From the NCBI RefSeq assembly GCF_030285625.1, contig NZ_CP127294.1, positions 8,216,001 to 8,280,000 on the forward strand: 64,000 nucleotides of DNA. The letters run 5' to 3'. Origin of the DNA: Amycolatopsis sp. 2-15 (lineage in GTDB: Bacteria; Actinomycetota; Actinomycetes; Mycobacteriales; Pseudonocardiaceae). A program made the position numbers and the translations under genes. Of the stretch, positions 1-64,000 are shown one piece after another. Numbering within the stretch: position 1 is the stretch's first letter; every line of letters begins with the position of its first letter. The notes under the pieces are model-generated. The model ran no database searches. It saw nothing but the letters and a program-made list of their open reading frames with translations, and was not told where the DNA came from.

Positions 1-401
1 GAAGCGGTCAGGATCACCGAAGCGCCGTCCACCAGTAGAGGAAGCGCTTTCTTGACCGTGAACAGCGTGCCCTTCACGTTGGTGCCGAAGGTGTCGTCGA
101 AGTGCTTCTCGGTGACCTGCTCCAACGTCAAGAACTCGCCGCCGCCCGCGTTGGCGAACAGCACGTCGATCGGCCCGCCGACGGTTTCGTACAGCCGCTC
201 GAGGTCGGCCAGGTCGGAGCTGTCCACCTGGACCCCGGTCACGTCGCCGCCGATCTCCGCGACGGCGGCGTCCAGGACGTCCTTGCGCCGCCCGGTCACG
301 AAGACGCGCGCGCCCTCGGCCGCGAACAGCCGGGCCGTCGCCAGCCCGATCCCGCTCGTGCCACCTGTGACGACGGCGGTCTTCCCCTGTAGTGCGTTCA
401 T
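1..401 (-). CDS. SDR family oxidoreductase (3' end outside window)
   Basis: The protein starts at the ATG at 401 with MNALQGKTAVVTGGTSGIG and runs off the window edge, so only about 133 residues are seen. The TGGTSGIG dinucleotide-binding motif (residues 12-19) and the NAG motif (84-86) mark a classical short-chain dehydrogenase/reductase that uses NAD(P)H. The catalytic Tyr-x3-Lys lies beyond the edge. The gene is divergent from a MarR-type regulator that starts 120 bp away, which probably controls it. The substrate cannot be predicted. Confidence 0.9.
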   Translation of the reverse strand, partial: MNALQGKTAVVTGGTSGIGLATARLFAAEGARVFVTGRRKDVLDAAVAEIGGDVTGVQVDSSDLADLERLYETVGGPIDVLFANAGGGEFLTLEQVTEKHFDDTFGTNVKGTLFTVKKALPLLVDGASVILTA

Positions 402-521
402 TGCCGTGTTTCCCGTCCGTGTAATCACCCGGCCCAGGCGTGGTCGTTCCGCTCGGCCGGTCTCCGCGGGACAATGGGGCCCCTTCGCTCCACCGCCGAC
501 CACTACGACAGATTACGGGAC

Positions 522-1010
522 ATGTCACCTAAAAGCAAAGACGACCCCTGGCTCGACGCACGGCAGCAGCGCGCCTGGCTCGCCTACATCCGCGTCCAGC
601 TGCGGCTGAGCTACGAGATCAACCGGCAGCTGCAGACCGACAGCGAGCTGTCCATGCCGGACTACGACGTGCTCACCGCGCTCGCGAACGCCCCCGGCGA
701 GCGGATGCAGATGACCGCACTGGCCAACCAGATCGGCTGGGAACGCAGCCGCACCGGCCACCACGTGCGCCGCATGGCGACGCGGGGACTCGTCGACGCG
801 CGCACGTCGAGCAGCGACCGGCGCGCCACCGAGGTCAGCTTGACCACGCCGGGCCGGGAGCTCCTGGAGAAGGCGGCACCGGGCCACGTCGAGCTCGTGC
901 GCAACCTCTTCTTCGACGGCCTGCCCGCGGAGCTGCTCACCCCGCTGACCGAGGCGATGGAGAACATCTACGCCAACATCCTGGAGCGCGGCACGCTGCC
1001 CCCGCCGTGA
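522..1010 (+). CDS. MarR family transcriptional regulator
   Basis: This 162-aa protein has the winged helix-turn-helix layout of MarR: a helical N-terminus, the recognition region MTALANQIGWERSRTGHHVR, and a wing containing SSSDRRATEVSLT followed by GRELL. I placed the start at the ATG at 522 (MSPKSKDD). An in-frame upstream ATG at 474 would add 16 residues unlike the family. It is divergent from the SDR gene at the window start, the usual arrangement for a MarR repressor and the enzyme it controls. The ligand is unknown. Confidence 0.9.
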   Translation: MSPKSKDDPWLDARQQRAWLAYIRVQLRLSYEINRQLQTDSELSMPDYDVLTALANAPGERMQMTALANQIGWERSRTGHHVRRMATRGLVDARTSSSDRRATEVSLTTPGRELLEKAAPGHVELVRNLFFDGLPAELLTPLTEAMENIYANILERGTLPPP

Positions 1011-1166
1011 GACTGCCGCTGCCGCAAGGAAAAGCCGTCCCTGCCAGTGGCACACGGGTTTTCGCGCCCGGTGGACCAGACCATCCGGGGTGAAGTAAAT
1101 TCACTTTTCACGCACGGTCCGCCGGCCTGCGCCCCTGTTCTCAAAGTCGTGGACGAAGGGCAGCTC

Positions 1167-2363
1167 ATGCACCGGAAGTTCGTTCGTTGCCTGGCGGCCG
1201 CGGCCGCCACCGCCGTGGTGATCGCCACCGGCCCGGCGGCCGCCGCCCAGCCGGCCGCGCCCGCGGCGCCGACCGCGCCGGCCACCTTCACCCACCCCGG
1301 TGTGCTGGTGAGCCGGGCCCAGCTGGACACCATGCGCCAGCGCGTGCAGGCCGGCACGCAGCCGCAGAAACAGGCGTACGACTCGATGATGGGCTCGAAG
1401 TACGCGTCGCTGTCCTACACGCCGCACCCGCGGGCCGTGGTCGACTGCGGGCCCAGCTCGATGCCCAACAACGGCTGCACCGACGAACGGGAAGACGCGA
1501 TCGCCGCGTACACGCAGTCCCTGGCCTGGTACGTGACCCGCGACGCGCGTTACGCGACCAAGGCGATCCAGATCATGGACGCGTGGTCAGCGACCATCAA
1601 AGACCACACCAGCGACAACGCGCACCTGCAGACGGCGTGGTCGGCCTCGACCTGGCCGCGCGCGGCGGAGATCATCAAATACGCCTACGGCACCTGGCCG
1701 AACTCCGGGCGCTTCGCCACGATGCTGCGCTCGGTCTACTACAACGAGATCCAGGGCAGCGACGGGCGCACCGGCAACTGGGAGCTCAGCATCGCCGAGG
1801 CCATCGTCGGCATCGGCGTGTTCCTCGAGGACAAGACGATCTACGACCGCGGCATGTCGATTTACCGCAACCGCGTGCCCGCGTTCATCTACCTCAGCTC
1901 CGACGGCGCGCTGCCCAAGACCGTGCCCGGCAGCGGCCTGACCACCCGCGACCAGATCATCGGTTACTGGCAGGGCCAGTCCACCTTCGCCGACGGCCTC
2001 ACCCAGGAAACCTGCCGCGACTTCGTCCACACCGGCTACGGCATCGCCGCGATCGCCGAAGTGGCCGAGACCTCCCGCATCCAGGGCCAGGACCTCTACG
2101 GCACCGACATCGGCGAGCGGCTGCGCCAGGCCCTGGGCTTCCAGACCAAATACGAGCTCACCGCTCCCCCGTCCTGGCTCTGCGGCGGCACGGTGAAGCG
2201 CGGCCTCGGCCCCGTTACCGAAGTGGGCTACAACGCCCTGCACAACCGCCTCGGCATCGCCATGACCAACACCCAGGCCTACACCACCGGCCACCGCCCC
2301 CAGGGCAGCAACAACCTCTTCGTCTCCTGGGAAACCCTCACCCACGGCGACAACCCCGCCTGA
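1167..2363 (+). CDS. Secreted alginate-lyase-family protein
   Basis: The 398-aa protein starts at the ATG at 1167 behind a GAAGGG ribosome-binding site and has a clear Sec signal peptide (MHRKFVRC, then an Ala/Val-rich core ending near AAAAQ). The mature part has the alpha/alpha-toroid features of the alginate lyase family found in actinobacterial exoproteins, including a TGNWELSIAEA stretch and a conserved Asn-Trp. Such proteins cleave uronic-acid polysaccharides by beta-elimination, but many members have no tested substrate. It stands alone and is followed by a strong hairpin, so it is probably monocistronic. Confidence 0.8.
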   Translation: MHRKFVRCLAAAAATAVVIATGPAAAAQPAAPAAPTAPATFTHPGVLVSRAQLDTMRQRVQAGTQPQKQAYDSMMGSKYASLSYTPHPRAVVDCGPSSMPNNGCTDEREDAIAAYTQSLAWYVTRDARYATKAIQIMDAWSATIKDHTSDNAHLQTAWSASTWPRAAEIIKYAYGTWPNSGRFATMLRSVYYNEIQGSDGRTGNWELSIAEAIVGIGVFLEDKTIYDRGMSIYRNRVPAFIYLSSDGALPKTVPGSGLTTRDQIIGYWQGQSTFADGLTQETCRDFVHTGYGIAAIAEVAETSRIQGQDLYGTDIGERLRQALGFQTKYELTAPPSWLCGGTVKRGLGPVTEVGYNALHNRLGIAMTNTQAYTTGHRPQGSNNLFVSWETLTHGDNPA

Positions 2364-2373
2364 CCGGGTTCGG

Positions 2374-2410
2374 TTCCGGGGCCGCCTCGCCGAGCGCGGC
2401 GGCCCCGGAA
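2374..2410 (+). terminator. Rho-independent-type hairpin after the alginate lyase gene
   Basis: TTCCGGGGCCGCC (2374-2386) pairs perfectly with GGCGGCCCCGGAA (2398-2410) around an 11-nt loop. There is no U-tract, as is common in actinobacteria. The hairpin lies 10 bp past the stop codon. Confidence 0.6.
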
Positions 2411-2459
2411 TCCGCGAAACCTCCTCCCGCCGGCCCCGGCGAGGTGTTACCAAGAGCGC

Positions 2460-2957
2460 ATGAGAAAAGCGCTCGCCTGCTCGTTCTTGCTGCTCGCGGC
2501 GGGCTGTTCGACGCCGCCGCAGCCACCCCCGCCGCCGCCCGACCCGATCGTGACGTCACCGGTCGTGACGCCGTCCGTCTCGACGGTGCCGGCCCGGCCC
2601 ACCACGACCACGGCGTCTTCACTGGCCGCCAAAGACGGGTCCGACCTCACCGCGTGCCGCGACGGTTCGTGTGACGTGCTCATCCACGGTTCGGTGACCG
2701 TGCCGCTGGACGCACGGTTCGGCACGCGCCGGCTGACGCTCACGCAGTCGCCGCCGGACCGGCTGGACTTCGCCATCGACCGCACCGAACTACCCGACAC
2801 CAAGGGCCACTTCCGCGGCGAGGGCTACGTGAGCCTGGCCAACCGGATCACCGTCACCGTGCTCGACATCGACGCCACCGGGGCCGTGATCCGTGTGTCG
2901 CCGTCGAGTGAGTCGTCCGAGGACAAGATCTGGGGTGACGACTCGCGGTTCGACTGA
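2460..2957 (+). CDS. Hypothetical lipoprotein
   Basis: This 165-aa protein has a lipoprotein signal peptide: MRK, a hydrophobic stretch, and the lipobox LLAAGC with the lipidated Cys at about residue 16. A Pro/Thr-rich linker follows, then a small globular domain with two further Cys (in the ACRDGSCDV stretch) that may form a disulfide. I recognise no family. It should sit on the outer face of the membrane. It is encoded between the alginate lyase gene and an SDR gene with its own promoter, and has no evident operon partner. Confidence 0.75.
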   Translation: MRKALACSFLLLAAGCSTPPQPPPPPPDPIVTSPVVTPSVSTVPARPTTTTASSLAAKDGSDLTACRDGSCDVLIHGSVTVPLDARFGTRRLTLTQSPPDRLDFAIDRTELPDTKGHFRGEGYVSLANRITVTVLDIDATGAVIRVSPSSESSEDKIWGDDSRFD

Positions 2958-2969
2958 GCATCTCGACTC

Positions 2970-3007
2970 ATGTAGTCGTTGACTAGATTGTTGTCGACGT
3001 CTACATT
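2970..3007 (+). promoter_or_regulatory. Promoter with overlapping inverted-repeat operator upstream of SDR gene
   Basis: TTGACT (2979-2984) and TACATT (3002-3007) form a -35/-10 pair with a 17-bp spacer. An imperfect inverted repeat covers it: ATGTAGTCGTTGACTA (2970-2985) matches the reverse complement of TTGTCGACGTCTACAT (2991-3006) at 13 of 16 positions. The left arm itself holds TAGTC-GTT-GACTA. This looks like a dimeric repressor site placed to block the promoter. Which regulator binds is not evident. Confidence 0.55.
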
Positions 3008-3035
3008 GGCGGACGCCTACCGAAAGGACTCCGCC

Positions 3036-3914
3036 GTGTTTCCTTCCACCCAGACCTGGTTCATCACCGGCGCCGGTTCCGGCTTCGGGCTCGAGGTCAC
3101 CGCCCAGCTGCTGGCCGGCGGCCACCGCGTCGCCGCCACGAGCCGCGACCTGAGCCCGGCGTTGAAAGAACTCGCGCAGCAGCACGGTGCCCGGCTGTGG
3201 ACCGCGGAGCTCGACGTCACCGATCCCCAGACCGTCCACACGACGATCGGGCAGGCCTTCGCCGAGCTCGGCCGTATCGACGTCGTGTTCTCCAGTGCCG
3301 GCTTCGGCGTGCTGGGTGCGGCCGAAGAGCTGTCGGACGAGCTGCTGAACCGGCAGCTCGCCGTGAACCTGCTCGGTCCCATCCACCTCACACGCGCGGT
3401 CACGCCGTGGCTGCGCGCGCAGGGTGGCGGACGGATCATCCAGATGTCCAGCTCCGGCGGCCACGTGCCCGACCCGGGCATGAGCTTGTACAACGCGTCG
3501 AAGTTCGGCGTCGAGGGCTTCTTCGAGTCGGCGGCGGTGGAGCTGGCGGCGTTCGAAATCTCGGTGACGCTGATCGCCCCGGGCGGCACGCGCACGGCGT
3601 TCAACGCCAACATCGCGCAGGCCGAACCGCTGCCCGCCTACGAGGACGGCGCGCTCGGCCAGGTGCGCGGCGCACTCGCGGGCGGGATGGACGAAACCGC
3701 GCTGCGCCACGCCGTCGCGGGCGATCCGGCGAAGATCGCGCGCGCGATCATCACCTCCGCGAGCACCACACCCGCGCCCCGGCGGCTCGTCTTCGGCGCC
3801 GCGGCCTACGAGGCCATCACGACGGCGTGGCAGCAGCGCCTCGAAGCGCTCACCGCCCAGCGCGACCTGGCCCTGAGCTCCGACGCCGACGACGTGCTCG
3901 CCGACCGCGCCTGA
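3036..3914 (+). CDS. SDR family oxidoreductase
   Basis: The 292-aa protein starts at the GTG at 3036 behind GAAAGGA; the longer reading from 2979 would run through the promoter. It is a classical SDR with TGAGSGFG at the N-terminus, an SSAG variant of NNAG, and the catalytic Tyr-x3-Lys in SLYNASKFG. The substrate is unknown; this subgroup often acts on small ketones or aldehydes. It ends 4 bp before the converging HxlR gene and is probably controlled by the operator at 2970-3007. Confidence 0.9.
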   Translation: MFPSTQTWFITGAGSGFGLEVTAQLLAGGHRVAATSRDLSPALKELAQQHGARLWTAELDVTDPQTVHTTIGQAFAELGRIDVVFSSAGFGVLGAAEELSDELLNRQLAVNLLGPIHLTRAVTPWLRAQGGGRIIQMSSSGGHVPDPGMSLYNASKFGVEGFFESAAVELAAFEISVTLIAPGGTRTAFNANIAQAEPLPAYEDGALGQVRGALAGGMDETALRHAVAGDPAKIARAIITSASTTPAPRRLVFGAAAYEAITTAWQQRLEALTAQRDLALSSDADDVLADRA

Positions 3915-3918
3915 CGCG

Positions 3919-4389
3919 TCAGTCTTCGAGAGCCCCCGGCCCGCGGCGGTAGGCGACCTTCGCCGGGTCGACGACGTGGCCGTCTTCGTCGACAAAAGCC
4001 AGGTGCACGGGCCGGTCGTCGGTCGTGTCGACGTAGATCGTCGCCGGGCCGTGGCCGGTCGGGAGGTACTCGTCGCCCCACTCCGACAGCGCGGCCAGCA
4101 CCGGCAACAGGTCCTCGCCGACAGGCGTGAGCACGTACTCGACGCGGGCCCGCTGCCCCGGCTCCTGATACGGCCGCCGAGCGAGGATTCCGGCCTCGAC
4201 CAGGGACTCCAGCCGCGACGCGAGGAGATCAGTCGGCACGCCGATCTTCTGGAACTCGGCGAAGCGGGTCCGCCCGTGGAACGCCTCGCGGACGATCAGC
4301 AGGCTCCACTTCTGCCCGAGCACCTCCAAGCTGCGCGCGATCGAGCAGCGGCTGTTGGTCGGGATCGCCATGGCCTTCATGACCCCCAT
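3919..4389 (-). CDS. HxlR family transcriptional regulator
   Basis: The 156-aa protein carries the HxlR DNA-binding domain: NSRCSIARSLEVLGQKWSLL, FAEFQKIGVPTDLLASRL, and an ARVEYVLTPVGEDLLPVL wing. The short C-terminal extension (about residues 105-156) is unassigned. It is divergent from the SDR gene at 4463. The 70-bp gap holds a perfect palindrome of the kind HxlR dimers bind, so it most likely represses or activates that SDR. Two ATG codons lie close together at the start (residues 1 and 4), so the exact N-terminus is uncertain. Confidence 0.92.
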   Translation of the reverse strand: MGVMKAMAIPTNSRCSIARSLEVLGQKWSLLIVREAFHGRTRFAEFQKIGVPTDLLASRLESLVEAGILARRPYQEPGQRARVEYVLTPVGEDLLPVLAALSEWGDEYLPTGHGPATIYVDTTDDRPVHLAFVDEDGHVVDPAKVAYRRGPGALED

Positions 4390-4401
4390 CGTACGTCACA
4401 C

Positions 4402-4442
4402 TTGGCATTTCGGAGTCAGCTTGCTAGCTTGGAATTACCAAG
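4402..4442 (+). promoter_or_regulatory. Promoter with HxlR-type palindromic operator
   Basis: CTTGG-AATTA-CCAAG (4428-4442) is a perfect palindrome lying 20 bp before the SDR start. A half-site CTTGG recurs at 4401-4405. TTGGCA (4402-4407) and TAGCTT (4425-4430) with a 17-bp spacer could be the promoter, which puts the palindrome over the -10 and start region. The divergent HxlR protein is the natural ligand. Confidence 0.55.
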
Positions 4443-4462
4443 TAAGAGAGCCGGAGGAAGTC

Positions 4463-5170
4463 ATGACACGTCTGCAGGATGCCGTTGTCCTGGTCACCGG
4501 GGCCAACGGCGGGCTCGGCCTCGAGTTCGTCGACCAGGCGCTGGAGCGCGGGGCCCGGCGCGTGTACGCCACGGCGCGCACCCCGCGCCGCTGGGACGAC
4601 GAGCGCGTGGTGCCGCTCGCCCTCGACGTCACCGACGAGGCCTCGGTCGCAGCAGCGGCCGCGGCTGCCTCGGACACCACGGTGGTCGTGAACAACGCGG
4701 GCGTCAGCGGACGGCAGAGCCTGCTCACCGTGCCGCTGGCCGACGTGCGCGCGGTGTACGAGACGAACGTCTTCGGCGCGCTGGCCGTCGCGCAGGCGTT
4801 CGCGCCCGTGCTGGCGGCCAACGGCGGCGGCGCGCTCGTCGACATCCACTCGGCGCTGAGCTGGCTGGCCACGTCGGGCGCGTACTCGTCGAGCAAAGCG
4901 GCACTGTGGCAGATCACCAACTCGCTGCGGCTCGACCTCGCCGGCCAGAAGACCCAGGTGCTCGGCGCTCACCTCGGCTACACCGACACGCCGATGACCC
5001 AGGCCCTGACCGTCGAGAAGGAAGACCCGCGCGACATCGTGGCGGCGATCTACGACGGTCTGGAGGCGGGCGCGCTCGAGGTGCTGGCGGACAAGACGTC
5101 GCGGGACATCAAGGAAAACCTGTCCGGCCCGGTGGAGGCGTTGTACCCGGAACTGACCGCGACGGTGTGA
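4463..5170 (+). CDS. SDR family oxidoreductase
   Basis: The start is the ATG at 4463 (MTRLQDAVVLVTGANGG) behind GGAGGAAG; the reading from 4355 runs through the operator. The 235-aa SDR has TGANGGLG, the NNAG motif in VVNNAGVSG, and the catalytic YSSSKAA. The substrate is not predictable. The pairing of an HxlR regulator with an SDR resembles stress- or electrophile-responsive units in other bacteria, which is an inference from layout only. Confidence 0.9.
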   Translation: MTRLQDAVVLVTGANGGLGLEFVDQALERGARRVYATARTPRRWDDERVVPLALDVTDEASVAAAAAAASDTTVVVNNAGVSGRQSLLTVPLADVRAVYETNVFGALAVAQAFAPVLAANGGGALVDIHSALSWLATSGAYSSSKAALWQITNSLRLDLAGQKTQVLGAHLGYTDTPMTQALTVEKEDPRDIVAAIYDGLEAGALEVLADKTSRDIKENLSGPVEALYPELTATV

Positions 5171-5291
5171 GCCGGCGGGTGTGATTCCGCGCTCTGAATC
5201 CACGCCCTGAGTCCCGCGCTTTACGTCCACTGTGGATCGTGTGGTGTGCGACGTGTTCGAGGTGTTAAGAATCGAACGTTCGGAATCGCAC

Positions 5292-5323
5292 GTGCGCTGT
5301 GCAGCAACTCTCAGTGCGCTGTG
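5292..5323 (+). promoter_or_regulatory. Direct repeat (GTGCGCTGTG x2) upstream of aldoxime dehydratase
   Basis: GTGCGCTGTG occurs at 5292-5301 and again at 5314-5323, a 22-bp period that puts both copies on the same DNA face. This is the typical spacing of AraC/XylS activator half-sites. AraC-type regulators (OxdR) control aldoxime dehydratase genes in pseudomonads, as I recall; no AraC gene is in the window. A tiny reading frame of 8 codons (5398-5424, ATG to TGA) lies just before the oxd start. Confidence 0.4.
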
Positions 5324-5427
5324 AAGCACGTCACAGGTGGCCCCCGTGCCTACGTTCGGTCGGCAACAACCGGCACCACGTTCCCCGGAGGCCACCATGA
5401 CCCACCACGAAACGGCGGGGTGACGCC

Positions 5428-6465
5428 GTGGAATCCTCGATCGCCGAGCACTTGCGCGTCGAGCGGGTCCACCCGCGCCGCAAGCCGGACAGCTTCCACC
5501 CGCCCTACCCGTCGTTCTCCGCGCGCTTCGACCCCGCCGTCGACCAGGTGGTGATGGCCTACCTCGGTGTTCAGTACCGAACACCGGAGCCACCGCCGGT
5601 GGTGCTCGCCGCACTCGCGGAGCTCGACACCGCACACTCGGGCGAACACGCGCCCGACCACCACGACCGGGCGCGGTTCGTGGACGAAGCCGGCTACGCG
5701 ACCGTGCTCACCACCTTCTACTGGACCGACCCCGCCGGGTACGACCGCTGGACGAAGGCCCGCGAAGCGTGGACCGGCCCGCAGCACCGGTCCCCCGACG
5801 CCGGGTTCTTCAGCGAGGTCGTGCGCCCCACCGTGCGGCGGTTCGAGACGCTGTTCTCCAGCGACCGCACCGAAGGCGTGTCCGTGGCCGCCGGCGAGCT
5901 CAGCGGCGAGATCCACGAACACGGCTACTGGGGCGGGGCCCGCGACCGGCTGCCGGTCGCGCAGACCGACCGGCTCGAACCCGGCACCCGGCCGACCGCG
6001 GAGACCGATGCGGAGACCGGCGTCGTCACGGTGCGGCCGCAGGGAAACCTGTGCCTCATCCGCTCCGGGCAGGAGTGGACCGAAACCGAGGGCGACGAAC
6101 GCGAAATGTACCTCGGCGACGTGGAACCCGTGCTGCGCGCGGGCATGGAGTTCCTGCGCGACGACGGGCTCGGCATCGGCTGCTACGCCAACCGGTACGT
6201 GCGCGTCACCGACGAAACCGGTGCCGAGACGGACAAGAGCTGCGGGATGAGCTGGTGGCACAGCCTCGCCGACCTCGAGGCATGGGCCGAATCGCACCCG
6301 ACCCACGTCGCGATCTTCCGCGCCGCCATGAAGTACCTGTCCACGCACGCGCCGGCGGCGCGGCTGCGGCTCTACCACGAGGTCACCGTGACCGACGCCG
6401 ACGAGCAGGAGTTCCGCTACCTCGGCTGCCACGACCGCACCGGCCTGCTGCGCGCGGTCCGGTGA
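5428..6465 (+). CDS. oxd: Heme-dependent aldoxime dehydratase
   Basis: The 345-aa protein matches the OxdA/OxdRE family over its full length and at the usual size. These cytosolic b-type heme enzymes dehydrate aldoximes (R-CH=NOH) to nitriles. Family landmarks are present: GYLGVQY-like MAYLGVQY, HGYWGGARDR, LIRSGQEW, ESHPTH and RLYHEV. By recalled OxdRE numbering, the heme ligand is His293, and Arg172, Ser213 and His317 match the residues that handle the oxime. The start is the GTG at 5428. Unlike many oxd loci, no nitrile hydratase, nitrilase or amidase gene lies beside it. Confidence 0.93.
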   Translation: MESSIAEHLRVERVHPRRKPDSFHPPYPSFSARFDPAVDQVVMAYLGVQYRTPEPPPVVLAALAELDTAHSGEHAPDHHDRARFVDEAGYATVLTTFYWTDPAGYDRWTKAREAWTGPQHRSPDAGFFSEVVRPTVRRFETLFSSDRTEGVSVAAGELSGEIHEHGYWGGARDRLPVAQTDRLEPGTRPTAETDAETGVVTVRPQGNLCLIRSGQEWTETEGDEREMYLGDVEPVLRAGMEFLRDDGLGIGCYANRYVRVTDETGAETDKSCGMSWWHSLADLEAWAESHPTHVAIFRAAMKYLSTHAPAARLRLYHEVTVTDADEQEFRYLGCHDRTGLLRAVR

Positions 6466-6472
6466 GGGTCCC

Positions 6473-6505
6473 CGGTGCGCCGCCCCCGGCCCGGGCGGCG
6501 CACCG
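6473..6505. terminator. Bidirectional hairpin between oxd and amidohydrolase gene
   Basis: GGTGCGCCGCCC (6474-6485) pairs perfectly with GGGCGGCGCACC (6493-6504), with one further C-G pair outside and a 7-nt loop. It sits in the 49-bp gap between two converging genes, so it can end transcription from both sides. Confidence 0.65.
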
Positions 6506-6514
6506 CGGACGGCG

Positions 6515-7743
6515 TCAGGCCGGGTCTTTGTGGAACCGGCCGTCCTTCATGATGGCGTGGAGCTTTTCCTTGTCCTGCAACACGGTGATGTCGGCGAGCG
6601 GGTCGCCGTCCACGAGCAGCAGGTCGGCGAGGTACCCGGGCTGGACCTTGCCGAGCTCGTCGCCGCGCAGCATGATCTCGCCGCCCTGCGCGGTGGCGGC
6701 GAGAATGGCCTCCATGGGGGTGAACTCGAAGCGCTCGACGAAGTGCTGCAGGTCGCGCGCGTAGGTGCCGTGCGGGGTCCAGGCGAAGCCGTAGTCACCG
6801 CCGGGCAGCACGCGGATGCCGCGCCGGTGCATCTCGATCATCGCCGCCGTCGCCTTCTCCAGCTCGCGCTTGTAGCCGACGGCTTCGGCCGCTTCCTGCG
6901 GGAACCCGAAGTCCGCGGCTTCGTAGAGCGTCGCGATGAGCCAGTTGACGCCTGGTGCCACGAAGACCCAGTCTTTGGCCTGTTCCAGCAGATCCATGCC
7001 CTCGGGGTCGGTGAAGCTGGCGTGGTAGACGATGTCGACGCCGTGGCGCACGCACATCTTCACGCTCTCGGCGCTGCGCGCGTGGGCGCACACCCGCTTG
7101 CCCCGCCGGTGCGCCTCGGTGACGGCCATCGCCACCTCCTCGTCGGACATGTAGGTGTCCTCGGCGCGCTGCGTGCCGGTGATCTCCTCGCCGGTCATCG
7201 ACAGCTTGATCTGGTCGACGCCGATCTCGATGAGGCGCCGCACGGCCTTGCGCATCTCGTCGGGGCCGTCGGCGAACCAGGTGATGCCCTTCACGAGCTC
7301 CCCGCCCGTCACGGCGATCTCGGGCCCGTTGGCCAGGTAGCGCGGGCCGGGGATCCGCCCGGCGTTGATCGCGTCGCGGCACACGACGTCGAGCCGGTCC
7401 TTCGCCGACGCGGCGCCCAGGCACATCGTGTAGCCGGAGTCCAGATAGGACTTGGCCGACTCCACGGCGAACAACAGGTCTCCTCCACCGGCAAGGCGGC
7501 CAGCCCGTCGAGGTCGGCGCTGTTGTTCCAGGTGAAGTGGGTGTGGGCGTCGCACAGCCCGGACATCAGCGTGCGGCCGCGGCCCTCGACCACCCGGGAG
7601 CCCTCGGTGGCGGCCGGTTCGACGGTGCCGACGGCGGTGATGCGGTCGTGGTCCACGAGCACGTCGCCCCGATAGGGCAGCGCGCCCGTGGAGTCCAGAA
7701 TGGACACGTCGCGGAACAGGGTCTTGTCGGCGGTGAGCGGCAC
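6515..7743 (-). pseudogene. Amidohydrolase (metal-dependent), frameshifted near codon 88
   Basis: Two overlapping frames together make a complete amidohydrolase of about 410 residues. The N-terminal frame (from the ATG at 7743) has the metal-binding DAHTHF; the C-terminal frame carries CAHARS, YHASF and a GGDYGFAWTPHG stretch typical of imidazolonepropionase/prolidase-like enzymes. The frame breaks at about 7477-7480, where LPVEE should continue as HLLFAVES. Restoring one C before ACCTG rejoins the frames. It is the last gene of an operon with the alpha/beta hydrolase and FAH-family genes. It is either a recent pseudogene or a sequencing error. Confidence 0.85.
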
Positions 7744-7783
7744 GGTGGTTCCTCCTCGTCCTTGAGGCGCGAAAACGGTGTGG

Positions 7784-8545
7784 TTACAGGAACTTCAGCA
7801 GCATCGAGGTGACGTCGGCGGCGGCTTCGAGCGCGGTCCAGTGCCCGACGCCCGGCAGCACCTCCACGTTCGCGCTCCCGTGGGCGGCGGCGAGCGCCTC
7901 GCTCACGGCGGGCGGGCCGACCCTGTCTTCGGCGCCGGTGATCAGCAGCAGCGGCAGCGCGGGGTCGACGGGCCCGGGGTCGGTCGCGGCCGCGAGCGCC
8001 TCGCAGTTGCGCGCGTAACCCTCGGCGTCCTGGCGCATCACGAGCTCTCGCACGAACGCCGCCACCTCGGGCTTGTCGCGGCGGGTTGCTTCGGACAACG
8101 CGTTGGCGACCACGCCCGGGGCCACGGCCGCGGTGCCTTCCGCGCGCAGCAGGGCCGCGCGGTCGTGCTGGGCCTTGCGCCCGGCCTCGGGCGGCTCCGC
8201 GACGGCACCGAGCAGCGCGAGCGCGGTCACCTTGTCCCGGTGACGGGCCGCGAAACTGCGGGCGACGAGCGTGCCCATCGAGTGCCCGACCACGGCCGCG
8301 GACGCGACGCCGACCTGGTCGAGCACGGCGGCCAGGTCATCGGCGTGCGACTCGATGCCGATGCCTTCACGCAGGCCGGAGCGCCCGGCGCCCGCGGAGT
8401 CGACGCGGATCACCTGGTGGCTCGAGGCCAGCGCGTCGGCCTGGACCTGGTAGAAGTTGCCGGTGCCGCCGAGGCCGTGCACCAGCAGCACGGCGGGACC
8501 GCTGCCTTCGACCTCGACCGCGAGGTCCGTTCCGTTGATCTTCAT
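7784..8545 (-). CDS. Alpha/beta hydrolase (3-oxoadipate enol-lactonase-like)
   Basis: The 253-aa protein is a full-length alpha/beta-hydrolase with the oxyanion-hole motif LVHGLGG, the nucleophile elbow GHSMG (Ser89), an acid Asp in TGAEDRV and a His in GVGHW near the C-terminus. Its size and sequence resemble PcaD-type lactonases and related C-C or ester hydrolases, but the substrate is not certain. It is the middle gene of the operon 9460 to 6515, 24 bp downstream of the FAH-family gene, so it may hydrolyse a product of the same pathway. Confidence 0.88.
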   Translation of the reverse strand: MKINGTDLAVEVEGSGPAVLLVHGLGGTGNFYQVQADALASSHQVIRVDSAGAGRSGLREGIGIESHADDLAAVLDQVGVASAAVVGHSMGTLVARSFAARHRDKVTALALLGAVAEPPEAGRKAQHDRAALLRAEGTAAVAPGVVANALSEATRRDKPEVAAFVRELVMRQDAEGYARNCEALAAATDPGPVDPALPLLLITGAEDRVGPPAVSEALAAAHGSANVEVLPGVGHWTALEAAADVTSMLLKFL

Positions 8546-8569
8546 GCGGGTTCCTTTCGGTGCGGGGGT

Positions 8570-9460
8570 TCAGGCGACCTGGTTGCGCAGCACGCCGAGA
8601 CCGGTGATGGCCACCTCGACGACGTCGCCGCTCGCCAGGAACTTCGGCGGGTCGAAGCCGATGCCGACGCCCGCGGGCGTGCCGGTGGCGATCACGTCGC
8701 CGGGCAGCAGCGTGAGGCCGGCCGAGAGGGTGGCGATCAGCTCGGGGATGTCGAAGATGAGGTCCTTGACCAGGGCGTGCTGGCGGCGTTCGCCGTTGAC
8801 GGCGGTTTCGAGCTCCAGCGCGGTGACGTCGGGGATCTCGTCGGCGGTCACCGCGTACGGGCCCATCGGGCAATGTGTGTCGAGCGATTTGCCGAGCAGC
8901 CACTGGCGGTGGTCGCGCTGCAGGTCGCGGGCGGTGACGTCGTCGAGGATCGTGTAGCCCCAGACGTGCGCCGCCGCGGCCTCCCGGGTGATGCCGCGGC
9001 CACCGCGGCCGATGATCACGGCGAGCTCGCCCTCGTAGTCGAGCTCGGAGGTGAGGCCGGCATGCGGGTCGATGTCGTCGCCGGGGCCGATCACGGCCGT
9101 GGTGGCCTTGGAGAACAGGATCGGCCGGTCCGGCAGGTCTTCCGAGCGGTCCGGGCTGTCGTAGCCGCTGCGGCCGAACTCCGCGGCGTGCTCGCGGTAG
9201 TTCTTGCCGACGCAGAAGATGTTGCGCCGCGGCGCGGGGAACGGCGCGCGGAGCCGCACGTCGGCGAGGGGTACCGGCGTGCGGTCCGCGGCCTGGTCGG
9301 TGAGGATGGCCCCGACCTCGCCCCAGCGTTCGACGGCGCCGAGGAGCGTTCCGCCCGGCACGAGATCGGTGACGTCCTGGACCGCGCTGTCGCCGGTCAC
9401 GACCCCGACGCGGTCGGCGTTCCCGGTGGAGTTCCCGGTGGAGAAGGTCACCAGCTTCAT
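8570..9460 (-). CDS. Fumarylacetoacetate hydrolase family protein
   Basis: The 296-aa protein starts at the ATG at 9460 (MKLVTFS); a longer reading from 9556 would cross the operator array. It has the FAH fold signatures GKNYREHAAEFG, DYEGELAVIIG, DVTARDLQ and KSLDTHCPMGP, with the metal-binding acidic residues in the EGE region. Members hydrolyse or decarboxylate 2-oxo-acid enols such as fumarylpyruvate, acylpyruvates or 5-oxopent-3-ene-1,2,5-tricarboxylate. It is first in a three-gene catabolic operon, and the divergent FadR-type regulator probably controls it. Confidence 0.92.
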   Translation of the reverse strand: MKLVTFSTGNSTGNADRVGVVTGDSAVQDVTDLVPGGTLLGAVERWGEVGAILTDQAADRTPVPLADVRLRAPFPAPRRNIFCVGKNYREHAAEFGRSGYDSPDRSEDLPDRPILFSKATTAVIGPGDDIDPHAGLTSELDYEGELAVIIGRGGRGITREAAAAHVWGYTILDDVTARDLQRDHRQWLLGKSLDTHCPMGPYAVTADEIPDVTALELETAVNGERRQHALVKDLIFDIPELIATLSAGLTLLPGDVIATGTPAGVGIGFDPPKFLASGDVVEVAITGLGVLRNQVA

Positions 9461-9462
9461 GT

Positions 9463-9585
9463 GAGACCAATCTGAACCAATATGAACCAATACGGACGTG
9501 ATCGACCGTACGCGTCTCGATACCCGTTGTCGATATGCAGGATTTATTCTGGTCACGGCTACGCTGATTGGTCTCGATTGGTCTC
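9463..9585. promoter_or_regulatory. Five-copy operator array between FAH operon and FadR-type regulator
   Basis: Three copies of an ACCAAT element in one orientation (GAGACCAAT at 9463-9471, GAACCAAT at 9474-9481, TGAACCAAT at 9483-9491) lie at about 10-bp spacing beside the FAH gene. Two inverted copies (ATTGGTCTC at 9567-9575 and 9577-9585, exactly 10 bp apart) lie beside the regulator gene. GntR/FadR dimers bind palindromes of the TTGGTC/GACCAA type, so the array fits co-operative control and autoregulation by the divergent regulator. Confidence 0.65.
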
Positions 9586-9608
9586 AAGTCGTCCGGTAGA
9601 GTACGCCC

Positions 9609-10271
9609 ATGACCACGGTGGAACACGCCCTGCGCGCGCTGCTCGACGAAGGCGCGGCCGACGGCAGCCTCGGCCCGGGCGCCAAGCTGCCCACCGAGCG
9701 CGACCTCGTGCAGCGGCTTTCCGCGCCCCGCAGTGCCGTGCGGCGCGCGCTGGATTCGCTGGAGCGCGACGGGCTCGTGATCCGACACGTCGGGCGGGGC
9801 ACGTTCCTCACCGACGTCGCGGCACAGCACGTCGAGCCCGCTCCCGCGGACACGAGCCCGGCCGAGATCATGCAGGTGCGCCAGCTGCTGGAACCGCAGG
9901 TCGCGACGCTGGCCGCGCGGGTGGCGACGCAGGCGGACCTCGACCGGATCGGGGCCGCGCTCGGCGCGGGCGCGGCGGCCGGGGACTTCGAAGGCTTCGA
10001 ACGCGCGGACGCCGGGCTGCATCGCGCGATCGCCGTCGCGGCCCACAACGGGTTGCTGATGAACATGTTCGACGTGATGAACACCGCGCGCTCACTGCCG
10101 GTGTGGGGCAGCCTCAAACGGCGCACGTCCACGCCGGAGCTGCGGTCGTGTTACCACGACGAACATACGTCGATCGTCGAAGCCCTGTGCGACCGGGACC
10201 CGGTGAGCGCCGGCGAACACATGCGGCGCCATCTCCACCACGTGGCCGACACCCTGCTGGGGCGCGACTGA
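9609..10271 (+). CDS. FadR-subfamily GntR transcriptional regulator
   Basis: The 220-aa protein has an N-terminal GntR winged HTH (about residues 1-70, with GAKLPTERDLVQRLSAPRS and LVIRHVGRGTFL) and a helical FCD ligand domain (about 85-215). The metal/ligand residues of FCD domains are suggested by the Asp and His in ERADAGLHRAIA and the late His residues. It is divergent from the FAH operon across the ACCAAT array and most likely represses it until a carboxylic-acid ligand binds. Confidence 0.93.
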   Translation: MTTVEHALRALLDEGAADGSLGPGAKLPTERDLVQRLSAPRSAVRRALDSLERDGLVIRHVGRGTFLTDVAAQHVEPAPADTSPAEIMQVRQLLEPQVATLAARVATQADLDRIGAALGAGAAAGDFEGFERADAGLHRAIAVAAHNGLLMNMFDVMNTARSLPVWGSLKRRTSTPELRSCYHDEHTSIVEALCDRDPVSAGEHMRRHLHHVADTLLGRD

Positions 10272-10282
10272 GTTCTCACCTG

Positions 10283-10303
10283 ACTTGAGTTCTCACGTGT
10301 GAG
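10283..10303 (+). promoter_or_regulatory. Palindromes upstream of catalase
   Basis: CTCAC-GT-GTGAG (10292-10303) is a perfect palindrome. Just before it is TGACTTGAGT, containing ACTTGAGT (10283-10290), the same 8-mer that recurs in the 32-44 kb island. A GAGTTCTCAC element is repeated in the same stretch (around 10270 and 10287). These are probable regulatory sites for the catalase gene; the binding proteins are unknown. Confidence 0.35.
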
Positions 10304-10360
10304 TCGTTGTGCGTCGGGTACCCGCCTCGTGTTCGAATCCCACCACGAGGAGATGGCGAA

Positions 10361-11878
10361 ATGACGCAGACGGAACGGACGACCACCGACGCCGGCATTC
10401 CGGTGGAAAGCGACGAACATTCGCTCACCGTGGGCCCGGGCGGACCGATCCTGCTGCAGGACCACTACCTCATCGAGCAGATGGCGCAGTTCAACCGCGA
10501 ACGCGTGCCCGAGCGCCAGCCGCACGCCAAGGGCAGCGGCGCGTTCGGCCGGTTCGAGGTGACGGCCGACGTCAGCCCGTACACGAAGGCCGCGGTGTTC
10601 CAGCCGGGCACGAAAACGGAGATGGTGGCGCGGTTCTCGACGGTCGCCGGCGAGCGCGGCAGCCCCGACACGTGGCGCGATCCGCGCGGGTTCGCGCTGA
10701 AGTTCTACACGAGCGAAGGCGTGTACGACATGGTCGGCAACAACACGCCGGTGTTCTTCGTGAAGGACCCGTTGAAGTTCCAGCACTTCATCCGTTCGCA
10801 GAAACGCCGGGCGGACAACAACCTGCGCGACCACGACATGCAGTGGGACTTCTGGACGCTGTCCCCCGAGTCGGCGCATCAGGTGACGTGGCTGATGGGC
10901 GACCGCGGTGTTCCGCGCACGTGGCGGCACATGAACGGTTACAGTTCACACACGTATCTGTGGGTGAACGCACAAGGCGAACGGTTCTGGGTGAAGTACC
11001 ACTTCAAAACCGACCAGGGCCTGGAGTTCTTCACACAGGACGAGGCCGATCAGATGGCCTCGGCGGACACCGACTACCACACGCGCGACCTGTTCGAGGC
11101 CATCGCGCGCGGCGACCACCCGAGCTGGACGCTCTACGTGCAGGTGATGCCGTTCGACGACGCCGCGGACTACCGGTTCAACCCGTTCGACCTCACCAAG
11201 GTGTGGCCGCACGGCGACTACCCGCTGATCGAGGTCGGCCGCATGACGCTCGACCACAACCCCACCGACCACCACGCCGAGATCGAACAGGCGGCGTTCG
11301 AGCCCAACAACCTCGTGCCCGGCATCGGGCCGAGCCCGGACCGGATGCTGCTGGGCCGGCTGTTCGCCTACGCCGACGCGCACCGCTACCGCATCGGGCC
11401 GAACTACAAGCAGCTGCCGGTGAACGCGTCGAAGTCGCCGGTGCATAGCTACAGCAAGGACGGCGCGATGCGCTACACCAAGGTGTCCGACCCGGTGTAC
11501 GCGCCGAACTCGAAGGGCGGCCCGAGCGCCGACGTCGAGCGCTACGGCACCCCGGCCGGCTGGTACGCCGACGGCGAGATCACGCGCGCGGCCTACGTCG
11601 ACCACTCCGAGGACGACGACTGGGGCCAGGCGGGCACGATGGTGCGCGAGGTCCTCGACGACGCGGCGCGGGAACGTCTGGTTTCCAACATCGTCGGTCA
11701 CTTGCTGAACGGGGTGAGTGAGCCGGTGCTGCAGCGGGCGTTCGAATATTGGCACAACGTGGACAAGGACCTCGGTGACCGCATCGAGTCCGGCGTACGC
11801 GCGAAGGCCGACGAGAAGGACCCGAAGGCGGCGGAGCAGGGCAACCCGGCACGCACCGATATGCAGCGGAAGGCGTGA
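10361..11878 (+). CDS. katA: Monofunctional heme catalase
   Basis: The 505-aa protein is a small-subunit (clade 3 type) catalase that disproportionates hydrogen peroxide in the cytosol. The start is the ATG at 10361 (MTQTERT) behind GAGGAG. The distal His lies in [13 protein letters not shown], the Asn in [14 protein letters not shown], and the heme-ligating Tyr in [17 protein letters not shown]. It is downstream of the FadR-type gene but has its own palindromic upstream region and a terminator, so it is likely monocistronic and stress-responsive. Confidence 0.95.
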
Positions 11879-11908
11879 GTCCGTCCACTTCGGACTTTCG
11901 GCAGCCAC

Positions 11909-11945
11909 AGGGCCCGGCGGTAAATCGGACGGTGTCCGCCGGGCC
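11909..11945 (+). terminator. Hairpin terminator after catalase
   Basis: GGGCCCGGCGG (11909-11919) pairs perfectly with CCGCCGGGCCC (11935-11945) around a 15-nt loop, 30 bp after the catalase stop and 20 bp before the ABC-F start. Confidence 0.55.
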
Positions 11946-11965
11946 CGCCGGTAGAGTGCGCGTCC

Positions 11966-13585
11966 ATGGGTCACCTGGAGGTCGCGCACCTCGACTACTC
12001 ACTGCCCGACGGGCGGCCGCTGCTCGGTGATGTGTCGTTCCGGGTCTCCGACGGTGCCGTCGTCGCGCTGGTCGGCCCCAACGGCGCCGGGAAGACGACG
12101 CTGCTGCGCCTGCTCTCCGGTGAGCTGAAGCCACACGGCGGCACGGTGACGGTGTCCGGCGGGCTGGGCGTGATGGGTCAGTTCGTCGGCTCGGTCCGCG
12201 ACGAGCGCACCGTGCGCGACCTGCTCGTGTCGGTGTCGCCCGAGCGCATCCGCACGGCCGCGGCGGCGGTGGACGCGACCGAGGAACGGCTGCTGACCGT
12301 CGACGACGAGGCCGCGCAGATGAAGTACGCGCAGGCGCTGAGCGACTGGGCGGAGGTGCGCGGCTACGAGTCGGAGACGACCTGGGACGTGTGCACCACG
12401 GCGGCGCTCGGCGTGCCGTACGAGAAAGCGCAGTGGCGGCTGGTGCGCACGTTGAGCGGTGGCGAGCAGAAGCGGCTCGTGCTGGAGGCGCTGCTGCGCG
12501 GCCCGGACGAGGTGTTGCTGCTCGACGAGCCCGACAATTACCTCGACGTGCCCGGCAAACGCTGGCTCGAGGCGCGCTTGGCGGAGACGCGCAAGACGGT
12601 GCTGTTCGTCTCGCACGACCGCGAGCTGCTCGCGCGGGCGGCGAAGAAGATCGTGAGCGTGGAACCCGGCCCGGGCGGCAGCGACGCCTGGGTGCACGGC
12701 GGCGGGTTCGCCACCTACCACGCGGCGCGCGACGATCGCTTCGCCCGCTACGAAGAGCTGACGCGGCGTTGGGCCGAGAAGTACGCGCAGCTCAAGAAGC
12801 TCGTGCTCGACATGCAGCAGTACGCCGCCCGCAGCGACGAGATGGCGTCCCGCTACAAGGCCGCGAAGACCCGGCTGCGCAAGTTCGAGGAGGCCGGCCC
12901 GCCGCCGGAGCCGCCGCGCCGGCAGGACATCCGCATGCGGCTGCGCGGCGGACGCACCGGCCTGCGCGCCGTGACGTGCGAGAACCTGGAACTCACCGGC
13001 CTGATGAAACCGTTCTCGCTGGAGATCTTCTTCGGCGAACGCGTGGCCGTGCTCGGCTCCAACGGCTCCGGCAAGTCGCACTTCCTCCGCCTGCTCGCCG
13101 GCGGCGACGTCGCGCACACCGGCCTGTGGAAGACCGGCGCCCGCGTGGTGCCCGGCCACTTCGCCCAGACGCACGCCCACCCCGAGCTCACCGGCCGCAC
13201 CCTGGTCGACATCCTCTGGACCACCCATGCCAAGGACCGCGGCGGCGCCATGGCCGTGCTGCGGCGCTACGAGCTCGAACGCCAGGGTGACCAGCCCTTC
13301 GACCGCCTGTCGGGCGGCCAGCAGGCCCGCTTCCAGATCCTGCTCCTGGAACTCGGCGGCGCCACCGCCCTGCTCCTGGACGAGCCGACGGACAACCTGG
13401 ACCTCGAATCGGCCGAAGCCCTCCAGGCCGGCTTGGAAGTCTACGAAGGCACCGTCCTCGCGGTCACCCACGACCGCTGGTTCGCGCGCACTTTCGACCG
13501 CTACCTGGTGTTCGGCTCCGACGGCGTGGTGCGCGAAACCCCGGAACCGGTCTGGGACGAACGGCGGGTGGAACGGGCCCGCTGA
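11966..13585 (+). CDS. ABC-F family ATPase
   Basis: The 539-aa soluble protein has two ABC ATPase domains and no membrane segments. Domain 1 carries GPNGAGKTT, LSGGEQKR and LLLDEPDNYLD; domain 2 carries GSNGSGKS, LSGGQQAR and LLLDEPTDNLD. A charged linker (about residues 250-320, RWAEKYAQLKKLV onward) separates them. ABC-F proteins act on the ribosome, as translation factors or in protecting it from antibiotics. The sequence does not decide between housekeeping and resistance roles. It stands alone. Its 3' end is duplicated in the following intergenic region. Confidence 0.93.
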   Translation: MGHLEVAHLDYSLPDGRPLLGDVSFRVSDGAVVALVGPNGAGKTTLLRLLSGELKPHGGTVTVSGGLGVMGQFVGSVRDERTVRDLLVSVSPERIRTAAAAVDATEERLLTVDDEAAQMKYAQALSDWAEVRGYESETTWDVCTTAALGVPYEKAQWRLVRTLSGGEQKRLVLEALLRGPDEVLLLDEPDNYLDVPGKRWLEARLAETRKTVLFVSHDRELLARAAKKIVSVEPGPGGSDAWVHGGGFATYHAARDDRFARYEELTRRWAEKYAQLKKLVLDMQQYAARSDEMASRYKAAKTRLRKFEEAGPPPEPPRRQDIRMRLRGGRTGLRAVTCENLELTGLMKPFSLEIFFGERVAVLGSNGSGKSHFLRLLAGGDVAHTGLWKTGARVVPGHFAQTHAHPELTGRTLVDILWTTHAKDRGGAMAVLRRYELERQGDQPFDRLSGGQQARFQILLLELGGATALLLDEPTDNLDLESAEALQAGLEVYEGTVLAVTHDRWFARTFDRYLVFGSDGVVRETPEPVWDERRVERAR

Positions 13586-13950
13586 TCAGCGTGGCAGCGG
13601 CGCGGGTCCGGCGCCGAGGCCAAGCGGCCGACGCGGCAGCGACCCGTGGTGCGGTCCTGCCGAACCGCGGGGGCAAAGGCGATCGCCGGGCGGGGGCAGC
13701 GCCAGTTGCGCGAGGCACGAGACCGAACCAGGCGCGGCGCACCGGCAGCCAGCTCGCCGACCGGACGAACGGCGGGTGGAACGGGCCCGCTGATCAGCGT
13801 CGCAAAAGGCGACCGCCGGGCAGGGTAGACCGAGCTTCGCTGGTCGCGAGACCGAACCGAGGGCGCGGCACCGAGGCCCAGGCCCGCGGCTCCGGCCACA
13901 CCCGCGCTACGGCGAGTGCAACGGGCCCTGATCAGCGTGGCAGCGGCAGA
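13555..13950. repeat. Degenerate repeats in the gap between ABC-F and HATPase genes
   Basis: A 38-bp unit holding the ABC-F 3' end and a TGATCAGCGT boundary (13555-13592) is repeated exactly at 13763-13800, 208 bp later. A shorter related boundary (AACGGGCCCTGATCAGCGT) lies at about 13918-13937, where it overlaps the HATPase stop codon. Between them, GACCGAACC and GGCGCGGC-like stretches also recur in degenerate form. The 346-bp gap (13586-13931) holds no gene that I can support; it looks like tandem partial duplication of a gene junction. Confidence 0.6.
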
Positions 13951-14327
13951 GCCAGCTCAGCGCGCGTCACCGAGATCGAGCCCAGCGTGTGGGACCACCA
14001 GGTCGACGCGAGTTCCTCCAGGAGGAAGCGGCCTTCGACGCGGTCCGGGGACATCGCGGTGGTGTGGGGTTCGTCGGGTTCGTCGCGTTCGACGTCGATG
14101 CGCAGGCGGGGCGGGTGGGCGGCCAGGCCGAGGCGCAGGGCGCGGAAGGAGGCGCCGTCGCGGGTGGCGTCGGTGACGAGCTCGTCCATGAGCTGCACGG
14201 CGTCGCCGACCACAGGGGCGGGCACGTGGGCCAGCATGGCCCTCAGCGTGACCCGCGCGGCTTCCGCGGTGTCCGGGCCGTTGAACACGGCCGTGGCGGC
14301 GCCGGGCGGCCGTGAGTCCTCCGTCAT
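13932..14327 (-). CDS. Degenerate HATPase (anti-sigma/serine-kinase-like) protein
   Basis: The 131-aa protein starts at the ATG at 14327 behind GAGGGG. Its length and layout match the small RsbW-like HATPase_c proteins of actinomycetes: VTLRAMLAHVP, then DELVTDAT (residues 48-55) in place of the N-box ELVTNA, then an EGRFLLEELAS stretch where the G-box GxGLxLV would be. The Asn that coordinates Mg-ATP is replaced by Asp and the Gly-rich box is poor, so ATP binding may be weak or lost. It would act as a partner-switching protein if active. Confidence 0.65.
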   Translation of the reverse strand: MTEDSRPPGAATAVFNGPDTAEAARVTLRAMLAHVPAPVVGDAVQLMDELVTDATRDGASFRALRLGLAAHPPRLRIDVERDEPDEPHTTAMSPDRVEGRFLLEELASTWWSHTLGSISVTRAELALPLPR

Positions 14328-14449
14328 GGTGGTGCCCCTCCCCTGTCGGGCGATGATCGAGCGCAGTGCAGGTACCCAGAGCCTCCAGGGTTCAACCGTC
14401 CGAGTTAAGACGCGGCCATATGCTGGAACGGACGACCGGAGGTGAGCAG

Positions 14450-14707
14450 GTGCCCGACAAGCCACGAAGCACCTGGTCAGCCGCGGAAAAGGCCGCTTAC
14501 CGGGAGTTCGTGCGCACCCACCACCCCGACGCGGGCGGTGATGCGGAGGCGTTCCGGGAGGGGCTGGCGCGGTTCCACCAGGTGGACAAACCCGCCAGGC
14601 AGCCCGCGTCCAGGCAGGCCGAGTCCGTGAGCTTCGTCGTGCGCAGGCGCGGGCTGACGCGGGTGCTCGCCGCCCATCGCAGGCGTAGGCGGACCCGCGT
14701 GCGCTGA
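14450..14707 (+). CDS. Small J-domain-like protein
   Basis: The GTG at 14450 follows GGAGGTGAG and gives an 85-aa protein. It has the core of a minimal J domain: a helix in AEKAAYREFVRTH, the HPD tripeptide in HHPDAGGD, and a following helix in EAFREGLARFHQ. The tail is strongly basic (RRRGLTRVL, RRRRRTRVR). J domains stimulate Hsp70 ATPase; here helices I and IV are short or missing, so the function is uncertain. It is divergent from the HATPase gene. Small proteins of this kind are common in Pseudonocardiales, as I recall. Confidence 0.6.
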   Translation: MPDKPRSTWSAAEKAAYREFVRTHHPDAGGDAEAFREGLARFHQVDKPARQPASRQAESVSFVVRRRGLTRVLAAHRRRRRTRVR

Positions 14708-14881
14708 ACCGCACCGACGCCGGAGGCGCGGTCCCGCCGGCTGTATTACTCAACCGGCGAGACCTGGGGCTCGACAGCCGGGCCCTGCCGCCGATGCCAT
14801 GGGAACCGGATAGACGCCATTACCAGCCCGTAAACATCGGGTCCGCGAAAAGTCCACCACCGGCCACAGTGGACTCCCGCG

Positions 14882-16051
14882 TCACCGCAGCGGGCCGCGC
14901 GCCCGTTCGAAGGCGTCCGCCGCCCGCAGCAGCACGTTTTCCCGCCACGGCGCCGCGCTGAGCTGCACGCCCACCGGCATCCCGGACGCCGGATGCACTC
15001 CGCCCGGCACACTCAGCGACGGCCCGCCGTACGCCGACCACGCGTAGGTGAACCGGGCGATCTCCCGCGTCGACGCCGCGAGGTCCAGCCCCTCGCGCAG
15101 CGGCACGTCCACCGGGATCGTCGGGGTCAGGACCACGTCGACCTCGGTGAACACCGAGTCCACCCGCGTCCGGAACCCGGTGAGCCACGTCCGCGCCGCC
15201 GCCGTCCGCGCCGGAGGCACCTCGAGCCCGAGCAGGAGCCGCCGCCGGACGTCGGGATCGATGCGCTCCGGCGCGTCGCGCAGCCGGGCCGCGTGCACGG
15301 CCGCCGCCTCCGGGTACATCACGTCGAGCATCCGCCCCTGCGCCTCCGCGGCCGACGGCACCTCGACCGGCACCACCTGCGCGCCGAGCCCACGGAACAC
15401 CTCCACGGCCGCGAGCAGCACCGAAGCCACGCCGGGATCGACGCCGACGGCGAAGAACCCGCCCGCCACACCGATCCGCGGCAGGACACCCGACCCGAGC
15501 ACCGGCTCCTCCCCGGTGAGCGCCGCCAGCGCCGCCGCGGCCGTGCGGACGTCGCGCGCCATCGGCGTCACCGTGTCGAACGACGAGCTCACCGGCAGCA
15601 CGCCGCGGTTGGAAACCCGGCCGAGCGTCGGCCGCACGCCCACGACGCCGTTCACCGACGCGGGGATCCGGCCCGAACCGCCGGTGTCGGTGCCCAGCGA
15701 CACGTCCGACAGCCCCGCCGCGACGGCCACCGCCGAGCCGCTGCTGGATCCGCCGGCGATGCGCGCCGGGTCCCACGCGTTGAGGCAATCGCCGAACGCG
15801 GCGTTGCGGCCGGTCGCGCCCATGGCGAACTCCGCCAGGTTGGTCTTGCCCACCACCGCGTACCCGGCTTCGCGCAGCGACCGCACGACGTCGGCATCGG
15901 CCTCGGCCGGACCGGTGGCGAAGGACGCGGAACCGGCGGTCGTCGGCACACCCGCGACATCGATGTTGTCCTTCACCGTCGCGGTCGGGCCATCAGCCGG
16001 GCCTGGGAGCTCGGTGATGAGCGCCCGCAACCGCCGCGTCTCCACCGTCAT
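14882..16051 (-). CDS. Amidase (amidase signature family)
   Basis: The 389-aa protein has the amidase-signature Ser-cisSer-Lys machinery: the catalytic Lys in ATVKDNID and the Ser-rich GGSSSGSAVAVAAG followed by GTDTGGSGRIPAS. It is shorter than the common 450-500 residues but looks intact. It hydrolyses amides in the cytosol; the substrate is unknown. It is the last gene of an operon with hyuB and the hyuA fragment, with a 4-bp overlap to hyuB, so it may act on a product of that ATP-dependent hydrolase, such as a carbamoyl or amide intermediate. Confidence 0.92.
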   Translation of the reverse strand: MTVETRRLRALITELPGPADGPTATVKDNIDVAGVPTTAGSASFATGPAEADADVVRSLREAGYAVVGKTNLAEFAMGATGRNAAFGDCLNAWDPARIAGGSSSGSAVAVAAGLSDVSLGTDTGGSGRIPASVNGVVGVRPTLGRVSNRGVLPVSSSFDTVTPMARDVRTAAAALAALTGEEPVLGSGVLPRIGVAGGFFAVGVDPGVASVLLAAVEVFRGLGAQVVPVEVPSAAEAQGRMLDVMYPEAAAVHAARLRDAPERIDPDVRRRLLLGLEVPPARTAAARTWLTGFRTRVDSVFTEVDVVLTPTIPVDVPLREGLDLAASTREIARFTYAWSAYGGPSLSVPGGVHPASGMPVGVQLSAAPWRENVLLRAADAFERARGPLR

Positions 16052-17862
16052 CCGCCTGTCCGCGCCCCGCGCACGCGGGCCGTCGCCTCCTCGTCGAGCG
16101 CCAGCGTCCGCGCGTCGAGCACCACGCCGTAGTGCTCGCGGGCGTCGGCGGCCGAGAGGTAGTCGTCGAGCACGTCCTCGCGCACGTCGCGCGCGTCCCG
16201 CTCGAACGGGTCGCCGTAGCCGCCGCCGGAGGGCAGCTTGATCTCCAGCGTGTCACCCGCGGCGCACTTCTCCTGCGTCACCTTCGAGTACAGCAGCTCC
16301 TCACGCTCGGTGCCCGCGTTGCGCACGAACGACCCCGCGACGCCGTCGTGCCCGCCCGCGAGACCCCGCGGCGGGTCGGTGCGGTTGTCCGCCTCCGAGC
16401 CGATGAAGGTGTCGGTGAGCATCTTCCACTTGCGGATGCTGCCGATGCCCCCGCGGTACCGGCCGGGCGCGGGCGGCTCGTCGCGCAGCTCGTAACGCTC
16501 CGCGAGCATCGCGTGGTTGAGCTCGAGCTCCTCGATGGGGTTGTTGCGGGTGTTGGCCATCAGCGCGTCGACGCAGTCGAGGCCGTCCTTGCCGTTGCGC
16601 GCGCCGTAGGAGCCCTCGTTGATCTCGATGTAGACCCAGTACGACTGCCCGTCGGCGGCCAGGCCGGAGTACGCGATCGCGCACAGCGCGGCCGACGAAC
16701 CCGCGACGGCCCGGTCCGGCAGCACGTCGGCCAGCGCCAGGTTGATCGAGTCGAAGATCCGGTTGATCTGCGAGAACCGCGCGAAGCACGACGCCGGGAA
16801 GTCCGGGTTGAACAGCGTGCCCTCCGGCGCGTACGCCTTCGCCGGGCGGAAGCAGCCGTCGTTCTGCGGCACGAACTCCTCGGTGAGCGCCTCGTCGAGC
16901 AGCAGCGTGCGCACGGCGGACGCGACGGTCGGCAGCACCGAACCCTCGAACGGCACGTTGAACGCGGTCGGCACCTGCCCGTGGGAACCGGTGAGGTCGA
17001 CGACGATGTCGCTGCCCTCGACCTTCACCGTCACCGCAACCTTGAGCGGGATGTCGCGGTTCTTGCCGTCGTCGTCCAAAAAGGACAGCGGGGCTTCGTA
17101 GCTGCCGTCGGGGATCTCCTGGATCCGGCGGCGCAGCATGTCCTCGGAGTAGTCCATCCACTTGTCCGCCGCGGACATCACCACGTCGAGGCCGTAGCGC
17201 TCCAGCAGTTCGAGGAACCGCTTCTCCCCCAGCCGCGCGCACGCGATGAGCGCTTCGAGGTCGCCCGCGTTCTGCTCGGGGGTGCGCACGTTGTCGAGGA
17301 TGTGCTGGATGAGGGCTTCGTTGCGCACGCCGCCGTCGTAGATCTTCACCGCGTCCATGAGCTTGCCCTCGGCCCAGACGTCGACCACGTCCATGCACAG
17401 GCCGGGGAAGTTGCCGCCGATGTCGGACACGTGCCCGGTGCAGCCGGCGAAGCCGATGTGCTTGCCGCCGAAGAAGATCGGGATCATGATCCCGTAGTCC
17501 GGCGAGTGCGCCGCGCCGTGGTACGGGTGGTTGTGCAGCACCACGTCACCGGGCCGGTAGGTGCCGGCGAGCTTGCGGTTGATGCCACGGATGTAGGCCG
17601 GGATCGAGCCGCAGTGCATCGGCGTGGAGTCCGATTCGCACAGCTCGCGCCCGTTGGCGTCGAAGATGCCGGCGCCGAGGTCCTCCGATTCGCGGATGAG
17701 GCTGGAATACGCCATCCGGTAGAGGATCTGGGCCATCTCCTTGGCGATGGAGTTGAGCGCGCCGCCGATCACGCGCAGGGTGATCGGGTCGACGTCGACG
17801 GTCGTGAAGTCGCCGGGGGCGACTCCGGCGAGCGAAACGCCGGCGGGGTCGAGAGCGGTCAC
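16048..17862 (-). CDS. hyuB: Hydantoinase B / oxoprolinase family subunit
   Basis: The 604-aa protein has the HyuB family length and landmarks: DPITLRVIGGALNSIAKEM at the N-terminus, SDSTPMHCGSIPAY, HNHPYHGAAHSPDYG with the metal-binding His cluster, and a Gly-rich LPSGGGYGDPFERD end. With HyuA it forms an ATP-dependent hydrolase or carboxylase acting on hydantoins, 5-oxoproline or similar ring amides. It overlaps the hyuA fragment by 4 bp and the amidase gene by 4 bp. As hyuA is truncated, this complex is probably not functional here. Confidence 0.93.
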   Translation of the reverse strand: MTALDPAGVSLAGVAPGDFTTVDVDPITLRVIGGALNSIAKEMAQILYRMAYSSLIRESEDLGAGIFDANGRELCESDSTPMHCGSIPAYIRGINRKLAGTYRPGDVVLHNHPYHGAAHSPDYGIMIPIFFGGKHIGFAGCTGHVSDIGGNFPGLCMDVVDVWAEGKLMDAVKIYDGGVRNEALIQHILDNVRTPEQNAGDLEALIACARLGEKRFLELLERYGLDVVMSAADKWMDYSEDMLRRRIQEIPDGSYEAPLSFLDDDGKNRDIPLKVAVTVKVEGSDIVVDLTGSHGQVPTAFNVPFEGSVLPTVASAVRTLLLDEALTEEFVPQNDGCFRPAKAYAPEGTLFNPDFPASCFARFSQINRIFDSINLALADVLPDRAVAGSSAALCAIAYSGLAADGQSYWVYIEINEGSYGARNGKDGLDCVDALMANTRNNPIEELELNHAMLAERYELRDEPPAPGRYRGGIGSIRKWKMLTDTFIGSEADNRTDPPRGLAGGHDGVAGSFVRNAGTEREELLYSKVTQEKCAAGDTLEIKLPSGGGYGDPFERDARDVREDVLDDYLSAADAREHYGVVLDARTLALDEEATARVRGARTGG

Positions 17863-18399
17863 GGCTGGCCTCCTTCGATGGCTCGGCCGGGCTGGGCCGC
17901 GGCGGTGTCGATGACAAGGTGGCCCACGCGGTCGACGGTGGCGCGCTGACCGGGGCCGATGATGGTCGTGGAGTCGAACTGCTCGACGATCGCGGGACCT
18001 TCGAGCACGTTGCCCGCCTTGAGCAGCGCGCGGTCGTAGACCAAGGTGGGGAACGGTGTGGCCTCACCGGCGCCGGACCAGAACACCGCGTCGGTGGTGG
18101 TCTTCACCGCGGCCGACGGGTCGGTGCCGCCCGCCTCGACGTCGGCCAGCGGCACGTGCCCGACCTTGCCCACGGCGGTCACCCGCACGTTCACCAGGTG
18201 AACGGGTTTGTCGTCGAACCGCTGCAGATATGTTCGTTCGTGAACATCGTGGAACGCCGCGGCCGCGCGAGCCACCCAGCCGGCGTCGATCTCGCCGGAC
18301 GGCGCGGGCACGCGCAGCTCGTAACCCTGGCCGATGTAGCGGCAGTCGAGGCTGCGTTCGATCACCACGTCCTCGGGCGCGAGACCGTCGGCGCCGAGC
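17859..18399 (-). pseudogene. hyuA: hyuA fragment: C-terminal quarter of hydantoinase A
   Basis: The frame encodes only the last 170-180 residues of a HyuA/oxoprolinase subunit that normally has about 690. RSLDCRYIGQGYELRVP and the GPAIVEQFDSTTIIGPG end are recognisable. HyuA-like sequence can be read back to about 18370-18399 and then stops abruptly at a junction with an MmgE/PrpD gene on the other strand. The ATPase N-terminus and the promoter of the operon are gone. A GTG at 18368 could allow translation, but the product would lack its catalytic domain. Confidence 0.85.
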
Positions 18400-19380
18400 G
18401 CCCGCGTCGGGCTGGCGGCACACGGCGGTTTCCACGACGCGGGCTTCCACCCGACCGGTGTGGCCGGCGCGTTCGGCTCCGCCGTGGCGGCAGCGAAGCT
18501 CGGCGGTCTCGACGCCGCCGGGATCGCGGGCGCGCAGGAGATCGTGGGCTCGATGGCGTCGGGAATCCTGGAGTTCCTGGAGGACGGCGCGTGGACGAAA
18601 CGCCTGCACCCGGGCTGGGCCGCGGCGTCGGGCCTGACCGCGGCGGCGTTCGCCCGCGCGGGCTGGCCGGGCCCGGGCCGGGTGTACGAGGGCCGATACG
18701 GTCTCTATGCCACACACCTGGGCGGTCGCTCCTGGGACCCCGACGCGCTGACCGCCGACCTCGGCTCCCGCTGGGAACTGCTCACGACGGGCGTGAAGCC
18801 CTACCCGAGCTGCCACTTCAGCCACGGCTTCGCCGACGCGTTGCTCGCCCTGCGCGCAGACGAGGGCTTCACGGCCGACGATGTCGAGCACATCCGCTGC
18901 CTCATCCACCCCACCGCCGCGGCGGCCGTCTTCGAGCCCGCCGAGCGCAAACGCCGCCCACGCGACCTGTACGACGCGAAGTTCAGCGTGCCCTACATCG
19001 CGGGCGCCTGCCTGACCCGTGGCCGGCTCACGTTGGCGGAGTTCACGCCGGCCTCGCTCGACGATCCGGCCATCCACACGGTCGCCGACCGGGTGGATTT
19101 CGCGGACGACCCGGAATCGCGGTTTCCGGAGGCGTATTCGGCCGCGGTGGAGGTCACGCTGCGGGACGGGCGCCGGTTGTTCCGGCGGGAACAGGTGAAC
19201 CGCGGCCATGCCGAACGGCCACTGTCCGTTGAGGACATTTCAGCCAAGTACGCGGCGAACATGGCCCTCGTCGTGGACGACGCCACTGCGAAGCGGGTTC
19301 GCTCCGCAGTTTTGGCTCTGGGCACCGACGACACGACCCCGGCACGGGAGTTCGGGGAGGCTTGCTCGCGCGCGGAGTGA
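18400..19380 (+). pseudogene. MmgE/PrpD family protein, 5' end deleted
   Basis: PrpD-like sequence begins without a start codon at about 18400 (ARVGLAAHGGFHDAGFHPTG in the open frame) and runs to a normal stop at 19380. About 326 residues remain of the usual 450 or so. MmgE/PrpD proteins are cytosolic dehydratases or isomerases of tricarboxylic-type acids, e.g. 2-methylcitrate dehydratase. The missing N-terminus abuts the missing N-terminus of hyuA on the other strand, so one deletion appears to have removed both. A GTG at 18460 is a possible but poor start. Confidence 0.82.
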
Positions 19381-19431
19381 GGGCGGCCGGCCTTCCTCGA
19401 TAGGCTCCTCCTTCGACCCGTGGAGGACTTC

Positions 19432-20556
19432 GTGAATCAGCCCGCGCCGGTGTACCTGGACTACAACGCGACGACGCCCGTCGACCCGCGGGTAGTGGAG
19501 GCGGCGCTGCCGTTCTGGGCCGAGTGGTTCGGCAATCCCTCCAGCGACCACGCGTACGCAGCCGTGCCGCGGCGGGCGCTGGGGGAGGCGCGTGAGCAGG
19601 TGGCAGAGTTCGTCGGGGCGCGGTCGGACGAGGTGGTGTTCACCGCGTCGGGGTCGGAGGCGAACCTGCTGGCGCTGCGCGGCGCGGTGGCCGGCTCGGA
19701 CGCGCACCTGGTCGTCCAGGCGACCGAGCACCCGTCCGTGTTGGAGACGGCGCGAGCGCTGGCGCGGCTGCACGGCACCCGCGTGACGGTGCTGCCGGTC
19801 GACCACAATGGACTCGTCGAGGAGGCTTCCCTCGAAGCCGCCGTGCGCACTCCCGCGGCGAAAACCGTGGTGTCGGTCATGGCGGCCAACAACGAAACCG
19901 GTGCTCTGCAACCGATCCCCGAGCTCGCGGCGATCGCGCACGAGCACGGCGCCCTCGTGCACTGCGACGCGGCGCAGGCGTGCGCGAAGATCCCGGTCGA
20001 CGTGTCGCGGCTGGGAGTGGACCTGCTCACGATCGTCGGGCACAAGATGTACGCGCCGCGTGGGGCAGCGGCACTGTACGTGCGCCGCGGCATCGAGCTG
20101 GAACCGGTCGTCTACGGCGGCGGTCAGGAGCGTGGCCTGCGAGCCGGCACCGAGAACGTCGCCCTCGCGGTCGCGCTCGGCACCGCTGCGCGGCTGGCGG
20201 CCGACGTCGCGGCGGAAGGTGCCCGCGTCACCGGCCTGCGGGATTCGCTGCACGATCGGCTGGCGGCCGCACTGCCCGGTCGCGTGCAGGTGAACGGCCC
20301 CGTGCGGCGGCTGCCGAACACGCTCAACGTGAGCATCGACGGCGTCCGAGGTCACGAACTGCTGGCCGCCTGCCCGCAGCTCGCGGCATCGACCGGGTCG
20401 GCCTGCCACAGCGGGGTCCACTCCCCTTCGCCCGTGCTCGCCGCGATGGGCGTCGCGCCGGAGCGAGCGCTCTCGGCGATCCGGCTTTCCCTGGGCCGCT
20501 TCAGTGGCTCGGGTGACGTCGACGTTGCCGTGAAGGCGCTCGTCCGCGCCGCGTGA
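19432..20556 (+). CDS. Cysteine desulfurase (NifS/IscS-like, class V aminotransferase)
   Basis: The 374-aa protein (GTG at 19432 behind GGAGGA; a GTG at 19420 is the alternative) is a PLP enzyme that takes sulfur from cysteine to a persulfide. The N-terminus has YLDYNATTPVD, PLP contacts include HCDAAQ, the Schiff-base Lys is Lys205 in GHKMYAPRG, and the persulfide-forming Cys is Cys325 in STGSACHSG. No Fe-S scaffold or thiolase gene is adjacent, so it may serve tRNA thiolation, Fe-S assembly or another sulfur use. Confidence 0.93.
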   Translation: MNQPAPVYLDYNATTPVDPRVVEAALPFWAEWFGNPSSDHAYAAVPRRALGEAREQVAEFVGARSDEVVFTASGSEANLLALRGAVAGSDAHLVVQATEHPSVLETARALARLHGTRVTVLPVDHNGLVEEASLEAAVRTPAAKTVVSVMAANNETGALQPIPELAAIAHEHGALVHCDAAQACAKIPVDVSRLGVDLLTIVGHKMYAPRGAAALYVRRGIELEPVVYGGGQERGLRAGTENVALAVALGTAARLAADVAAEGARVTGLRDSLHDRLAAALPGRVQVNGPVRRLPNTLNVSIDGVRGHELLAACPQLAASTGSACHSGVHSPSPVLAAMGVAPERALSAIRLSLGRFSGSGDVDVAVKALVRAA

Positions 20557-20656
20557 TCGCGCAAGCCTCCTACACCGTGAGAGGCTGCCTCCGAGATAGT
20601 GTTGACTGATACTGTTTCACCAGACACCAACCTGGGCGTGAACCGGAGGCACGGCC

Positions 20657-21322
20657 ATGGACGTCTACCAGGCAGTCACGAGCCGACGGGCGGTGCGCGG
20701 GTTCACGGACGAGCCGGTGGCACCGGAGGTGCTTCGGCGGGTGCTGGCGGCGGCCGCTGCGGCGCCGTCCGGGTCGAACCTGCAGCCGTGGCATGTGTTC
20801 GTGGTGACGGGGGCGCCGCTGGCGGAGCTGAAGAAGCGCGCGGGCGAGCGGATCGCGACCGGGGACCCGTGGGACGAGGCTCAGTACGAGCAGTACCCGG
20901 CCACGCTGAAGCCGCCGTATGCCGAGCGCCGTGCCGCCTTCGGCAAGCAGCGCTACGGCGCGCTCGGCATCTCCCGCGAGGACGTCGAGGCGAGCCAGCG
21001 CGCCGCGGCCGCGAACTGGGACTGCTTCGGCGCCCCGGCCGCCTTGTTCTGTTACCTCGACCCCACCATGGGCCGGCCCCAGTGGTCCGACGCCGGGATG
21101 CTCCTGCAGACCGTCATGCTGCTGCTGCGCGCCGAAGGCCTGCACAGCTGCCCGCAGATGGCGTGGGCGAAGTTCCACAAGACCGTCGCCGAGATCGTCT
21201 CGCCGCCGGCGGACCTCATCCTGTTCTGCGGCATGTCCCTCGGCCACGAAGACATCACCGTCGACCTCGGCCGCACGGGGCGGGCGCCACTGGAGGAGAC
21301 GGTGACGTTCGTCGGGGGCTAG
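20657..21322 (+). CDS. Nitroreductase family protein
   Basis: The 221-aa FMN enzyme has the family N-terminus VYQAVTSRRAVRGFTDEPV and the FMN-binding AAAAPSGSNLQPWHVFVV, plus AGMLLQTVMLLLRAEGLHSCPQMAW near the middle. It reduces nitro compounds, quinones or similar acceptors with NAD(P)H. The start at 20657 follows CCGGAGGCACGGCC. It is transcribed alone after the desulfurase gene, with a likely own promoter around 20600 (TTGACT at 20602 onward). Confidence 0.92.
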   Translation: MDVYQAVTSRRAVRGFTDEPVAPEVLRRVLAAAAAAPSGSNLQPWHVFVVTGAPLAELKKRAGERIATGDPWDEAQYEQYPATLKPPYAERRAAFGKQRYGALGISREDVEASQRAAAANWDCFGAPAALFCYLDPTMGRPQWSDAGMLLQTVMLLLRAEGLHSCPQMAWAKFHKTVAEIVSPPADLILFCGMSLGHEDITVDLGRTGRAPLEETVTFVGG

Positions 21323-21517
21323 CGGAAGGTGGCGCGGTGCCGTCCCGGCTCGTTGCGTGCGGCCGACAATCGCCCGTTCGCAGTATCGAGCCGCGGCCGA
21401 ACGTCCGGCGACCGGCCGGTTGTGCACGCGAGGTCCACCGGATGTCTTCCTTTTCGCTGCAGGGGTTTGGTACTTCTTTTCGCGGCCGGTGTGGTCCCGG
21501 CCGAAAAGGAACGGATG

Positions 21518-21856
21518 ATGCGGTTCATTCCTCGTCGTGCCCTGGCGGTGGCCGTGCTGGTGCTGGGAGCCGCCGGGCTGGGTGTGGTGCCGGCGCAGGC
21601 GGCTGCGCAGAGCGGCAGCGGGACACTGTCCGACCCGTGGGTGCCCACCCGGCCGGCGCACATCACGTGCGCGACCGCCACGCTGTTCGGCAACTACACC
21701 TCGGGCCAGGGGCACTCGGACCCGATCGACACTCTGGTGCAGGGCAACTACATCGGCGTCCGCTACATCACCGCCGACCACTACTCGGCCGACGTCTTCT
21801 GGCACGGCGAGAGCAAGTGGGGATTCCTGCTGCGCAGCTGCTTCAGCCTCGACTGA
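21518..21856 (+). CDS. Small secreted protein
   Basis: The 112-aa product starts at the ATG at 21518 (or the adjacent ATG at 21515) behind AAAGGA. It has a signal peptide (MRFIPRRALAVAVLVLGAAG, cut near AQAAAQ). The mature 80 residues hold two Cys and an SH3b-like pattern (ATLFGNYTSGQG, then GNYIGVRYIT, ending WGFLLRSCFSLD). It resembles the next gene in size and layout, so the two may be diverged duplicates. The function is unknown; export to the cell surface or medium is expected. Confidence 0.75.
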   Translation: MRFIPRRALAVAVLVLGAAGLGVVPAQAAAQSGSGTLSDPWVPTRPAHITCATATLFGNYTSGQGHSDPIDTLVQGNYIGVRYITADHYSADVFWHGESKWGFLLRSCFSLD

Positions 21857-21888
21857 ACCGTCGTCGGCGAACCCGGAACAGGAGAACC

Positions 21889-22167
21889 ATGACCATTCCC
21901 CGCCCCGTCCAGGTCCTGGCCGCCACCGCGCTCGTCGCGGCGGCCGCGGTCGGCCTCGCCCCGGCCGCGTCGGCCGGCACGGTGTACGAGATCTGCGCGA
22001 CCGATCTCTACGTCCGCAACGAACCCGCCGGAGTCATCATCGGCACCCTCTACAGCGGCGACCACTTCGAGCTCTCGCGCTACTCCCCCAGCGGCGGCTG
22101 GGCCGAAGGCTACGCGATGGGCCACGTCAACAAGCGCGGCTGGGTGCAGGCCGGCTGGTTCTGCTGA
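21889..22167 (+). CDS. Small secreted SH3-like protein
   Basis: The 92-aa product starts at the ATG at 21889 behind AGGAGA, 32 bp after the previous gene, so they are probably co-transcribed. A signal peptide ends near AASAG. The mature 63 residues read as a bacterial SH3 domain: LYVRNEPAGVIIGTLYSGDHF, then WAEGYAMGHVNKRGWVQAGWFC. It has two Cys, one at each end of the domain. Such proteins bind cell wall or act as small extracellular factors in actinomycetes; no partner is evident here. Confidence 0.8.
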   Translation: MTIPRPVQVLAATALVAAAAVGLAPAASAGTVYEICATDLYVRNEPAGVIIGTLYSGDHFELSRYSPSGGWAEGYAMGHVNKRGWVQAGWFC

Positions 22168-22288
22168 CCCTTGGCGCACCTGCGTTCCTTCCCGCGGATC
22201 GCTGCCCGGTGGCGCTCCGCGGGAAGTGCGGGGTCTCGCGACGCGTGACATGCCGATCTTGCTTGACGTGCGTGACTACGGTGGTGGT

Positions 22289-22994
22289 GTGATCGACGAC
22301 CAAGAAGTCAACGGCCACGGCGAGTCCACCATCACCGTCGTCCTCCCCCGTTCCACCCGCACTCGCGCAGCTCTCCCGCAAACTTCGCTCCGCACGACCC
22401 GGCACGGGCCCGAGCCTTCGCCGAGTCCTTCCCCACCATCGAGGCCGTCCTCGAAGAGCTTCCCCACACCGACGCCGTCTCCGCGTCTCCGCACACACGA
22501 GCCGACCTGGACCTCGTCGCTGTCGGTTGCTGGGGCGGCATCATCGCCACCTCCGACTTCGCCCTCGCGGACGACGGCCTCGAATGCACGCTGTTGAACG
22601 TGACCAGCGCCCTGGCCGAACGCTACCCCGAGGCCAGGATCATCGGGGCGGCAAACATCGACCGCGGCGAAAACCACGACGAGACCGCCATCCACCTGCC
22701 CTGTGGACTGACGCTGCACACGAAGGCTGGTCCGCCGCCGATCAGTTCTCCATCGACGGTGACCCGCACGCCATCGTGCGCGCACTCGGCATAAGTGCTG
22801 ACGTCCTCGCTTCGGCCTACATCGACCTCGACGAGGAGCCTTCGACCGTTCCCTGGGAGCAGTTCGGCCGCCAGCTGCTGGATCCGTACGACCCGTGGGG
22901 CTTCGCAGAACTCCAGATGTCCCCTTTCCGGGTGCGCCACACCGAAGAAGCCACGCTCCACATGGAAGACATCTGGCTGGCCGGCGCCGAGTAG
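22289..22994 (+). pseudogene. DUF6333-like protein broken by two frameshifts
   Basis: Coherent protein sequence runs across three frames. It opens at the GTG at 22289 (VIDDQEVNGHGESTITVVLP), shifts at the C-run 22345-22349 into PPFHPHSRSSPANFAPHD, and continues through VAVGCWGGIIATSDFALADD to LPCGLTLHTK. It shifts again near 22725 into GWSAADQFSIDGDPH and ends at IWLAGAE. Each break is cured by a single base. The whole would be about 233 residues and resembles a family of unknown function common in Streptomyces and Amycolatopsis. It is decayed or misread. Confidence 0.7.
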
Positions 22995-23118
22995 TCCCGA
23001 CATCAACTTGCGTCGAGCCAAATCTCACAGCACTGTCGCAAAGGACATCCGTACGAACGGCGCGTGAGATCACGACATCAGCCGCGAGGCCCGACAGCTC
23101 GAGCGGGAACACCCGGCC

Positions 23119-26100
23119 TCACCTGAAGTCCCGCGATTTCGCGGCCAGTCCCTTCAAGTCCAGGGCCGCCATCCGGTCCGCCACCACCGAGACCGTGCCC
23201 TGGCCCACCTGGGCGATGCCGCGTACCAGGATCACCGAGTGGTTCTGCAGCAGGCGCCGGTTGCGGCGCCACACGCCGACGGACACGATGACGTTGGTCA
23301 TGCCCGTTTCGTCTTCCAGGTTGAGGAACGTGATGCCGCCGGCGGTGGCGGGGCGTTGTTTGTGGGTGACGGCGCCGCCGACGCGGATGCGGGTGCCGTC
23401 GGGGACCGACAGGAGCGAAGCGGCCGGGAGGGCGCCCAGGGCGTCGAGGTGGGTGCGCAGGAACGAGACGGGGTGGCGGTCCGGCGTGATGCCCGTGGCC
23501 CACAGGTCGGCGGTGGCCAGCTCGAACGCCGTCATGCCGGGCAGCGGGGGCGCGTGGTGGCCGAGCGACAGGCCGGGCAGGTGGTCGGGCCGCGTGGCGG
23601 AGGCGGGGCCGGCGGCCCACAACGCCGAGCGACGGTCGCCGAAAACGCCTGCCGTGGCCAGGGATTCGACGACCGGGCGGGCCAGCTGGACTCGTTCGGT
23701 CAGGTCGCCGATCGACGCGAACGGCCCGCCGGCATCGCGTTCGGCGACGATGCGATCGGCGACGTCCTGGCCCACCGAGCGGACATCGGCGAGTCCCAGC
23801 CGGATCGCGACGCCGCCGGTACCGTCCGAACAGGACTCCAGCGTCGCGTGCGGCAGGGAGAGGTTGAGGTCCGGCGAGCGCGTGATGACGCCGTGGTGGC
23901 GCGCGTCGGCGACCAGGGACTGCGGGCTGTAGAAGCCCATGGGTTGCGCGCGCAGCAGGCCGGCGCAGAACGCGGCCGGGTAGTAACGCTTGAACCACGC
24001 TGACGCGTACACGAGCAGCGCGAACGACATCGAGTGCGCCTCGGGGAAACCGTAGCCGGAGAAGGCGTGGATTTGCTCGAAGATCCGGGCCGCCAGATCC
24101 GGCGGCAGGCCGTTGGCCGCGGCGCCTTCGAAGAACCGGCCCGCCAGCCGCCGCATCTTCTCGCTGGAGCGCTTGGCGCCCATGGCCCGGCGCAGCTGGT
24201 CGGCCTCCGCCGCGGTGAACGACGCGACGTCGCGCGCCATCTGCATCACCTGTTCCTGGAACAGGGGCACGCCGAGGGTTCGCTCCAACGCGGGCGCCAG
24301 CAACGGATGCGCGTGCGACCACTCCTCCTCGCCGCGGCGGCGCCGGATGTAGGGGTGCACCGAACCGCCCTGGATCGGCCCCGGCCGGATGAGCGCGACC
24401 TCCACCACGAGGTCGTAGAACTTCCGCGGCCGCAGGCGGGGCAGCGTGCCGAGCTGCGCGCGGGACTCCACTTGGAACACCCCGACCGCGTCGGCCTCGC
24501 ACAGCATGTCGTACACGGCCGGGTCGGCGAGGTCGAGGTCGTGCAGTCCGATGTGGACGTCGTGGTGCTCGGCGACGAGGTCGATCATGTAGTGCAGCGC
24601 CGACAACATGCCCAGGCCCAGCAGGTCGAACTTCGTGAGCCCGATCGCGGCGCAGTCGTCCTTGTCCCACTGCAGCACGCTGCGGTCGGCCGCCGTCGCC
24701 CACTCCACCGGGACGATCTCCGACACCGGCGTCTTCGCGATCACCATGCCACCCGAGTGCACACCCAGGTGCCGTGGCGTGTCCTCCAGCCAGGCGGCGC
24801 ACTCCAGCACGTCGTCGGGGATCTCGTGCCCCTGCTCCCCAGGCGTCGAACCGCTGGCGACCGACGACCAGCGGTCCACCCGCTTGCCGAACGCGTCCTG
24901 CTGGCCGGTGGAGTAGCCGAGCGCCTTGGCGGCGTCGCGGATGGCGGAACGCGAACGATAAGTGATGACATTCGCAACCTGTGCTGCGTGAAAACGACCA
25001 TGTTTCGCGTAGACGTACTGGATCACCTCCTCGCGCCGGTCGGACTCGATGTCGACGTCGATGTCCGGCGGGCCGTCGCGTTCGGGGGCGAGAAAACGTT
25101 CGAACAACAACCCCCACTTCACGGGGTCGGCGTGACTGATTTGCAACGCGAAGCACACTGCAGAGTTCGCGGCCGAACCCCGGCCCTGCGCGAGGATGTT
25201 CGTTTCCCGGCAGAATCTGACAATGTCCCACACCACGAGGAAGTAGCCGGGGAACCCGAGCTGCCGGATCACCGTGAGCTCGTGGTCGAGCTGGGCGTAG
25301 GCCTTCGGGTTGTCCGCGCGGCCGCCGTAGCGCGCCGCGGCGCCCTCGAACGTCAGGTGGCGCAGGTAGTCGTCCTCGTCGGCGAACCCCGCGGGCACGG
25401 CGAACGGCGGCAGTTTCGGGGCCACCAAAGCGAGATCGAACGCGCACTCCACCCCGAGCAGCGCGGCCCGCTGCACCGCGCCCGGGTACCGCGCGAAGCG
25501 ACCGGCCTGTTCCGCGCCGCTGCGCAGGAACGCCGTGCCGTCGGCGGGCAGCCAGCCCTCCAGCTCGTCGACGGACCGCCGCGCCCGGATCGCCGCGACG
25601 GCCGCGGCGTGGCGGGCCTGCTCGGGCCGCGCGTAGTGGACGTTGTTCGACGCCACCGTCGGCAGCCGCAGCTCCCGCGCCAGCTCGTCCAGCCGGTCGT
25701 TGTGCACGGCGTCGAACGGCAGGCCCTCTTCCAGCAGCTCGACGGCCACGTTCTCGCGGCCGAACCGCCCGGCCAGCGTCCGCAGCGCCACGGCCGCGCC
25801 CGCGTCATCACCCCGCGCGAGCGCGCTGCGGACCGCGCCCTTGCGGCAGCCGCTGAGCACGAGGACGTGGCCGCGCAGCTCGTCGGCCACGTCGTCGAGC
25901 GCGAGCACCGGACGGCCCTTCTCCCCCGCCAGCTGCCCGCGCGAGATCACCGAGCACAGGCGCCGGTACCCCTCGAGATCGCGGGCGATGACCTGCAGGT
26001 GCGTGCCGACGGGGTCGGCCACCCCGCCCTGCGGCGCCGGCAGGCCGAGCGACAGCTCCGCGCCGTAGCCCGTGCGCACCCCGATCTCGCGCGCGGCCTC

Positions 26101-26439
26101 GGCGAACCGGACGGCGCCGTACATCCCGTCGCGGTCGGTGAGCACCAGCGCGTCAAGCCCCAGCCGCACGGCCTCCTCGACCAGCGCCTCCGGCGACGCG
26201 ACGCCGTCGAGGAACGAGAAGTACGAATGCAGGTGCAGCTCCGCGTACGGCACCCGCCGCACGTCGGCCTCCACGTCCGCCCACGGCCGCAACCGCTCGG
26301 GCGCCCGGTACCCCTCCCGCTTGCGCGACCACGCGGGCGAGTCCCCGCCGTCGCCCTGCACGGGCGCCCGCCCCGCCGCGATCCGCTCCAGCTCCGACCA
26401 CCGCATGAGGGGGTTGTTGAAGCCGCCTCGCTGATCCAC
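23119..26439 (-). CDS. dnaE2: Error-prone DNA polymerase III alpha subunit
   Basis: The protein of about 1106 aa has the DnaE2 order: PHP domain at the start (AELHLHSYFSFLDG, LVLTDRDGMYGAVRF), palm with the catalytic PDIDVDIESDRREEVIQYVY, fingers, and an OB-fold C-terminus ending KSRDFR. DnaE2 does SOS-induced translesion synthesis and mutagenesis. I placed the start at the GTG at 26439 behind GAGGA. The open frame extends to 26520, but that would put the start inside the LexA box. The usual partners ImuA and ImuB are not adjacent. Confidence 0.95.
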   Translation of the reverse strand: MDQRGGFNNPLMRWSELERIAAGRAPVQGDGGDSPAWSRKREGYRAPERLRPWADVEADVRRVPYAELHLHSYFSFLDGVASPEALVEEAVRLGLDALVLTDRDGMYGAVRFAEAAREIGVRTGYGAELSLGLPAPQGGVADPVGTHLQVIARDLEGYRRLCSVISRGQLAGEKGRPVLALDDVADELRGHVLVLSGCRKGAVRSALARGDDAGAAVALRTLAGRFGRENVAVELLEEGLPFDAVHNDRLDELARELRLPTVASNNVHYARPEQARHAAAVAAIRARRSVDELEGWLPADGTAFLRSGAEQAGRFARYPGAVQRAALLGVECAFDLALVAPKLPPFAVPAGFADEDDYLRHLTFEGAAARYGGRADNPKAYAQLDHELTVIRQLGFPGYFLVVWDIVRFCRETNILAQGRGSAANSAVCFALQISHADPVKWGLLFERFLAPERDGPPDIDVDIESDRREEVIQYVYAKHGRFHAAQVANVITYRSRSAIRDAAKALGYSTGQQDAFGKRVDRWSSVASGSTPGEQGHEIPDDVLECAAWLEDTPRHLGVHSGGMVIAKTPVSEIVPVEWATAADRSVLQWDKDDCAAIGLTKFDLLGLGMLSALHYMIDLVAEHHDVHIGLHDLDLADPAVYDMLCEADAVGVFQVESRAQLGTLPRLRPRKFYDLVVEVALIRPGPIQGGSVHPYIRRRRGEEEWSHAHPLLAPALERTLGVPLFQEQVMQMARDVASFTAAEADQLRRAMGAKRSSEKMRRLAGRFFEGAAANGLPPDLAARIFEQIHAFSGYGFPEAHSMSFALLVYASAWFKRYYPAAFCAGLLRAQPMGFYSPQSLVADARHHGVITRSPDLNLSLPHATLESCSDGTGGVAIRLGLADVRSVGQDVADRIVAERDAGGPFASIGDLTERVQLARPVVESLATAGVFGDRRSALWAAGPASATRPDHLPGLSLGHHAPPLPGMTAFELATADLWATGITPDRHPVSFLRTHLDALGALPAASLLSVPDGTRIRVGGAVTHKQRPATAGGITFLNLEDETGMTNVIVSVGVWRRNRRLLQNHSVILVRGIAQVGQGTVSVVADRMAALDLKGLAAKSRDFR

Positions 26440-26502
26440 CGCACCGTCCTCGCGTGAAGCCGCCGCGGGGAAGACAGCGTTTCCGGCCTGCCCCGAACAG
26501 GG

Positions 26503-26514
26503 GAACAGGTGTTC
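26503..26514 (-). promoter_or_regulatory. LexA (SOS) box of dnaE2
   Basis: GAAC-AGGT-GTTC is a perfect match to the actinobacterial SOS-box core GAACNNNNGTTC and lies 64 bp upstream of the chosen dnaE2 start. It shows that the gene is under LexA control and fixes the start codon downstream of it. Confidence 0.85.
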
Positions 26515-26698
26515 GAACACTCAGCATAACTCGGCGCCCCGCCGGCGGCACCCGGTGGGCTCGTGGCAAGGCACGCCATCTGTCACTTACGCGCTGTCGA
26601 AGGTAGTTGCCGCAGGCCGCGAGGAGGTCGCAGGGCGGATGATCACGAGTGGATCTCCGAGGCCGAGATCTCCCCGAAGGTCGGGCAGGATTCGGGGC

Positions 26699-27328
26699 AT
26701 GCTCTTGCCCAGAAGACTCATCGCCGTCGCCTTTGTGGTGGCGGCTGCCGCGGGGTGTTCGGCCACCGCGGCGAAGGGACCCGTTGTCACGCCGAGCACG
26801 GTGAGCGCGCCGGCCACGACGAAGGCGACAACGAAAACCAGCGCACCGCCGTCGACGGTGTCGACGTTCGTGCCGGCGGCGTCGCCGGCGAAGCTGAGTT
26901 CCGCGTGTCCGTTCATGGACATCGCGGAGTACAAGCGGGCGTTCCTCGTGAGCCAAGAGTTGGTCACGAGTGAAGGACCGCCGGACAACAGGAACGGCAT
27001 TACCTGGTACACGTGCGACTACATCTTCACCAGCAGCTACCAGACGAAGTCCGGCAACCTGCTCGTCTTCGCTTCGCCCGGGGAGACGTCCGTGAAGGCT
27101 TCGCTCAAGATCTCGGCCGAGTCCTGCTTGGAAAAGCCGAAGTACCTCAGTGACAACGCGTTCTACTGCACCGAAAAAGATGACCAGTTCAAGAACACCT
27201 TCCTGGTGGTCACCAGGATCAGCCACGGCCAGATGCGGACCGCGATGGTGACCGCGGGGCCGCCGCCCGATTTCGCGCACCCGGACGCCTACACCACCAT
27301 CGTGAAAACCCTCTCGGACCGGCTGTGA
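26699..27328 (+). CDS. DUF3558-like lipoprotein
   Basis: The 209-aa product starts at the ATG at 26699 (MLLPRRLIAVAF) with a lipobox VAAAAGC. A Thr/Ala/Pro-rich linker follows and then a globular domain with paired Cys residues (SSACPFMD, WYTCDYIF, ESCLEKPK, FYCTEKDD) that match the DUF3558 family of actinobacterial surface lipoproteins. Its role is unknown. It is divergent from dnaE2. A remnant of a second copy of its 5' end lies just downstream. Confidence 0.8.
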   Translation: MLLPRRLIAVAFVVAAAAGCSATAAKGPVVTPSTVSAPATTKATTKTSAPPSTVSTFVPAASPAKLSSACPFMDIAEYKRAFLVSQELVTSEGPPDNRNGITWYTCDYIFTSSYQTKSGNLLVFASPGETSVKASLKISAESCLEKPKYLSDNAFYCTEKDDQFKNTFLVVTRISHGQMRTAMVTAGPPPDFAHPDAYTTIVKTLSDRL

Positions 27329-27344
27329 GGAATCAGAACACACG

Positions 27345-27404
27345 GTGGCCAGAAGACTCATCGCCGTGGCCGGTGCCGCGCCACCACCCCTGTTGCCCGT
27401 CGGC
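27345..27404 (+). pseudogene. 5' remnant of a second lipoprotein gene
   Basis: A 19-bp stretch CCAGAAGACTCATCGCCGT at 27349-27367 is identical to 26709-26727, the signal-peptide start of the previous lipoprotein. Here it reads VARRLIAVAGAA after a GTG at 27345 and then loses all likeness. It looks like the stump of a duplicated lipoprotein gene. The rest of the gap to 27496 holds nothing recognisable. Confidence 0.4.
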
Positions 27405-27496
27405 CCTCCGAACACCCCGCGCGGCCGGGGTCGGGTGACAACTGGCGTGCACCGTCACAGGGCTCCGGCGGCCGCCGGGTGGCAGACTGCCTCACC

Positions 27497-28263
27497 GTGA
27501 GCCTGATGCGGCGGCTGGGGATCGGCCCTTCAAGGACCCGGTGGAAGGCACCTTCACCGTGACGGGCACGGCGGTCACCGGGGGTGAGGACGGCAGCCGG
27601 CACATCCGGTTCTCGGGAGTACTGCGCGGCCCCGGCGTGCCGGGGACGGCGGGGCAGGCGAGCCGGGCGTTCGCGGTCGGCGAGACGCCGCCGGTGGAGG
27701 GCGACGAACTGCCGGCGACGATCGACCGGGCGAAGCCGGAGCGGTTCGAGATCGCGTGGCCGCCCCGGGTGGGCTCGGGGGCCAAAGCGTCGCGGGACAA
27801 GGCACACGCCGAGCAGGTGGCCGCCGTCGTCCGACTGGGCCTCGATCCGTCGGTCGTGCCCGCGCCGATCGGCCGGGTGCCGGGCTTGCGGGAGATGGCG
27901 GCGCTCGCGCTGGGGCAGCGGTACGCCCGGCACCCGCTGCCGGACGGCAATCTCCCGGTCAGGGTGGAGGAGGCCGCCCCGTTCGTGGCGACCGGCGAAG
28001 CGGCCACGGCCACCATCACCGGCATCGATTTCCTGACCGTGCCGGCGGACGCGTTGCCCGAGCCCGAAGCGACGCTGGCGAACGTGGCCGTGCGGGTGCG
28101 GCGCGCCGACGGCAGCGAGGACACCACCACGGCGCGCTTCGGTTTCCGCACCGCGGCGCGGCGGACGCAGATCGGCCACGTCGGGGCACAGGTCCCGGTC
28201 CGACTCGACCCGGCTGACCGCCGCCGGGTCTGCCTCGACAGCAGGGCCCTGCCACGGGTCTAG
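27497..28263 (+). pseudogene. Hypothetical protein with a probable frameshift near its start
   Basis: The body (open from 27439, usable GTG at 27541, ending at the TAG at 28263) is a 240-aa protein of unknown family with repeated small beta-type domains: GTFTVTGTAVTGG and later ATATITGIDF. A better start lies in another frame: GTG at 27497 or ATG at 27506 gives MRRLGIG, which joins PFKDPVEGTF if one C is restored in the run at 27525-27527. Actinobacterial proteins with DPVEGT near the N-terminus are familiar. It is either a sequencing error or a recent frameshift; translation from 27541 is the alternative. Confidence 0.5.
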
Positions 28264-28348
28264 CCGGCCGGGCCGGTACCTGACGCTCGCCCGGGAAGTA
28301 CCCGTGGTTCAGCATCACCGGCGCCGGTATGAGCGGTCTGCCTGGATC

Positions 28349-28717
28349 TCAGTGGTTCCCGAGCGGGCGGACCAGCGCGGTCAGCAGCCGGTCCAGCTCC
28401 GCGGCCGGGTCGTCGGCGAAGCCGGTGTGGACGGGACCCGCGCGGACGACCGTGCTGCGCGGCGCGGTGAGCCAGCGAAAGTGCCGGCCGGCGTCGGGGG
28501 CGTCGGCGCAACCGGCCGCGATGGCGATGAGCAGGGCGCGCACGGTGTCCACGTCGGCGGTGGGGTCGAGGGCGTGCAGGCGCCGGGCATCGAGGTCGAC
28601 GGCGGCGGCGAGGAACTTGCGGGCGCGGCAGTAGAGGAGCACTCCGCCGTTCATGGACTCCTCGCGGTCGGCCCGGGGGACGACGCGAAGGGCCGCGTAT
28701 TCGTACTCCTCGCTCAC
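28349..28717 (-). CDS. DUF3037 family protein
   Basis: The 122-aa protein (GTG at 28717) has the DUF3037 pattern: EYEYAALRVVPRADREESMN at the N-terminus, GVLLYCRARKFL, and PVHTGFADDPAAELDRLL. The biochemical role is unknown. It overlaps the HipA-like kinase gene by 4 bp. The two families travel together in many genomes, so they probably form a functional pair, with DUF3037 possibly a substrate or modulator of the kinase. Confidence 0.88.
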   Translation of the reverse strand: MSEEYEYAALRVVPRADREESMNGGVLLYCRARKFLAAAVDLDARRLHALDPTADVDTVRALLIAIAAGCADAPDAGRHFRWLTAPRSTVVRAGPVHTGFADDPAAELDRLLTALVRPLGNH

Positions 28718-29505
28718 GGGCGCGCCGCCAGGTCGGCGGACAGCGCCGCTTCGCGCAGCGGCGGGAGCCACGCGTCGCGGGCGCACAGCCGATGCGACAG
28801 CTGGGTCACGTATGCCTCCCGAAGCTCCGCGGCGCTGCCGAACCCCGGTTCCGGGACGAGCCAGGCGTCGGGCACCGCGGCGGTGACCGCGCGCAGCGCG
28901 TCCTCGTCCAGCAACGGAGCCAGCGCCGCGTCGGCCGCGTCCACTTCGGAGGCGAAGCCGAGCAGCACGTGCTCGCTCGCAGCGTACGGCCGTGCCGGGT
29001 AGGCGCTCGCGCCCGCCCAGTTGTGGTGGAACGTGAGCGCGGCGCCGTGGTCGATGAGCACGGGTTCGCGGTGCCACCACAGCAGGTTCGGGTTGTGCCA
29101 CGACCGGTCGACGTTGTTGATCAGCGCGTCGAACCACAGCACGCGGCTCGCGAACTCGGCGTCGACCGGGAACGCGCGCACCGAATAGTCGAACGCGCCC
29201 GGCAGGAAGTCGACGCCCAGGTTCGGCCCGGTGCTCGCGCGCAGCAGCTCCTGCACCTCCTGGTCGCCCTCGAGCCGGCCGAACGCCGCGTCCAGCTCGG
29301 CCTCGACCAGCCGCGGCACGGCCAGCCCGAGCAGCCGGGCGATCCCGGCGCACAGCACCTCGGCCACCAGCACCTTCGGCCCCTGCCCGGCGCCGCGGAA
29401 CTTGACCACGTAGGTGCCTTCGTCGTCGGCCTCCATCAAGCCGGGCAGCGAACCACCCTCGCGGAACGGCGAGATGTAGCGCGTGAGCCGCACCCGCTCG
29501 ATCAT
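28714..29505 (-). CDS. HipA-like kinase family protein
   Basis: The 263-aa protein is a compact HipA-type kinase. It has a nucleotide-binding Lys in TYVVKFRGAG (Lys35), a catalytic-loop Asp in NNVDRSWHNPNLL (Asp133) and a Mg-binding Asp in VLIDHGAAL (Asp152). It is shorter than E. coli HipA (440 aa) and lacks its N-terminal subdomain. Kinase residues are intact, so phosphotransfer is likely; the target is unknown. It is encoded between TetR and DUF3037 genes with 4-bp overlaps on both sides. Confidence 0.88.
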   Translation of the reverse strand: MIERVRLTRYISPFREGGSLPGLMEADDEGTYVVKFRGAGQGPKVLVAEVLCAGIARLLGLAVPRLVEAELDAAFGRLEGDQEVQELLRASTGPNLGVDFLPGAFDYSVRAFPVDAEFASRVLWFDALINNVDRSWHNPNLLWWHREPVLIDHGAALTFHHNWAGASAYPARPYAASEHVLLGFASEVDAADAALAPLLDEDALRAVTAAVPDAWLVPEPGFGSAAELREAYVTQLSHRLCARDAWLPPLREAALSADLAARP

Positions 29506-30143
29506 GCGTCCTCCTCACGGACCGCGTAGCTCAGCACCCGCTCGCCGAGCAGGTCTTCGACGGTGTCCAGCAGCTCCTCGACCACCCCGGCGATGACGTC
29601 GGGCGCCTCGCCCGCCACGGTGCGCGCACCGATCTCTCCGAACACGAGCGAGTGCAGCCAGCCGATCTGGCTCGCGACCAGCCGCGGCACCGGATCCCCC
29701 GCCGCCGCGCCGGTCTCCGCCGCGAGCAGCGCGGCGAGCTCGTCGACCATCTGCCCCGCGAGGTCCCCGAGCCGCGCGGCCAGCGACGGCGTCGCAAGCA
29801 TCAGCGCCAGCACGCGCCCGAACCCGGGCGTGAGCCCGACGGTCCGTTCGCGACCACGGATCTCTTCGCGCAAACGCGCGAGCACCGCGTGGGCGGCCGA
29901 CTGGCCGGCGGCGCGCCCGGCCACGATGTCGGCCAGCCGCTTCGGCGACGCCTCGTCGGGCGGCAGCACCAGGTCTTCCTTGGTGCGGAAGTAGTTGTAG
30001 ACGGTGCCTTCCGAAACGTCCGCCGCCTCGGCCACCTCGGCGATCGTCACCTCGCCGAAGCCGCGCTCGACGAACAGCCCGATCGCGACGTCGGAGATCC
30101 GCCGCGCGGTCTGCTGCTTCTTGCGTTCCCTCAGCCCGGTCAC
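29502..30143 (-). CDS. TetR family transcriptional regulator
   Basis: The GTG at 30143 (VTGLRERKKQQTARRI) gives 213 residues; an ATG at 30191 would place the start inside the operator. The HTH (ISDVAIGLFVERGFGEVTIA, VSEGTVYNYFRTKEDLV) is typical TetR, and the C-terminal part is the ligand domain. It is divergent from a small monooxygenase gene and leads the HipA/DUF3037 operon. It probably represses both directions from the palindrome at 30162-30185. The ligand is unknown. Confidence 0.9.
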   Translation of the reverse strand: MTGLRERKKQQTARRISDVAIGLFVERGFGEVTIAEVAEAADVSEGTVYNYFRTKEDLVLPPDEASPKRLADIVAGRAAGQSAAHAVLARLREEIRGRERTVGLTPGFGRVLALMLATPSLAARLGDLAGQMVDELAALLAAETGAAAGDPVPRLVASQIGWLHSLVFGEIGARTVAGEAPDVIAGVVEELLDTVEDLLGERVLSYAVREEDA

Positions 30144-30161
30144 GGGCCCGATTATGGCACG

Positions 30162-30185
30162 CTTCAAATTTGGAGTCGACTTCAA
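30162..30185. promoter_or_regulatory. Overlapping palindromic TetR operator
   Basis: TTGGAGTC-GACTTCAA (30170-30185) is an inverted repeat with one mismatch, centred on GTCGAC. It overlaps a second near-palindrome CTTCAAATTTGGAG (30162-30175). The site is 18 bp above the TetR start and within the promoter region of the divergent monooxygenase gene. Confidence 0.55.
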
Positions 30186-30296
30186 TATCAACCGACGCGA
30201 GGCAGGCCACAGAACCGGGCCGCACGACCCGCACCTCGACTACAGTCCGCCGCGGGACTGAAGCCATCACGACACCAGACCGCGAGGAGACCGCAC

Positions 30297-30590
30297 ATGC
30301 CCCAGCTCCAGGTGATCGCTCGTTACACCGTGACCGCCGGCAAGGAGGACGAGGTCGCCGCGCTGGTGCCGCAGCTGGCGAAGGCGGCGCGCACCGAGCC
30401 GGGCAACCTGGCGTTCGACGTCTACCGCTCGTTCGACGACCCGCGCTCGATCCTCCTGCTGGAGCGCTACGTATCGAGGGAGGCGTTCGCCGAGCACCGC
30501 GAGACGGAGCACTTCAAGCGGCTCGTCCTCGACGGCATCGTGCCACTGCTCGACGACCGGACCGTGGAGCTCCTCGACGTCGCCGAGTAA
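30297..30590 (+). CDS. Putative quinol monooxygenase (ABM domain)
   Basis: The 97-aa protein is a single ABM ferredoxin-like domain: QVIARYTVTAGKEDEVAAL, EPGNLAFDVYRSFDDP, ILLLERYVSREAFAEHRET. Such dimeric proteins (YgiN-like) oxidise quinols or small polyphenols without a cofactor, or act in detoxification. The start at 30297 follows GCGAGGAGA. It is divergent from the TetR gene across the palindromic operator, so its expression is probably released by an electrophile or quinone ligand. Confidence 0.88.
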   Translation: MPQLQVIARYTVTAGKEDEVAALVPQLAKAARTEPGNLAFDVYRSFDDPRSILLLERYVSREAFAEHRETEHFKRLVLDGIVPLLDDRTVELLDVAE

Positions 30591-30622
30591 GTCCACAGTG
30601 GACCTCGAAGGCCCACTGTGGA
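30591..30622. terminator. Bidirectional hairpin between ABM and ubiD genes
   Basis: GTCCACAGTGGACC at 30591-30604 pairs with GGCCCACTGTGGAC ending at 30622, matching at 13 of 14 positions. It fills the 39-bp gap between two converging genes. Confidence 0.65.
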
Positions 30623-30629
30623 CACAGCG

Positions 30630-32171
30630 TCACTCCTCGGTCGAGGCGTACCGCCCCTGCACCGCTTCGGCCGCCCGGTGCCGGTCGGCGTCGGACCACT
30701 CACCCAGTTCATAACCGTGCCACGGCTCGGCGAGCGACAGCTCCGGCAGGCCGAGCTCCTGCCACAGGTCCTGCGCCCGGTCCATGAACTCCTTGGCCGG
30801 CAACGAGGTCGGCGGGTACGGGCGCTTGCGCGTGGCGTCGATCAGCAGTGCCGAGGACAGGCTGCCGTCCTCGGCGGCCGACGGGTCGAGGCGCGGCAGC
30901 TTGCCCGGCAGGATGGTGACGTCGCGGGCCGGCTGCATGCGGAAGCTCATCGCCCACACCACGGCGCTGAGGTCCTCGGGGTCGACGTCGTCGTCCACGG
31001 CGATGATCGTCTTGCCCATCGAGGCCTCGTACCCGGACGCGGCGTACAGGGCCTGGCGCGCCTGACCGGGCGTCGGGTCCTTCAGCTGGATCACGAAGAA
31101 CATGTTGCACGTGCCGCTCTCGTGCGTGACGAAGCGCTGCACCGCGTTGATGTTGCACGCCTGCTTCAGGAACCGCAGGTACACGTTCTCGAACGCGATC
31201 TTGCGCATCAGCGTCGACTCACTCGGCGGGAACTCGCTGATGAACGCCTGCACCACCGGCGCCGTGCGGTGGGTGATGCAGCGGACCCGGAACACGGGCG
31301 ACGTCGTCTTCGCGCCCATGTAGCCGCTCGCCTCGCCGAAGGGACCCTCCGACTCGAGGTGCTCCGGGTCGATCTCGCCCTCGAGCACGATCTCCGCGTG
31401 CGCGGGCACCTCGAGGTCCACGGTCTCGCAGCGCACCACCTCGAGCGGGCGGCCCATCAGGCCACCGGCCACGGCGTACTCGCTGACGCCGAACGGGATC
31501 TTCTGCGCGCCGGCGAACCCGACCGCGGGCACCGCGCCGAGCACGATCGCGGCCTCGAGCTTCTTGCCGAGGCGGCGGGCCTTGGCGAGGTGGATCGCGA
31601 TGTGCTGCGTGGGGGTGTCCATCTGCAGCCCGATCCGGTCCGGGCCCTTCACCATGCCGCGGTAGATGCCGACGTTGTACGTGCCGTCCTCCGGGTCCTT
31701 CGTGACCCAGTACGGCGCGGTGAGGAACGGCGCCGGGTCGAAGCCGGGCGTCGAGATCGGGTGCGGGAACCCGTCGACGCCGCCGGCGTCCAGGAGGGAC
31801 TGTCCCGTGAGGACGTTCTCCTTGCACGGCCCGGTCTCGACCACCACCGGCTCCACGGGGTTCGAGAGCGCCGCGGCCCAGCGCCCGGCCACCTCGTCGG
31901 GCTTCGCGGCCAGCGCGGTGGTGTAGACCGCGCGCGAGGACGCGAACGCTCCCATCACCACGGTGCCGTCGTAGCGGCGCCCGGACCCGTCGGTGACGTT
32001 CTCGAAGAGGAACGCCTTGCGCTCGGCCTCCGGCAGCCCGCGGAACTGCAGGCGCACCAACGGAACCAGCTCGGTGTCCTTGTCGACGGGCCGGCTCACC
32101 CGCACCAGCAGCCCGCGGCGGTCCAGCTCGGCCAGGTACTCCCGGAGGTCACCGTAGGGATAGTCGTTCAC
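30630..32171 (-). CDS. UbiD family prenyl-FMN decarboxylase
   Basis: The 513-aa protein has the UbiD family length and motifs: RGMVKGPDRIGLQM, EGPFGEASGYMGAKTTSPV (with Arg and Glu residues of the prFMN active site), and AVDDDVDPEDLSAVVWAM. UbiD enzymes decarboxylate (or carboxylate) aromatic and alpha,beta-unsaturated acids using prenylated FMN; the prFMN synthase (UbiX) is not in the window. It is divergent from an aromatic-acid-type permease with an ACTTTAGT operator in between, which suggests uptake and decarboxylation of one aromatic acid. Confidence 0.94.
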   Translation of the reverse strand: MNDYPYGDLREYLAELDRRGLLVRVSRPVDKDTELVPLVRLQFRGLPEAERKAFLFENVTDGSGRRYDGTVVMGAFASSRAVYTTALAAKPDEVAGRWAAALSNPVEPVVVETGPCKENVLTGQSLLDAGGVDGFPHPISTPGFDPAPFLTAPYWVTKDPEDGTYNVGIYRGMVKGPDRIGLQMDTPTQHIAIHLAKARRLGKKLEAAIVLGAVPAVGFAGAQKIPFGVSEYAVAGGLMGRPLEVVRCETVDLEVPAHAEIVLEGEIDPEHLESEGPFGEASGYMGAKTTSPVFRVRCITHRTAPVVQAFISEFPPSESTLMRKIAFENVYLRFLKQACNINAVQRFVTHESGTCNMFFVIQLKDPTPGQARQALYAASGYEASMGKTIIAVDDDVDPEDLSAVVWAMSFRMQPARDVTILPGKLPRLDPSAAEDGSLSSALLIDATRKRPYPPTSLPAKEFMDRAQDLWQELGLPELSLAEPWHGYELGEWSDADRHRAAEAVQGRYASTEE

Positions 32172-32526
32172 GGCTGTCGGTTCCTCTTTCGTCGACGGGA
32201 AGAACTCACGGACTCCTTGTTACAGAGGCCGTTAACAAACGCGTGCCGCGCCACGAAACCGCACGGGGCCGGACACGGCACGATCACGATTCTCCTTGCC
32301 AGGAAGGATTCCCGCGCCGGTGAGAGTCCACATCGTCCGCGGAACCCCTCTCGTTCGGCGTTGACACATCCCTGGGCACGACCTATCGTCTCCCGCATCA
32401 TTTATGGCTGTCAAGTCAGGTACTAAAGTTAAATAAATCCCCCCATCAACCCGCGGCACCCGTCCCCCGCCCGCACTCGCCGGTGAGTGTCGTGGTGCTG
32501 GGTGCCGCCCGGGCCGAGGAGCGCGG
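32172..32526. promoter_or_regulatory. Divergent promoter region of ubiD and MFS permease
   Basis: This 355-bp gap holds no gene. On the plus strand TTGACA (32361-32366) and TATCGT (32384-32389) have a 17-bp spacer and would drive the permease gene. On the minus strand TTGACA (32414-32409) could serve ubiD. ACTAAAGT (32422-32429, the reverse complement of ACTTTAGT) matches the palindrome repeated through this island and lies next to TCAAGTCA. The stretch 32401-32440 is AT-rich, unlike its surroundings. Confidence 0.55.
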
Positions 32527-33885
32527 ATGCGACCCGCTGCCACGTTCGACCAGATCCTCACCGAAACCCCGATGCCCCGCCGGGTCCTCGCGATAGCCGC
32601 GATCGGCGGCAGCGCGGTGATCTTCGACGGCTACGACCTGCAGTCCCTGTCCTACGCACTCCCCAAGATCGTCGCCGAGTGGCACATCTCGCCCGTGCAG
32701 GCGGGGTGGCTGGCGTCGTTCACCTTCATCGGCCTGTTCCTCGGGGCTGTCGGCCTCGGCGCGCTCGGCGACCGCTTCGGGCGCAAGCGCATGCTCGTGC
32801 TCGGCGTGTCCGTGTTCGCCGTTTTCATGGGCACGGCCGGGTTCGCCGGCGACTACACGCAGTTCGCGATCCTGCGGTTCTGCGCCGCCATCGGCATGGG
32901 CGGTGTGCTGCCCGCGACGATCGCCATGCTGGGCGAGTACGTGCCCCTGCGCCGGCGCGGCCGGATGACGGCCGTGTCGGCGGGCTGCTTCACGTTCGGC
33001 TTCGTGCTCGCCGCCGTCGCTGCCACGCTGCTGGTGCCCGACTTCGGCTGGCGGCCGCTGTTCCACATCTCCTACGCGGCGCTGATCGTCGCGGTGCTGA
33101 TCGCCTGGTTCGTGCCCGAAACGCCGCAGTTCCTCGCGACGCGCAGCCGGTACGACGAAGCGCTCGCGACCGTGAAGAAGGTCTTCCCGGCGATCTGGCC
33201 GACGGCGCAGGCCGCCGACCCGGCCACGTTCTTCACCGGCCCGCGCACCGAGAACGGCAAGATCCAGCTGCGCACGCTGTGGGCGCCGCGCTACCGCAAC
33301 TCCACCCTCACGCTCTCGCTGCTCTACCTGTTCCTGCAGTTCGTGGTCTACGCGCTCGACTTCTGGATGGTGTCGCTGCTCGTGAAGCACGGCCTGTCGC
33401 TGGTCGGCAGCTACTCGTATGCGATCGAGCAGGCCGCCGCGGCCACGATCGGCGGGTTCATCCTCGGCTGGGTGCTCGACCGTATGAACCAGTACGTGGC
33501 GCTCTCCATCGCGTTCGCCGCGGGCGGCGTGTGCCTCGTGCTCTTCGGGTTCGCGTCGTCGGTGATCGCGCTGTACATCCTCAACGCGCTGGCCGGCGCG
33601 TTCATCATCGGCGGCCAGAACGTGGTGCATACGCTGGTGATGGCCACCTACGGTCCGGAAGCCCGCGCGACGGGCCTGGGCTGGGCACTGGGCATCGGCC
33701 GCCTCGGCGGACTGCTCGGCCCGCTCATCGGCGGCTACCTGCTCGCCGCTTCGCTGCCCTTCCCGGTGTACTTCCTGGTCTTCGCGGTGCCGGCGGTGCT
33801 GTGTTCGATCACCGTGGTGATCCTGCGGGCCGTCAAGACGCCGCAGCCGGCGCCCCTGGCGCGCCAGCTTGACCCGAAATACTAA
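32527..33885 (+). CDS. MFS transporter, aromatic acid:H+ symporter type
   Basis: The 452-aa protein has 12 predicted membrane segments and the AAHS (PcaK/BenK) marks: FDGYDLQSLSYALP in the first segment and GALGDRFGRKRMLVLG after the second. It should import an aromatic acid with protons. The start at 32527 is the first ATG of the frame; one at 32572 (MPRRVL) is possible. It is divergent from ubiD and upstream of the NMT1-like operon, each with an ACTTKAGT site. Confidence 0.92.
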   Translation: MRPAATFDQILTETPMPRRVLAIAAIGGSAVIFDGYDLQSLSYALPKIVAEWHISPVQAGWLASFTFIGLFLGAVGLGALGDRFGRKRMLVLGVSVFAVFMGTAGFAGDYTQFAILRFCAAIGMGGVLPATIAMLGEYVPLRRRGRMTAVSAGCFTFGFVLAAVAATLLVPDFGWRPLFHISYAALIVAVLIAWFVPETPQFLATRSRYDEALATVKKVFPAIWPTAQAADPATFFTGPRTENGKIQLRTLWAPRYRNSTLTLSLLYLFLQFVVYALDFWMVSLLVKHGLSLVGSYSYAIEQAAAATIGGFILGWVLDRMNQYVALSIAFAAGGVCLVLFGFASSVIALYILNALAGAFIIGGQNVVHTLVMATYGPEARATGLGWALGIGRLGGLLGPLIGGYLLAASLPFPVYFLVFAVPAVLCSITVVILRAVKTPQPAPLARQLDPKY

Positions 33886-33888
33886 GCT

Positions 33889-33906
33889 AAGTACATTACT
33901 TGAGTA
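33889..33906 (+). promoter_or_regulatory. Double palindrome upstream of the NMT1-like operon
   Basis: AAGTA-CAT-TACTT (33889-33901) is a perfect palindrome. It overlaps a second, TACT-TG-AGTA (33897-33906), which contains the recurring 8-mer ACTTGAGT (33898-33905). The two sit in the 47-bp AT-rich gap before the operon start at 33933 and suggest two adjacent dimers. Confidence 0.6.
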
Positions 33907-33932
33907 CTGTTAATTTGACTAGGAAGGCCACC

Positions 33933-34850
33933 ATGCGCCTTGCCGTGCCCGACCTCGTCTCGAACTCCTATTTCCCCGCCATCGCGGCCGTGGAGCTCGG
34001 GTACCTTCGCGACGAGGGTCTCGACGTGGAGTGGGAACTCCTGTTCCCCGTCACCGACGCAGCAATCGCCCTTCGCGAGGGGCGGATCGACTACCTCGCC
34101 GGGTGCGCCCACGCTCCGCTCTACGCCGACTCCACCTGGGGCGAGCAGAAGCTGCTGGCCGCGCTCGCGCAGAACATGTACTGGTTCCTCGTGGTGCGGC
34201 CCGACCTCGACATCACCCGCGAGACGCTCGCCAAGCTCCACGACGTCCGCATCGGTGCCGCGCCCGGCCCAGACCTCGGCCTGCGCCGGCTGCTCGAGGC
34301 CGAAGGCGTGGACCTGACCGGGGCCGGCGTCACCATCGCCCCGGTCGCGGGCGTCGCCGGCGACGTCTCCTTCGGCGTCACGGCCGCCCGGGCCCTGGAA
34401 GAAGGCCGGATCGACGCCTTCTGGGCCAACGGCATGGGCACGGAGGTCGCCGTGCAGCGCGGCGTCGGCAAGGTCGTGGTGGACGCCCGCCGCGACGGGT
34501 CCGCCCACTCGCTGTACACGTTCCCCGCGCTCATGACCACGGACCGCACGGCCGCGGAACGCCCGGACGAGGCGGCCGCCGTCACTCGCGGCGTGCTGCG
34601 GGCCCAGCGCGAGCTGCGCCGGGACCCGTCGCTGGCCACCAAGGTCGGCACCGCGCTGTTCCCGGAGATGGAGGCCGGTCTCATCGCCGGCCTGATCGAG
34701 CGGGACGGGCCGTTCTACCAGCCGGCGATCTCCCCCGAGGCCGTGGCCGGGCTCGCCGGGTTCGCCCGCGCGACCGGGCTCACCGACCGCGAGCTCACCT
34801 ACGACGACATCGTCGCCGCGGGCGCCCGCGACCTGTGGCAGGCCTCGTGA
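33933..34850 (+). CDS. NMT1/THI5-like solute-binding-fold protein without signal peptide
   Basis: The 305-aa protein starts at the ATG at 33933 behind AGGAAGG. It has the type-2 periplasmic-binding fold of the NMT1/THI5 group (VSNSYFPAIAAVELGYLRDEG, VTDAAIALREGRIDYLAGCA). The N-terminus MRLAVPDLVSNSYFP has no signal peptide or lipobox, so it should be cytosolic. Cytosolic members of this fold include enzymes such as 4,5-dihydroxyphthalate decarboxylase and THI5. It overlaps the nitrilase gene by 4 bp, so an enzymatic role in the pathway is more likely than transport. Confidence 0.8.
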   Translation: MRLAVPDLVSNSYFPAIAAVELGYLRDEGLDVEWELLFPVTDAAIALREGRIDYLAGCAHAPLYADSTWGEQKLLAALAQNMYWFLVVRPDLDITRETLAKLHDVRIGAAPGPDLGLRRLLEAEGVDLTGAGVTIAPVAGVAGDVSFGVTAARALEEGRIDAFWANGMGTEVAVQRGVGKVVVDARRDGSAHSLYTFPALMTTDRTAAERPDEAAAVTRGVLRAQRELRRDPSLATKVGTALFPEMEAGLIAGLIERDGPFYQPAISPEAVAGLAGFARATGLTDRELTYDDIVAAGARDLWQAS

Positions 34851-35656
34851 AGATCGCCCTCGTCCAGATCGGCAGCCCTGAGGACGAGCCTGTCGCCGCC
34901 CGGTTCGACCGGGTGGCCGGGCTCGTCCGCTCGGCGGCCTCGGCCGACCTGATCGTGCTGCCCGAGCTGTGGGCCACCGGGTACTTCGCCTTCGACGACT
35001 ACGCCCGTGACGCCGAACCGGCCGACGGACCGTCGCTGGCGCGGCTCGGCGAGCTGGCCCGCGAGACCGGCGCGTACCTGCACGGCGGCAGCTTCGTCGA
35101 GCGCCTGCCCGACGGCGCCCTGCGCAACACCGCCGTGCTGTTCGACCCGACCGGCGAGCTCGTGCACAGCTACAGCAAGGTGCACGTGTTCGGCTACCAG
35201 TCGAAGGAAGCGCAGCTGCTCAAGCCCGGTGACCACGTGTCCGCGGTGGCGACGCCGTTCGGCGCCGTCGCCGGCACCACGTGTTACGACCTGCGCTTCC
35301 CCGAGCTGTGGCGCTGCCTCGTCGACGCCGGCGCGGAGATCGTGATCGTGCCGGCCGCCTGGCCCGCGGCGCGGCTCGCCCACTGGCGCCTGTTCACCAC
35401 CGCCCGCGCGGTGGAGGACCAGGTGCTGGTGGTGGCGTGCAACGCCACCGGGACCCAGGGCGGGGTCGAGCTCGGCGGGCACAGCCGCGTCGTCGACCCC
35501 TGGGGCACCGTGCTCGCCGAGGCCGGCACCGAAGAGGGGATCACCTGGTGCGACGTCGATCCCGGCGTCGTCCCCGCCACGCGCGAGCAGTTCCCCGTGC
35601 TCGACGACCGGCTCCCCAGCTACCGCGAACTGACCATCCGAGGAGCGCACGCATGA
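34847..35656 (+). CDS. Carbon-nitrogen hydrolase (nitrilase superfamily)
   Basis: The 269-aa protein (GTG at 34847, overlapping the previous stop as GTGA) has an intact nitrilase-fold triad: Glu40 in LPELW, Lys111 in SKVHVFGYQ and Cys146 in TTCYDLRFPEL. Length and motifs fit the omega-amidase/NIT2-like branch, which hydrolyses amides of dicarboxylic acids, rather than true nitrilases. It lies between the NMT1-like and DUF2848 genes with 4-bp overlaps, so it probably deaminates an amide intermediate in that pathway. Confidence 0.93.
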   Translation: MKIALVQIGSPEDEPVAARFDRVAGLVRSAASADLIVLPELWATGYFAFDDYARDAEPADGPSLARLGELARETGAYLHGGSFVERLPDGALRNTAVLFDPTGELVHSYSKVHVFGYQSKEAQLLKPGDHVSAVATPFGAVAGTTCYDLRFPELWRCLVDAGAEIVIVPAAWPAARLAHWRLFTTARAVEDQVLVVACNATGTQGGVELGGHSRVVDPWGTVLAEAGTEEGITWCDVDPGVVPATREQFPVLDDRLPSYRELTIRGAHA

Positions 35657-36291
35657 CCGCACTCACGTTCACCGTGGCCGGGACGGGCGAAACCGTCGCG
35701 GTCGCCGACTTCGACCTCGTGGTCGCGGGCTACACCGGCCGCGACGAGGCCGCCGTGAAGCACCACATCGACGAACTCGCCGCCATCGGCGTGCCGCCGC
35801 CCGACTCCGTCCCGGCGTTCTACGAGCTCGACGCGGCCCTGGCGACGCAGGCCGCCGCCATTTCCGTCGACGGCACCAACACCTCCGGCGAGGTGGAGCC
35901 GGTGCTCGTGCGCGCGGGCGGCAAGCTCTACCTCACGGTGGGCTCCGACCACACCGACCGCGACATCGAGACCTCCAGCGTCAAGGACTCGAAGGCGGCC
36001 TGCCCCAAGCCGCTTGGCACCACCGTGATCCCGGTCGAGAACCCCGACTGGGACGCGATCGTCGCCGAATCCACTGTGGACGGCGTGCGCTACCAGCACG
36101 GCCCGCTCAGCGCCCTGCGCATCCCCACCGACGTGCTGGCCCTGCTCGGCGGCTCGGCCGAGCGCGACCTGGTGATGTTCTGCGGCACCCTGACGCTGCT
36201 CGACGGCAAGTTCGTGCCCGGGAAGGCCTGGACGCTGTCGCTGGCCCTGCCCGGCGGCCCCGAGCTCACCCACGCCTACTCGGTGTCCTGA
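35653..36291 (+). CDS. DUF2848 family protein
   Basis: The 212-aa protein (ATG at 35653, overlapping the previous stop) matches the DUF2848 family: AGYTGRDEAAVKHHIDELA, GVPPPDSVPAFYELD, and a SDHTDRDIETSSVKDSKAAC stretch that may bind metal. Members lie near catabolic amidases and racemases, and some likeness to the FAH fold has been suggested; I cannot confirm it from sequence. Its tight overlap with the amidase gene implies a consecutive step. Confidence 0.85.
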   Translation: MTALTFTVAGTGETVAVADFDLVVAGYTGRDEAAVKHHIDELAAIGVPPPDSVPAFYELDAALATQAAAISVDGTNTSGEVEPVLVRAGGKLYLTVGSDHTDRDIETSSVKDSKAACPKPLGTTVIPVENPDWDAIVAESTVDGVRYQHGPLSALRIPTDVLALLGGSAERDLVMFCGTLTLLDGKFVPGKAWTLSLALPGGPELTHAYSVS

Positions 36292-36319
36292 CCCCTCGCA
36301 TCTGGAGAGAGAAACCCCC

Positions 36320-36667
36320 ATGGCCAAACCGGAACACGAGTTCTTCCCCGCCAAGACGGTGGAGTTCACGCCCTGCGCGGGCGTCGTGCCGCAGCTGACC
36401 GAACGCATCCTCGCCGCCGACGGCGACAGCGGCGTGGCGACGCGCATCCTGCGCTTCGAGCCCGGCACGGACACCACCCCGAACGGCGTGCAGGTGCACG
36501 ACTTCTGGGAAGAGGTCTACATCCTCGAAGGCTCGTTCCACGACACGCGCCTCGGCAAGACCTTCTCCGCCGGCGACTACGCCTGCCGCCCGCCGGGCAT
36601 GGAGCACGGCCCGTGGACGAGCGAGGAAGGCTGCCTCACGTTCGAGGTGCGCTACCGCGCGAGCTGA
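36320..36667 (+). CDS. Cupin domain protein
   Basis: The 115-aa single-domain cupin has the metal-binding pattern HDFWEEVYILEGSFHD (His, Glu) and PPGMEHGPW (second His). It starts at 36320 behind GGAGAGAG, 28 bp after DUF2848, and ends the operon before a strong terminator. Small cupins of this type include dioxygenases and isomerases. As the island has no classical ring-cleavage enzyme, this is a candidate, which is inference only. Confidence 0.87.
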   Translation: MAKPEHEFFPAKTVEFTPCAGVVPQLTERILAADGDSGVATRILRFEPGTDTTPNGVQVHDFWEEVYILEGSFHDTRLGKTFSAGDYACRPPGMEHGPWTSEEGCLTFEVRYRAS

Positions 36668-36684
36668 ACCGTCCACAGCGGACA

Positions 36685-36728
36685 CGCGAGAAAGGGCGCC
36701 CGGTCCCCGCCGGGCGCCCTTTCTCGCG
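36685..36728 (+). terminator. Strong hairpin terminator after the cupin gene
   Basis: A perfect 19-bp stem (36685-36703 with 36710-36728, core AAAGGGCGCCCGG / CCGGGCGCCCTTT) with a 6-nt loop lies 18 bp after the cupin stop. Confidence 0.75.
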
Positions 36729-36756
36729 CGCGCGGTACGCCATCGTTGCGTGGATG

Positions 36757-36794
36757 TGGAAACGGGGCGCCCGACCTTCGGCCGGGCGCCCCGC
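36757..36794. repeat. Terminator-hairpin repeat, copy 1 (identical to 37801-37838)
   Basis: This 38-bp sequence, starting TGGAAACGGGGCGCCCG, is identical to 37801-37838. It contains a hairpin GGGGCGCCCG (36764-36773) / CGGGCGCCCC (36783-36792). The two copies bracket the methyltransferase gene as a direct repeat, about 1.04 kb apart. Confidence 0.8.
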
Positions 36795-36813
36795 CCCGAC
36801 TTGGCTCACGGAC

Positions 36814-37629
36814 TCAGACGGGCTTGCGGGCGAGGTCGTAGGCGAAGCTCACGGTCTCGGTGAAGACACCGCCGTCGTTGTGTGGGCGGAGGGTGGCTGC
36901 GAGGTCGGCATCGAATGCGGCGGCCCGGTCGGCGATGACCGCGGGCGGGAGGAACGAGGTGGAGCGAATGTGGCCGGTGAGTTCTGCCAGGCTCCAATGG
37001 TGCTCGGCCGTGAGGGCATGGCGGCCGAGCACCTCGAACCCGGCTGCGGACAGCACATCGGGATCGGATCGGCGCCGGCGCGCCCGGTCCGCGTCTTCGG
37101 GAATCCTGTGCTCGGCACCGAGCTCCCGCTGCCATCGGTTCAGGGTGGCCGCGAGTGATCGCTGCCAGTCTTCCCCGCCCGCCCAGGGCGAGGAAGACCA
37201 GCACAATGCGAGGTACCCGCCGGGAACGAGCCAGTGGAGTATCCGGCGGGCGACCTGGTCGCGCTCCAGCCGGTGGAAGGCGTTGCCGACGACGGCCAGC
37301 TCGAAGTAGTCCGGCTGTGCAGCAAGCGTCTCGGCGCTGGAGACGATGGGGCGAAGATCCCTCACGCGCGTCTCAGCCGCCTTGACGCGAACGGTTTCGA
37401 TCATGTCCCGTTCCTGGTCCACGGTCCACACTTCTGCGAAGTGTGGGCTGAGCGGGAAGGCGAGTTGGCCGGTCCCGCAGGCCAGATCCAGCAGGCGTCC
37501 GCGCCCGGAGAGGTGGGTGCCGGCGACCAGATGGGTGAGCAGGGATGTCGGATACGGCAGCCGGTAACGGTCGTAGTACTCGGCGGTGCCCTGGTAGAGG
37601 TCTGATGCGAAGTTCGCCTCGTTGCTCAC
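36814..37629 (-). CDS. Class I SAM-dependent methyltransferase
   Basis: The 271-aa protein (GTG at 37629) has the SAM-binding motif I LLDLACGTGQLAF, an acidic motif-II end WTVDQERDMIE and post-motif LVPGGYLALCW. The C-terminal part resembles the Coq5/UbiE-like fold of small-molecule methyltransferases. The substrate is unknown. It lies between two identical 38-bp hairpin repeats and interrupts the otherwise functional arrangement of the island, so it looks like an inserted cassette. Confidence 0.87.
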   Translation of the reverse strand: MSNEANFASDLYQGTAEYYDRYRLPYPTSLLTHLVAGTHLSGRGRLLDLACGTGQLAFPLSPHFAEVWTVDQERDMIETVRVKAAETRVRDLRPIVSSAETLAAQPDYFELAVVGNAFHRLERDQVARRILHWLVPGGYLALCWSSSPWAGGEDWQRSLAATLNRWQRELGAEHRIPEDADRARRRRSDPDVLSAAGFEVLGRHALTAEHHWSLAELTGHIRSTSFLPPAVIADRAAAFDADLAATLRPHNDGGVFTETVSFAYDLARKPV

Positions 37630-37800
37630 CGGGCCTGGCCCTTTCTGTCGGCTTCGGCCCAGGTTAGTGCCTGCTGCTGCGAATGCGCTCGAGTGCGCCG
37701 TGCCCGTCGTCGAGGAGCGGGCCGGCCCGAGTCGGCCCGGGCTGGTACGCACCCGACCGGCGGTGGATTTCGTCGAGGGCGGCGTGGAGGTCGTCCGGGA

Positions 37801-37838
37801 TGGAAACGGGGCGCCCGACCTTCGGCCGGGCGCCCCGC
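37801..37838 (-). repeat. Terminator-hairpin repeat, copy 2 (native terminator of hpaB-like operon)
   Basis: This is an exact copy of 36757-36794, and lies 17 bp past the stop of the hydroxylase gene, where a terminator is expected. Between it and the methyltransferase start, the minus strand reads IPDDLHAALDEIHRRSG to the end ERIRSSRH, which has no start codon of its own. It may be the 3' stump of another gene that came with the cassette. Confidence 0.7.
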
Positions 37839-37854
37839 GGTCTGTCTGCCTCAC

Positions 37855-39333
37855 TTACGCCTGCACGGTCTCCGTGCGGCCACCGAGGTCGTAACCGGCC
37901 AGCGCGCCGTCCACGAGGGCCTCCGCGCGGGCGAAGTCGTAGATCTGGCTCATGCGCGACTTCACCAGGAAGGGCGCGCCGGCGTAGAACATCTCGTACT
38001 GCTGGTGGCGGCTCGCGAACTCCGAGCCGACGAGGTCCCACACGAGCTTGAGCAGCTTCACGCGCTCGATCGTCGGGTGGCCCGGCGACTGCACGTACCG
38101 CTCGAAGTCGGCGCGGGCCTCGGGGTTCTCGAAGTCGGCGGCCGAGGACGGCAGCTGGATCACGCCGCCGCCGACGAGGTCACGGACCAGGTGCAGCAGC
38201 TTCGGGTAGAAGTCCGACTGCAGCGTCATAGTCGCGTAGCACTCCTCGCGCCCCGGCCAGGCCACGCCCTTCTCGTCGAGCTCGCAGTTCTGTTCCTGCG
38301 CGTAGACGAGGCCGGAAACCATGGCCGCGTGGGCGGCCAGCTCGCCGAGCACGCCGCGCACCGGCGGGAACTTGTCCGAGCCGTTCATGCGCGCCACGCG
38401 CAGCGCGAGGCCCGCCAGCAGGTCCAGCTTCACGGAGAAGCGGATCTGGGCCTGGTTGTTGCCCAGCAGGTGCGCCGGCGTGCGGCTCCACTGGTCGCTG
38501 GTGATCTGACGGTCGCGGAACACGAAGACCTTGTCCCACGGCACGAAGACGTCGTCGAACACGATGAGCGAGTCGGTCTCGTCGAAGCGCGTGGCGAGCG
38601 GGTAGTCGTACACGCTCGTGGCGGCTTCGGCGTAGCTGCGGCGCGAGTAGATCTTCAGGCCCTCGGCGCCGATCGGGACGGCGACGGAGATCGCCTGGTC
38701 CTCGTCACCCGGTTGCAGCGGCACGATGCAGCTGAGCACGAGGTAGTCGGAGATCGCCGCGCCCGTGCCGAGCATCTGCGCGCCGGCGACGACGATGCCG
38801 TCCTCACGCTCCTCCTTGACGCCCGCGTACAGGTGCGGGTCGGCCTGCTGGTGCGCGGGCTTGCTGCGGTCGATCTGCGGCGGCACGATCGCGTACGAGC
38901 AGTAGAGGTCGTTGTCGCGCACGTACTCGTAGAACTTCGTGACGTTGTCGGCGAAGCGCTGCTCGCCCGCCGCGAAGACGTCGGAACGGCCCGCCCAGCC
39001 GGCCAGGAAGCCCGCGACGTGCTCGGGTCCGCGGCCCATGAGACCGAACGTCGCCTCGGCCGTCTTGCGCAGCGCGACCCGGCGGCGGCGCAGGTCGTCC
39101 TCGCCGCGCGGGATGAGGTACGACAGGTTCACCGGGGCGCCGGTGGTCGGGGACGGGAACGTCATCTCCGCGGCGTTGGCCGGGTCGTGCGCGAGGTCGT
39201 ACACGCGCGCGATGGACTCGACGGCCCCCTTGAATGCGGGGTGCGCGGCGACGTCGGAGACGTATTCGCCGTCGACGAACACCCGCCGGTTGTCGCGCAG
39301 TCCTTCGACGTAGTCCTTGCCGGAACGCGTCAC
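37855..39333 (-). CDS. 4-hydroxyphenylacetate 3-hydroxylase family monooxygenase (oxygenase component)
   Basis: The 492-aa protein (GTG at 39333 behind GGAGG) is an HpaB/TftD-type FADH2-dependent phenol hydroxylase: RSGKDYVEGLRDNRRVFVDG, YAIVPPQIDRSKP, FDETDSLIVFDDVFVPWDKV and QSDFYPKLLHLVRDLVGGG. It hydroxylates a phenolic ring (or removes a halogen) using reduced flavin from the reductase encoded just upstream, which overlaps it by 4 bp. The exact phenol is unknown. Confidence 0.93.
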   Translation of the reverse strand: MTRSGKDYVEGLRDNRRVFVDGEYVSDVAAHPAFKGAVESIARVYDLAHDPANAAEMTFPSPTTGAPVNLSYLIPRGEDDLRRRRVALRKTAEATFGLMGRGPEHVAGFLAGWAGRSDVFAAGEQRFADNVTKFYEYVRDNDLYCSYAIVPPQIDRSKPAHQQADPHLYAGVKEEREDGIVVAGAQMLGTGAAISDYLVLSCIVPLQPGDEDQAISVAVPIGAEGLKIYSRRSYAEAATSVYDYPLATRFDETDSLIVFDDVFVPWDKVFVFRDRQITSDQWSRTPAHLLGNNQAQIRFSVKLDLLAGLALRVARMNGSDKFPPVRGVLGELAAHAAMVSGLVYAQEQNCELDEKGVAWPGREECYATMTLQSDFYPKLLHLVRDLVGGGVIQLPSSAADFENPEARADFERYVQSPGHPTIERVKLLKLVWDLVGSEFASRHQQYEMFYAGAPFLVKSRMSQIYDFARAEALVDGALAGYDLGGRTETVQA

Positions 39334-39893
39334 GCCGATTCCTCCAGTGCGATCGGTAGCGGCCGGGGCCGCGGGTGGTGGACTCCTGCTTGCAACTGCC
39401 GGTAGCTGCCCCGGAAGTGCAGGAGCGGTTCGTGGTGCGGCAGCGCCGAGCTGAGCCCGATGCCGCCGACCTTTGCGATGAGCACGGCGTGCGTGCCCGC
39501 GTGGACGTCCTGGTCGATTTCGCAGTCCAGGAACGCGAGGGCGCCGGAAAGGGCCGGGCTGTGCCAGCCTTCGCGGCGGGTGAGCCATTCCTCGGGCAGG
39601 GCCTTGTCCGCGCCCGGGCGGGCGCAGTGGTCCGAGATCTCGCGCGCGGGCGAGCCGAGGATGTTCACGCCGAACCGGCGGGTTTCGGCGATGCGCTCGT
39701 AGGTGCGGGTGGAACGGTTGACACAGACCAGGATCATGAGCGGATCGACCGACACCGACGAGAACGCGGTGGCGGTCATGCCGAGCGGGCGACCGGCCGC
39801 GTCCCTGAGGGTGATGACGTTGACACTGGCCGCGAAAGAGCCGAGCGCCGCCTTGAATCCGCTGGGATCACTGTCCGCGGGGTGCAGAGCCAT
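39330..39893 (-). CDS. Flavin reductase (HpaC-like component)
   Basis: The 187-aa protein starts at the ATG at 39893 behind AGGAGG. It is a flavin-reductase-like FMN/FAD-binding protein with FKAALGSFAASVNVITLRD, GMTATAFSSVSVDPLMILVCV, RRFGVNIL and a late HHEPLLHFRGSY. It supplies FADH2 to the overlapping oxygenase gene product. The promoter region carries TGACTTTAGTCA. Confidence 0.92.
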   Translation of the reverse strand: MALHPADSDPSGFKAALGSFAASVNVITLRDAAGRPLGMTATAFSSVSVDPLMILVCVNRSTRTYERIAETRRFGVNILGSPAREISDHCARPGADKALPEEWLTRREGWHSPALSGALAFLDCEIDQDVHAGTHAVLIAKVGGIGLSSALPHHEPLLHFRGSYRQLQAGVHHPRPRPLPIALEESA

Positions 39894-39939
39894 CGGGTGA
39901 CCTCCTGGGGGGTGACGCCAGAAGGCTAACAAGAATACC

Positions 39940-39951
39940 TGACTTTAGTCA
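39940..39951. promoter_or_regulatory. Palindromic operator TGACTTTAGTCA
   Basis: TGACT-TT-AGTCA is a perfect palindrome 47 bp above the flavin reductase start and 90 bp before the first MarR gene. It contains ACTTTAGT, the form also found at 32422-32429. It is well placed for autoregulation of the MarR gene and control of the hydroxylase operon. Confidence 0.6.
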
Positions 39952-40040
39952 ACTAAAATGGTGCGACGTATGATCGCCGGGTTCGCTCGCCGCCGCGCTC
40001 GTCCGAGAGGCCGTGCTCGTCCGAAGGGAAGCCCAGCCCC

Positions 40041-40577
40041 ATGAACGACGCAATGCGCGCTTACACGAAGTGGGCCGACATCGGCGACGCCAAGCGCAGC
40101 CGCGAGTTCCAGGCGTACGTCAAGAACATCGCCGACGCGCGCTACGTGACCCGCCGCGTGCTGCGGATCGTCGACGAGCAGGCGAAGACCCACGGCCTGG
40201 AACCCCTGCTGCACCAGGCACTCCTGCAGGTGTACGGGTCCAACGAGGCCCGCGGCATCACGGTGAGCACACTGGCGGCCAGGCTCGACGTGGCCGCCGC
40301 GTTCGCGTCGCGCATGGTGCGCCGCCTGGAGGAACTGGGCCTGGTGACGCGCGAGGCGTCGGAGAGCGACCGGCGCGCGACCAACGTCGTCGCCACCGAC
40401 GCCGGCGCGGAGAAGCTCGCGGAGATCGACGACGAGGTGCACCACAGCGTCGCGTTCCTGCAGCACCAGCTGACCGAGGACGAACGCCTGTCGGCGCTGT
40501 CGATCTTCGCGTTCTACGTGGGCCTCGACCCCGACTCGGCCATCGCCGAAGCCATCCGCGCGGCCGCCGATTCCTGA
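40041..40577 (+). CDS. MarR family regulator (tandem paralogue 1)
   Basis: The 178-aa protein has a MarR winged HTH (ITVSTLAARLDVAAAFASRM, DRRATNVVATDAG) and the dimer helices in RVLRIVDEQAKTHGLEPLLHQALLQVY. It is clearly related to the next gene along its whole length (HQALLQ, SRMVRRLEELGLV against SRLIRQLEEKGLV, HHSVAFLQHQLTED against HHHVNHFQRQLTDE). It is divergent from the flavin reductase/hydroxylase operon and probably binds ACTTKAGT palindromes through the island. Confidence 0.9.
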   Translation: MNDAMRAYTKWADIGDAKRSREFQAYVKNIADARYVTRRVLRIVDEQAKTHGLEPLLHQALLQVYGSNEARGITVSTLAARLDVAAAFASRMVRRLEELGLVTREASESDRRATNVVATDAGAEKLAEIDDEVHHSVAFLQHQLTEDERLSALSIFAFYVGLDPDSAIAEAIRAAADS

Positions 40578-40645
40578 GCCCTTCCCTGATATAGTGTCCT
40601 CAGGTCATTGACTTGAAGATGCTTTAAATCGGGGAGGGGAACACG

Positions 40646-41197
40646 GTGGAGGACGGGACCGCGGAGCTACTCGCCCTGTGGGGCAAGGGCGCGGTCGCGT
40701 CGAGCGACCTCGACTTCGCCAACCATGTCAAGGCGATCGCCCACGCGCGGTTCGTGCTGCGCAAGATCCTGCGGCTGCTCGACGAGCAAGCCATCGCGGG
40801 TGGGCTGCAGCCGTTGCAGCACCAGGCACTGCTGCAGATCTTCGGCGCCGAGGGACCACTGCCGGTGAACAAGGTCGCCGAGCGGCTCGACATCGCTCCC
40901 GCGCTCGCGTCGCGCCTGATCCGCCAACTCGAGGAGAAGGGGCTCGTGCACCGCGCCCGCATCCCCGACGACCGTCGGGTCATCGCCGTGCATGCCTCGG
41001 AAGCCGGCATCGAGGTGCTGCGCACCATCGACAACGCCGTGCACCACCACGTGAACCACTTCCAGCGCCAGCTCACCGACGAGGGCAAGTTCGGCGCGCT
41101 GGCCACGTTCTCGTTCTACCTGGGGCTGGACTCCGACCCCCGGCTGGCGCTGCTGCTCACCGCGGCCGGGCACCACGCGCACGCGCACCACCACTGA
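40646..41197 (+). CDS. MarR family regulator (tandem paralogue 2)
   Basis: The 183-aa protein (GTG at 40646) is a paralogue of the preceding MarR gene. It ends in a His-rich tail, AAGHHAHAHHH, that could bind a metal ion. A degenerate copy of the island motif (TGACTTGAAG, 40609-40618) lies in its 68-bp upstream gap, so it may be expressed separately and cross-regulated. It is convergent with the ABC permease gene. Confidence 0.9.
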   Translation: MEDGTAELLALWGKGAVASSDLDFANHVKAIAHARFVLRKILRLLDEQAIAGGLQPLQHQALLQIFGAEGPLPVNKVAERLDIAPALASRLIRQLEEKGLVHRARIPDDRRVIAVHASEAGIEVLRTIDNAVHHHVNHFQRQLTDEGKFGALATFSFYLGLDSDPRLALLLTAAGHHAHAHHH

Positions 41198-41270
41198 CAC
41201 TCTGCCGCGGGCATGGAAAGAGGCCCCGGCCCGGGTGCGTCCACACCGGACCGGAGCCCCTCGGTCTTCG

Positions 41271-42035
41271 TCAGTTCTGCGGGCGGTACCGCAGCAGGAA
41301 CCCCTCGATCCCCGACACGAGCATGTTGATCACGAGCGCCACCAGCCCGACCACGACCACGAGCCCGTAGACCTGGCCCGACTGGAAGTTCTGCTGCGCG
41401 GTCTCCATGAGCTTGCCCAGCCCGGACACCTGCGTGCTGATCTCGACCACCAGCACCAGCACCAGCGTGAGCGGCGCCGCGATCTTCACACCCAGCAGCA
41501 GTCCCGGCACGATCGCGGGCAGGTGGATCTTGCGGAACGCCGCGAACTTCCCGAGTCGCAGCGTCGAGGCCACGTCGGAGAGCACGACGTCGGCCGACTT
41601 CGCCGACTGGCGCACCTGCAGCAGCACGGGCCACAGAGCGCCGAAGACCACCACGTAGAGCTTCATCGATTCGGTGTAGCCCACGAGCAGCACGGCGAGC
41701 GGCACGAGCGCGACGCCCGGCAGGAACCGGAAGTACTCCAGGATCGGGCCGAGCAGGCGTTCCGCCAGCGGGACGTGCCCGATCAGCAGGCCCAGCACCG
41801 CGCCGAGCACGGTGGCGGCCAGCAGCGACAGCACGAACGTCTCGAGCGTGGCGAGCAGCCCCTCGACCAGCGCGCCGCCGGAGGTGAGCTCCCACGTCTG
41901 GCTGAACCAGGCGGCCGGCGGCGGGAAGAAGGTGCTCGAACTGTCGCCGATCACCTGCCACAGCACGAGCACCAGGGCCAACGGCAGCAGGCCGCGCAGG
42001 GGCGCGACCCCGGACTTACGGGTTCTACGCGGCAT
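41271..42035 (-). CDS. ABC transporter permease (NitT/TauT/SsuC type)
   Basis: The 254-aa membrane protein starts at the ATG at 42035 and overlaps the upstream permease gene by 11 bp. It has about six segments and the cytoplasmic EAA-like loop (RLGKFAAFRKIHLPAIVPGL). It forms, with the second permease and the ATPase, an importer for small anions such as sulfonates, nitrate-like or aromatic acids. Confidence 0.92.
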   Translation of the reverse strand: MPRRTRKSGVAPLRGLLPLALVLVLWQVIGDSSSTFFPPPAAWFSQTWELTSGGALVEGLLATLETFVLSLLAATVLGAVLGLLIGHVPLAERLLGPILEYFRFLPGVALVPLAVLLVGYTESMKLYVVVFGALWPVLLQVRQSAKSADVVLSDVASTLRLGKFAAFRKIHLPAIVPGLLLGVKIAAPLTLVLVLVVEISTQVSGLGKLMETAQQNFQSGQVYGLVVVVGLVALVINMLVSGIEGFLLRYRPQN

Positions 42036-42792
42036 CGTCGGCTCCCCCGGCGGCTTGACGGGCACCCGGCACGAACCGGAGTGTCCACACGAGAATGAAG
42101 TTGAGCACGATGCCGAGCACACCGGTGAGCAGGATGTAGGAGAACATCGCCGCCGGGCGCAGCGACTGCTGCTGCTCCACGAGCGCGTAGCCGATGCCCG
42201 CGGGGTCGCCGACGATCTCGGCGACGATGGCGAGCACCAGTGCGGCCGAGAGGCTCAGCCGCAGCGCCACCACGATCTTCGGCAGTGCCGTGGGCAGCGC
42301 GAACTTCACGACCTTGGCCACCGGCGACAGGCCGAGGGTACGCGCGAGGTCCTGGTGCACGGGGTTCACGCCGCGCACGCCGTCGATCGTGCTGATCGCC
42401 ACGGGCCAGATCGCAACCCACGCCGCGATCACGATCTCCATCTCCACGGTCTGCGCCAGCAGGATCACCACGATCGGCACGAACGAGATCGCGGGCAGCG
42501 CGCGCAGCACCTCCACCGACGCCATGCCATACGTCCACGCGGGACGGACGAGCCCGAGCAACAGCCCGAGCAGCAGGCCCAGCACGGAACCCAGGGCCCA
42601 GCCACCGAGGCAGGCGGCGAGCGTGTGCGCGGTGTTCGTGAGCAGCTCGCCGGAGGCAGCGAGATCCACTGTGGACGACCAGATGTCCGACGGTGCCGGG
42701 ATGTTGTCATACGGCAGCAGCCCGGTCGATTTCACGAGCTGCCACAGCAGGATCACGACCACCGGCACCGCGAAGCCGATAAGGCGCCTCAC
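42025..42792 (-). CDS. ABC transporter permease (NitT/TauT/SsuC type)
   Basis: The 255-aa membrane protein (GTG at 42792) overlaps the ATPase stop by 4 bp. It has six hydrophobic segments and the EAA loop in RTLGLSPVAKVVKFALPTALP. It is the partner of the downstream permease; two different permeases in one operon imply a heterodimeric channel. Confidence 0.92.
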   Translation of the reverse strand: MRRLIGFAVPVVVILLWQLVKSTGLLPYDNIPAPSDIWSSTVDLAASGELLTNTAHTLAACLGGWALGSVLGLLLGLLLGLVRPAWTYGMASVEVLRALPAISFVPIVVILLAQTVEMEIVIAAWVAIWPVAISTIDGVRGVNPVHQDLARTLGLSPVAKVVKFALPTALPKIVVALRLSLSAALVLAIVAEIVGDPAGIGYALVEQQQSLRPAAMFSYILLTGVLGIVLNFILVWTLRFVPGARQAAGGADDAA

Positions 42793-43637
42793 TGAGCCTC
42801 CGATTCCGCCCGCAGCGCCTCGTACACGCGGTGGCGAGCGGCGAGGTAGGCCGGGAGCTCCTTCGTGGTCACCTGGTCGCGCGGGCGCGGCAGGTCGATG
42901 CGCAGTTCGCGCCCGACGGTGGCCGGGCGGCCGGCGAGCACGAGCACGCGGTCGGACAGGTACACGGCTTCGTCGATGTCGTGGGTCACGAACACCACCG
43001 TCGCACCGGTGACCTCGGCGACCTTGAGCAGCTCGTCCTGCAGCTGCATCTTGGTCATCGCATCGAGCGCGCCGAAGGGCTCGTCCATCAGCAACACCTC
43101 GGGGCGCATCACGAGCGAGCGCGCGATCTGCACGCGCTGCTGCATGCCGCCCGAGAGCTGCCACGGGTAGTCCTTGCCGCGGTCGGCCAGGCCGACCAGC
43201 TCGAGCGCCTCGCGGACGCGTTCGTCGCGTTCGGCCTTGCTCGTGCGGCCTTCCAGGCCCAGCGCGACGTTGCGCTCCACCGTGCGCCACTGCAGCAGCG
43301 ACGCGGCGTAGTTCTGGAACACGATGCCGACGCCGGTGGGCGGACCGGTGATCTCCTTCCCGCGGAACCGCACGGACGAGCCCTCCCCGGGGGAGAGGAG
43401 CCCGGCGAGGATCCGCAGCAGGGTCGTCTTCCCGGTGCCGGACGGTCCGAGAATGCTGAGGAACTCCCCTTGGGCACAGGAAAAACCGACATCCTCGAGC
43501 ACCCGCAGCACCTTGTTGCGCGTGCGGTACTCGACGAAAAGCTTCGAACAGGAAAACGCATCCGCCGTCTCGGTGGCCGGCGCGGTGGCTTCTACGGTCA
43601 CGGGATCGGGACCTCCTTCAGGGCTGGCGTTGGCCAT
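42789..43637 (-). CDS. ABC transporter ATP-binding protein (SsuB/TauB type)
   Basis: The 282-aa ATPase has Walker A GPSGTGKTT (about 64-72), a Q-loop in VFQNYAASLLQW, signature LSGGMQQR, Walker B VLLMDEPFGALD and switch His in VTHDIDEA. It is first in the importer operon, which is divergent from the lipoprotein solute-binding gene at 43835. Confidence 0.94.
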   Translation of the reverse strand: MANASPEGGPDPVTVEATAPATETADAFSCSKLFVEYRTRNKVLRVLEDVGFSCAQGEFLSILGPSGTGKTTLLRILAGLLSPGEGSSVRFRGKEITGPPTGVGIVFQNYAASLLQWRTVERNVALGLEGRTSKAERDERVREALELVGLADRGKDYPWQLSGGMQQRVQIARSLVMRPEVLLMDEPFGALDAMTKMQLQDELLKVAEVTGATVVFVTHDIDEAVYLSDRVLVLAGRPATVGRELRIDLPRPRDQVTTKELPAYLAARHRVYEALRAESEAQ

Positions 43638-43661
43638 GATGGGCGCCTAACCTTCCACACG

Positions 43662-43762
43662 TCAATGACTTGAGTAGTGCTTTTTGGTCTGCGATCCAGG
43701 CTTAACAAGGCCGTTACCAACGTTCTGAGCTGGACCATTGAGAGATTAGCTAACTTGAGTTA
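43662..43762. promoter_or_regulatory. Two ACTTGAGT operators in the divergent promoter of the ABC importer
   Basis: TCAA-TGAC-TTGA overlaps GACTTGAGTA, giving ACTTGAGT at 43668-43675, 31 bp above the ATPase start. TAACT-TG-AGTTA (43751-43762, ACTTGAGT at 43753-43760) lies 73 bp before the solute-binding gene. Each half of the divergent region thus has its own copy of the motif. Confidence 0.62.
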
Positions 43763-43834
43763 CTGTCTCTGCTCAACTACTTCGGATAGTGAATCTCTCC
43801 CCGATCCCCCACCCCCCACTCCTACGGAGGCGTC

Positions 43835-44797
43835 ATGAGGGGCACCCGCATCACCACGCTGGCCACCGCACTCCTGGCGGCCGCACTCGCCGTGTCCGCC
43901 TGCGGCGGTTCCGGCGGCTCCACTTCCTCGGCCGACGGCAAGATCCGAGTCGCGCTGAACAACACCAACGACTCGCTCGCGGTGCTCGTGGCCGAGCAAC
44001 AGGGATTTTTCGCCAAGCACGGCGTGAAGGGCGTTTCCACCACCACGCTCAACGACATCACGCTGGTGCCCTCGCTGCTGGGCAAGCAGTACGACCTCGG
44101 GTTCAGCGTCGCGCCGATCATGCTGCGCGCGTCTTCCTCCGGCGTGCCGCTCGTGGCCGTGTCGGGCAACAACGGCGACTCACCCGAGGACCAGAGCGTG
44201 CAGATCTTCGTGCGCCCGGACATCACGGACGTGAAACAGTTGCAGGGCAAGCGCATCGGCTCGCCGACACTCACCGGCAACATCAACATCGCCACGAAGG
44301 CGTGGCTGTCGAAGAACGGCGTGGACCCCGCGGCCGAGCAGTTCGTGCAGGTGCCGACGCCGAACATGATCGACGAGCTGAAGGCCGGCCAGGTCGACGC
44401 CGTCGAGGTGATCAACCCGTTCATCACCGTCGGCAAGCAGGCCGGCATGCGCAGCCTCGGCGACCCGGAGCGGGCGCTGAGCCCCAACTACCTCGGCGGC
44501 ACGTACTGGATCGCGTCGAAGGACTGGACCACGGCGAACCCCCAGCTCGCCGACGGGTTCAAGGCGGCGCTGCAGGACGCGGCGCAGTGGATCAAGGCCA
44601 ACAACGACAAGGCCTACACCGCCCTGGCCGCCTACACCAAGGTCACGCCCGAGCAGGCCAAGAAGTCGCCGCTGGGCGAGTTCACGACCGAGGTCTCGCA
44701 GGACGACCTGAAGATCTGGGGCGACGCCATGAAGCAGTTCGGCGGCTTCGGCGGCACGGTCGACTACAGCAAGCTCGTCTACACCGGCTCGAAGTGA
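43835..44797 (+). CDS. ABC transporter solute-binding lipoprotein (NMT1/SsuA type)
   Basis: The 320-aa protein has a lipoprotein signal peptide (lipobox LAVSACGG, Cys at about residue 23) and the SsuA/NMT1 fold: LAVLVAEQQGFFAKHGV, DITLVPSLLGKQYDLGF, NMIDELKAGQVDAVEV. It captures the substrate outside the cell for the importer encoded divergently. It is co-directional with the alpha/beta hydrolase and FAD monooxygenase genes that likely act on the imported compound. Confidence 0.93.
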   Translation: MRGTRITTLATALLAAALAVSACGGSGGSTSSADGKIRVALNNTNDSLAVLVAEQQGFFAKHGVKGVSTTTLNDITLVPSLLGKQYDLGFSVAPIMLRASSSGVPLVAVSGNNGDSPEDQSVQIFVRPDITDVKQLQGKRIGSPTLTGNINIATKAWLSKNGVDPAAEQFVQVPTPNMIDELKAGQVDAVEVINPFITVGKQAGMRSLGDPERALSPNYLGGTYWIASKDWTTANPQLADGFKAALQDAAQWIKANNDKAYTALAAYTKVTPEQAKKSPLGEFTTEVSQDDLKIWGDAMKQFGGFGGTVDYSKLVYTGSK

Positions 44798-44811
44798 CGG
44801 GAGCACCACAA

Positions 44812-45747
44812 GTGTCCACCGAGGACAGAACGGCAGCGGCGGTCAGCTACCGCCCCGCGGAAACGCCCGAGTCTCTGCTCGACTTCCACGCACCCGACGG
44901 CGTTTCGCTGCAGTACTACGAGATCACCTCGCTCGACGGGCGTTCCGGGCCGGCCGCGCACCTGGTGCCGGCCGAGCCGCTGCCCGACGCTCCGCTCGTG
45001 CTGAGCGTGCACGGCAGCGGCGGCAGCATCGGCAGCCTGCCGGTGCGCACGCTCGCCCTCGGCCTGAGCGGCCGCGGCGTGCCGGTGCTCGCGATCAACA
45101 CCCGCCAGTCGGGCGACGCCGTGAACACCGACAACTTCTACGCGACCGTGCGCGACATCGAGGCCGCGTACTGGACGGCGCGTTCGCTGGGCTACTCGAA
45201 GATCGTGCTGCACGGGCACAGCCTGGGCACGTCGCAGGTCTCGTACTTCGCGGCCACGCACTGGCACCCGGAGACCGCGGGCATCGCGCTGACCGGGATG
45301 TTCGCGGACCTGCCGTGGAAGTCGCGCCACCTGCTGATCAACGACGAGGCCACCTACCGCGCGCTGACCGAGGAGGCTGTCGCCGCGGCGCAGGCCGGCG
45401 ACTTCGGCCGCACGCTGTCCACGCAGATGTCGTGGCTCGGCGGGCGCACGGTTCCGGTGACCGCACAGCACTTCCTCACCTACCGGCGCACAGGCACCGC
45501 GGGCGCGCGCAGTATCGAGTGGATCGCCCGCGTGCCGAACCCGATCCTCATGGTGCGGGACCAGCACGACACCGTGATCCACGACTTCGAGCCCGGCTGG
45601 CTGGAGGCGGCGCTGGAGCAGGGCATCTCGCCGTCGGTCACGTCGGTGTCGCTGCCCTCGCCGGAAGGCACGGAGGGGCACCGCTTCGACGGCTCGGGCG
45701 AGTCGCTGGTGGACACCGTGGCCGGCTGGCTCGCGAAACTCGGCTGA
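44812..45747 (+). CDS. Alpha/beta hydrolase
   Basis: The 311-aa protein (GTG at 44812 behind GGGAG; a GTG at 44794 overlapping the previous stop is possible) has the nucleophile elbow GHSLGTS, the oxyanion motif LSVHGSGGS, an Asp in VRDQHDTV and a likely His in EGTEGHRF. It has an N-terminal extension of about 50 residues. It is probably a cytosolic esterase or C-C hydrolase in the pathway fed by the adjacent importer. Confidence 0.85.
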   Translation: MSTEDRTAAAVSYRPAETPESLLDFHAPDGVSLQYYEITSLDGRSGPAAHLVPAEPLPDAPLVLSVHGSGGSIGSLPVRTLALGLSGRGVPVLAINTRQSGDAVNTDNFYATVRDIEAAYWTARSLGYSKIVLHGHSLGTSQVSYFAATHWHPETAGIALTGMFADLPWKSRHLLINDEATYRALTEEAVAAAQAGDFGRTLSTQMSWLGGRTVPVTAQHFLTYRRTGTAGARSIEWIARVPNPILMVRDQHDTVIHDFEPGWLEAALEQGISPSVTSVSLPSPEGTEGHRFDGSGESLVDTVAGWLAKLG

Positions 45748-45764
45748 AAGGAACTGACGAAGAC

Positions 45765-46952
45765 ATGGGACAGAGCGTGGTGGTCGTGGGCGCGGGTCCG
45801 GTGGGCGCGGTGTTCGCGCTCGCGGCCGCCCGGCGGGGGTTCGACGTGACGCTGCTGGAAGCGGAGCAGGCCGTCGAGGACGCCCCGCGAGCCGCGACCG
45901 TGCACCCCTCCACCCTGGCGATGCTCGGCGAGCTGGGCCTGATGGACGACGTGGTCGCCCGCGGGCTCGTCGCGCGGTACTTCGACTTCTGGGACCGGCC
46001 GGAGCGTTCGCTCATCGCCCGGCTCGACCACAACGTGCTGCGAGACGTGACGCCTTATCCGTTCGTGGTCCAGATCGAGCAGCACAAGATCGTGAACATG
46101 GTGCTGGAGCGGCTGTCCGGAGTGGACGTCCGCTTCGGTGCCGCGGTGACGGGCGTGACGCAGGACGCGGACTCCGCCACCGTGCACACGTCCGAGGGCC
46201 CGGTGACCGCCGACTACGTGATCGGCGCCGACGGCGGGCGCAGCACCGTGCGCAAGGCGCTGGGGATCGAGTTCGAGGGCTACACGTGGCCCGAGCGGTT
46301 CCTGGTGCTCACCACGCTGTTCGACTTCCAGTCCGAACTGGACTGCAGCTACCGCAACTACTGGGCCGACCCGCGCGAGTGGGTCAACCTCTTCAAGGTC
46401 GCCGGCGACGACGGCAAGGGCCGCTGGCGCGCCGTCTTCCCCACCACCGTGGGCGAAACCGACGAGGAAGCCGTCGGCGACGAGGGCGCGCGGGCCCGGC
46501 TTTCGGGCCTGGCGCTCTCGGCGAACCCGGCGGACCAGCTCGTGCACCGCAAGCTGTACAACGTCCACCAGCGCGTGGCGGCCAGCTTCCGCTCCGGCCG
46601 CGTCTTCCTCGCCGGCGACGCCGCCCACGTCAACAACCCCATCGGCGGCCTGGGCCTGAACTGCGGCATCCACGACGCCGTGGAGCTGGCCTCCTCGCTG
46701 CACACCTTCGCCGCCACGGCCGACGAGAACGTCCTCGACCGCTACGACCTGCGCCGCCGCACGGTGAACATCGAGTTCGTGCAGCAGCAGACCGTGACGA
46801 ACAAGCGCCGCCTGGAGGAGAAGGACCCGGTGCGGCGCAAGGAACGCCTGGCCGAGCTCGCGGCGCTGGGTGACCACGCGGAGCTGGAGCTGAAGTTCCT
46901 GATGAACTCCTCCCTGCTCAACAGCGTGGCCCGCGCGGCCTCGCTCGGCTGA
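45765..46952 (+). CDS. FAD-dependent aromatic monooxygenase (PheA/UbiH type)
   Basis: The 395-aa protein has the group A flavoprotein monooxygenase motifs: VVVVGAGPVGAVFALAAARRG for FAD, GADGGRSTVR for the DG motif, and FLAGDAAHVNNPIGGLGLN for the GD motif. It hydroxylates a small aromatic or heteroaromatic ring with NAD(P)H and O2. It starts 17 bp after the hydrolase gene and ends the operon before a 21-bp stem hairpin. Confidence 0.92.
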   Translation: MGQSVVVVGAGPVGAVFALAAARRGFDVTLLEAEQAVEDAPRAATVHPSTLAMLGELGLMDDVVARGLVARYFDFWDRPERSLIARLDHNVLRDVTPYPFVVQIEQHKIVNMVLERLSGVDVRFGAAVTGVTQDADSATVHTSEGPVTADYVIGADGGRSTVRKALGIEFEGYTWPERFLVLTTLFDFQSELDCSYRNYWADPREWVNLFKVAGDDGKGRWRAVFPTTVGETDEEAVGDEGARARLSGLALSANPADQLVHRKLYNVHQRVAASFRSGRVFLAGDAAHVNNPIGGLGLNCGIHDAVELASSLHTFAATADENVLDRYDLRRRTVNIEFVQQQTVTNKRRLEEKDPVRRKERLAELAALGDHAELELKFLMNSSLLNSVARAASLG

Positions 46953-46982
46953 CTCCCCTCCGCGCTCCCCCTCCCCCAGCGC

Positions 46983-47029
46983 CCCAATGTGGCGTTCGGT
47001 GCGCTGAACGCACCGAACGCCACATTGGG
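46983..47029. terminator. Perfect 21-bp stem hairpin between converging genes
   Basis: CCCAATGTGGCGTTCGGTGCG (46983-47003, shown in part by its core GTGGCGTTCGG) pairs without mismatch with 47009-47029 around the loop CTGAA. A shorter inverted motif (TGCGTT/AACGCA) follows at about 47030-47043. Long perfect hairpins of this ACATTGGG type are, as I recall, scattered through Amycolatopsis genomes. It can serve both converging genes and may be a REP-like element. Confidence 0.7.
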
Positions 47030-47065
47030 TGCGTTGAACGCAACCAGTGCGGCATTGGGGGAGTG

Positions 47066-47863
47066 CTAGAGGCGGATGCCGGCGAGCTGGGTGCCCTGGG
47101 CGACCAATTTGCCGGTGCTGTCCCAGACGTGGCAGGACTCGTCGACGCGGCCGTCGGTGATCAGGTGGGCGCGGTGCTGGACGCGGAGCGGGCCGGGGGC
47201 CGGGTGGGCGCGGACGTAGGCCGTGAGCTCGAGCGTGGGTACCCAGCCGCTCGGTGAGATGTCGAACGTGGCGGGCGGGAAGGCGTCGACGGCGAACAGG
47301 AGGCTGACCGGGTCGAAGGGTTCGCCGCCGGGCAGGGTGAGGTGGCCGAGGAGCTCGCCGCGGCCGGAGGGGCCGTCGGTGAAGACGCGGGCACTGTCGG
47401 GGTCGAGGCGGATCTCGATCTCGTCCATGATGGCCACCGGCAGGCCGAGCGGTGTGGTGCCCGGGACGCGGAACGAGGGCTCGACGTCGAGGCGCGGGTC
47501 GGGCAGGCCGTCCTGCCAGTACGGCTCTCCTTCGGCGAGCGTGCCGACCGTGAAGAGGGCCTCGACGGCCGTCTTGCCGTTCTGGACGAGACGGCCGCGC
47601 ACCTGGCTCGAGCCGCGGCCGGTGCGCAGCGTCTCGATCTCGACCTCGGCCGGGCCCGGGTCGGGTGAGCGCAGGTAGTGGGCACTGGCGGCGAGCACGT
47701 CGGGGTGCTCACGCTCGGCGACGGCGGCGCGCGCGATCAGCGAGAGCAGGTAGCCGCCGTTGGGCTTGCCGCCGATCGTCCACTGCGGGCTGATGTCCGC
47801 GTCGAAACCATCGGGCGACCGCCGTTTGACGGCGGACACCGCGGCGAAGGTCGTCGTGCTCAC
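47066..47863 (-). CDS. Acyl-CoA thioesterase-like double-hotdog protein
   Basis: The 265-aa protein has the TesB-like double hotdog layout: DADISPQWTIGGKPNGGYLL in the first half, HYLRSPDPGPAEVEIETL, and a second half with PATFDISPSGWVPTLELTAYV and CHVWDSTGKLVAQGTQLAG. Such proteins hydrolyse acyl-CoA thioesters in the cytosol. It stands apart from the catabolic operons on both sides; its substrate is unknown. Confidence 0.88.
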   Translation of the reverse strand: MSTTTFAAVSAVKRRSPDGFDADISPQWTIGGKPNGGYLLSLIARAAVAEREHPDVLAASAHYLRSPDPGPAEVEIETLRTGRGSSQVRGRLVQNGKTAVEALFTVGTLAEGEPYWQDGLPDPRLDVEPSFRVPGTTPLGLPVAIMDEIEIRLDPDSARVFTDGPSGRGELLGHLTLPGGEPFDPVSLLFAVDAFPPATFDISPSGWVPTLELTAYVRAHPAPGPLRVQHRAHLITDGRVDESCHVWDSTGKLVAQGTQLAGIRL

Positions 47864-47957
47864 CAGGACCGCCTCCTCGCCGGGCAGAGGGTTGTTCCGC
47901 GCAACTTAGCTCGCCCGGCCCGTGCGCGCCCGTCGAGTGAGACGGAGACCACCCCCG

Positions 47958-48800
47958 TCAGAACCCGTACAACTCGACCGGGTTGTCGACCAGGATCCGC
48001 CGGCCGACGTCCGGGCCGGTCCAGTCGAGCAGGCGGGCCGGCGCCCGCGCGTCGTCGATCCGCTCGAACGGCTCGACGCTCAGGCGGTTTCCCGGAGTGC
48101 GCGGCCGGCCACCGGTGTGGGGCCAGTCGGTACCCCACAGGAGCCGCTCGGGTGCGGCGGTCGCCAAAGCCTCCACGAGCGGCCCGACGTCCGCGTGGTC
48201 AGCAGCAGTGGAAATCCGGTGCGGCGCAGAGAGCTTGACGTACGCCGCACCGGATCGCAGGAGGTCGGTCAGCTCGGGCAAGCCGGGCCGGCCGAGGTCG
48301 GGAGAAGCGAGCGCGAAGTGGTCGAGGACAACCGGCACCGGCAGCCGCGCCAGGTCGTCGGCCAGAGCCGCGACCACCGACAGCTCCGTGAACACCTGCA
48401 GGTGCCAGCCGAGGTCCGCGATGGCCGCCGCGGTCGCGCGCAGCGGCGCCAGGGCCACGGCCGGGTCGTCGACCGCGAACGTCGCCAGGTTCACCCGCGC
48501 CCCGCGCACCCCCAGGGCGTGCCACTCCCCCAGCGGCGCCGGGGCAGCGGGGTCGAACACCACGACACCCCGCGCCCGGTCGCCGCGGACGCGCAGCTGC
48601 GCGAGCAGGCACGAGTTGTCCGTGCCGTACGGGCTCGGCTGCACGAGCACCGCCCGGCTCACGCCGAGCCGCCAGTGCAGCTCGTCCAGCTGCTCACCGC
48701 TCGCCGGGCCCGGTGTGTAGGCCCGGTCCTCGGCATAGGGGAACCGCGGGTCGAACACGTGCACGTGGCAGTCGCACGAACCGGAGGGCACCACCGTCAC
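47958..48800 (-). CDS. Amidohydrolase family (2-pyrone-4,6-dicarboxylate lactonase-like)
   Basis: The 280-aa protein has CDCHVHVFDPRFPYAEDRAY at the start (the metal- or substrate-binding HxH of the LigI/AHS superfamily), a VLDHFA stretch mid-way, and LLWGTDWPHTG with the catalytic Asp near the end. LigI-type enzymes hydrolyse 2-pyrone-4,6-dicarboxylate, a lactone of aromatic breakdown; other members act on lactones of sugars or dicarboxylates. It is the last gene of the operon started at 53008, with a 4-bp overlap upstream. Confidence 0.9.
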   Translation of the reverse strand: MTVVPSGSCDCHVHVFDPRFPYAEDRAYTPGPASGEQLDELHWRLGVSRAVLVQPSPYGTDNSCLLAQLRVRGDRARGVVVFDPAAPAPLGEWHALGVRGARVNLATFAVDDPAVALAPLRATAAAIADLGWHLQVFTELSVVAALADDLARLPVPVVLDHFALASPDLGRPGLPELTDLLRSGAAYVKLSAPHRISTAADHADVGPLVEALATAAPERLLWGTDWPHTGGRPRTPGNRLSVEPFERIDDARAPARLLDWTGPDVGRRILVDNPVELYGF

Positions 48801-49834
48801 CGCACGGCGCTCGCGAACTCGGACAGCCGGGCCAGCACCCCGTCGTCCACGGGCACGCCGTCGCGCAGCTGCCGGTGGTAGCGCGCGAGCTCGAACTCAC
48901 CCGGCAACCGCACGGGCTGCGCCGGGTCCGCGGGCGGCGTGGTGTGCAGGATGCCCGCGAAGTCGTCCATCCGGGACGCCAGCTCGGCACCGGGCACGAG
49001 CTTCGCCGTGTCGATCAGGAAGAACACGTGGCCCAGGTTCTGCGGCCGCTCCGGATCGACGCTCCACGAGCTGATGCGCGTGAGGTAACCGGCGCCCGAG
49101 AGCACGCCGGCGAACAGGTCGACCATCACCGACAGACCGTAACCCTTGTGCCCGCCCAATGGCTGCAGGAAGCCGTCCAACGCGGCCGCGGGATCCGTGG
49201 TCGGCTTGCCGTCGCGGTCGGTGGCCCAGGTGTCCGGAATGGACTCCCCCGCCGCCGCGGCCGCGCGGATCTTCGCCCGCGCCGCCACGCTCATCGCGAT
49301 GTCCAGCAGCACCGGGTCGCCGCCGGGCATGGGCACGCCGATGCCGAGCGGGTTGTTGCCCAGCCGCGCCTCGCGGCCGCCCCACGGGGCGATGGTGGTG
49401 GTCGCGTTGCTCGCGATGATCGCCGCAAACCCCTGCTCCGCAGCACGGAACAGATACGGCATCACCGGTCCGAAGTGGTTGCTGCCGCGGACAAAAGCCG
49501 CGCCCAGGCCGGTCGCGCGGGCCGAGGCCAGCGCCACGTCCAGCGCGTGCGAGCCGACCAGCGGCCCGATGCCGTTGGCCCCGTCCACTCGCGACAACGC
49601 CGGCGCGACCTGGTCCACCGCCACCTTCGCGTGGAGGTCGACGCCGCCGAGGCGCGCGCGGTCGAGATACTGCGGGATCCGCGCGACGCCGTGCGTGCGG
49701 ATGCCGAAGAGGTCGGCGAGCACCAGCACGTCGGCGACGCGCGCGGAGTCCTCTTCGGACATCCCGTTCCCCGCCAGCGCGCGGGCCGCCAGCCCGCGCA
49801 GGTCCTCGGCGGTGATCTGGGTGTCGCCGGTCAT
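48797..49834 (-). CDS. Ldh family oxidoreductase (malate/L-lactate/ureidoglycolate dehydrogenase type)
   Basis: The 345-aa protein starts at the ATG at 49834 (MTGDTQITAEDL). It has the family motifs LFGIRTHGVARIPQYL, GSNHFGPVMPYLFRA, NNPLGIGVP and GGHKGYGLSVMVDL. These NAD(P)-dependent enzymes, unrelated to the Rossmann lactate dehydrogenases, oxidise 2-hydroxy acids such as sulfolactate, malate or ureidoglycolate. It overlaps both neighbours by 4 bp. In this operon it would interconvert a 2-hydroxy acid and a 2-oxo acid. Confidence 0.93.
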   Translation of the reverse strand: MTGDTQITAEDLRGLAARALAGNGMSEEDSARVADVLVLADLFGIRTHGVARIPQYLDRARLGGVDLHAKVAVDQVAPALSRVDGANGIGPLVGSHALDVALASARATGLGAAFVRGSNHFGPVMPYLFRAAEQGFAAIIASNATTTIAPWGGREARLGNNPLGIGVPMPGGDPVLLDIAMSVAARAKIRAAAAAGESIPDTWATDRDGKPTTDPAAALDGFLQPLGGHKGYGLSVMVDLFAGVLSGAGYLTRISSWSVDPERPQNLGHVFFLIDTAKLVPGAELASRMDDFAGILHTTPPADPAQPVRLPGEFELARYHRQLRDGVPVDDGVLARLSEFASAVR

Positions 49835-50574
49835 CGGTGGTTTTCTCCTTCGGTCAGGTCGAACTCGGTGGTCGCGGCGAGATCTTCGCCGAACCACGAA
49901 CGGATCCCGGCTCGCCGGGTGTCCGTGTAAACCGGGCCGTCGTGCCACAGCATCGGCACGTCGTGGCCCGGCACGAGCAGCGTGTCCGGGTGTTCCCGCC
50001 ACAGGGTGAGGATCTTGCGCACGGACGCGCGGCTCGCGTCGCGGTCGAGCGTCATGTCGACCTCCCCGCCCAGCAGCTCCGCGCGGTTCTTCGCCGCGTC
50101 GCCGCTGAACAGCACGGAACCGTCCACGCGGAACACCAGCGAGCCCGGCGTGTGCCCGGCCGCGGCGAACGCCTCGACACCGGGGAAGATCTCGCCGTCT
50201 TCGCTCACCCGCCGCGTCCGCGGGTTGCTCGCCAGATCGGCGGCGTACAGCTCGGGCAACGGGTCGAACCCCGGCTCGCGCCCGGCCGCCCACTCCAGCT
50301 CCGCCGCACCCACCCACACGGTGGCCGACGGGAAGAGCAGGTAGTTCGCGGCGTGGTCGTAGTGCGCGTGCGTGAGCAGGATGTCGGTGACCTCACCCGG
50401 TGCCACGCCGTGGTCGGCGAGGCGCTGCGCGAGCAGAGAGCGCATTCCGAACGAACCCGTGTCGGCCAGGATCAGCCGCTCGCCGTGGCGCACGAGGGTG
50501 ACGCTGCTCCAGCCGAGCCCGCCGTGCTGCGTGCTCTTGCCGGGATAACCCTGGGTCAGCGGAAGGATGTTCAC
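49831..50574 (-). CDS. MBL fold metallo-hydrolase
   Basis: The 247-aa protein (GTG at 50574, overlapping the permease stop by 4 bp) has the metal-binding HxHxDH in LLTHAHYDHAANY (His69, His71, Asp73, His74), a later His in AAGHTPGSLVF, the bridging Asp in FSGDAAKN and a final His in VPGHDVPML. It resembles the lactonase-type MBL enzymes, and may open a lactone or hydrolyse an ester in the same pathway. Confidence 0.9.
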   Translation of the reverse strand: MNILPLTQGYPGKSTQHGGLGWSSVTLVRHGERLILADTGSFGMRSLLAQRLADHGVAPGEVTDILLTHAHYDHAANYLLFPSATVWVGAAELEWAAGREPGFDPLPELYAADLASNPRTRRVSEDGEIFPGVEAFAAAGHTPGSLVFRVDGSVLFSGDAAKNRAELLGGEVDMTLDRDASRASVRKILTLWREHPDTLLVPGHDVPMLWHDGPVYTDTRRAGIRSWFGEDLAATTEFDLTEGENHR

Positions 50575-51902
50575 CGCGCCTCCGGGGAAACCTTGTCGAC
50601 GGCGGGAACCACGGCCTCGTCGTGGTCGAAGGTCCGCCGGGCGTAGAACAAGACGATCGCGGTGATCAGGCCGAGCGCGGCCAGGTACACGCCGAGGCCG
50701 TACGGGCCGCCGGTCACGTCGTTGAGCCACACGCCGATGATCGGGCCGGTGCCGCCGAACAGGGCCTGCGCCACGTTGTAGGCGAGCGCGCCCGCCGTGA
50801 CGCGCACGGCCGTCGGGAAGATCTGGCTGATCGCGAGCAGCGCCGGCAGCGCGAGCAGGCCCTTGCAGGCGCCGATGAGCGCGCCGCCGGTGAACGCGCC
50901 GACCCCGCCACCCGCGGCGAGCGCCAGCGACGGCACCGCGAGGATCGCGACCACGAGCCCGGTCAGGCTCAACGCCTTGCGCAGCCCGATCTTGTCCGCC
51001 ACCGGGCCCATCACGAGCGTGCCGGCGATGACGAGCACGTTGCTCACGATCGTCGCGTTGTAGGCCTCGGTGCTGTCGAGCTTGCCGACGTTGATGAGGA
51101 ACGTGGTGAGGAACGACGTGATGGTGGTGCTCAGCAGCGCGTAGCTCGCGGTGCAGACGATGAAGATGACGATCGGCACCCAGTGCAGGCGCAGGGCGTC
51201 GCGCAGTGGGGTGGCGGCGGCCTTCGCCTTCTCGCGCGCCTTGACCAGCAGCTCGAACTCCGGGCTCTCCTCGACCTTCGAGCGCAGGTACACGCCGAAC
51301 GCGGCCAGCGGCAGGCCGACGAGGAACAGGATGCGCCAGCCGAACGTCTGGTACTCGTCCTTGGTCAACACGCTCGAGAACACCCGCGCGAGCAGCGATC
51401 CACAAAGGATCCCGATGAACGTGGTGGCGATCAGCGTGCTCACGTTGCGGGCGCGTTTGGCGGCCGGGCTGTGCTCGAACACGAAGCTGATCGCGCTCGC
51501 GTACTCGCCGCCCGCGCCCATCGACTGCGCGAGCCGGCACACGAGCAGCAGCACCGGCGCCAGCAGGCCGATCTGCGCGTAGGTGGGCAGCACGCCCATG
51601 AGCGCGGTGCCGAAGCAAGTGAACAGGATCGAGATCGACAGCGCGCGGCGGCGGCCGTACTTGTCGCCGATCCAGCCGAAGAAGATGCCGCCGATGGGGC
51701 GGGCGATGTAGCCGAGCGCGAACACGGCGTAGGTGTTGAGCAGCGCCACGGCGGGATCGTTGCCGGGGAAGAACTTGGCGGCGATGATCGTGGCGACCAC
51801 GCCGTAGACGCCCCAGTCGTACCATTCGGCGAAGTTGCCGGCCGAGGCCGCGATGATGATGCGGCGCCGGCGGGCGCCGGTGAACTCGAGCTCCGTGTTC
51901 AT
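50571..51902 (-). CDS. MFS transporter, metabolite:H+ symporter (MHS) type
   Basis: The protein of about 443 aa (ATG at 51902, MNTELEFTGARRRR; an ATG at 51926 is the alternative) has 12 membrane segments and MHS marks: NFAEWYDWGVYG in segment 1, GWIGDKYGRRRAL after segment 2, and a GWRILFLVGLPLAAFG stretch. MHS members import citrate, 2-oxoglutarate, shikimate or dicarboxylates with protons. It lies between a tartrate/isopropylmalate-dehydrogenase-like gene and the MBL gene, so the substrate is probably a hydroxy di- or tricarboxylic acid. Confidence 0.93.
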   Translation of the reverse strand: MNTELEFTGARRRRIIIAASAGNFAEWYDWGVYGVVATIIAAKFFPGNDPAVALLNTYAVFALGYIARPIGGIFFGWIGDKYGRRRALSISILFTCFGTALMGVLPTYAQIGLLAPVLLLVCRLAQSMGAGGEYASAISFVFEHSPAAKRARNVSTLIATTFIGILCGSLLARVFSSVLTKDEYQTFGWRILFLVGLPLAAFGVYLRSKVEESPEFELLVKAREKAKAAATPLRDALRLHWVPIVIFIVCTASYALLSTTITSFLTTFLINVGKLDSTEAYNATIVSNVLVIAGTLVMGPVADKIGLRKALSLTGLVVAILAVPSLALAAGGGVGAFTGGALIGACKGLLALPALLAISQIFPTAVRVTAGALAYNVAQALFGGTGPIIGVWLNDVTGGPYGLGVYLAALGLITAIVLFYARRTFDHDEAVVPAVDKVSPEAR

Positions 51903-51937
51903 GACGGGTGTTTCCGTTCTCTTCATCGGGAAAGGAG

Positions 51938-53008
51938 TCAGGTGAGCCGCGCCGCGACGGCTTCCGCGACGGCCACGGGGCCGCCCGTCGCCGAGCCGTC
52001 GGGCCGGATGCGGATGTCGCCGGCCTCGAGCGCACCGGCGACGGCCGCGCGCACGAGGTCACCCTCGGCGGTGTGGTGCAGGTGGTCGAGCATCATCGCG
52101 GCGGCGAGGATCTGGCCGATCGGGTTCGCGAGGCCCTGGCCGGCGATCGAGGGCGCGCTGCCGTGGATGGGCTCGAAGTACGCGCTGACGTCGCCGATGT
52201 TGCCGGAGCCGCACAGCGAGATGCCGCCGACGGTCGCGCCGCCGAGGTCGCTGAGCACGTCACCGAGGAAGTTCTCCATCACCAGCACGTCGAAGTCGCC
52301 CGGGCGCAGCACCAGGGCCTGGGCCGCGGCGTCGGCGTAGAGGACCTCGGTCTCGATGTCCGGGAAGTCGGCGGCGACCTCGAAGAAGGTCTCGCGGAAC
52401 AACGCGTGGCTGCGCAGCACGTTGCTCTTGTCCACACAGGTCACGCGGTGCTTGCCGTCGCCGGGCGCGCCGCCGCGGGCGGCCGCGAGCTCGAACGCGC
52501 GCCGGCAGATGCGCAGCGTGCCCTCGCGGGTGGTCATGAGCGTGTCGGACACGGCCCAGCGGTTGCCGACGCCCTTACCGCGCGAAGCGTAAAGGCCCTC
52601 GGTGTTCTCGCGGACGATGACGTAGTCGATGCCGCCGGCCGGCACCCCGCCCAGCGCCGACGTGACGCCGGGCAGCAACAGGGCCGGGCGGACGTTGGCG
52701 TACGCGTCGAGCCCGATCCGCAGGATGCCGCCGAGCAGGCCGGCCTCGGTGCCGTCCGGGAAGCGCACGTCGGGCAGGCCGACCGGGCCTTTGAGCGTGG
52801 CCGCCACGGCGGTGCGCAGGTATTCGAGGTCTTCGGGTGAGCAGGCCACGCCGGTGCGGCGGTAGGTGTCGGCGCCGGCGTCGACTTCGCTGTAGTTCAG
52901 CTCGAAGCCGCCCTTGGCCGTGACCGCGCCCAGCACGGTGAGCGCGGCGTCGACCAGCTCGGGACCGATCCCGTCCCCTCGGATGACGGCGATGTCGTGA
53001 ACCTGCAC
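51938..53008 (-). CDS. Isocitrate/isopropylmalate dehydrogenase family (tartrate dehydrogenase-like)
   Basis: The 356-aa protein starts at the GTG at 53008 (VQVHDIAVIRGDGIGPE) behind GAGGTGG; the open frame extends to 53056 through the operator. It has the family's AVIRGDGIGPELV, RENTEGLYASRG, VDKSNVLR and the metal-binding Asp in ENFLGDVLSDLG, then EPIHGSAPSIAGQG. It oxidatively decarboxylates a 2-hydroxy acid with NAD(P) and Mg/Mn. It is first in the operon. Divergence from LeuB and the context suggest a catabolic substrate such as tartrate or a malate homologue. Confidence 0.93.
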   Translation of the reverse strand: MQVHDIAVIRGDGIGPELVDAALTVLGAVTAKGGFELNYSEVDAGADTYRRTGVACSPEDLEYLRTAVAATLKGPVGLPDVRFPDGTEAGLLGGILRIGLDAYANVRPALLLPGVTSALGGVPAGGIDYVIVRENTEGLYASRGKGVGNRWAVSDTLMTTREGTLRICRRAFELAAARGGAPGDGKHRVTCVDKSNVLRSHALFRETFFEVAADFPDIETEVLYADAAAQALVLRPGDFDVLVMENFLGDVLSDLGGATVGGISLCGSGNIGDVSAYFEPIHGSAPSIAGQGLANPIGQILAAAMMLDHLHHTAEGDLVRAAVAGALEAGDIRIRPDGSATGGPVAVAEAVAARLT

Positions 53009-53026
53009 TGGCACTCCACCTCGAAA

Positions 53027-53059
53027 ATCAATATAATCAACATTGAGCATCAACATTGA
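53027..53059. promoter_or_regulatory. Triple ATCAAYAT operator in the divergent promoter
   Basis: ATCAATAT (53027-53034) and two ATCAACATTGA copies (53036-53046, 53049-53059) follow each other. TCAA-CA-TTGA in the latter two is palindromic. The array lies directly above the dehydrogenase start and about 130 bp before the HTH-citrate-synthase gene. That protein is the obvious candidate to bind it. Confidence 0.6.
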
Positions 53060-53188
53060 CGAGAACGACGAGAACGTAGGCCTGCCCGGAATCCGTTGTC
53101 AACCCGATGTTTCTGTTCCGTGACAAGCATTGGCGGTCACTAGACTCGCCGCGAACCGAAGTATGCGCAGGAGGAGGGGTCAGCTGCA

Positions 53189-54361
53189 GTGAGCACCGAC
53201 ACTGAGGTGCTGTCGATCGCCGAGGCAGCCGACGTCCTCGGGGTCAAGCAGAGCACGGTGTACGCCTACATCAGCCGTGGCCTGCTGAAACGCCACCGGC
53301 TCCCCCGCGACCGGCGCAGCTGGCTCTCGCGCAGCGAGGTCGAGGGGTTCGGGCAGCGCAAGGGCACGCGCACACTCCTGCACGACGACGAGCCGGCGGT
53401 CTCGGCCGACACCAGCCAGGTCGCGCGCCTCGACGGCGACGCGCTGCTCTACCGCGAGCGCGACGCCGTGGAGCTCGCGCGCACGGCGTCGTACGAAGAG
53501 GTGGCCGAGCTGCTGTGGGAGCAGCCCGATGTGGCGCCCGCGCGGGACCTCGAACCGGAGCTGGTCACGGCCATCCGCCGGCTGCAGGACACCATGCCGG
53601 CCAGCAGCCTGCCGCTCGACCGGCTCAAGGTCACCGCGACGCTGCTCGGCGCGCGCGACTCGTTCCGCTACGACCTGTCCGTGCCGTCGGTGCTCTCGGC
53701 GGCGCGCACGATGGCGCCCGCGTTCGTGGAGTCGCTGCCCCAGCCGGGCGCGGTATGCGAGCGCGGCCGGCCCATCGCGGAGCGGCTGTGGGGCCGGCTC
53801 ACCGCGGAACCCGCGACGCCGGAACGGCTCGCGGTGCTCTCGGCCGCCCTGGTCCTGCTGGCCGACCACGGCCTCGGCCCGTCGACGCGTGCCGTGCGCG
53901 AGGCCGCGGCCAAGGCGGCGGACCCGTACTCGGCCGTGCTCGCGGGCATGAGTGTCGCGAGTGGACTGTTGCTGGGCGGTGGGTCGTCACTCGCGGTGCA
54001 GGCTTGGCTGGGTGACATCGCCTCGCCCGCTTCGGTTTCCCGGGTGCTCGAACAACGCCTCCTGCGCGGCGACCGGCTGTCCGGCTTCGGGCAGCCGCGG
54101 TACCGCAGTGCCGACCCCCGCGCGACGGAGCTGCTGCGCCTGCTCGCCGAGGCGCCCGCCGACCCCGAACGGCTCGCGATCGTCGAGGCGGCCATCGACC
54201 TCGTGCGCCGCCGCCGCGATCTCGAGCCGAACGTCGAGTTCGCGCTGGGCGCCTTGTGTTTCGTCCACGGGATGGCCGAGGGCGCCGGGGAGGCGGTGTT
54301 CGTGATCGCCCGCACGGCGGGGTGGATCGCGCACTCGCTGGAGACCTACACCGTCCAGTGA
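53189..54361 (+). CDS. HTH-citrate synthase fusion with replaced catalytic residues (probable metabolite-sensing regulator)
   Basis: The 390-aa protein has an N-terminal HTH (about residues 7-54, LSIAEAADVLGVKQSTVYAY) joined by a linker to a citrate-synthase-like domain (about 75-390). In citrate synthases the catalytic His, His and Asp lie in GPxHGGAN, GFGHRVY and PNVDF. Here these read SGLLLGGGS (Leu262), SGFGQPRY (Gln302) and PNVEF (Glu350). All three are changed, while the fold's end IARTAGWIAHSLE is well kept. The domain probably binds a tricarboxylate, oxo-acid or acyl-CoA and controls the divergent operon at 53008. Similar fusions exist in actinobacterial databases as citrate synthase, a misleading name. 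Confidence 0.85.
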   Translation: MSTDTEVLSIAEAADVLGVKQSTVYAYISRGLLKRHRLPRDRRSWLSRSEVEGFGQRKGTRTLLHDDEPAVSADTSQVARLDGDALLYRERDAVELARTASYEEVAELLWEQPDVAPARDLEPELVTAIRRLQDTMPASSLPLDRLKVTATLLGARDSFRYDLSVPSVLSAARTMAPAFVESLPQPGAVCERGRPIAERLWGRLTAEPATPERLAVLSAALVLLADHGLGPSTRAVREAAAKAADPYSAVLAGMSVASGLLLGGGSSLAVQAWLGDIASPASVSRVLEQRLLRGDRLSGFGQPRYRSADPRATELLRLLAEAPADPERLAIVEAAIDLVRRRRDLEPNVEFALGALCFVHGMAEGAGEAVFVIARTAGWIAHSLETYTVQ

Positions 54362-54368
54362 GGACGCC

Positions 54369-56240
54369 TCAGCCGAGCCGGCTGCGGCGGTGGGCGGCCA
54401 TGCGGACGGGTGCGTTGGCGGCGCCGTAACCCGCGTAGCCGTCGATCCGTTGCAGGACCTCGAAGAACACCCGTCCACCCAGGATCTCGGTGAAGAAGTG
54501 CAGCAGGACGCCGTGCTCGTCGCGGTCGTAGAGGATCGAGTGGGCGCGCAGGGCATCCAGCAGGTCCGGCGGCGGGGCGAGGCGGGCGTCGAGGTCGTCG
54601 TAGTAGTTGCCGGGGATCGGCAGGAGCGGCGCGCCGAGGTCGCGCATCACGCGGGCGCTCGCGAGCGCGTCGGCCGTGGTGAAGGCGATGTGCTGTGGTT
54701 CGCGCACGCCCGGGGCCCAGTCGCCGCGGCGCAGGAGCGCGGAGTCCAGGGCGATGCGCACGGTGCCGCTCTCGGTTCCGCCGCTGACCGTGCGGCTGCG
54801 CACGAGACCGAACGGCGCGGCGAACTCCGTGACCGGGTCGGGCTCGAGGCCGAGCACCGCACGGTAGAACAGCGCGGCCTCGTCGAAGTGGTCGAACGGC
54901 TGCGTCAGCGACACGTGGTCGACGCCCGTGACTCCGGCATCCACGGCTTTTCCTGCCACGGCGGCGAAATCGTCCAGCCAGCTGCCACCGGGACCGGTGC
55001 GGCAGAAGAACACCGAGGTGCCGTCGGGAGCGGCGACCGCGGACAGGTCGGCCTCCCCCGCGCTGTGCGTGCGCGGCAGCAACGGCGCGAGCAGCCGCTG
55101 CGCGCGGTCCGCCGAGGCCACCGGGTCGGCGCTCTCCACCGCGAGCGCGACCACAGAGGCGCTCTCGCCGGCCCCTTGGCCGGCCCCCTTGTCGAACGCA
55201 GTGTCGGACGTTGTGCCGGACGCGGCGGAGTTGACGAGGATCCGCGCTTCGCCCTGCTGCCACAGCGCGACGGGTTTGGTCCGATGCTGCCCCATGTGCG
55301 CGAAACCGAGTGCCGCCAACGCTTGCCCGACCTCGGCACCGGCCGTGGCGATCTCCGTGAACGCGTGCCCGCTCAGCGCCGGCGCGGCCGGCAAGGTCGT
55401 CGCGCCGAGCGATTCCTCCAGTGCCAGCAGCGATCGCATGGCGTCGACGGCGGCCGGGCCTGGGTCGGCCTGGCGGAACACATCGTTGAACACCTCCAGC
55501 GACAGCGGCCCGGAGTAGCCGGCCGCGCGCACGTGGCCGGTGAAGGCCGTGAGGTCGAACGCGCCCTGGCCCGGGAAGAGCCGGTGGTGGCGGCTCCACT
55601 GCAGCACGTCCATCTCCAGCCGCGGCGCGTCGGCCAGCTGGAGGAAGAACAGCTTCTCCCCCGGGATCGTCCGGATCGCGGCGGGATCGCTGCCCCGGGA
55701 CAGGATGTGGAAACTGTCGAGGCACAGCCCGAGCGCGGGGTGCGCGGCGCGGCGCACGATCCGCCACGAGTGTTCGTAGGTGTTCACGAACCGGCCCCAC
55801 GCCAGGGCTTCGTACGCGATCCGCAGCCCGCGCGCGGCGGCGCGCTCGGCCAGCGTGTGCAGCTGTTCGGCGGCGAGATCGTCGTCGTCGACCGCGTCCG
55901 GGGATACCGAAGAGCACACGAGCATCGTGTCGGCGCCGAGCTGCTCCATCACGTCGAACTTGAGTTCCGCGCGGCGCAGGTTCGCCGCGAGCACGGCGGG
56001 CGCCACGGCCTCGAAGTCGCGGAACGGCTGGTAGAGGTCCACCGTCAGGCCGAGGTCCGCGCAGTGCTCGCGCACCTGTTTCGGCGACCACGGCGAGGCG
56101 ATCAGGTCGTTTTCGAAGATCTCCACGCCGTCGAACCCGGCGGCCGCGGCGGCGGTGAGCTTGTCCTCGAGCGTGCCGGACAGGCACACGGTGGCGATCG
56201 CCCGTCGGTTTTCGAGGGCGTGAGTTTCAGTCGAGGACAT
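54369..56240 (-). CDS. quiC: Bifunctional 3-dehydroshikimate dehydratase / HPPD-like protein
   Basis: The 623-aa protein (ATG at 56240) has an N-terminal TIM-barrel of the xylose-isomerase/AP-endonuclease-2 type (about 10-280; AAAAGFDGVEIFENDLI, LCLDSFHILSRG, SLEVFNDVFR) and a C-terminal HPPD/glyoxalase domain with metal ligands in GVDHVSLTQ, EPQHIAFTT and VFFEVLQRIDGY. This fusion is known for QuiC1-type enzymes that convert 3-dehydroshikimate to protocatechuate. It overlaps the AroE-type gene by 14 bp. It is not accompanied by protocatechuate dioxygenase here. Confidence 0.9.
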   Translation of the reverse strand: MSSTETHALENRRAIATVCLSGTLEDKLTAAAAAGFDGVEIFENDLIASPWSPKQVREHCADLGLTVDLYQPFRDFEAVAPAVLAANLRRAELKFDVMEQLGADTMLVCSSVSPDAVDDDDLAAEQLHTLAERAAARGLRIAYEALAWGRFVNTYEHSWRIVRRAAHPALGLCLDSFHILSRGSDPAAIRTIPGEKLFFLQLADAPRLEMDVLQWSRHHRLFPGQGAFDLTAFTGHVRAAGYSGPLSLEVFNDVFRQADPGPAAVDAMRSLLALEESLGATTLPAAPALSGHAFTEIATAGAEVGQALAALGFAHMGQHRTKPVALWQQGEARILVNSAASGTTSDTAFDKGAGQGAGESASVVALAVESADPVASADRAQRLLAPLLPRTHSAGEADLSAVAAPDGTSVFFCRTGPGGSWLDDFAAVAGKAVDAGVTGVDHVSLTQPFDHFDEAALFYRAVLGLEPDPVTEFAAPFGLVRSRTVSGGTESGTVRIALDSALLRRGDWAPGVREPQHIAFTTADALASARVMRDLGAPLLPIPGNYYDDLDARLAPPPDLLDALRAHSILYDRDEHGVLLHFFTEILGGRVFFEVLQRIDGYAGYGAANAPVRMAAHRRSRLG

Positions 56241-57159
56241 CGGCGGGTTCCCTTTCCCCTGGGGCGGCGAGCCGGTCGAAGTGCCGCCGCATGCGCGCGG
56301 CGTCGGGTTCGGCGCCGGTGAACAGGGCGAGCGCGTCGGCGGCCTGGAACACGGCCATCCGGCCGCCGTCGAGCACGCGACAGCCGCGTTCGGAGGCGAC
56401 GCGCACGAGCTCCGTCTCCAGCGGCCGGTACACGACCTCCGCGACCCACAGCCGCGGATCGAGCAGCTCGGCCGGCAGCGGCAAGCCCGGGTGCGCGGCC
56501 ATGCCGACCGGGGTGGCGTGGACCAGACCGTCGGCGGCGGCCAGCGCCGAGGCCACCGAGCCGCCGGCCGAAGCCCGCTCCGCACCGAAGCGCGCTTGCA
56601 GTGCCGTGGCGAGCGCCTCGGCCCGCGCGGTGTCCAGGTCGAGCACGCGCACGCGGCCCGCGCCGAGCGTGAGCAGGCCGTGGGCGACGGCCGCTCCGGC
56701 GCCGCCCGCGCCCAGCAGCACGACGGAGCCCAGCGGCACGCCCGGCAGCCCCGTTTCGAGGCCGCGAGCGAAGCCGGACCAGTCGGTGTTGTGCCCGGCC
56801 GCCGTGCCTTCGCGGAACACCACGGTGTTCACGGCGGCGAGCGCGGCGGCGTCGGCCGACAGCTCGTCGAGGTGCTCCAGCACGACCTGCTTGCACGGGT
56901 GCGTCACGTTGAGCCCGGCGTAGCCCGCGGCGCGCGCGGCCGCCACCACCTCGCCCGCGGCGCTCGCGGGCAGGCCCCAGTCGTCGAGGTCGAAGCGGGC
57001 GTAGGCGAGCCGCACGCCGAGCCGGCGCGCCTCGGCCTCGTGCAGCGGCGGGCTCAGCGACGGGCCGATGCCCGAACCGACGAGCCCGGCGAGCACGGTG
57101 CCCGGGCCGGAGCGGCGGGCGTGCTCGCGGACCGCGTCCACGACCGTGGCTGGGTACAC
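56227..57159 (-). CDS. Shikimate/quinate dehydrogenase (AroE/QsuD-like)
   Basis: The 310-aa protein (GTG at 57159 behind AAAGGA) has the shikimate-binding SLSP (34-37), catalytic Lys90 in NVTHPCKQ, Asp126 in GHNTDWSG and a Rossmann VVLLGAGGAGAAVAHGL. Members interconvert shikimate or quinate with their 3-dehydro forms using NAD(P). Adjacent to the dehydroshikimate dehydratase and a permease, it is likely catabolic rather than biosynthetic. Confidence 0.93.
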   Translation of the reverse strand: MYPATVVDAVREHARRSGPGTVLAGLVGSGIGPSLSPPLHEAEARRLGVRLAYARFDLDDWGLPASAAGEVVAAARAAGYAGLNVTHPCKQVVLEHLDELSADAAALAAVNTVVFREGTAAGHNTDWSGFARGLETGLPGVPLGSVVLLGAGGAGAAVAHGLLTLGAGRVRVLDLDTARAEALATALQARFGAERASAGGSVASALAAADGLVHATPVGMAAHPGLPLPAELLDPRLWVAEVVYRPLETELVRVASERGCRVLDGGRMAVFQAADALALFTGAEPDAARMRRHFDRLAAPGEREPADVLD

Positions 57160-57253
57160 AGGTTTCCTTTCGACGAGGCGGTGGTGCCGGGCGGGTTTGC
57201 GGCGAAGCGGCCTACAGTGGAGCGAGATCCAGCCGGAGGGAGAAGGGACGTCT

Positions 57254-57910
57254 GTGGCCGCACCGTCGCCGGAAGACGCCGCCGGGAAAGACCGCACCCG
57301 CGACGCCGAGCGGACCAAGGCCGAGATCCTCGACGTCGCCGCCGCGGAGTTCGCCGAGAAGGGCTACGACGGCGCCCGCGTGGAGGAGATCGCGGCGAAG
57401 ACCCGCACCACCAAGCGGATGATCTACTACTACTTCACCAGCAAGGACCAGCTCTTCGTCACGGTGCTGGAGCGGGCCTACACGGTGATCCGGTCGCTGG
57501 AGCAGGAGCTCGACGTCGACCACCTCGACCCGGTCGACGCGATCCGCCAGCTCGCCGAGCTCACCTTCGACCACCACGAGTCCCACCCCGGTTTCGTGCG
57601 GCTGGTGAGCATCGAGAACATCCACCGCGCCGAGCACATCGCGCGCTCCACCACGCTGTCGACGCTCGCCAACCCGGCGCTCGACGTGCTCACCCGCATC
57701 CTCGAACGCGGCCGCGCGGCCGGGCTGTTCCGCGAGGACGTGGACGCGCTCGACGTGCACATGGCCATCAGCGCGTTCTGCGTGTTCCGCACCGCGAACC
57801 GCTACACGTTCAACGCGATCTTCGGCCGCGACCTGCTCGACCCGGCCACGCGCGAGCACCACCGGCGCATGCTCGGCGACCTGCTCGTGAGCTACCTGAC
57901 CGCGAGCTGA
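57254..57910 (+). CDS. TetR family transcriptional regulator
   Basis: The 218-aa protein (GTG at 57254 behind AGAAGGGA) has a TetR HTH (ILDVAAAEFAEKGYDGARVE, RTTKRMIYYYFTSKDQLF) and a helical ligand domain of the kind found with aromatic or shikimate catabolic genes. It is divergent from the dehydrogenase/dehydratase operon and converges with the MBL gene, so it probably responds to shikimate, quinate or protocatechuate. Confidence 0.92.
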   Translation: MAAPSPEDAAGKDRTRDAERTKAEILDVAAAEFAEKGYDGARVEEIAAKTRTTKRMIYYYFTSKDQLFVTVLERAYTVIRSLEQELDVDHLDPVDAIRQLAELTFDHHESHPGFVRLVSIENIHRAEHIARSTTLSTLANPALDVLTRILERGRAAGLFREDVDALDVHMAISAFCVFRTANRYTFNAIFGRDLLDPATREHHRRMLGDLLVSYLTAS

Positions 57911-57915
57911 GGCCC

Positions 57916-58680
57916 TCACGCGATCCTCGCGATCCGGCCGGACTTCTCCGTCGGGTAGCGGTCGAGCACGCGCGGGTCGTGGCCCGGCAGGAAGATCCCC
58001 GACGGCCCGGCCAGCTCCCGGATGCGGTCGAAGCCGCCGTACACGCCGGTGGTCGAGTGCAGCAGCGGCGCCGGGTGGTCGGCTTCGAGGTTCTCGTAGA
58101 AGTGGCTGGCGTCGGAGGCGACCACGACCGGCCCGGCCGCGGTCGCGATCCGCACCACCTGCGTGCCGGCGGTGTGGCCGCCCACGAGATGGACGCTGAG
58201 GCCGGGCACCACGTCGGCGTCGCCGTCGACGAGCCGCAGCCGGTCGTGGGCCTGGAGCCGGTGCAGCTCGACATCGTCGAGCAGCCAGTGCTCCCGAGTG
58301 ATGCGCTTGGCCCACGGCCCGGTCCAGTAGTCCATTTCGGACTGCTGCACGACACAGGTCGCGCCCGGGAAGGCGCTCGCCCGGCCGGCGTGGTCGTAGT
58401 GCAGGTGGGTGAGCACCACGTGGTCCACGCCTTCGGGCCCGACGCCGAACTCCGTGAGCAACTCCACCGGGTCGGTGTATGCCAGCCCGGGCACCTCCGC
58501 CGCACGTTCCGGGCGCATCCCGGCGTCGACGAGCACCGTGTGCTCCGGTGAGACGGCGAGCCACACGTAGTACGCCGTCGGGTGCGGCTCGGTGGAATCC
58601 GTGCCGTGGCCCAGGAAGTGGTCTCCGCGGACGCCGTCTCGCCGGGCGTAGCACAGGGCGTGGACCTCGAACGTGCTCAC
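57916..58680 (-). CDS. MBL fold hydrolase (N-acyl-homoserine-lactonase family)
   Basis: The 254-aa protein has HxHxDH in VVLTHLHYDHAG (His92, His94, Asp96, His97), a His in GGHTAGTQVV, Asp in VASDASHFYEN and a final His in LPGHDPRVL. Sequence and length fit the AiiA-like group, but many members act on other lactones. It overlaps the permease gene upstream by 4 bp, so it is likely a step for the same transported compound. Confidence 0.9.
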   Translation of the reverse strand: MSTFEVHALCYARRDGVRGDHFLGHGTDSTEPHPTAYYVWLAVSPEHTVLVDAGMRPERAAEVPGLAYTDPVELLTEFGVGPEGVDHVVLTHLHYDHAGRASAFPGATCVVQQSEMDYWTGPWAKRITREHWLLDDVELHRLQAHDRLRLVDGDADVVPGLSVHLVGGHTAGTQVVRIATAAGPVVVASDASHFYENLEADHPAPLLHSTTGVYGGFDRIRELAGPSGIFLPGHDPRVLDRYPTEKSGRIARIA

Positions 58681-60029
58681 TGCTGGACGCCGACCTCACT
58701 CGCCTGCCGTGCCGGCGCGTTCTTCAGGCCCAGCAACGCGGTCGGGACCCGGTAGGTCTCTCGGCCGGTGGCCACGGCGATCGCGTTGACCACGCACAGC
58801 CCGGCGGTGAAGATCGCGACGCCGAGCCACGCGCCGCGGCCGTCACCCGCGACAGCCGCCGCCACGCTCGGCAGGAAACCGCTGATGGCGAAGCCGATCT
58901 GGGTGCCGATCGCGGTGCCGGACAGGCGCACGCGGGCCGGGAACATCTCGCCGTAGAACGAGGGCCAGATGGCGCTCGTCGCGGTGTAGACGATGCCGAA
59001 CATGCCGATGCCGAGCACGAAGATCCACACGTAGCTGCCGGCGGCGATCGCGCCGAGGTAACCGAAGATGAGCACCGCGCAGCCGAGCGAGCCCGCGATG
59101 AAGATCTTCTTGCGGCCCTTGCGGTCGGACAGCTTGGCCCACAGCGGGATCGAGATCACGGCGGCAACGTTGGCGAGCACCCCGACCCACAGCATCGGCG
59201 TTTTGCTCAGCCCCACCGTGTTCACGGCGTAACTCAGGGCGTAGACGGTGAAGATCGTGCTGACCGAGGCGATGAGCGCGGCGACGATCACGCGCAGGAC
59301 GTCGGCCCAGTGGTCACGCAGCAGCACGGCGAGCGGCAGCCGGACGACCTCGCCGGCGGCGACCTCCTCGCGGAACACCGGCGTCTCCTCCACGGAGCGG
59401 CGGATGAAGTACCCGACCGCGACCATCACGGCGCTGAGCCAGAACGGCACGCGCCAGCCCCACGACAGCAGCGCGTCCTGCGGCAGCGCGGCGACCGGCA
59501 GGAACACCGCCGTGGCCACGATCTGCCCGGCTTGCGTGCCGCTGAGGGTGAAGCTCGTGTAGTACGCGCGGCGGTGCTCCGGCGCGTGTTCGAGGCTCAT
59601 CGAGTTGGCGCTCGCCTGCTCGCCGCCCGCGGAAAGCCCTTGCAGCAGCCGCAAAACGACGAGCAGCACCGGCGACGCGACGCCGATCGCCTCGTAGCTG
59701 GGCAGGCAGCCGACGAGCACAGTGGACAGGCCCATGAGCAGCAGCGTCGCGATGAGCACGCGTTTGCGGCCGAACCGGTCGCCCAGGTGGCCGAGCAGCA
59801 GCGCACCGAGCGGGCGCGTGACGTAACCGACGCCGAACGTCGAGAGCGCGAGGAGCGTGCCCGCGGCCGGCGAGGACGCCGGGAAGAAGATCTTGCCGAA
59901 GACCAGCGCGGCGGCGGTGCCGTAGATGAAGAAGTCGTAGTACTCGAGCGCGCTGCCGATCCACGCGGCGAGCGCCGCTTTCGCGGGCCGGCCCGCGGCG
60001 GGCGCCGCTCGATCTGCTCGACCGTTCAC
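58677..60029 (-). CDS. MFS transporter, MHS type (shikimate-transporter-like)
   Basis: The 450-aa protein has 12 segments and MHS marks: AWIGSALEYYDFFIYGTAAA in segment 1, GHLGDRFGRKRVL after segment 2, RLLQGLSAGGEQA. ShiA of E. coli belongs to this group. The neighbouring dehydroshikimate dehydratase and AroE-type genes make shikimate or quinate the likely cargo. An operator-like palindrome lies 42 bp above the start. Confidence 0.92.
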   Translation of the reverse strand: MNGRADRAAPAAGRPAKAALAAWIGSALEYYDFFIYGTAAALVFGKIFFPASSPAAGTLLALSTFGVGYVTRPLGALLLGHLGDRFGRKRVLIATLLLMGLSTVLVGCLPSYEAIGVASPVLLVVLRLLQGLSAGGEQASANSMSLEHAPEHRRAYYTSFTLSGTQAGQIVATAVFLPVAALPQDALLSWGWRVPFWLSAVMVAVGYFIRRSVEETPVFREEVAAGEVVRLPLAVLLRDHWADVLRVIVAALIASVSTIFTVYALSYAVNTVGLSKTPMLWVGVLANVAAVISIPLWAKLSDRKGRKKIFIAGSLGCAVLIFGYLGAIAAGSYVWIFVLGIGMFGIVYTATSAIWPSFYGEMFPARVRLSGTAIGTQIGFAISGFLPSVAAAVAGDGRGAWLGVAIFTAGLCVVNAIAVATGRETYRVPTALLGLKNAPARQASEVGVQQ

Positions 60030-60070
60030 GTTTGTCTCCTCCTGCGGTGCGCCGTTGCCTCGCCCGACGG

Positions 60071-60094
60071 CTAATGTACCGTGCGGTTAATTAG
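60071..60094 (-). promoter_or_regulatory. Palindromic operator upstream of the MHS permease
   Basis: The 24-bp site CTAAT-GT-ACCG-TG-CGGT-TA-ATTAG has paired outer (CTAAT/ATTAG) and inner (ACCG/CGGT) arms, the form of TetR-family operators. It lies 42 bp above the permease start. The TetR gene at 57254 is a candidate binder, though I see no second copy near its own promoter. Confidence 0.5.
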
Positions 60095-60201
60095 AGAGAG
60101 TGAAGGGCGCACCCGAGGTTGTCAAGGACGAGTTTCGGCGCGGGATCGACTCCGTCCGGGCTCGCCGGACCGCCGGGTGATCCTTTGTGGAGAGTGTGCG
60201 A

Positions 60202-60245
60202 AACGCACCGGATACCCGCGGTTGGTCAGGGGTTTCCGGTGCGTT
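60202..60245 (-). terminator. Hairpin terminator of the S9 peptidase gene
   Basis: AACGCACCGGA (60202-60212) pairs perfectly with TCCGGTGCGTT (60235-60245), 16 bp past the peptidase stop. Confidence 0.6.
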
Positions 60246-60260
60246 CTCGGGCTCGTTCGG

Positions 60261-62192
60261 CTAGAGGTTCTCCACCTCGACCGCCTCGATGGCCTCGCCC
60301 TCGGGGAGGTCGAAGCCGAGGATCTGGCTGTAGAAGCTCAGCTCGGCGTCAAGCGACCGGCGGATGTTCTCCGCGCGCCGGAAGCCGTGCTGCTCGCCTT
60401 CGAAGAGGAGGTAGGCGACGGGCACCTTGCGGGAGCGCAGGGCGTCGACGATGAGCTCCGACTGGTTCGGCGGCACCACGGGGTCGTCGGCGCCCTGAAG
60501 GACGAGCAGGGGCCGGGCGAAGGCGTCGATGTGCTGGATCGGCGAGCGGTCGAGGTACACCTCGCGCATCTCGGGGTACGGGCCGATCAGGCGGTCGAGG
60601 TAGCGGCTCTCGAACTTGTGCGTGTCGGCCGCGAGCGCCTGGAGGTCGGCGACGCCGAAGAGGTCGGTGCCGGCGGCGAAGGGCGTGTCGGCGCGCGAGA
60701 GGGCGGCCAGCACCGTGTACCCGCCGGCCGAGCCACCGCGGATGAGGAGCTTGCCGCCGTCGACACGGCCTTCGGCGGCGAGCCAGCGGACCGCGGCGAT
60801 GCAGTCGGCGACGTCGAGGATTCCCCACGTGCCGTGGAGTTCCTCGCGGTAGGCGCGGCCGAAACCGGTGGAACCCGCGTAGTTCACGTCCACGACACCG
60901 AAGCCGCGGCTGGTCCAGTACTGGATTCCCAGCGACAGCACGGGAACCGCGTGCGACGTCGGTCCACCGTGGACGACCACGACGACCGGCGGCTTCGACC
61001 CCGCGGGGCCCGCGAAGTCCGGGTTCGCGGGCGGGTAGAACAGCGCGTGGGACACGCGGTCGCCCGACGGGAAGTCGATCGCCTCGGGCGCGGAAACGTA
61101 CTCGGCGCCGATGCCGGTGTCGCGGGGTTCGCGCACGGTGGCGACCTTGCCGTCGGCGCTCAGCGTGTACACGCTCGGCTCGGCGGTGGGCGAGCCGGCG
61201 AGGAGGAGCAGCTCGTCACCGCCGGCCGGGCGCAGCGCGCTGACCGCGGTGAACGGGGTGTCGAGGTCGGTCACGGTGCCGTCGGGGGTCGCGATCGCGA
61301 GCCCGTCGATGCCGCCGGCCCAGCGGGCGAACACCACGCGGTGGTCGGCCAGCACCACGTACCGGCCCGTGCCCAGGCCCCAGGCCGGCACGCCGATCTC
61401 GGCGTCGAGCACGACCACCGGCTCGACGGTGCCGCTCTCGCCGAGCCGGTAGAGGTTCCACCAGCCGGTGCGGTCGGACAGGAAGTACAGCGTGCCGTCG
61501 GCGTGCCAGCGCGGCTCGGTCACCGACTCCCCCGGCCCGCCCGCGACCACGGTCTCCTCGCCGGTGGCCAGGTCGCGCACCCGCAGCTCGGTCGAGTCCC
61601 ACGGCATGTTCGGGTGGCCCCACGCCACCCACGCGAGCTTCCCCGCGTCAGGCGAGAACCGCGGGCTCGCGACGAAGTCCGGGCCGGACACGAGCACCTC
61701 GGGCTCGGCGTTCTCGGTGAGCAGCACGATCTCGTTGCGCACCTCGGCCGCACCCCGGCCGCCTTTCGGGTGGTGCTCACGCACCACGGCCAGGCGCGTC
61801 CCGTCGGCGGTCAGGTCGCCGTCGGCGTACCGGTCACCACGCGGCACCTCGGGCTCGGGGGTGACCGCTTCCGGCTCGCCGTCGCGGCCGAGCCGATACA
61901 GCCGCTGGTCGGCCCAGTTGGCGAACCACACCACGCCGTCGCGCATCCACCAGTCGGCCCCGCCGTACTCGTGCACGCTCGTGCGCGCGCCGAAACCCTC
62001 GGGCAACAGGTCGGCGGTGGTCCCGTCGGCGTCCCGCCGCACGAGCTGCACCCGCCCGCCCTCGGACGGCCGCGCCTCCGACCACACCACGGCGCCGCCG
62101 TCCGCCCGCACATCCGTGACGCGCACCGCGCTCTGCGTGATCAGGCCGGCGGTGAACGGCGTGGCCCAGGAACCGAACTCGGAGATCTGCAC
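60261..62192 (-). CDS. S9 family peptidase (prolyl oligopeptidase type)
   Basis: The 643-aa protein has an N-terminal beta-propeller (about 1-390) and a C-terminal alpha/beta-hydrolase peptidase domain. The catalytic Ser is Ser488 in IRGGSAGGY, the Asp lies in LQGADDPVVP (about 569) and the His in GEQHGF (602). No signal peptide is evident, so it is cytosolic, and cleaves short peptides, probably as an acylaminoacyl- or dipeptidyl-peptidase. It is monocistronic. Confidence 0.93.
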   Translation of the reverse strand: MQISEFGSWATPFTAGLITQSAVRVTDVRADGGAVVWSEARPSEGGRVQLVRRDADGTTADLLPEGFGARTSVHEYGGADWWMRDGVVWFANWADQRLYRLGRDGEPEAVTPEPEVPRGDRYADGDLTADGTRLAVVREHHPKGGRGAAEVRNEIVLLTENAEPEVLVSGPDFVASPRFSPDAGKLAWVAWGHPNMPWDSTELRVRDLATGEETVVAGGPGESVTEPRWHADGTLYFLSDRTGWWNLYRLGESGTVEPVVVLDAEIGVPAWGLGTGRYVVLADHRVVFARWAGGIDGLAIATPDGTVTDLDTPFTAVSALRPAGGDELLLLAGSPTAEPSVYTLSADGKVATVREPRDTGIGAEYVSAPEAIDFPSGDRVSHALFYPPANPDFAGPAGSKPPVVVVVHGGPTSHAVPVLSLGIQYWTSRGFGVVDVNYAGSTGFGRAYREELHGTWGILDVADCIAAVRWLAAEGRVDGGKLLIRGGSAGGYTVLAALSRADTPFAAGTDLFGVADLQALAADTHKFESRYLDRLIGPYPEMREVYLDRSPIQHIDAFARPLLVLQGADDPVVPPNQSELIVDALRSRKVPVAYLLFEGEQHGFRRAENIRRSLDAELSFYSQILGFDLPEGEAIEAVEVENL

Positions 62193-62481
62193 GGCGCCAC
62201 GCTAGCCGATCTCCCGCACCCCAGGGGCCGCGTTGCACCCGTTGCCCCGCAACAATGCCGGATCGACCACGGACGGCGGATGCCGCAGGTGCGTGGGGGC
62301 GCCGCCTACGCGGTCGTCGTTGCCCAGTCGGCCGCACGCGTGTCGGAGCCAAGCGCGGGACCTACTCCACACCGAGTCCGGACGGCCTCCGCTGTTTACC
62401 GCCCGCCACCTGCCGGCAGCTCAGCTCACGACCCATGCCCTCATCACAGCAGCAGGGTCGCGCCGAATTCCGACCGAGTAC
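62193..62481. other. Gap between S9 peptidase and amidase remnant
   Basis: This 289-bp stretch has no gene I can support. It holds the promoter region of the S9 peptidase gene and probably decayed sequence following the amidase remnant, but I cannot match it to an amidase. Confidence 0.4.
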
Positions 62482-62735
62482 GTCGATGTTGTCCTTCAGC
62501 AGCACCGGTATCCCAGTCAACGGGCCGTGGTCACCCGCGAGCAACCGCTGGTCGGCCGCCTCCGCGTCGGCGAGGCGCCGGGATTCAGCGCGCGCTCCGC
62601 GTGCAGCGCCGGGCCCCGCTCGTCGAGTGCCGCGATGCGGTCGAGGCACGCGCGGGCGAGGGCCACGGCGGAAAGCTGCCGCGTGATCAGCAGCTCGGTC
62701 AGCTGCGCGACGGTCACCGTCTCGAGGTTGAGCAC
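62482..62735 (-). pseudogene. Amidase N-terminal remnant, frameshifted and truncated
   Basis: The frame from the GTG at 62735 reads LNLETVTVAQLTELLITRQL and RIAALDERGPALHAERALNP, the usual N-terminus of amidase-signature enzymes. It then slips by one base near 62585 into RRLADAEAADQRLLAGDHGP and LTGIPVLLKDNID, which includes the catalytic Lys motif. Likeness stops there, so about 85 of 500 residues remain. It starts 9 bp after the DUF1445 stop and was once its operon partner. Confidence 0.75.
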
Positions 62736-62744
62736 CGCGAAGTC

Positions 62745-63527
62745 TCACACGGCGTACGTGTAATCCGGCACATCCGTGACGAACATGTACCCCGGCGCGT
62801 GCGTGATCGCGAACGGCGGCTTCGACCGCATGATGGCGGCCTGCGGGGTCACGCCGCACGCCCAGAACACCGGCACCTCGCCCTCCCGGATCTCCACGGG
62901 GTCGCCGAAGTCGGGCTTCGACAGGTCCTCGATGCCGAGCGCCTCGGGTGCTCCGATGTGGACCGGCGCGCCGTGCACGGACGGGAACTGGCCGGAGATG
63001 CGCACGGCGTCGGCGACGCGGTCGGCGGCGATCGGGCGCATCGAGACGACCATGGGGCCGCTCAGGCGGCCCGCGGGGGCGCACTCACGGGAAGTCTTGT
63101 ACATCGAGACGTTCTGGCCCTTGCTGATGTGGCGGACCTCGATGCCCGCGGCGACCATGGGCGTCTCGAACGTGTAGCTGCAGCCGATGAGGAACGTGAC
63201 CAGGTCGTCGTTCCAGTACTCCAGCACGTCGTCAGGCTCGTCGACCAGCTCGCCATCGCGCCAGACGCGGTAGGCGCCGACGTCGGTGCGCAGGTCGGCG
63301 CCTGGCGCGAGGTCGGTGTGGGGGCTGCCGGTGTCGGTGACGCCGATGATCGGGCACGGCTTGGGGTTGCGCTGGCCGAACAGGAGCGCGTCGTAGGCGT
63401 ACTCGCGCGGCACGATGATCATGTTGGCCTGGGCGTAGCCCGGCGCCCAGCCGGCGGTCGGCACACGCAGGCCGCCGCGGAAGGCTTCACGGGATTCGGC
63501 CGGGCTCAGAGCGGGGGTGACAGTCAT
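62745..63527 (-). CDS. DUF1445 (UPF0317) putative hydro-lyase
   Basis: The 260-aa protein (ATG at 63527 behind GAGGAG) matches the DUF1445 family: [49 protein letters not shown] and [13 protein letters not shown] with a conserved Cys. The group is annotated as D-glutamate cyclase-like hydro-lyase. It lies downstream of an NRAMP-type transporter gene, a common pairing near 5-oxoproline and amide catabolism genes. Confidence 0.92.
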
Positions 63528-63537
63528 CAACAGCTCC

Positions 63538-64000
63538 TCAGGAGAAGATCGAACCGAGTGAGGTCAGGGATTCGACGGCGGCGTACGCGGTGAACAGCCA
63601 GGCGGCGATGCCGACGCCGAGCAGCACCTTCGGGTAGCGGTAGCCCGCGATCAGGTCGCGGCGGCGCAGCGCCACCCACAGGATGATGGCCAGGCCGATC
63701 GGCAGCACGAGCCCGTTGATCGCGCCGGCGAACACCAGCATCGACTGCGGCGTCTGGCCCGCGGCGATGAACACGATCGTCGCGAGGCCGATCAGCACGA
63801 TCACCGCGCGGTTGAAGTGCGTGCGCACCGGCTTGACGTAGGACTGCAGGAACGTGGCGGTGGTGTAGGAGTTGCCGATCACACTCGTCATCCCGGCGGC
63901 CCAGAACACCAGGCCGAACAGGTGCAGCCCCACGGTGCCGAACGCGGAGAGGAAGGCCGAGCCCGCGGCGTCGTTCTTGTTGGCCAGCGTCGCACCGGTC
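63538..64000 (-). CDS. NRAMP family transporter (5' end outside window)
   Basis: The C-terminal 153 residues of an NRAMP-type membrane protein are visible, with hydrophobic segments in [55 protein letters not shown] and [18 protein letters not shown]. The metal-site segments lie beyond the edge. Members near DUF1445 genes are annotated as divalent metal transporters, but may carry organic substrates. It is co-directional with DUF1445, 10 bp apart. Confidence 0.85.

Follow-up and report, generated by a model that had tools for sequence, protein, structure and literature searches.

A predicted one-component regulator built on an altered citrate synthase fold in Amycolatopsis sp. 2-15, and its wider family

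In the genome of Amycolatopsis sp. 2-15, one gene encodes a helix-turn-helix (HTH) domain joined to a citrate synthase domain in which the catalytic residues are replaced, and this gene is divergent from an operon of metabolic genes. The question raised by this locus is what a protein of this kind does. An earlier note on this DNA had proposed that the enzyme domain was reused as a metabolite sensor and that the protein regulates the facing operon. Here, this proposal is examined for the whole analyzed stretch of 64,000 nucleotides (64 kb), herein referred to as the window, and for related fusions in other genomes.

Domains and active-site residues of the fusion protein

The following features of the fusion gene were found, all on the plus strand:

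53189..54361, plus strand: HTH-citrate synthase fusion gene, 390 aa, GTG start after a AGGAGGAGG Shine-Dalgarno sequence (ORF list, profile search, alignment)
53207..53317, plus strand: HTH_17 domain, residues 7-43 (32.1 bits, Pfam cut-off 27)
53399..54346, plus strand: Citrate_synt domain, residues 71-386, catalytic residues lost (164.1 bits, cut-off 27)
53972..53974, plus strand: Leu262 codon, at the site of catalytic His264 of Escherichia coli (alignment; Leu in 7 of 7 species of the L/Q/E form described below, His in two H/Q/E relatives)
54092..54094, plus strand: Gln302 codon, at the site of catalytic His305 (alignment; Gln in 9 of 9 clade members)
54236..54238, plus strand: Glu350 codon, at the site of catalytic Asp362 (alignment; Glu in 9 of 9 clade members)

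Both domains claimed by the earlier note were thus recovered above their cut-offs. HTH_17 is a MerR-like/excisionase-like type of DNA-binding domain; the MerR profiles themselves were not reached by the fusion (PF00376, 23.3 bits against a cut-off of 28.2; MerR_1, 17.6 against 21.6), and an HTH sequence resembling LGVKxxTVYAYxSRG is recurrent throughout the family of HTH-citrate synthases. For the citrate synthase part, many citrate synthases of known structure were among the matches, the best one listed being 6abx (6e-25), and PDB chains of Mycobacterium tuberculosis CitA are among its fold matches. Among the 52 matches listed in the PDB sequence search, none covers both the HTH and the citrate synthase parts.

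In the MAFFT alignment with E. coli GltA (residues numbered as printed, one higher than in the mature E. coli protein), the catalytic residues H264, H305, and D362 correspond to L262, Q302, and E350 of the fusion, exactly the three replacements named in the earlier note. The fusion matches the PF00285 profile and fold without the His/His/Asp triad. Additionally, H226 corresponds to L224; this residue is changed throughout the set of 91 HTH-citrate synthases compared here, including those with an intact triad. Shifted catalytic residues, a possibility that the earlier note had left to be checked by alignment, were ruled out, as the motifs at all three sites align without a shift (GFG[Q]..Y...DPR and PNV[E]F). 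The replacement of Asp by Glu was dismissed as proof of catalytic death by itself, because second citrate synthases with both His residues also carry Glu; this combination was seen in L003 and the divergent second citrate synthases, in the listed rows covering the site.

The carboxylate-binding residues R314 and R387 of GltA are kept as R311 and R375. The column of R407 is a gap, so that only two of the three carboxylate-binding Arg residues are present, the third being missing because the fusion protein ends before this column. Consequently, the statement that the fold and its Arg-containing end are retained holds for the fold, R311, and R375 and fails for the C-terminal Arg. None of the listed NCBIfam cut-offs for citrate synthase or citryl-CoA lyase was reached; the best model was PRK12350.1, with 120.9 bits against a cut-off of 332. 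The predicted structure of the fusion has a pLDDT of 64.5, with residues 254-265 below 50 and a pocket too weak for an overlay. Structure comparison, at the level of the fold only, returned citrate synthase matches, and the equivalence of L262 rests on the sequence alignment because the model is weak at residues 254-265.

The divergent operon and the nearest relatives

Five genes, all on the minus strand, are transcribed away from the fusion gene:

51938..53008, minus strand: isocitrate/isopropylmalate-type dehydrogenase (Iso_dh), start at 53008 inferred, longest ORF from 53056 (profile searches; divergent in 9 of 9 clade members)
50571..51926, minus strand: MFS transporter of the metabolite/H+ symporter type, below the cut-off of that model (profile searches)
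49831..50571, minus strand: metallo-beta-lactamase-fold hydrolase (profile search)
48797..49831, minus strand: Ldh_2 malate/lactate-type dehydrogenase (profile search)
47958..48800, minus strand: Amidohydro_2 protein related to 2-pyrone-4,6-dicarboxylate hydrolase (profile searches)

The five-gene operon described earlier was thus borne out by the profile searches. The dehydrogenase likely starts at the GTG at 53008, as read from its Shine-Dalgarno sequence. In the NCBIfam search, none of the five proteins scored above a cut-off, and no substrate could be assigned from it. Next to the operon lie a gene for a 4HBT_3 thioesterase (47066-47863) and a gene that by eye resembles an FAD monooxygenase (45768-46952); among the flanks that were read, only those of the two nearest genomes contain them. 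On the other side of the fusion gene, positions 54369-60029 hold genes for a QuiC-type 3-dehydroshikimate dehydratase, a shikimate dehydrogenase, a TetR regulator, a metallo-beta-lactamase-fold protein, and an MFS transporter, likely a quinate/shikimate cluster. The QuiC, shikimate dehydrogenase, and TetR block was likewise found, within the flanks read, only in the two nearest genomes (tblastn), and therefore looks like a separate cluster.

Close relatives of the fusion are few. The near form was found in 3 of 80 genomes of the genus search, the window's own genome included, and in the search of the taxonomic family the form with Leu, Gln, and Glu (herein L/Q/E) was found in 7 of 390 genomes, together with two genomes encoding His, Gln, and Glu (H/Q/E). 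In the resulting clade of nine, which includes Saccharopolyspora soli, L/Q/E is present in all seven near species and H/Q/E in the two next relatives, so that Gln and Glu are common to all nine. R311 and R375 are also kept in 9/9. The C-terminal Arg is absent from 8/9 in the alignment; in L084 an Arg is aligned at the very end, and an earlier alignment also placed one in L103.

When the window genes were compared with the clade flanks by tblastn, the divergent dehydrogenase gene was found in all nine members and the whole five-gene operon in seven of them, which are precisely the seven L/Q/E species. The three replacements and the operon, whose conservation the earlier note had proposed to survey, occur together in all seven L/Q/E species found. 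The two H/Q/E relatives retain only the first gene of the operon, the isocitrate/isopropylmalate-type dehydrogenase. Beyond the two nearest genomes, the only window genes found in the clade flanks are the fusion and the operon genes, without TetR. The dN/dS ratio of the citrate synthase domain is 0.07-0.15 against the four nearest orthologues, indicating purifying selection, and 0.41 and 0.36 against the more distant L084 and L103 (dS 0.60 and 0.83). The domain does not have the look of a degenerating relic.

Citrate synthases form stable dimers. The HTH might bind an operator while the citrate synthase domain only dimerises, with either no metabolite or a partner protein sensed. The loss of the catalytic residues and the C-terminal Arg agrees with such a purely structural role. 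Nevertheless, R311 and R375 are kept throughout the clade, the domain is under purifying selection in the near orthologues, and the divergent partners of the wider family are often enzymes or carriers able to handle citrate-like acids; we regard a regulator without a sensor as unlikely.

The palindrome and the wider family of fusions

Two copies of a candidate operator were found between the fusion gene and the likely dehydrogenase start by pattern scans and family comparison, with no strand assigned:

53037..53046: operator copy 1, TCAACATTGA
53050..53059: operator copy 2, TCAACATTGA, 13 bp from copy 1

Both are instances of the 10-bp palindrome TCAANNTTGA and represent its sole occurrences in the window, against 0.13 expected; the repeated operator of the earlier note is thus real, even though the repeat finder left the two copies unpaired. 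They lie inside the longest dehydrogenase ORF yet ahead of the GTG at 53008 that likely starts the gene. In the 10-Mb genome, the longer pattern ATCAACATTGA was found three times, twice in the window, and its reversed control once. The third occurrence (L136:1501; G000:C1:7780105-7780115) is located between a 305-aa ORF and a 446-aa ORF, the latter transporter-like by eye, and is possibly a second target.

Fusions of this type are more widespread than the L/Q/E form. The survey covered searches of Actinomycetota and a plasmid collection, of which 9 of 54 records were opened. Matches to the fusion at an E-value of 1e-36 or better were found in 89 of 390 genomes of the taxonomic family, and matches at 1e-40 in 24 of 396 genomes drawn from the phylum. 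In total, 91 fusions were compared, comprising 51 fetched stretches, 31 search loci, 8 plasmid-collection loci, and the window; further matches exist outside this set. L059 and L117 were dropped (partial or doubtful HTH), L007 (S. soli) and L102 are the same record and were counted once, and L141 and L147, two strains of one species, were both kept. A Paenibacillus match (L146) was rejected as an ordinary citrate synthase without an HTH. Family members are also found in Pseudomonadota, where the fusion of Agrobacterium fabrum C58 is divergent from a citrate/methylcitrate synthase gene. The window's own genome encodes a paralogue (L002/L100; G000:C1:7453934-7455028) with an intact His/His/Asp triad and an aldehyde dehydrogenase gene downstream; no TCAANNTTGA was found in the 330 bases upstream of it, and no divergent partner was recognised.

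The catalytic triad is intact in 74 of the 91 fusions and altered in 17 (LQE in 7, HED in 3, HQE in 2, KHG in 2, THA in 2, and SRV in 1). One fusion with lost catalytic residues (I or S, R, V by alignment) was found on a plasmid of Cupriavidus oxalaticus (L144, 5001-6125), near genes for a porin, MFS transporters, and a Tn3 transposase. In the tree, the 91 fusions are split from eleven outgroup citrate synthases with an SH-aLRT support of 100. Parsimony gives five changes between intact and altered triads, two of which are forced by branches of at least 95, on a tree built by a quick method in which some long branches are of unsure place. Since 74 of 91 members keep the triad, the regulator idea has to cover the whole fusion family, with catalytic death as a derived state that, on this tree, appears to have been reached more than once.

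These intact members, which may be enzymes, also bear on whether the L/Q/E protein is an active enzyme of a changed reaction, such as a lyase or hydrolase acting on a citrate-like acid, that binds DNA as well. Its replacements would then represent new chemistry, and the metabolic character of the divergent operon is compatible with this. Against it, all three catalytic residues are changed, the C-terminal Arg is absent, and the fusion reaches no NCBIfam citrate synthase or citryl-CoA lyase cut-off, so that this alternative has very little probability.

A recognised divergent gene is faced by 80 of the 91 fusions, and none was recognised for 11. The partners are a second citrate synthase in 59 cases (two of them 633 and 880 bases away), the isocitrate/isopropylmalate-type dehydrogenase in 9, a homocitrate-synthase/HMGL-like gene in 6, and an MFS transporter in 6; gene calls at the comparison loci come from a GC-position heuristic, which makes the neighbours approximate except for those confirmed by search.

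The palindrome accompanies the fusions across this family. TCAANNTTGA was found in 42 of 51 upstream regions of 330 bases each, against a mean of 0.065 and a maximum of 1 in 200 shuffles, and the rest of these loci, 917 kb in all, yielded only three sites. Of the 256 four-base palindromes with a two-base gap, the next most frequent was present in 9 of 51 regions. In the enlarged set, from which L006 was left out for want of a true HTH, 72 of 83 regions contain the exact palindrome; among the 11 others, a version with one mismatch is present in three, and in L102 an exact site lies at a greater distance upstream. Most sites have a pyrimidine followed by a purine as their two middle bases, and a second copy, where there is one, is usually 13 or 15 bp off. 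When the upstream regions were sorted by partner, with 82 of the 91 fusions covered, TCAANNTTGA was found in 70 of the 75 for which a divergent partner had been recognised and in 1 of the 7 others. A conserved palindromic site lies between the fusion and its divergent gene. At loci L084-L135, which carry 22 genus labels, at least 18 of these labels have a palindrome-bearing locus. In the plasmid collection, the palindrome was found near 7 of 8 HTH-citrate synthases read, Pseudomonadota included, the only exception being L144, in whose locus no TCAANNTTGA was found. It is present at the fusions of Agrobacterium, Caballeronia, Paraburkholderia, and Ensifer. Two K/H/G loci, L089 and L090, lack TCAANNTTGA and have TTGATCCATCAATCAA just upstream, with the same half-sites otherwise arranged. 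A chance repeat was ruled out by the expectation for the window and the shuffle comparison, although the counts do not amount to a probability, because the compared species are related and not independent.

It could also be supposed that TCAANNTTGA is the site of another regulator acting at these promoters, while the HTH of the fusion has a different role. A TetR gene is located 3 kb away in the window, and binding of TCAANNTTGA by the fusion is a prediction. Nonetheless, the palindrome tracks HTH-citrate synthase genes in both Actinomycetota and Pseudomonadota and is rare elsewhere in the same loci, and TetR was not found in the clade flanks beyond the two nearest genomes, where the fusion and the operon genes are the only window genes seen. 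We give this possibility the least credence of all those considered.

Proposed mechanism and comparison with known systems

The fusion is probably a one-component regulator of the divergent operon, in which a non-catalytic citrate synthase domain serves as a sensor of a carboxylate or acyl-CoA. The proposal of a regulator made from a citrate synthase is supported by the conservation of L/Q/E in 7/7 species, by the divergent dehydrogenase in 9/9 clade members, and by the palindrome preceding most of the members examined, in two phyla; DNA binding and the ligand are inferred. In the proposed mechanism, the N-terminal HTH would bind the TCAANNTTGA palindromes between the two divergent transcription units, and the bound protein would control the putative hydroxy-acid operon and probably its own gene. 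The citrate synthase domain, presumably inactive, may provide a dimer platform and a pocket that accommodates a small carboxylate (or acyl-CoA); DNA binding would then be altered as the fold opens and closes. The Leu in place of His in the pocket, together with the absence of the C-terminal Arg in 8/9 clade members, suggests a ligand with fewer carboxylates than citrate, perhaps a malate-like acid on which the isocitrate/isopropylmalate-type dehydrogenase acts.

The most likely mode of control would be repression, lifted by the malate-like 2-hydroxy-dicarboxylate that the operon may use. Repression is preferred because the operators sit where promoters should be. The scan of positions 52900-53300 gave a single promoter-like match, facing the fusion gene, whose -10 box (53032-53037) abuts operator copy 1; this would fit self-repression of the fusion gene. 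In the same interval, no promoter-like site facing the operon was found by the scan, and the dehydrogenase promoter was read by eye. Family-wide, -35/-10 placement at the operator was found in 8 regions on one strand and 9 on the other, where the controls had means of 3.5 and 4.5 (maxima 9 and 13). This result is not significant, so promoter placement was rejected as proof of repression, and the mode of control is a guess.

For the family as a whole, the best reading of the sequences is that of transcription factors on a citrate synthase fold, with the L/Q/E clade as a putative catalytically dead sensor for its divergent operon. This clade would have descended from the wider family, which shares the palindrome and is mostly catalytically intact. 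With somewhat less confidence than for the L/Q/E protein itself, we favor a single regulator class comprising the HTH-citrate synthases of Actinomycetota and Pseudomonadota, intact ones included. Its members would bind TCAANNTTGA and sense citrate-like acids, oxaloacetate, or acyl-CoA through the pocket; the intact ones may double as enzyme and regulator of a divergent citrate or homocitrate synthase, and several lineages may have given up catalysis while keeping the pocket for a new substrate.

If true, genes that are currently annotated as additional citrate synthases would encode regulators, and the reading of central metabolism in actinomycetes and rhizobia would be altered. The common 10-bp palindrome makes this claim directly testable. 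With the active site lost in several of its branches, this single fusion family would offer a natural gradation between enzymes and pure sensors, and a sensor with a citrate synthase fold could be a biosensor part for organic acids.

The citrate synthases and 2-methylcitrate synthases of PF00285 have in common with the fusion the fold, most of the length, and the residues corresponding to R311 and R375. In contrast to them, the fusion has an HTH in front, replacements of His/His/Asp, no C-terminal Arg, and scores below every NCBIfam citrate synthase cut-off listed. Regulators of the MocR/GabR type carry a GntR winged helix HTH fused to a PLP aminotransferase fold that serves as the sensor; they resemble the fusion in placing an HTH on a whole metabolic enzyme fold and differ in the enzyme fold and in the type of HTH. 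The protein of A. fabrum C58 (WP_236762366.1, annotated as "citrate synthase family protein") has the same domain order and a divergent gene as in the window, and TCAANNTTGA precedes its HTH, at a point within the 5' end of the gene as annotated. However, its His/His/Asp triad is intact and it faces a citrate/methylcitrate synthase rather than an isocitrate/isopropylmalate-type dehydrogenase. In Streptomyces coelicolor, two putative citrate synthases, SCO5831 and SCO5832 (citA3/citA4), have one common intergenic region and thus resemble the pairs of an HTH-citrate synthase and a second citrate synthase, although the accessible part of that report mentions no DNA-binding domain (PMC12323332). 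A regulatory role apart from catalysis, in cell cycle control, was described for the citrate synthase CitA of Caulobacter; here too, the accessible part of the report mentions no DNA-binding domain, unlike in the fusion (PMC7083601). In a literature search, no description of an HTH-citrate synthase regulator was recognised among the matches listed. Regulators that join an HTH to an enzyme fold are known from MocR/GabR, and a version on citrate synthase, with its own palindrome, members in two phyla, and several losses of catalysis, appears to be new.
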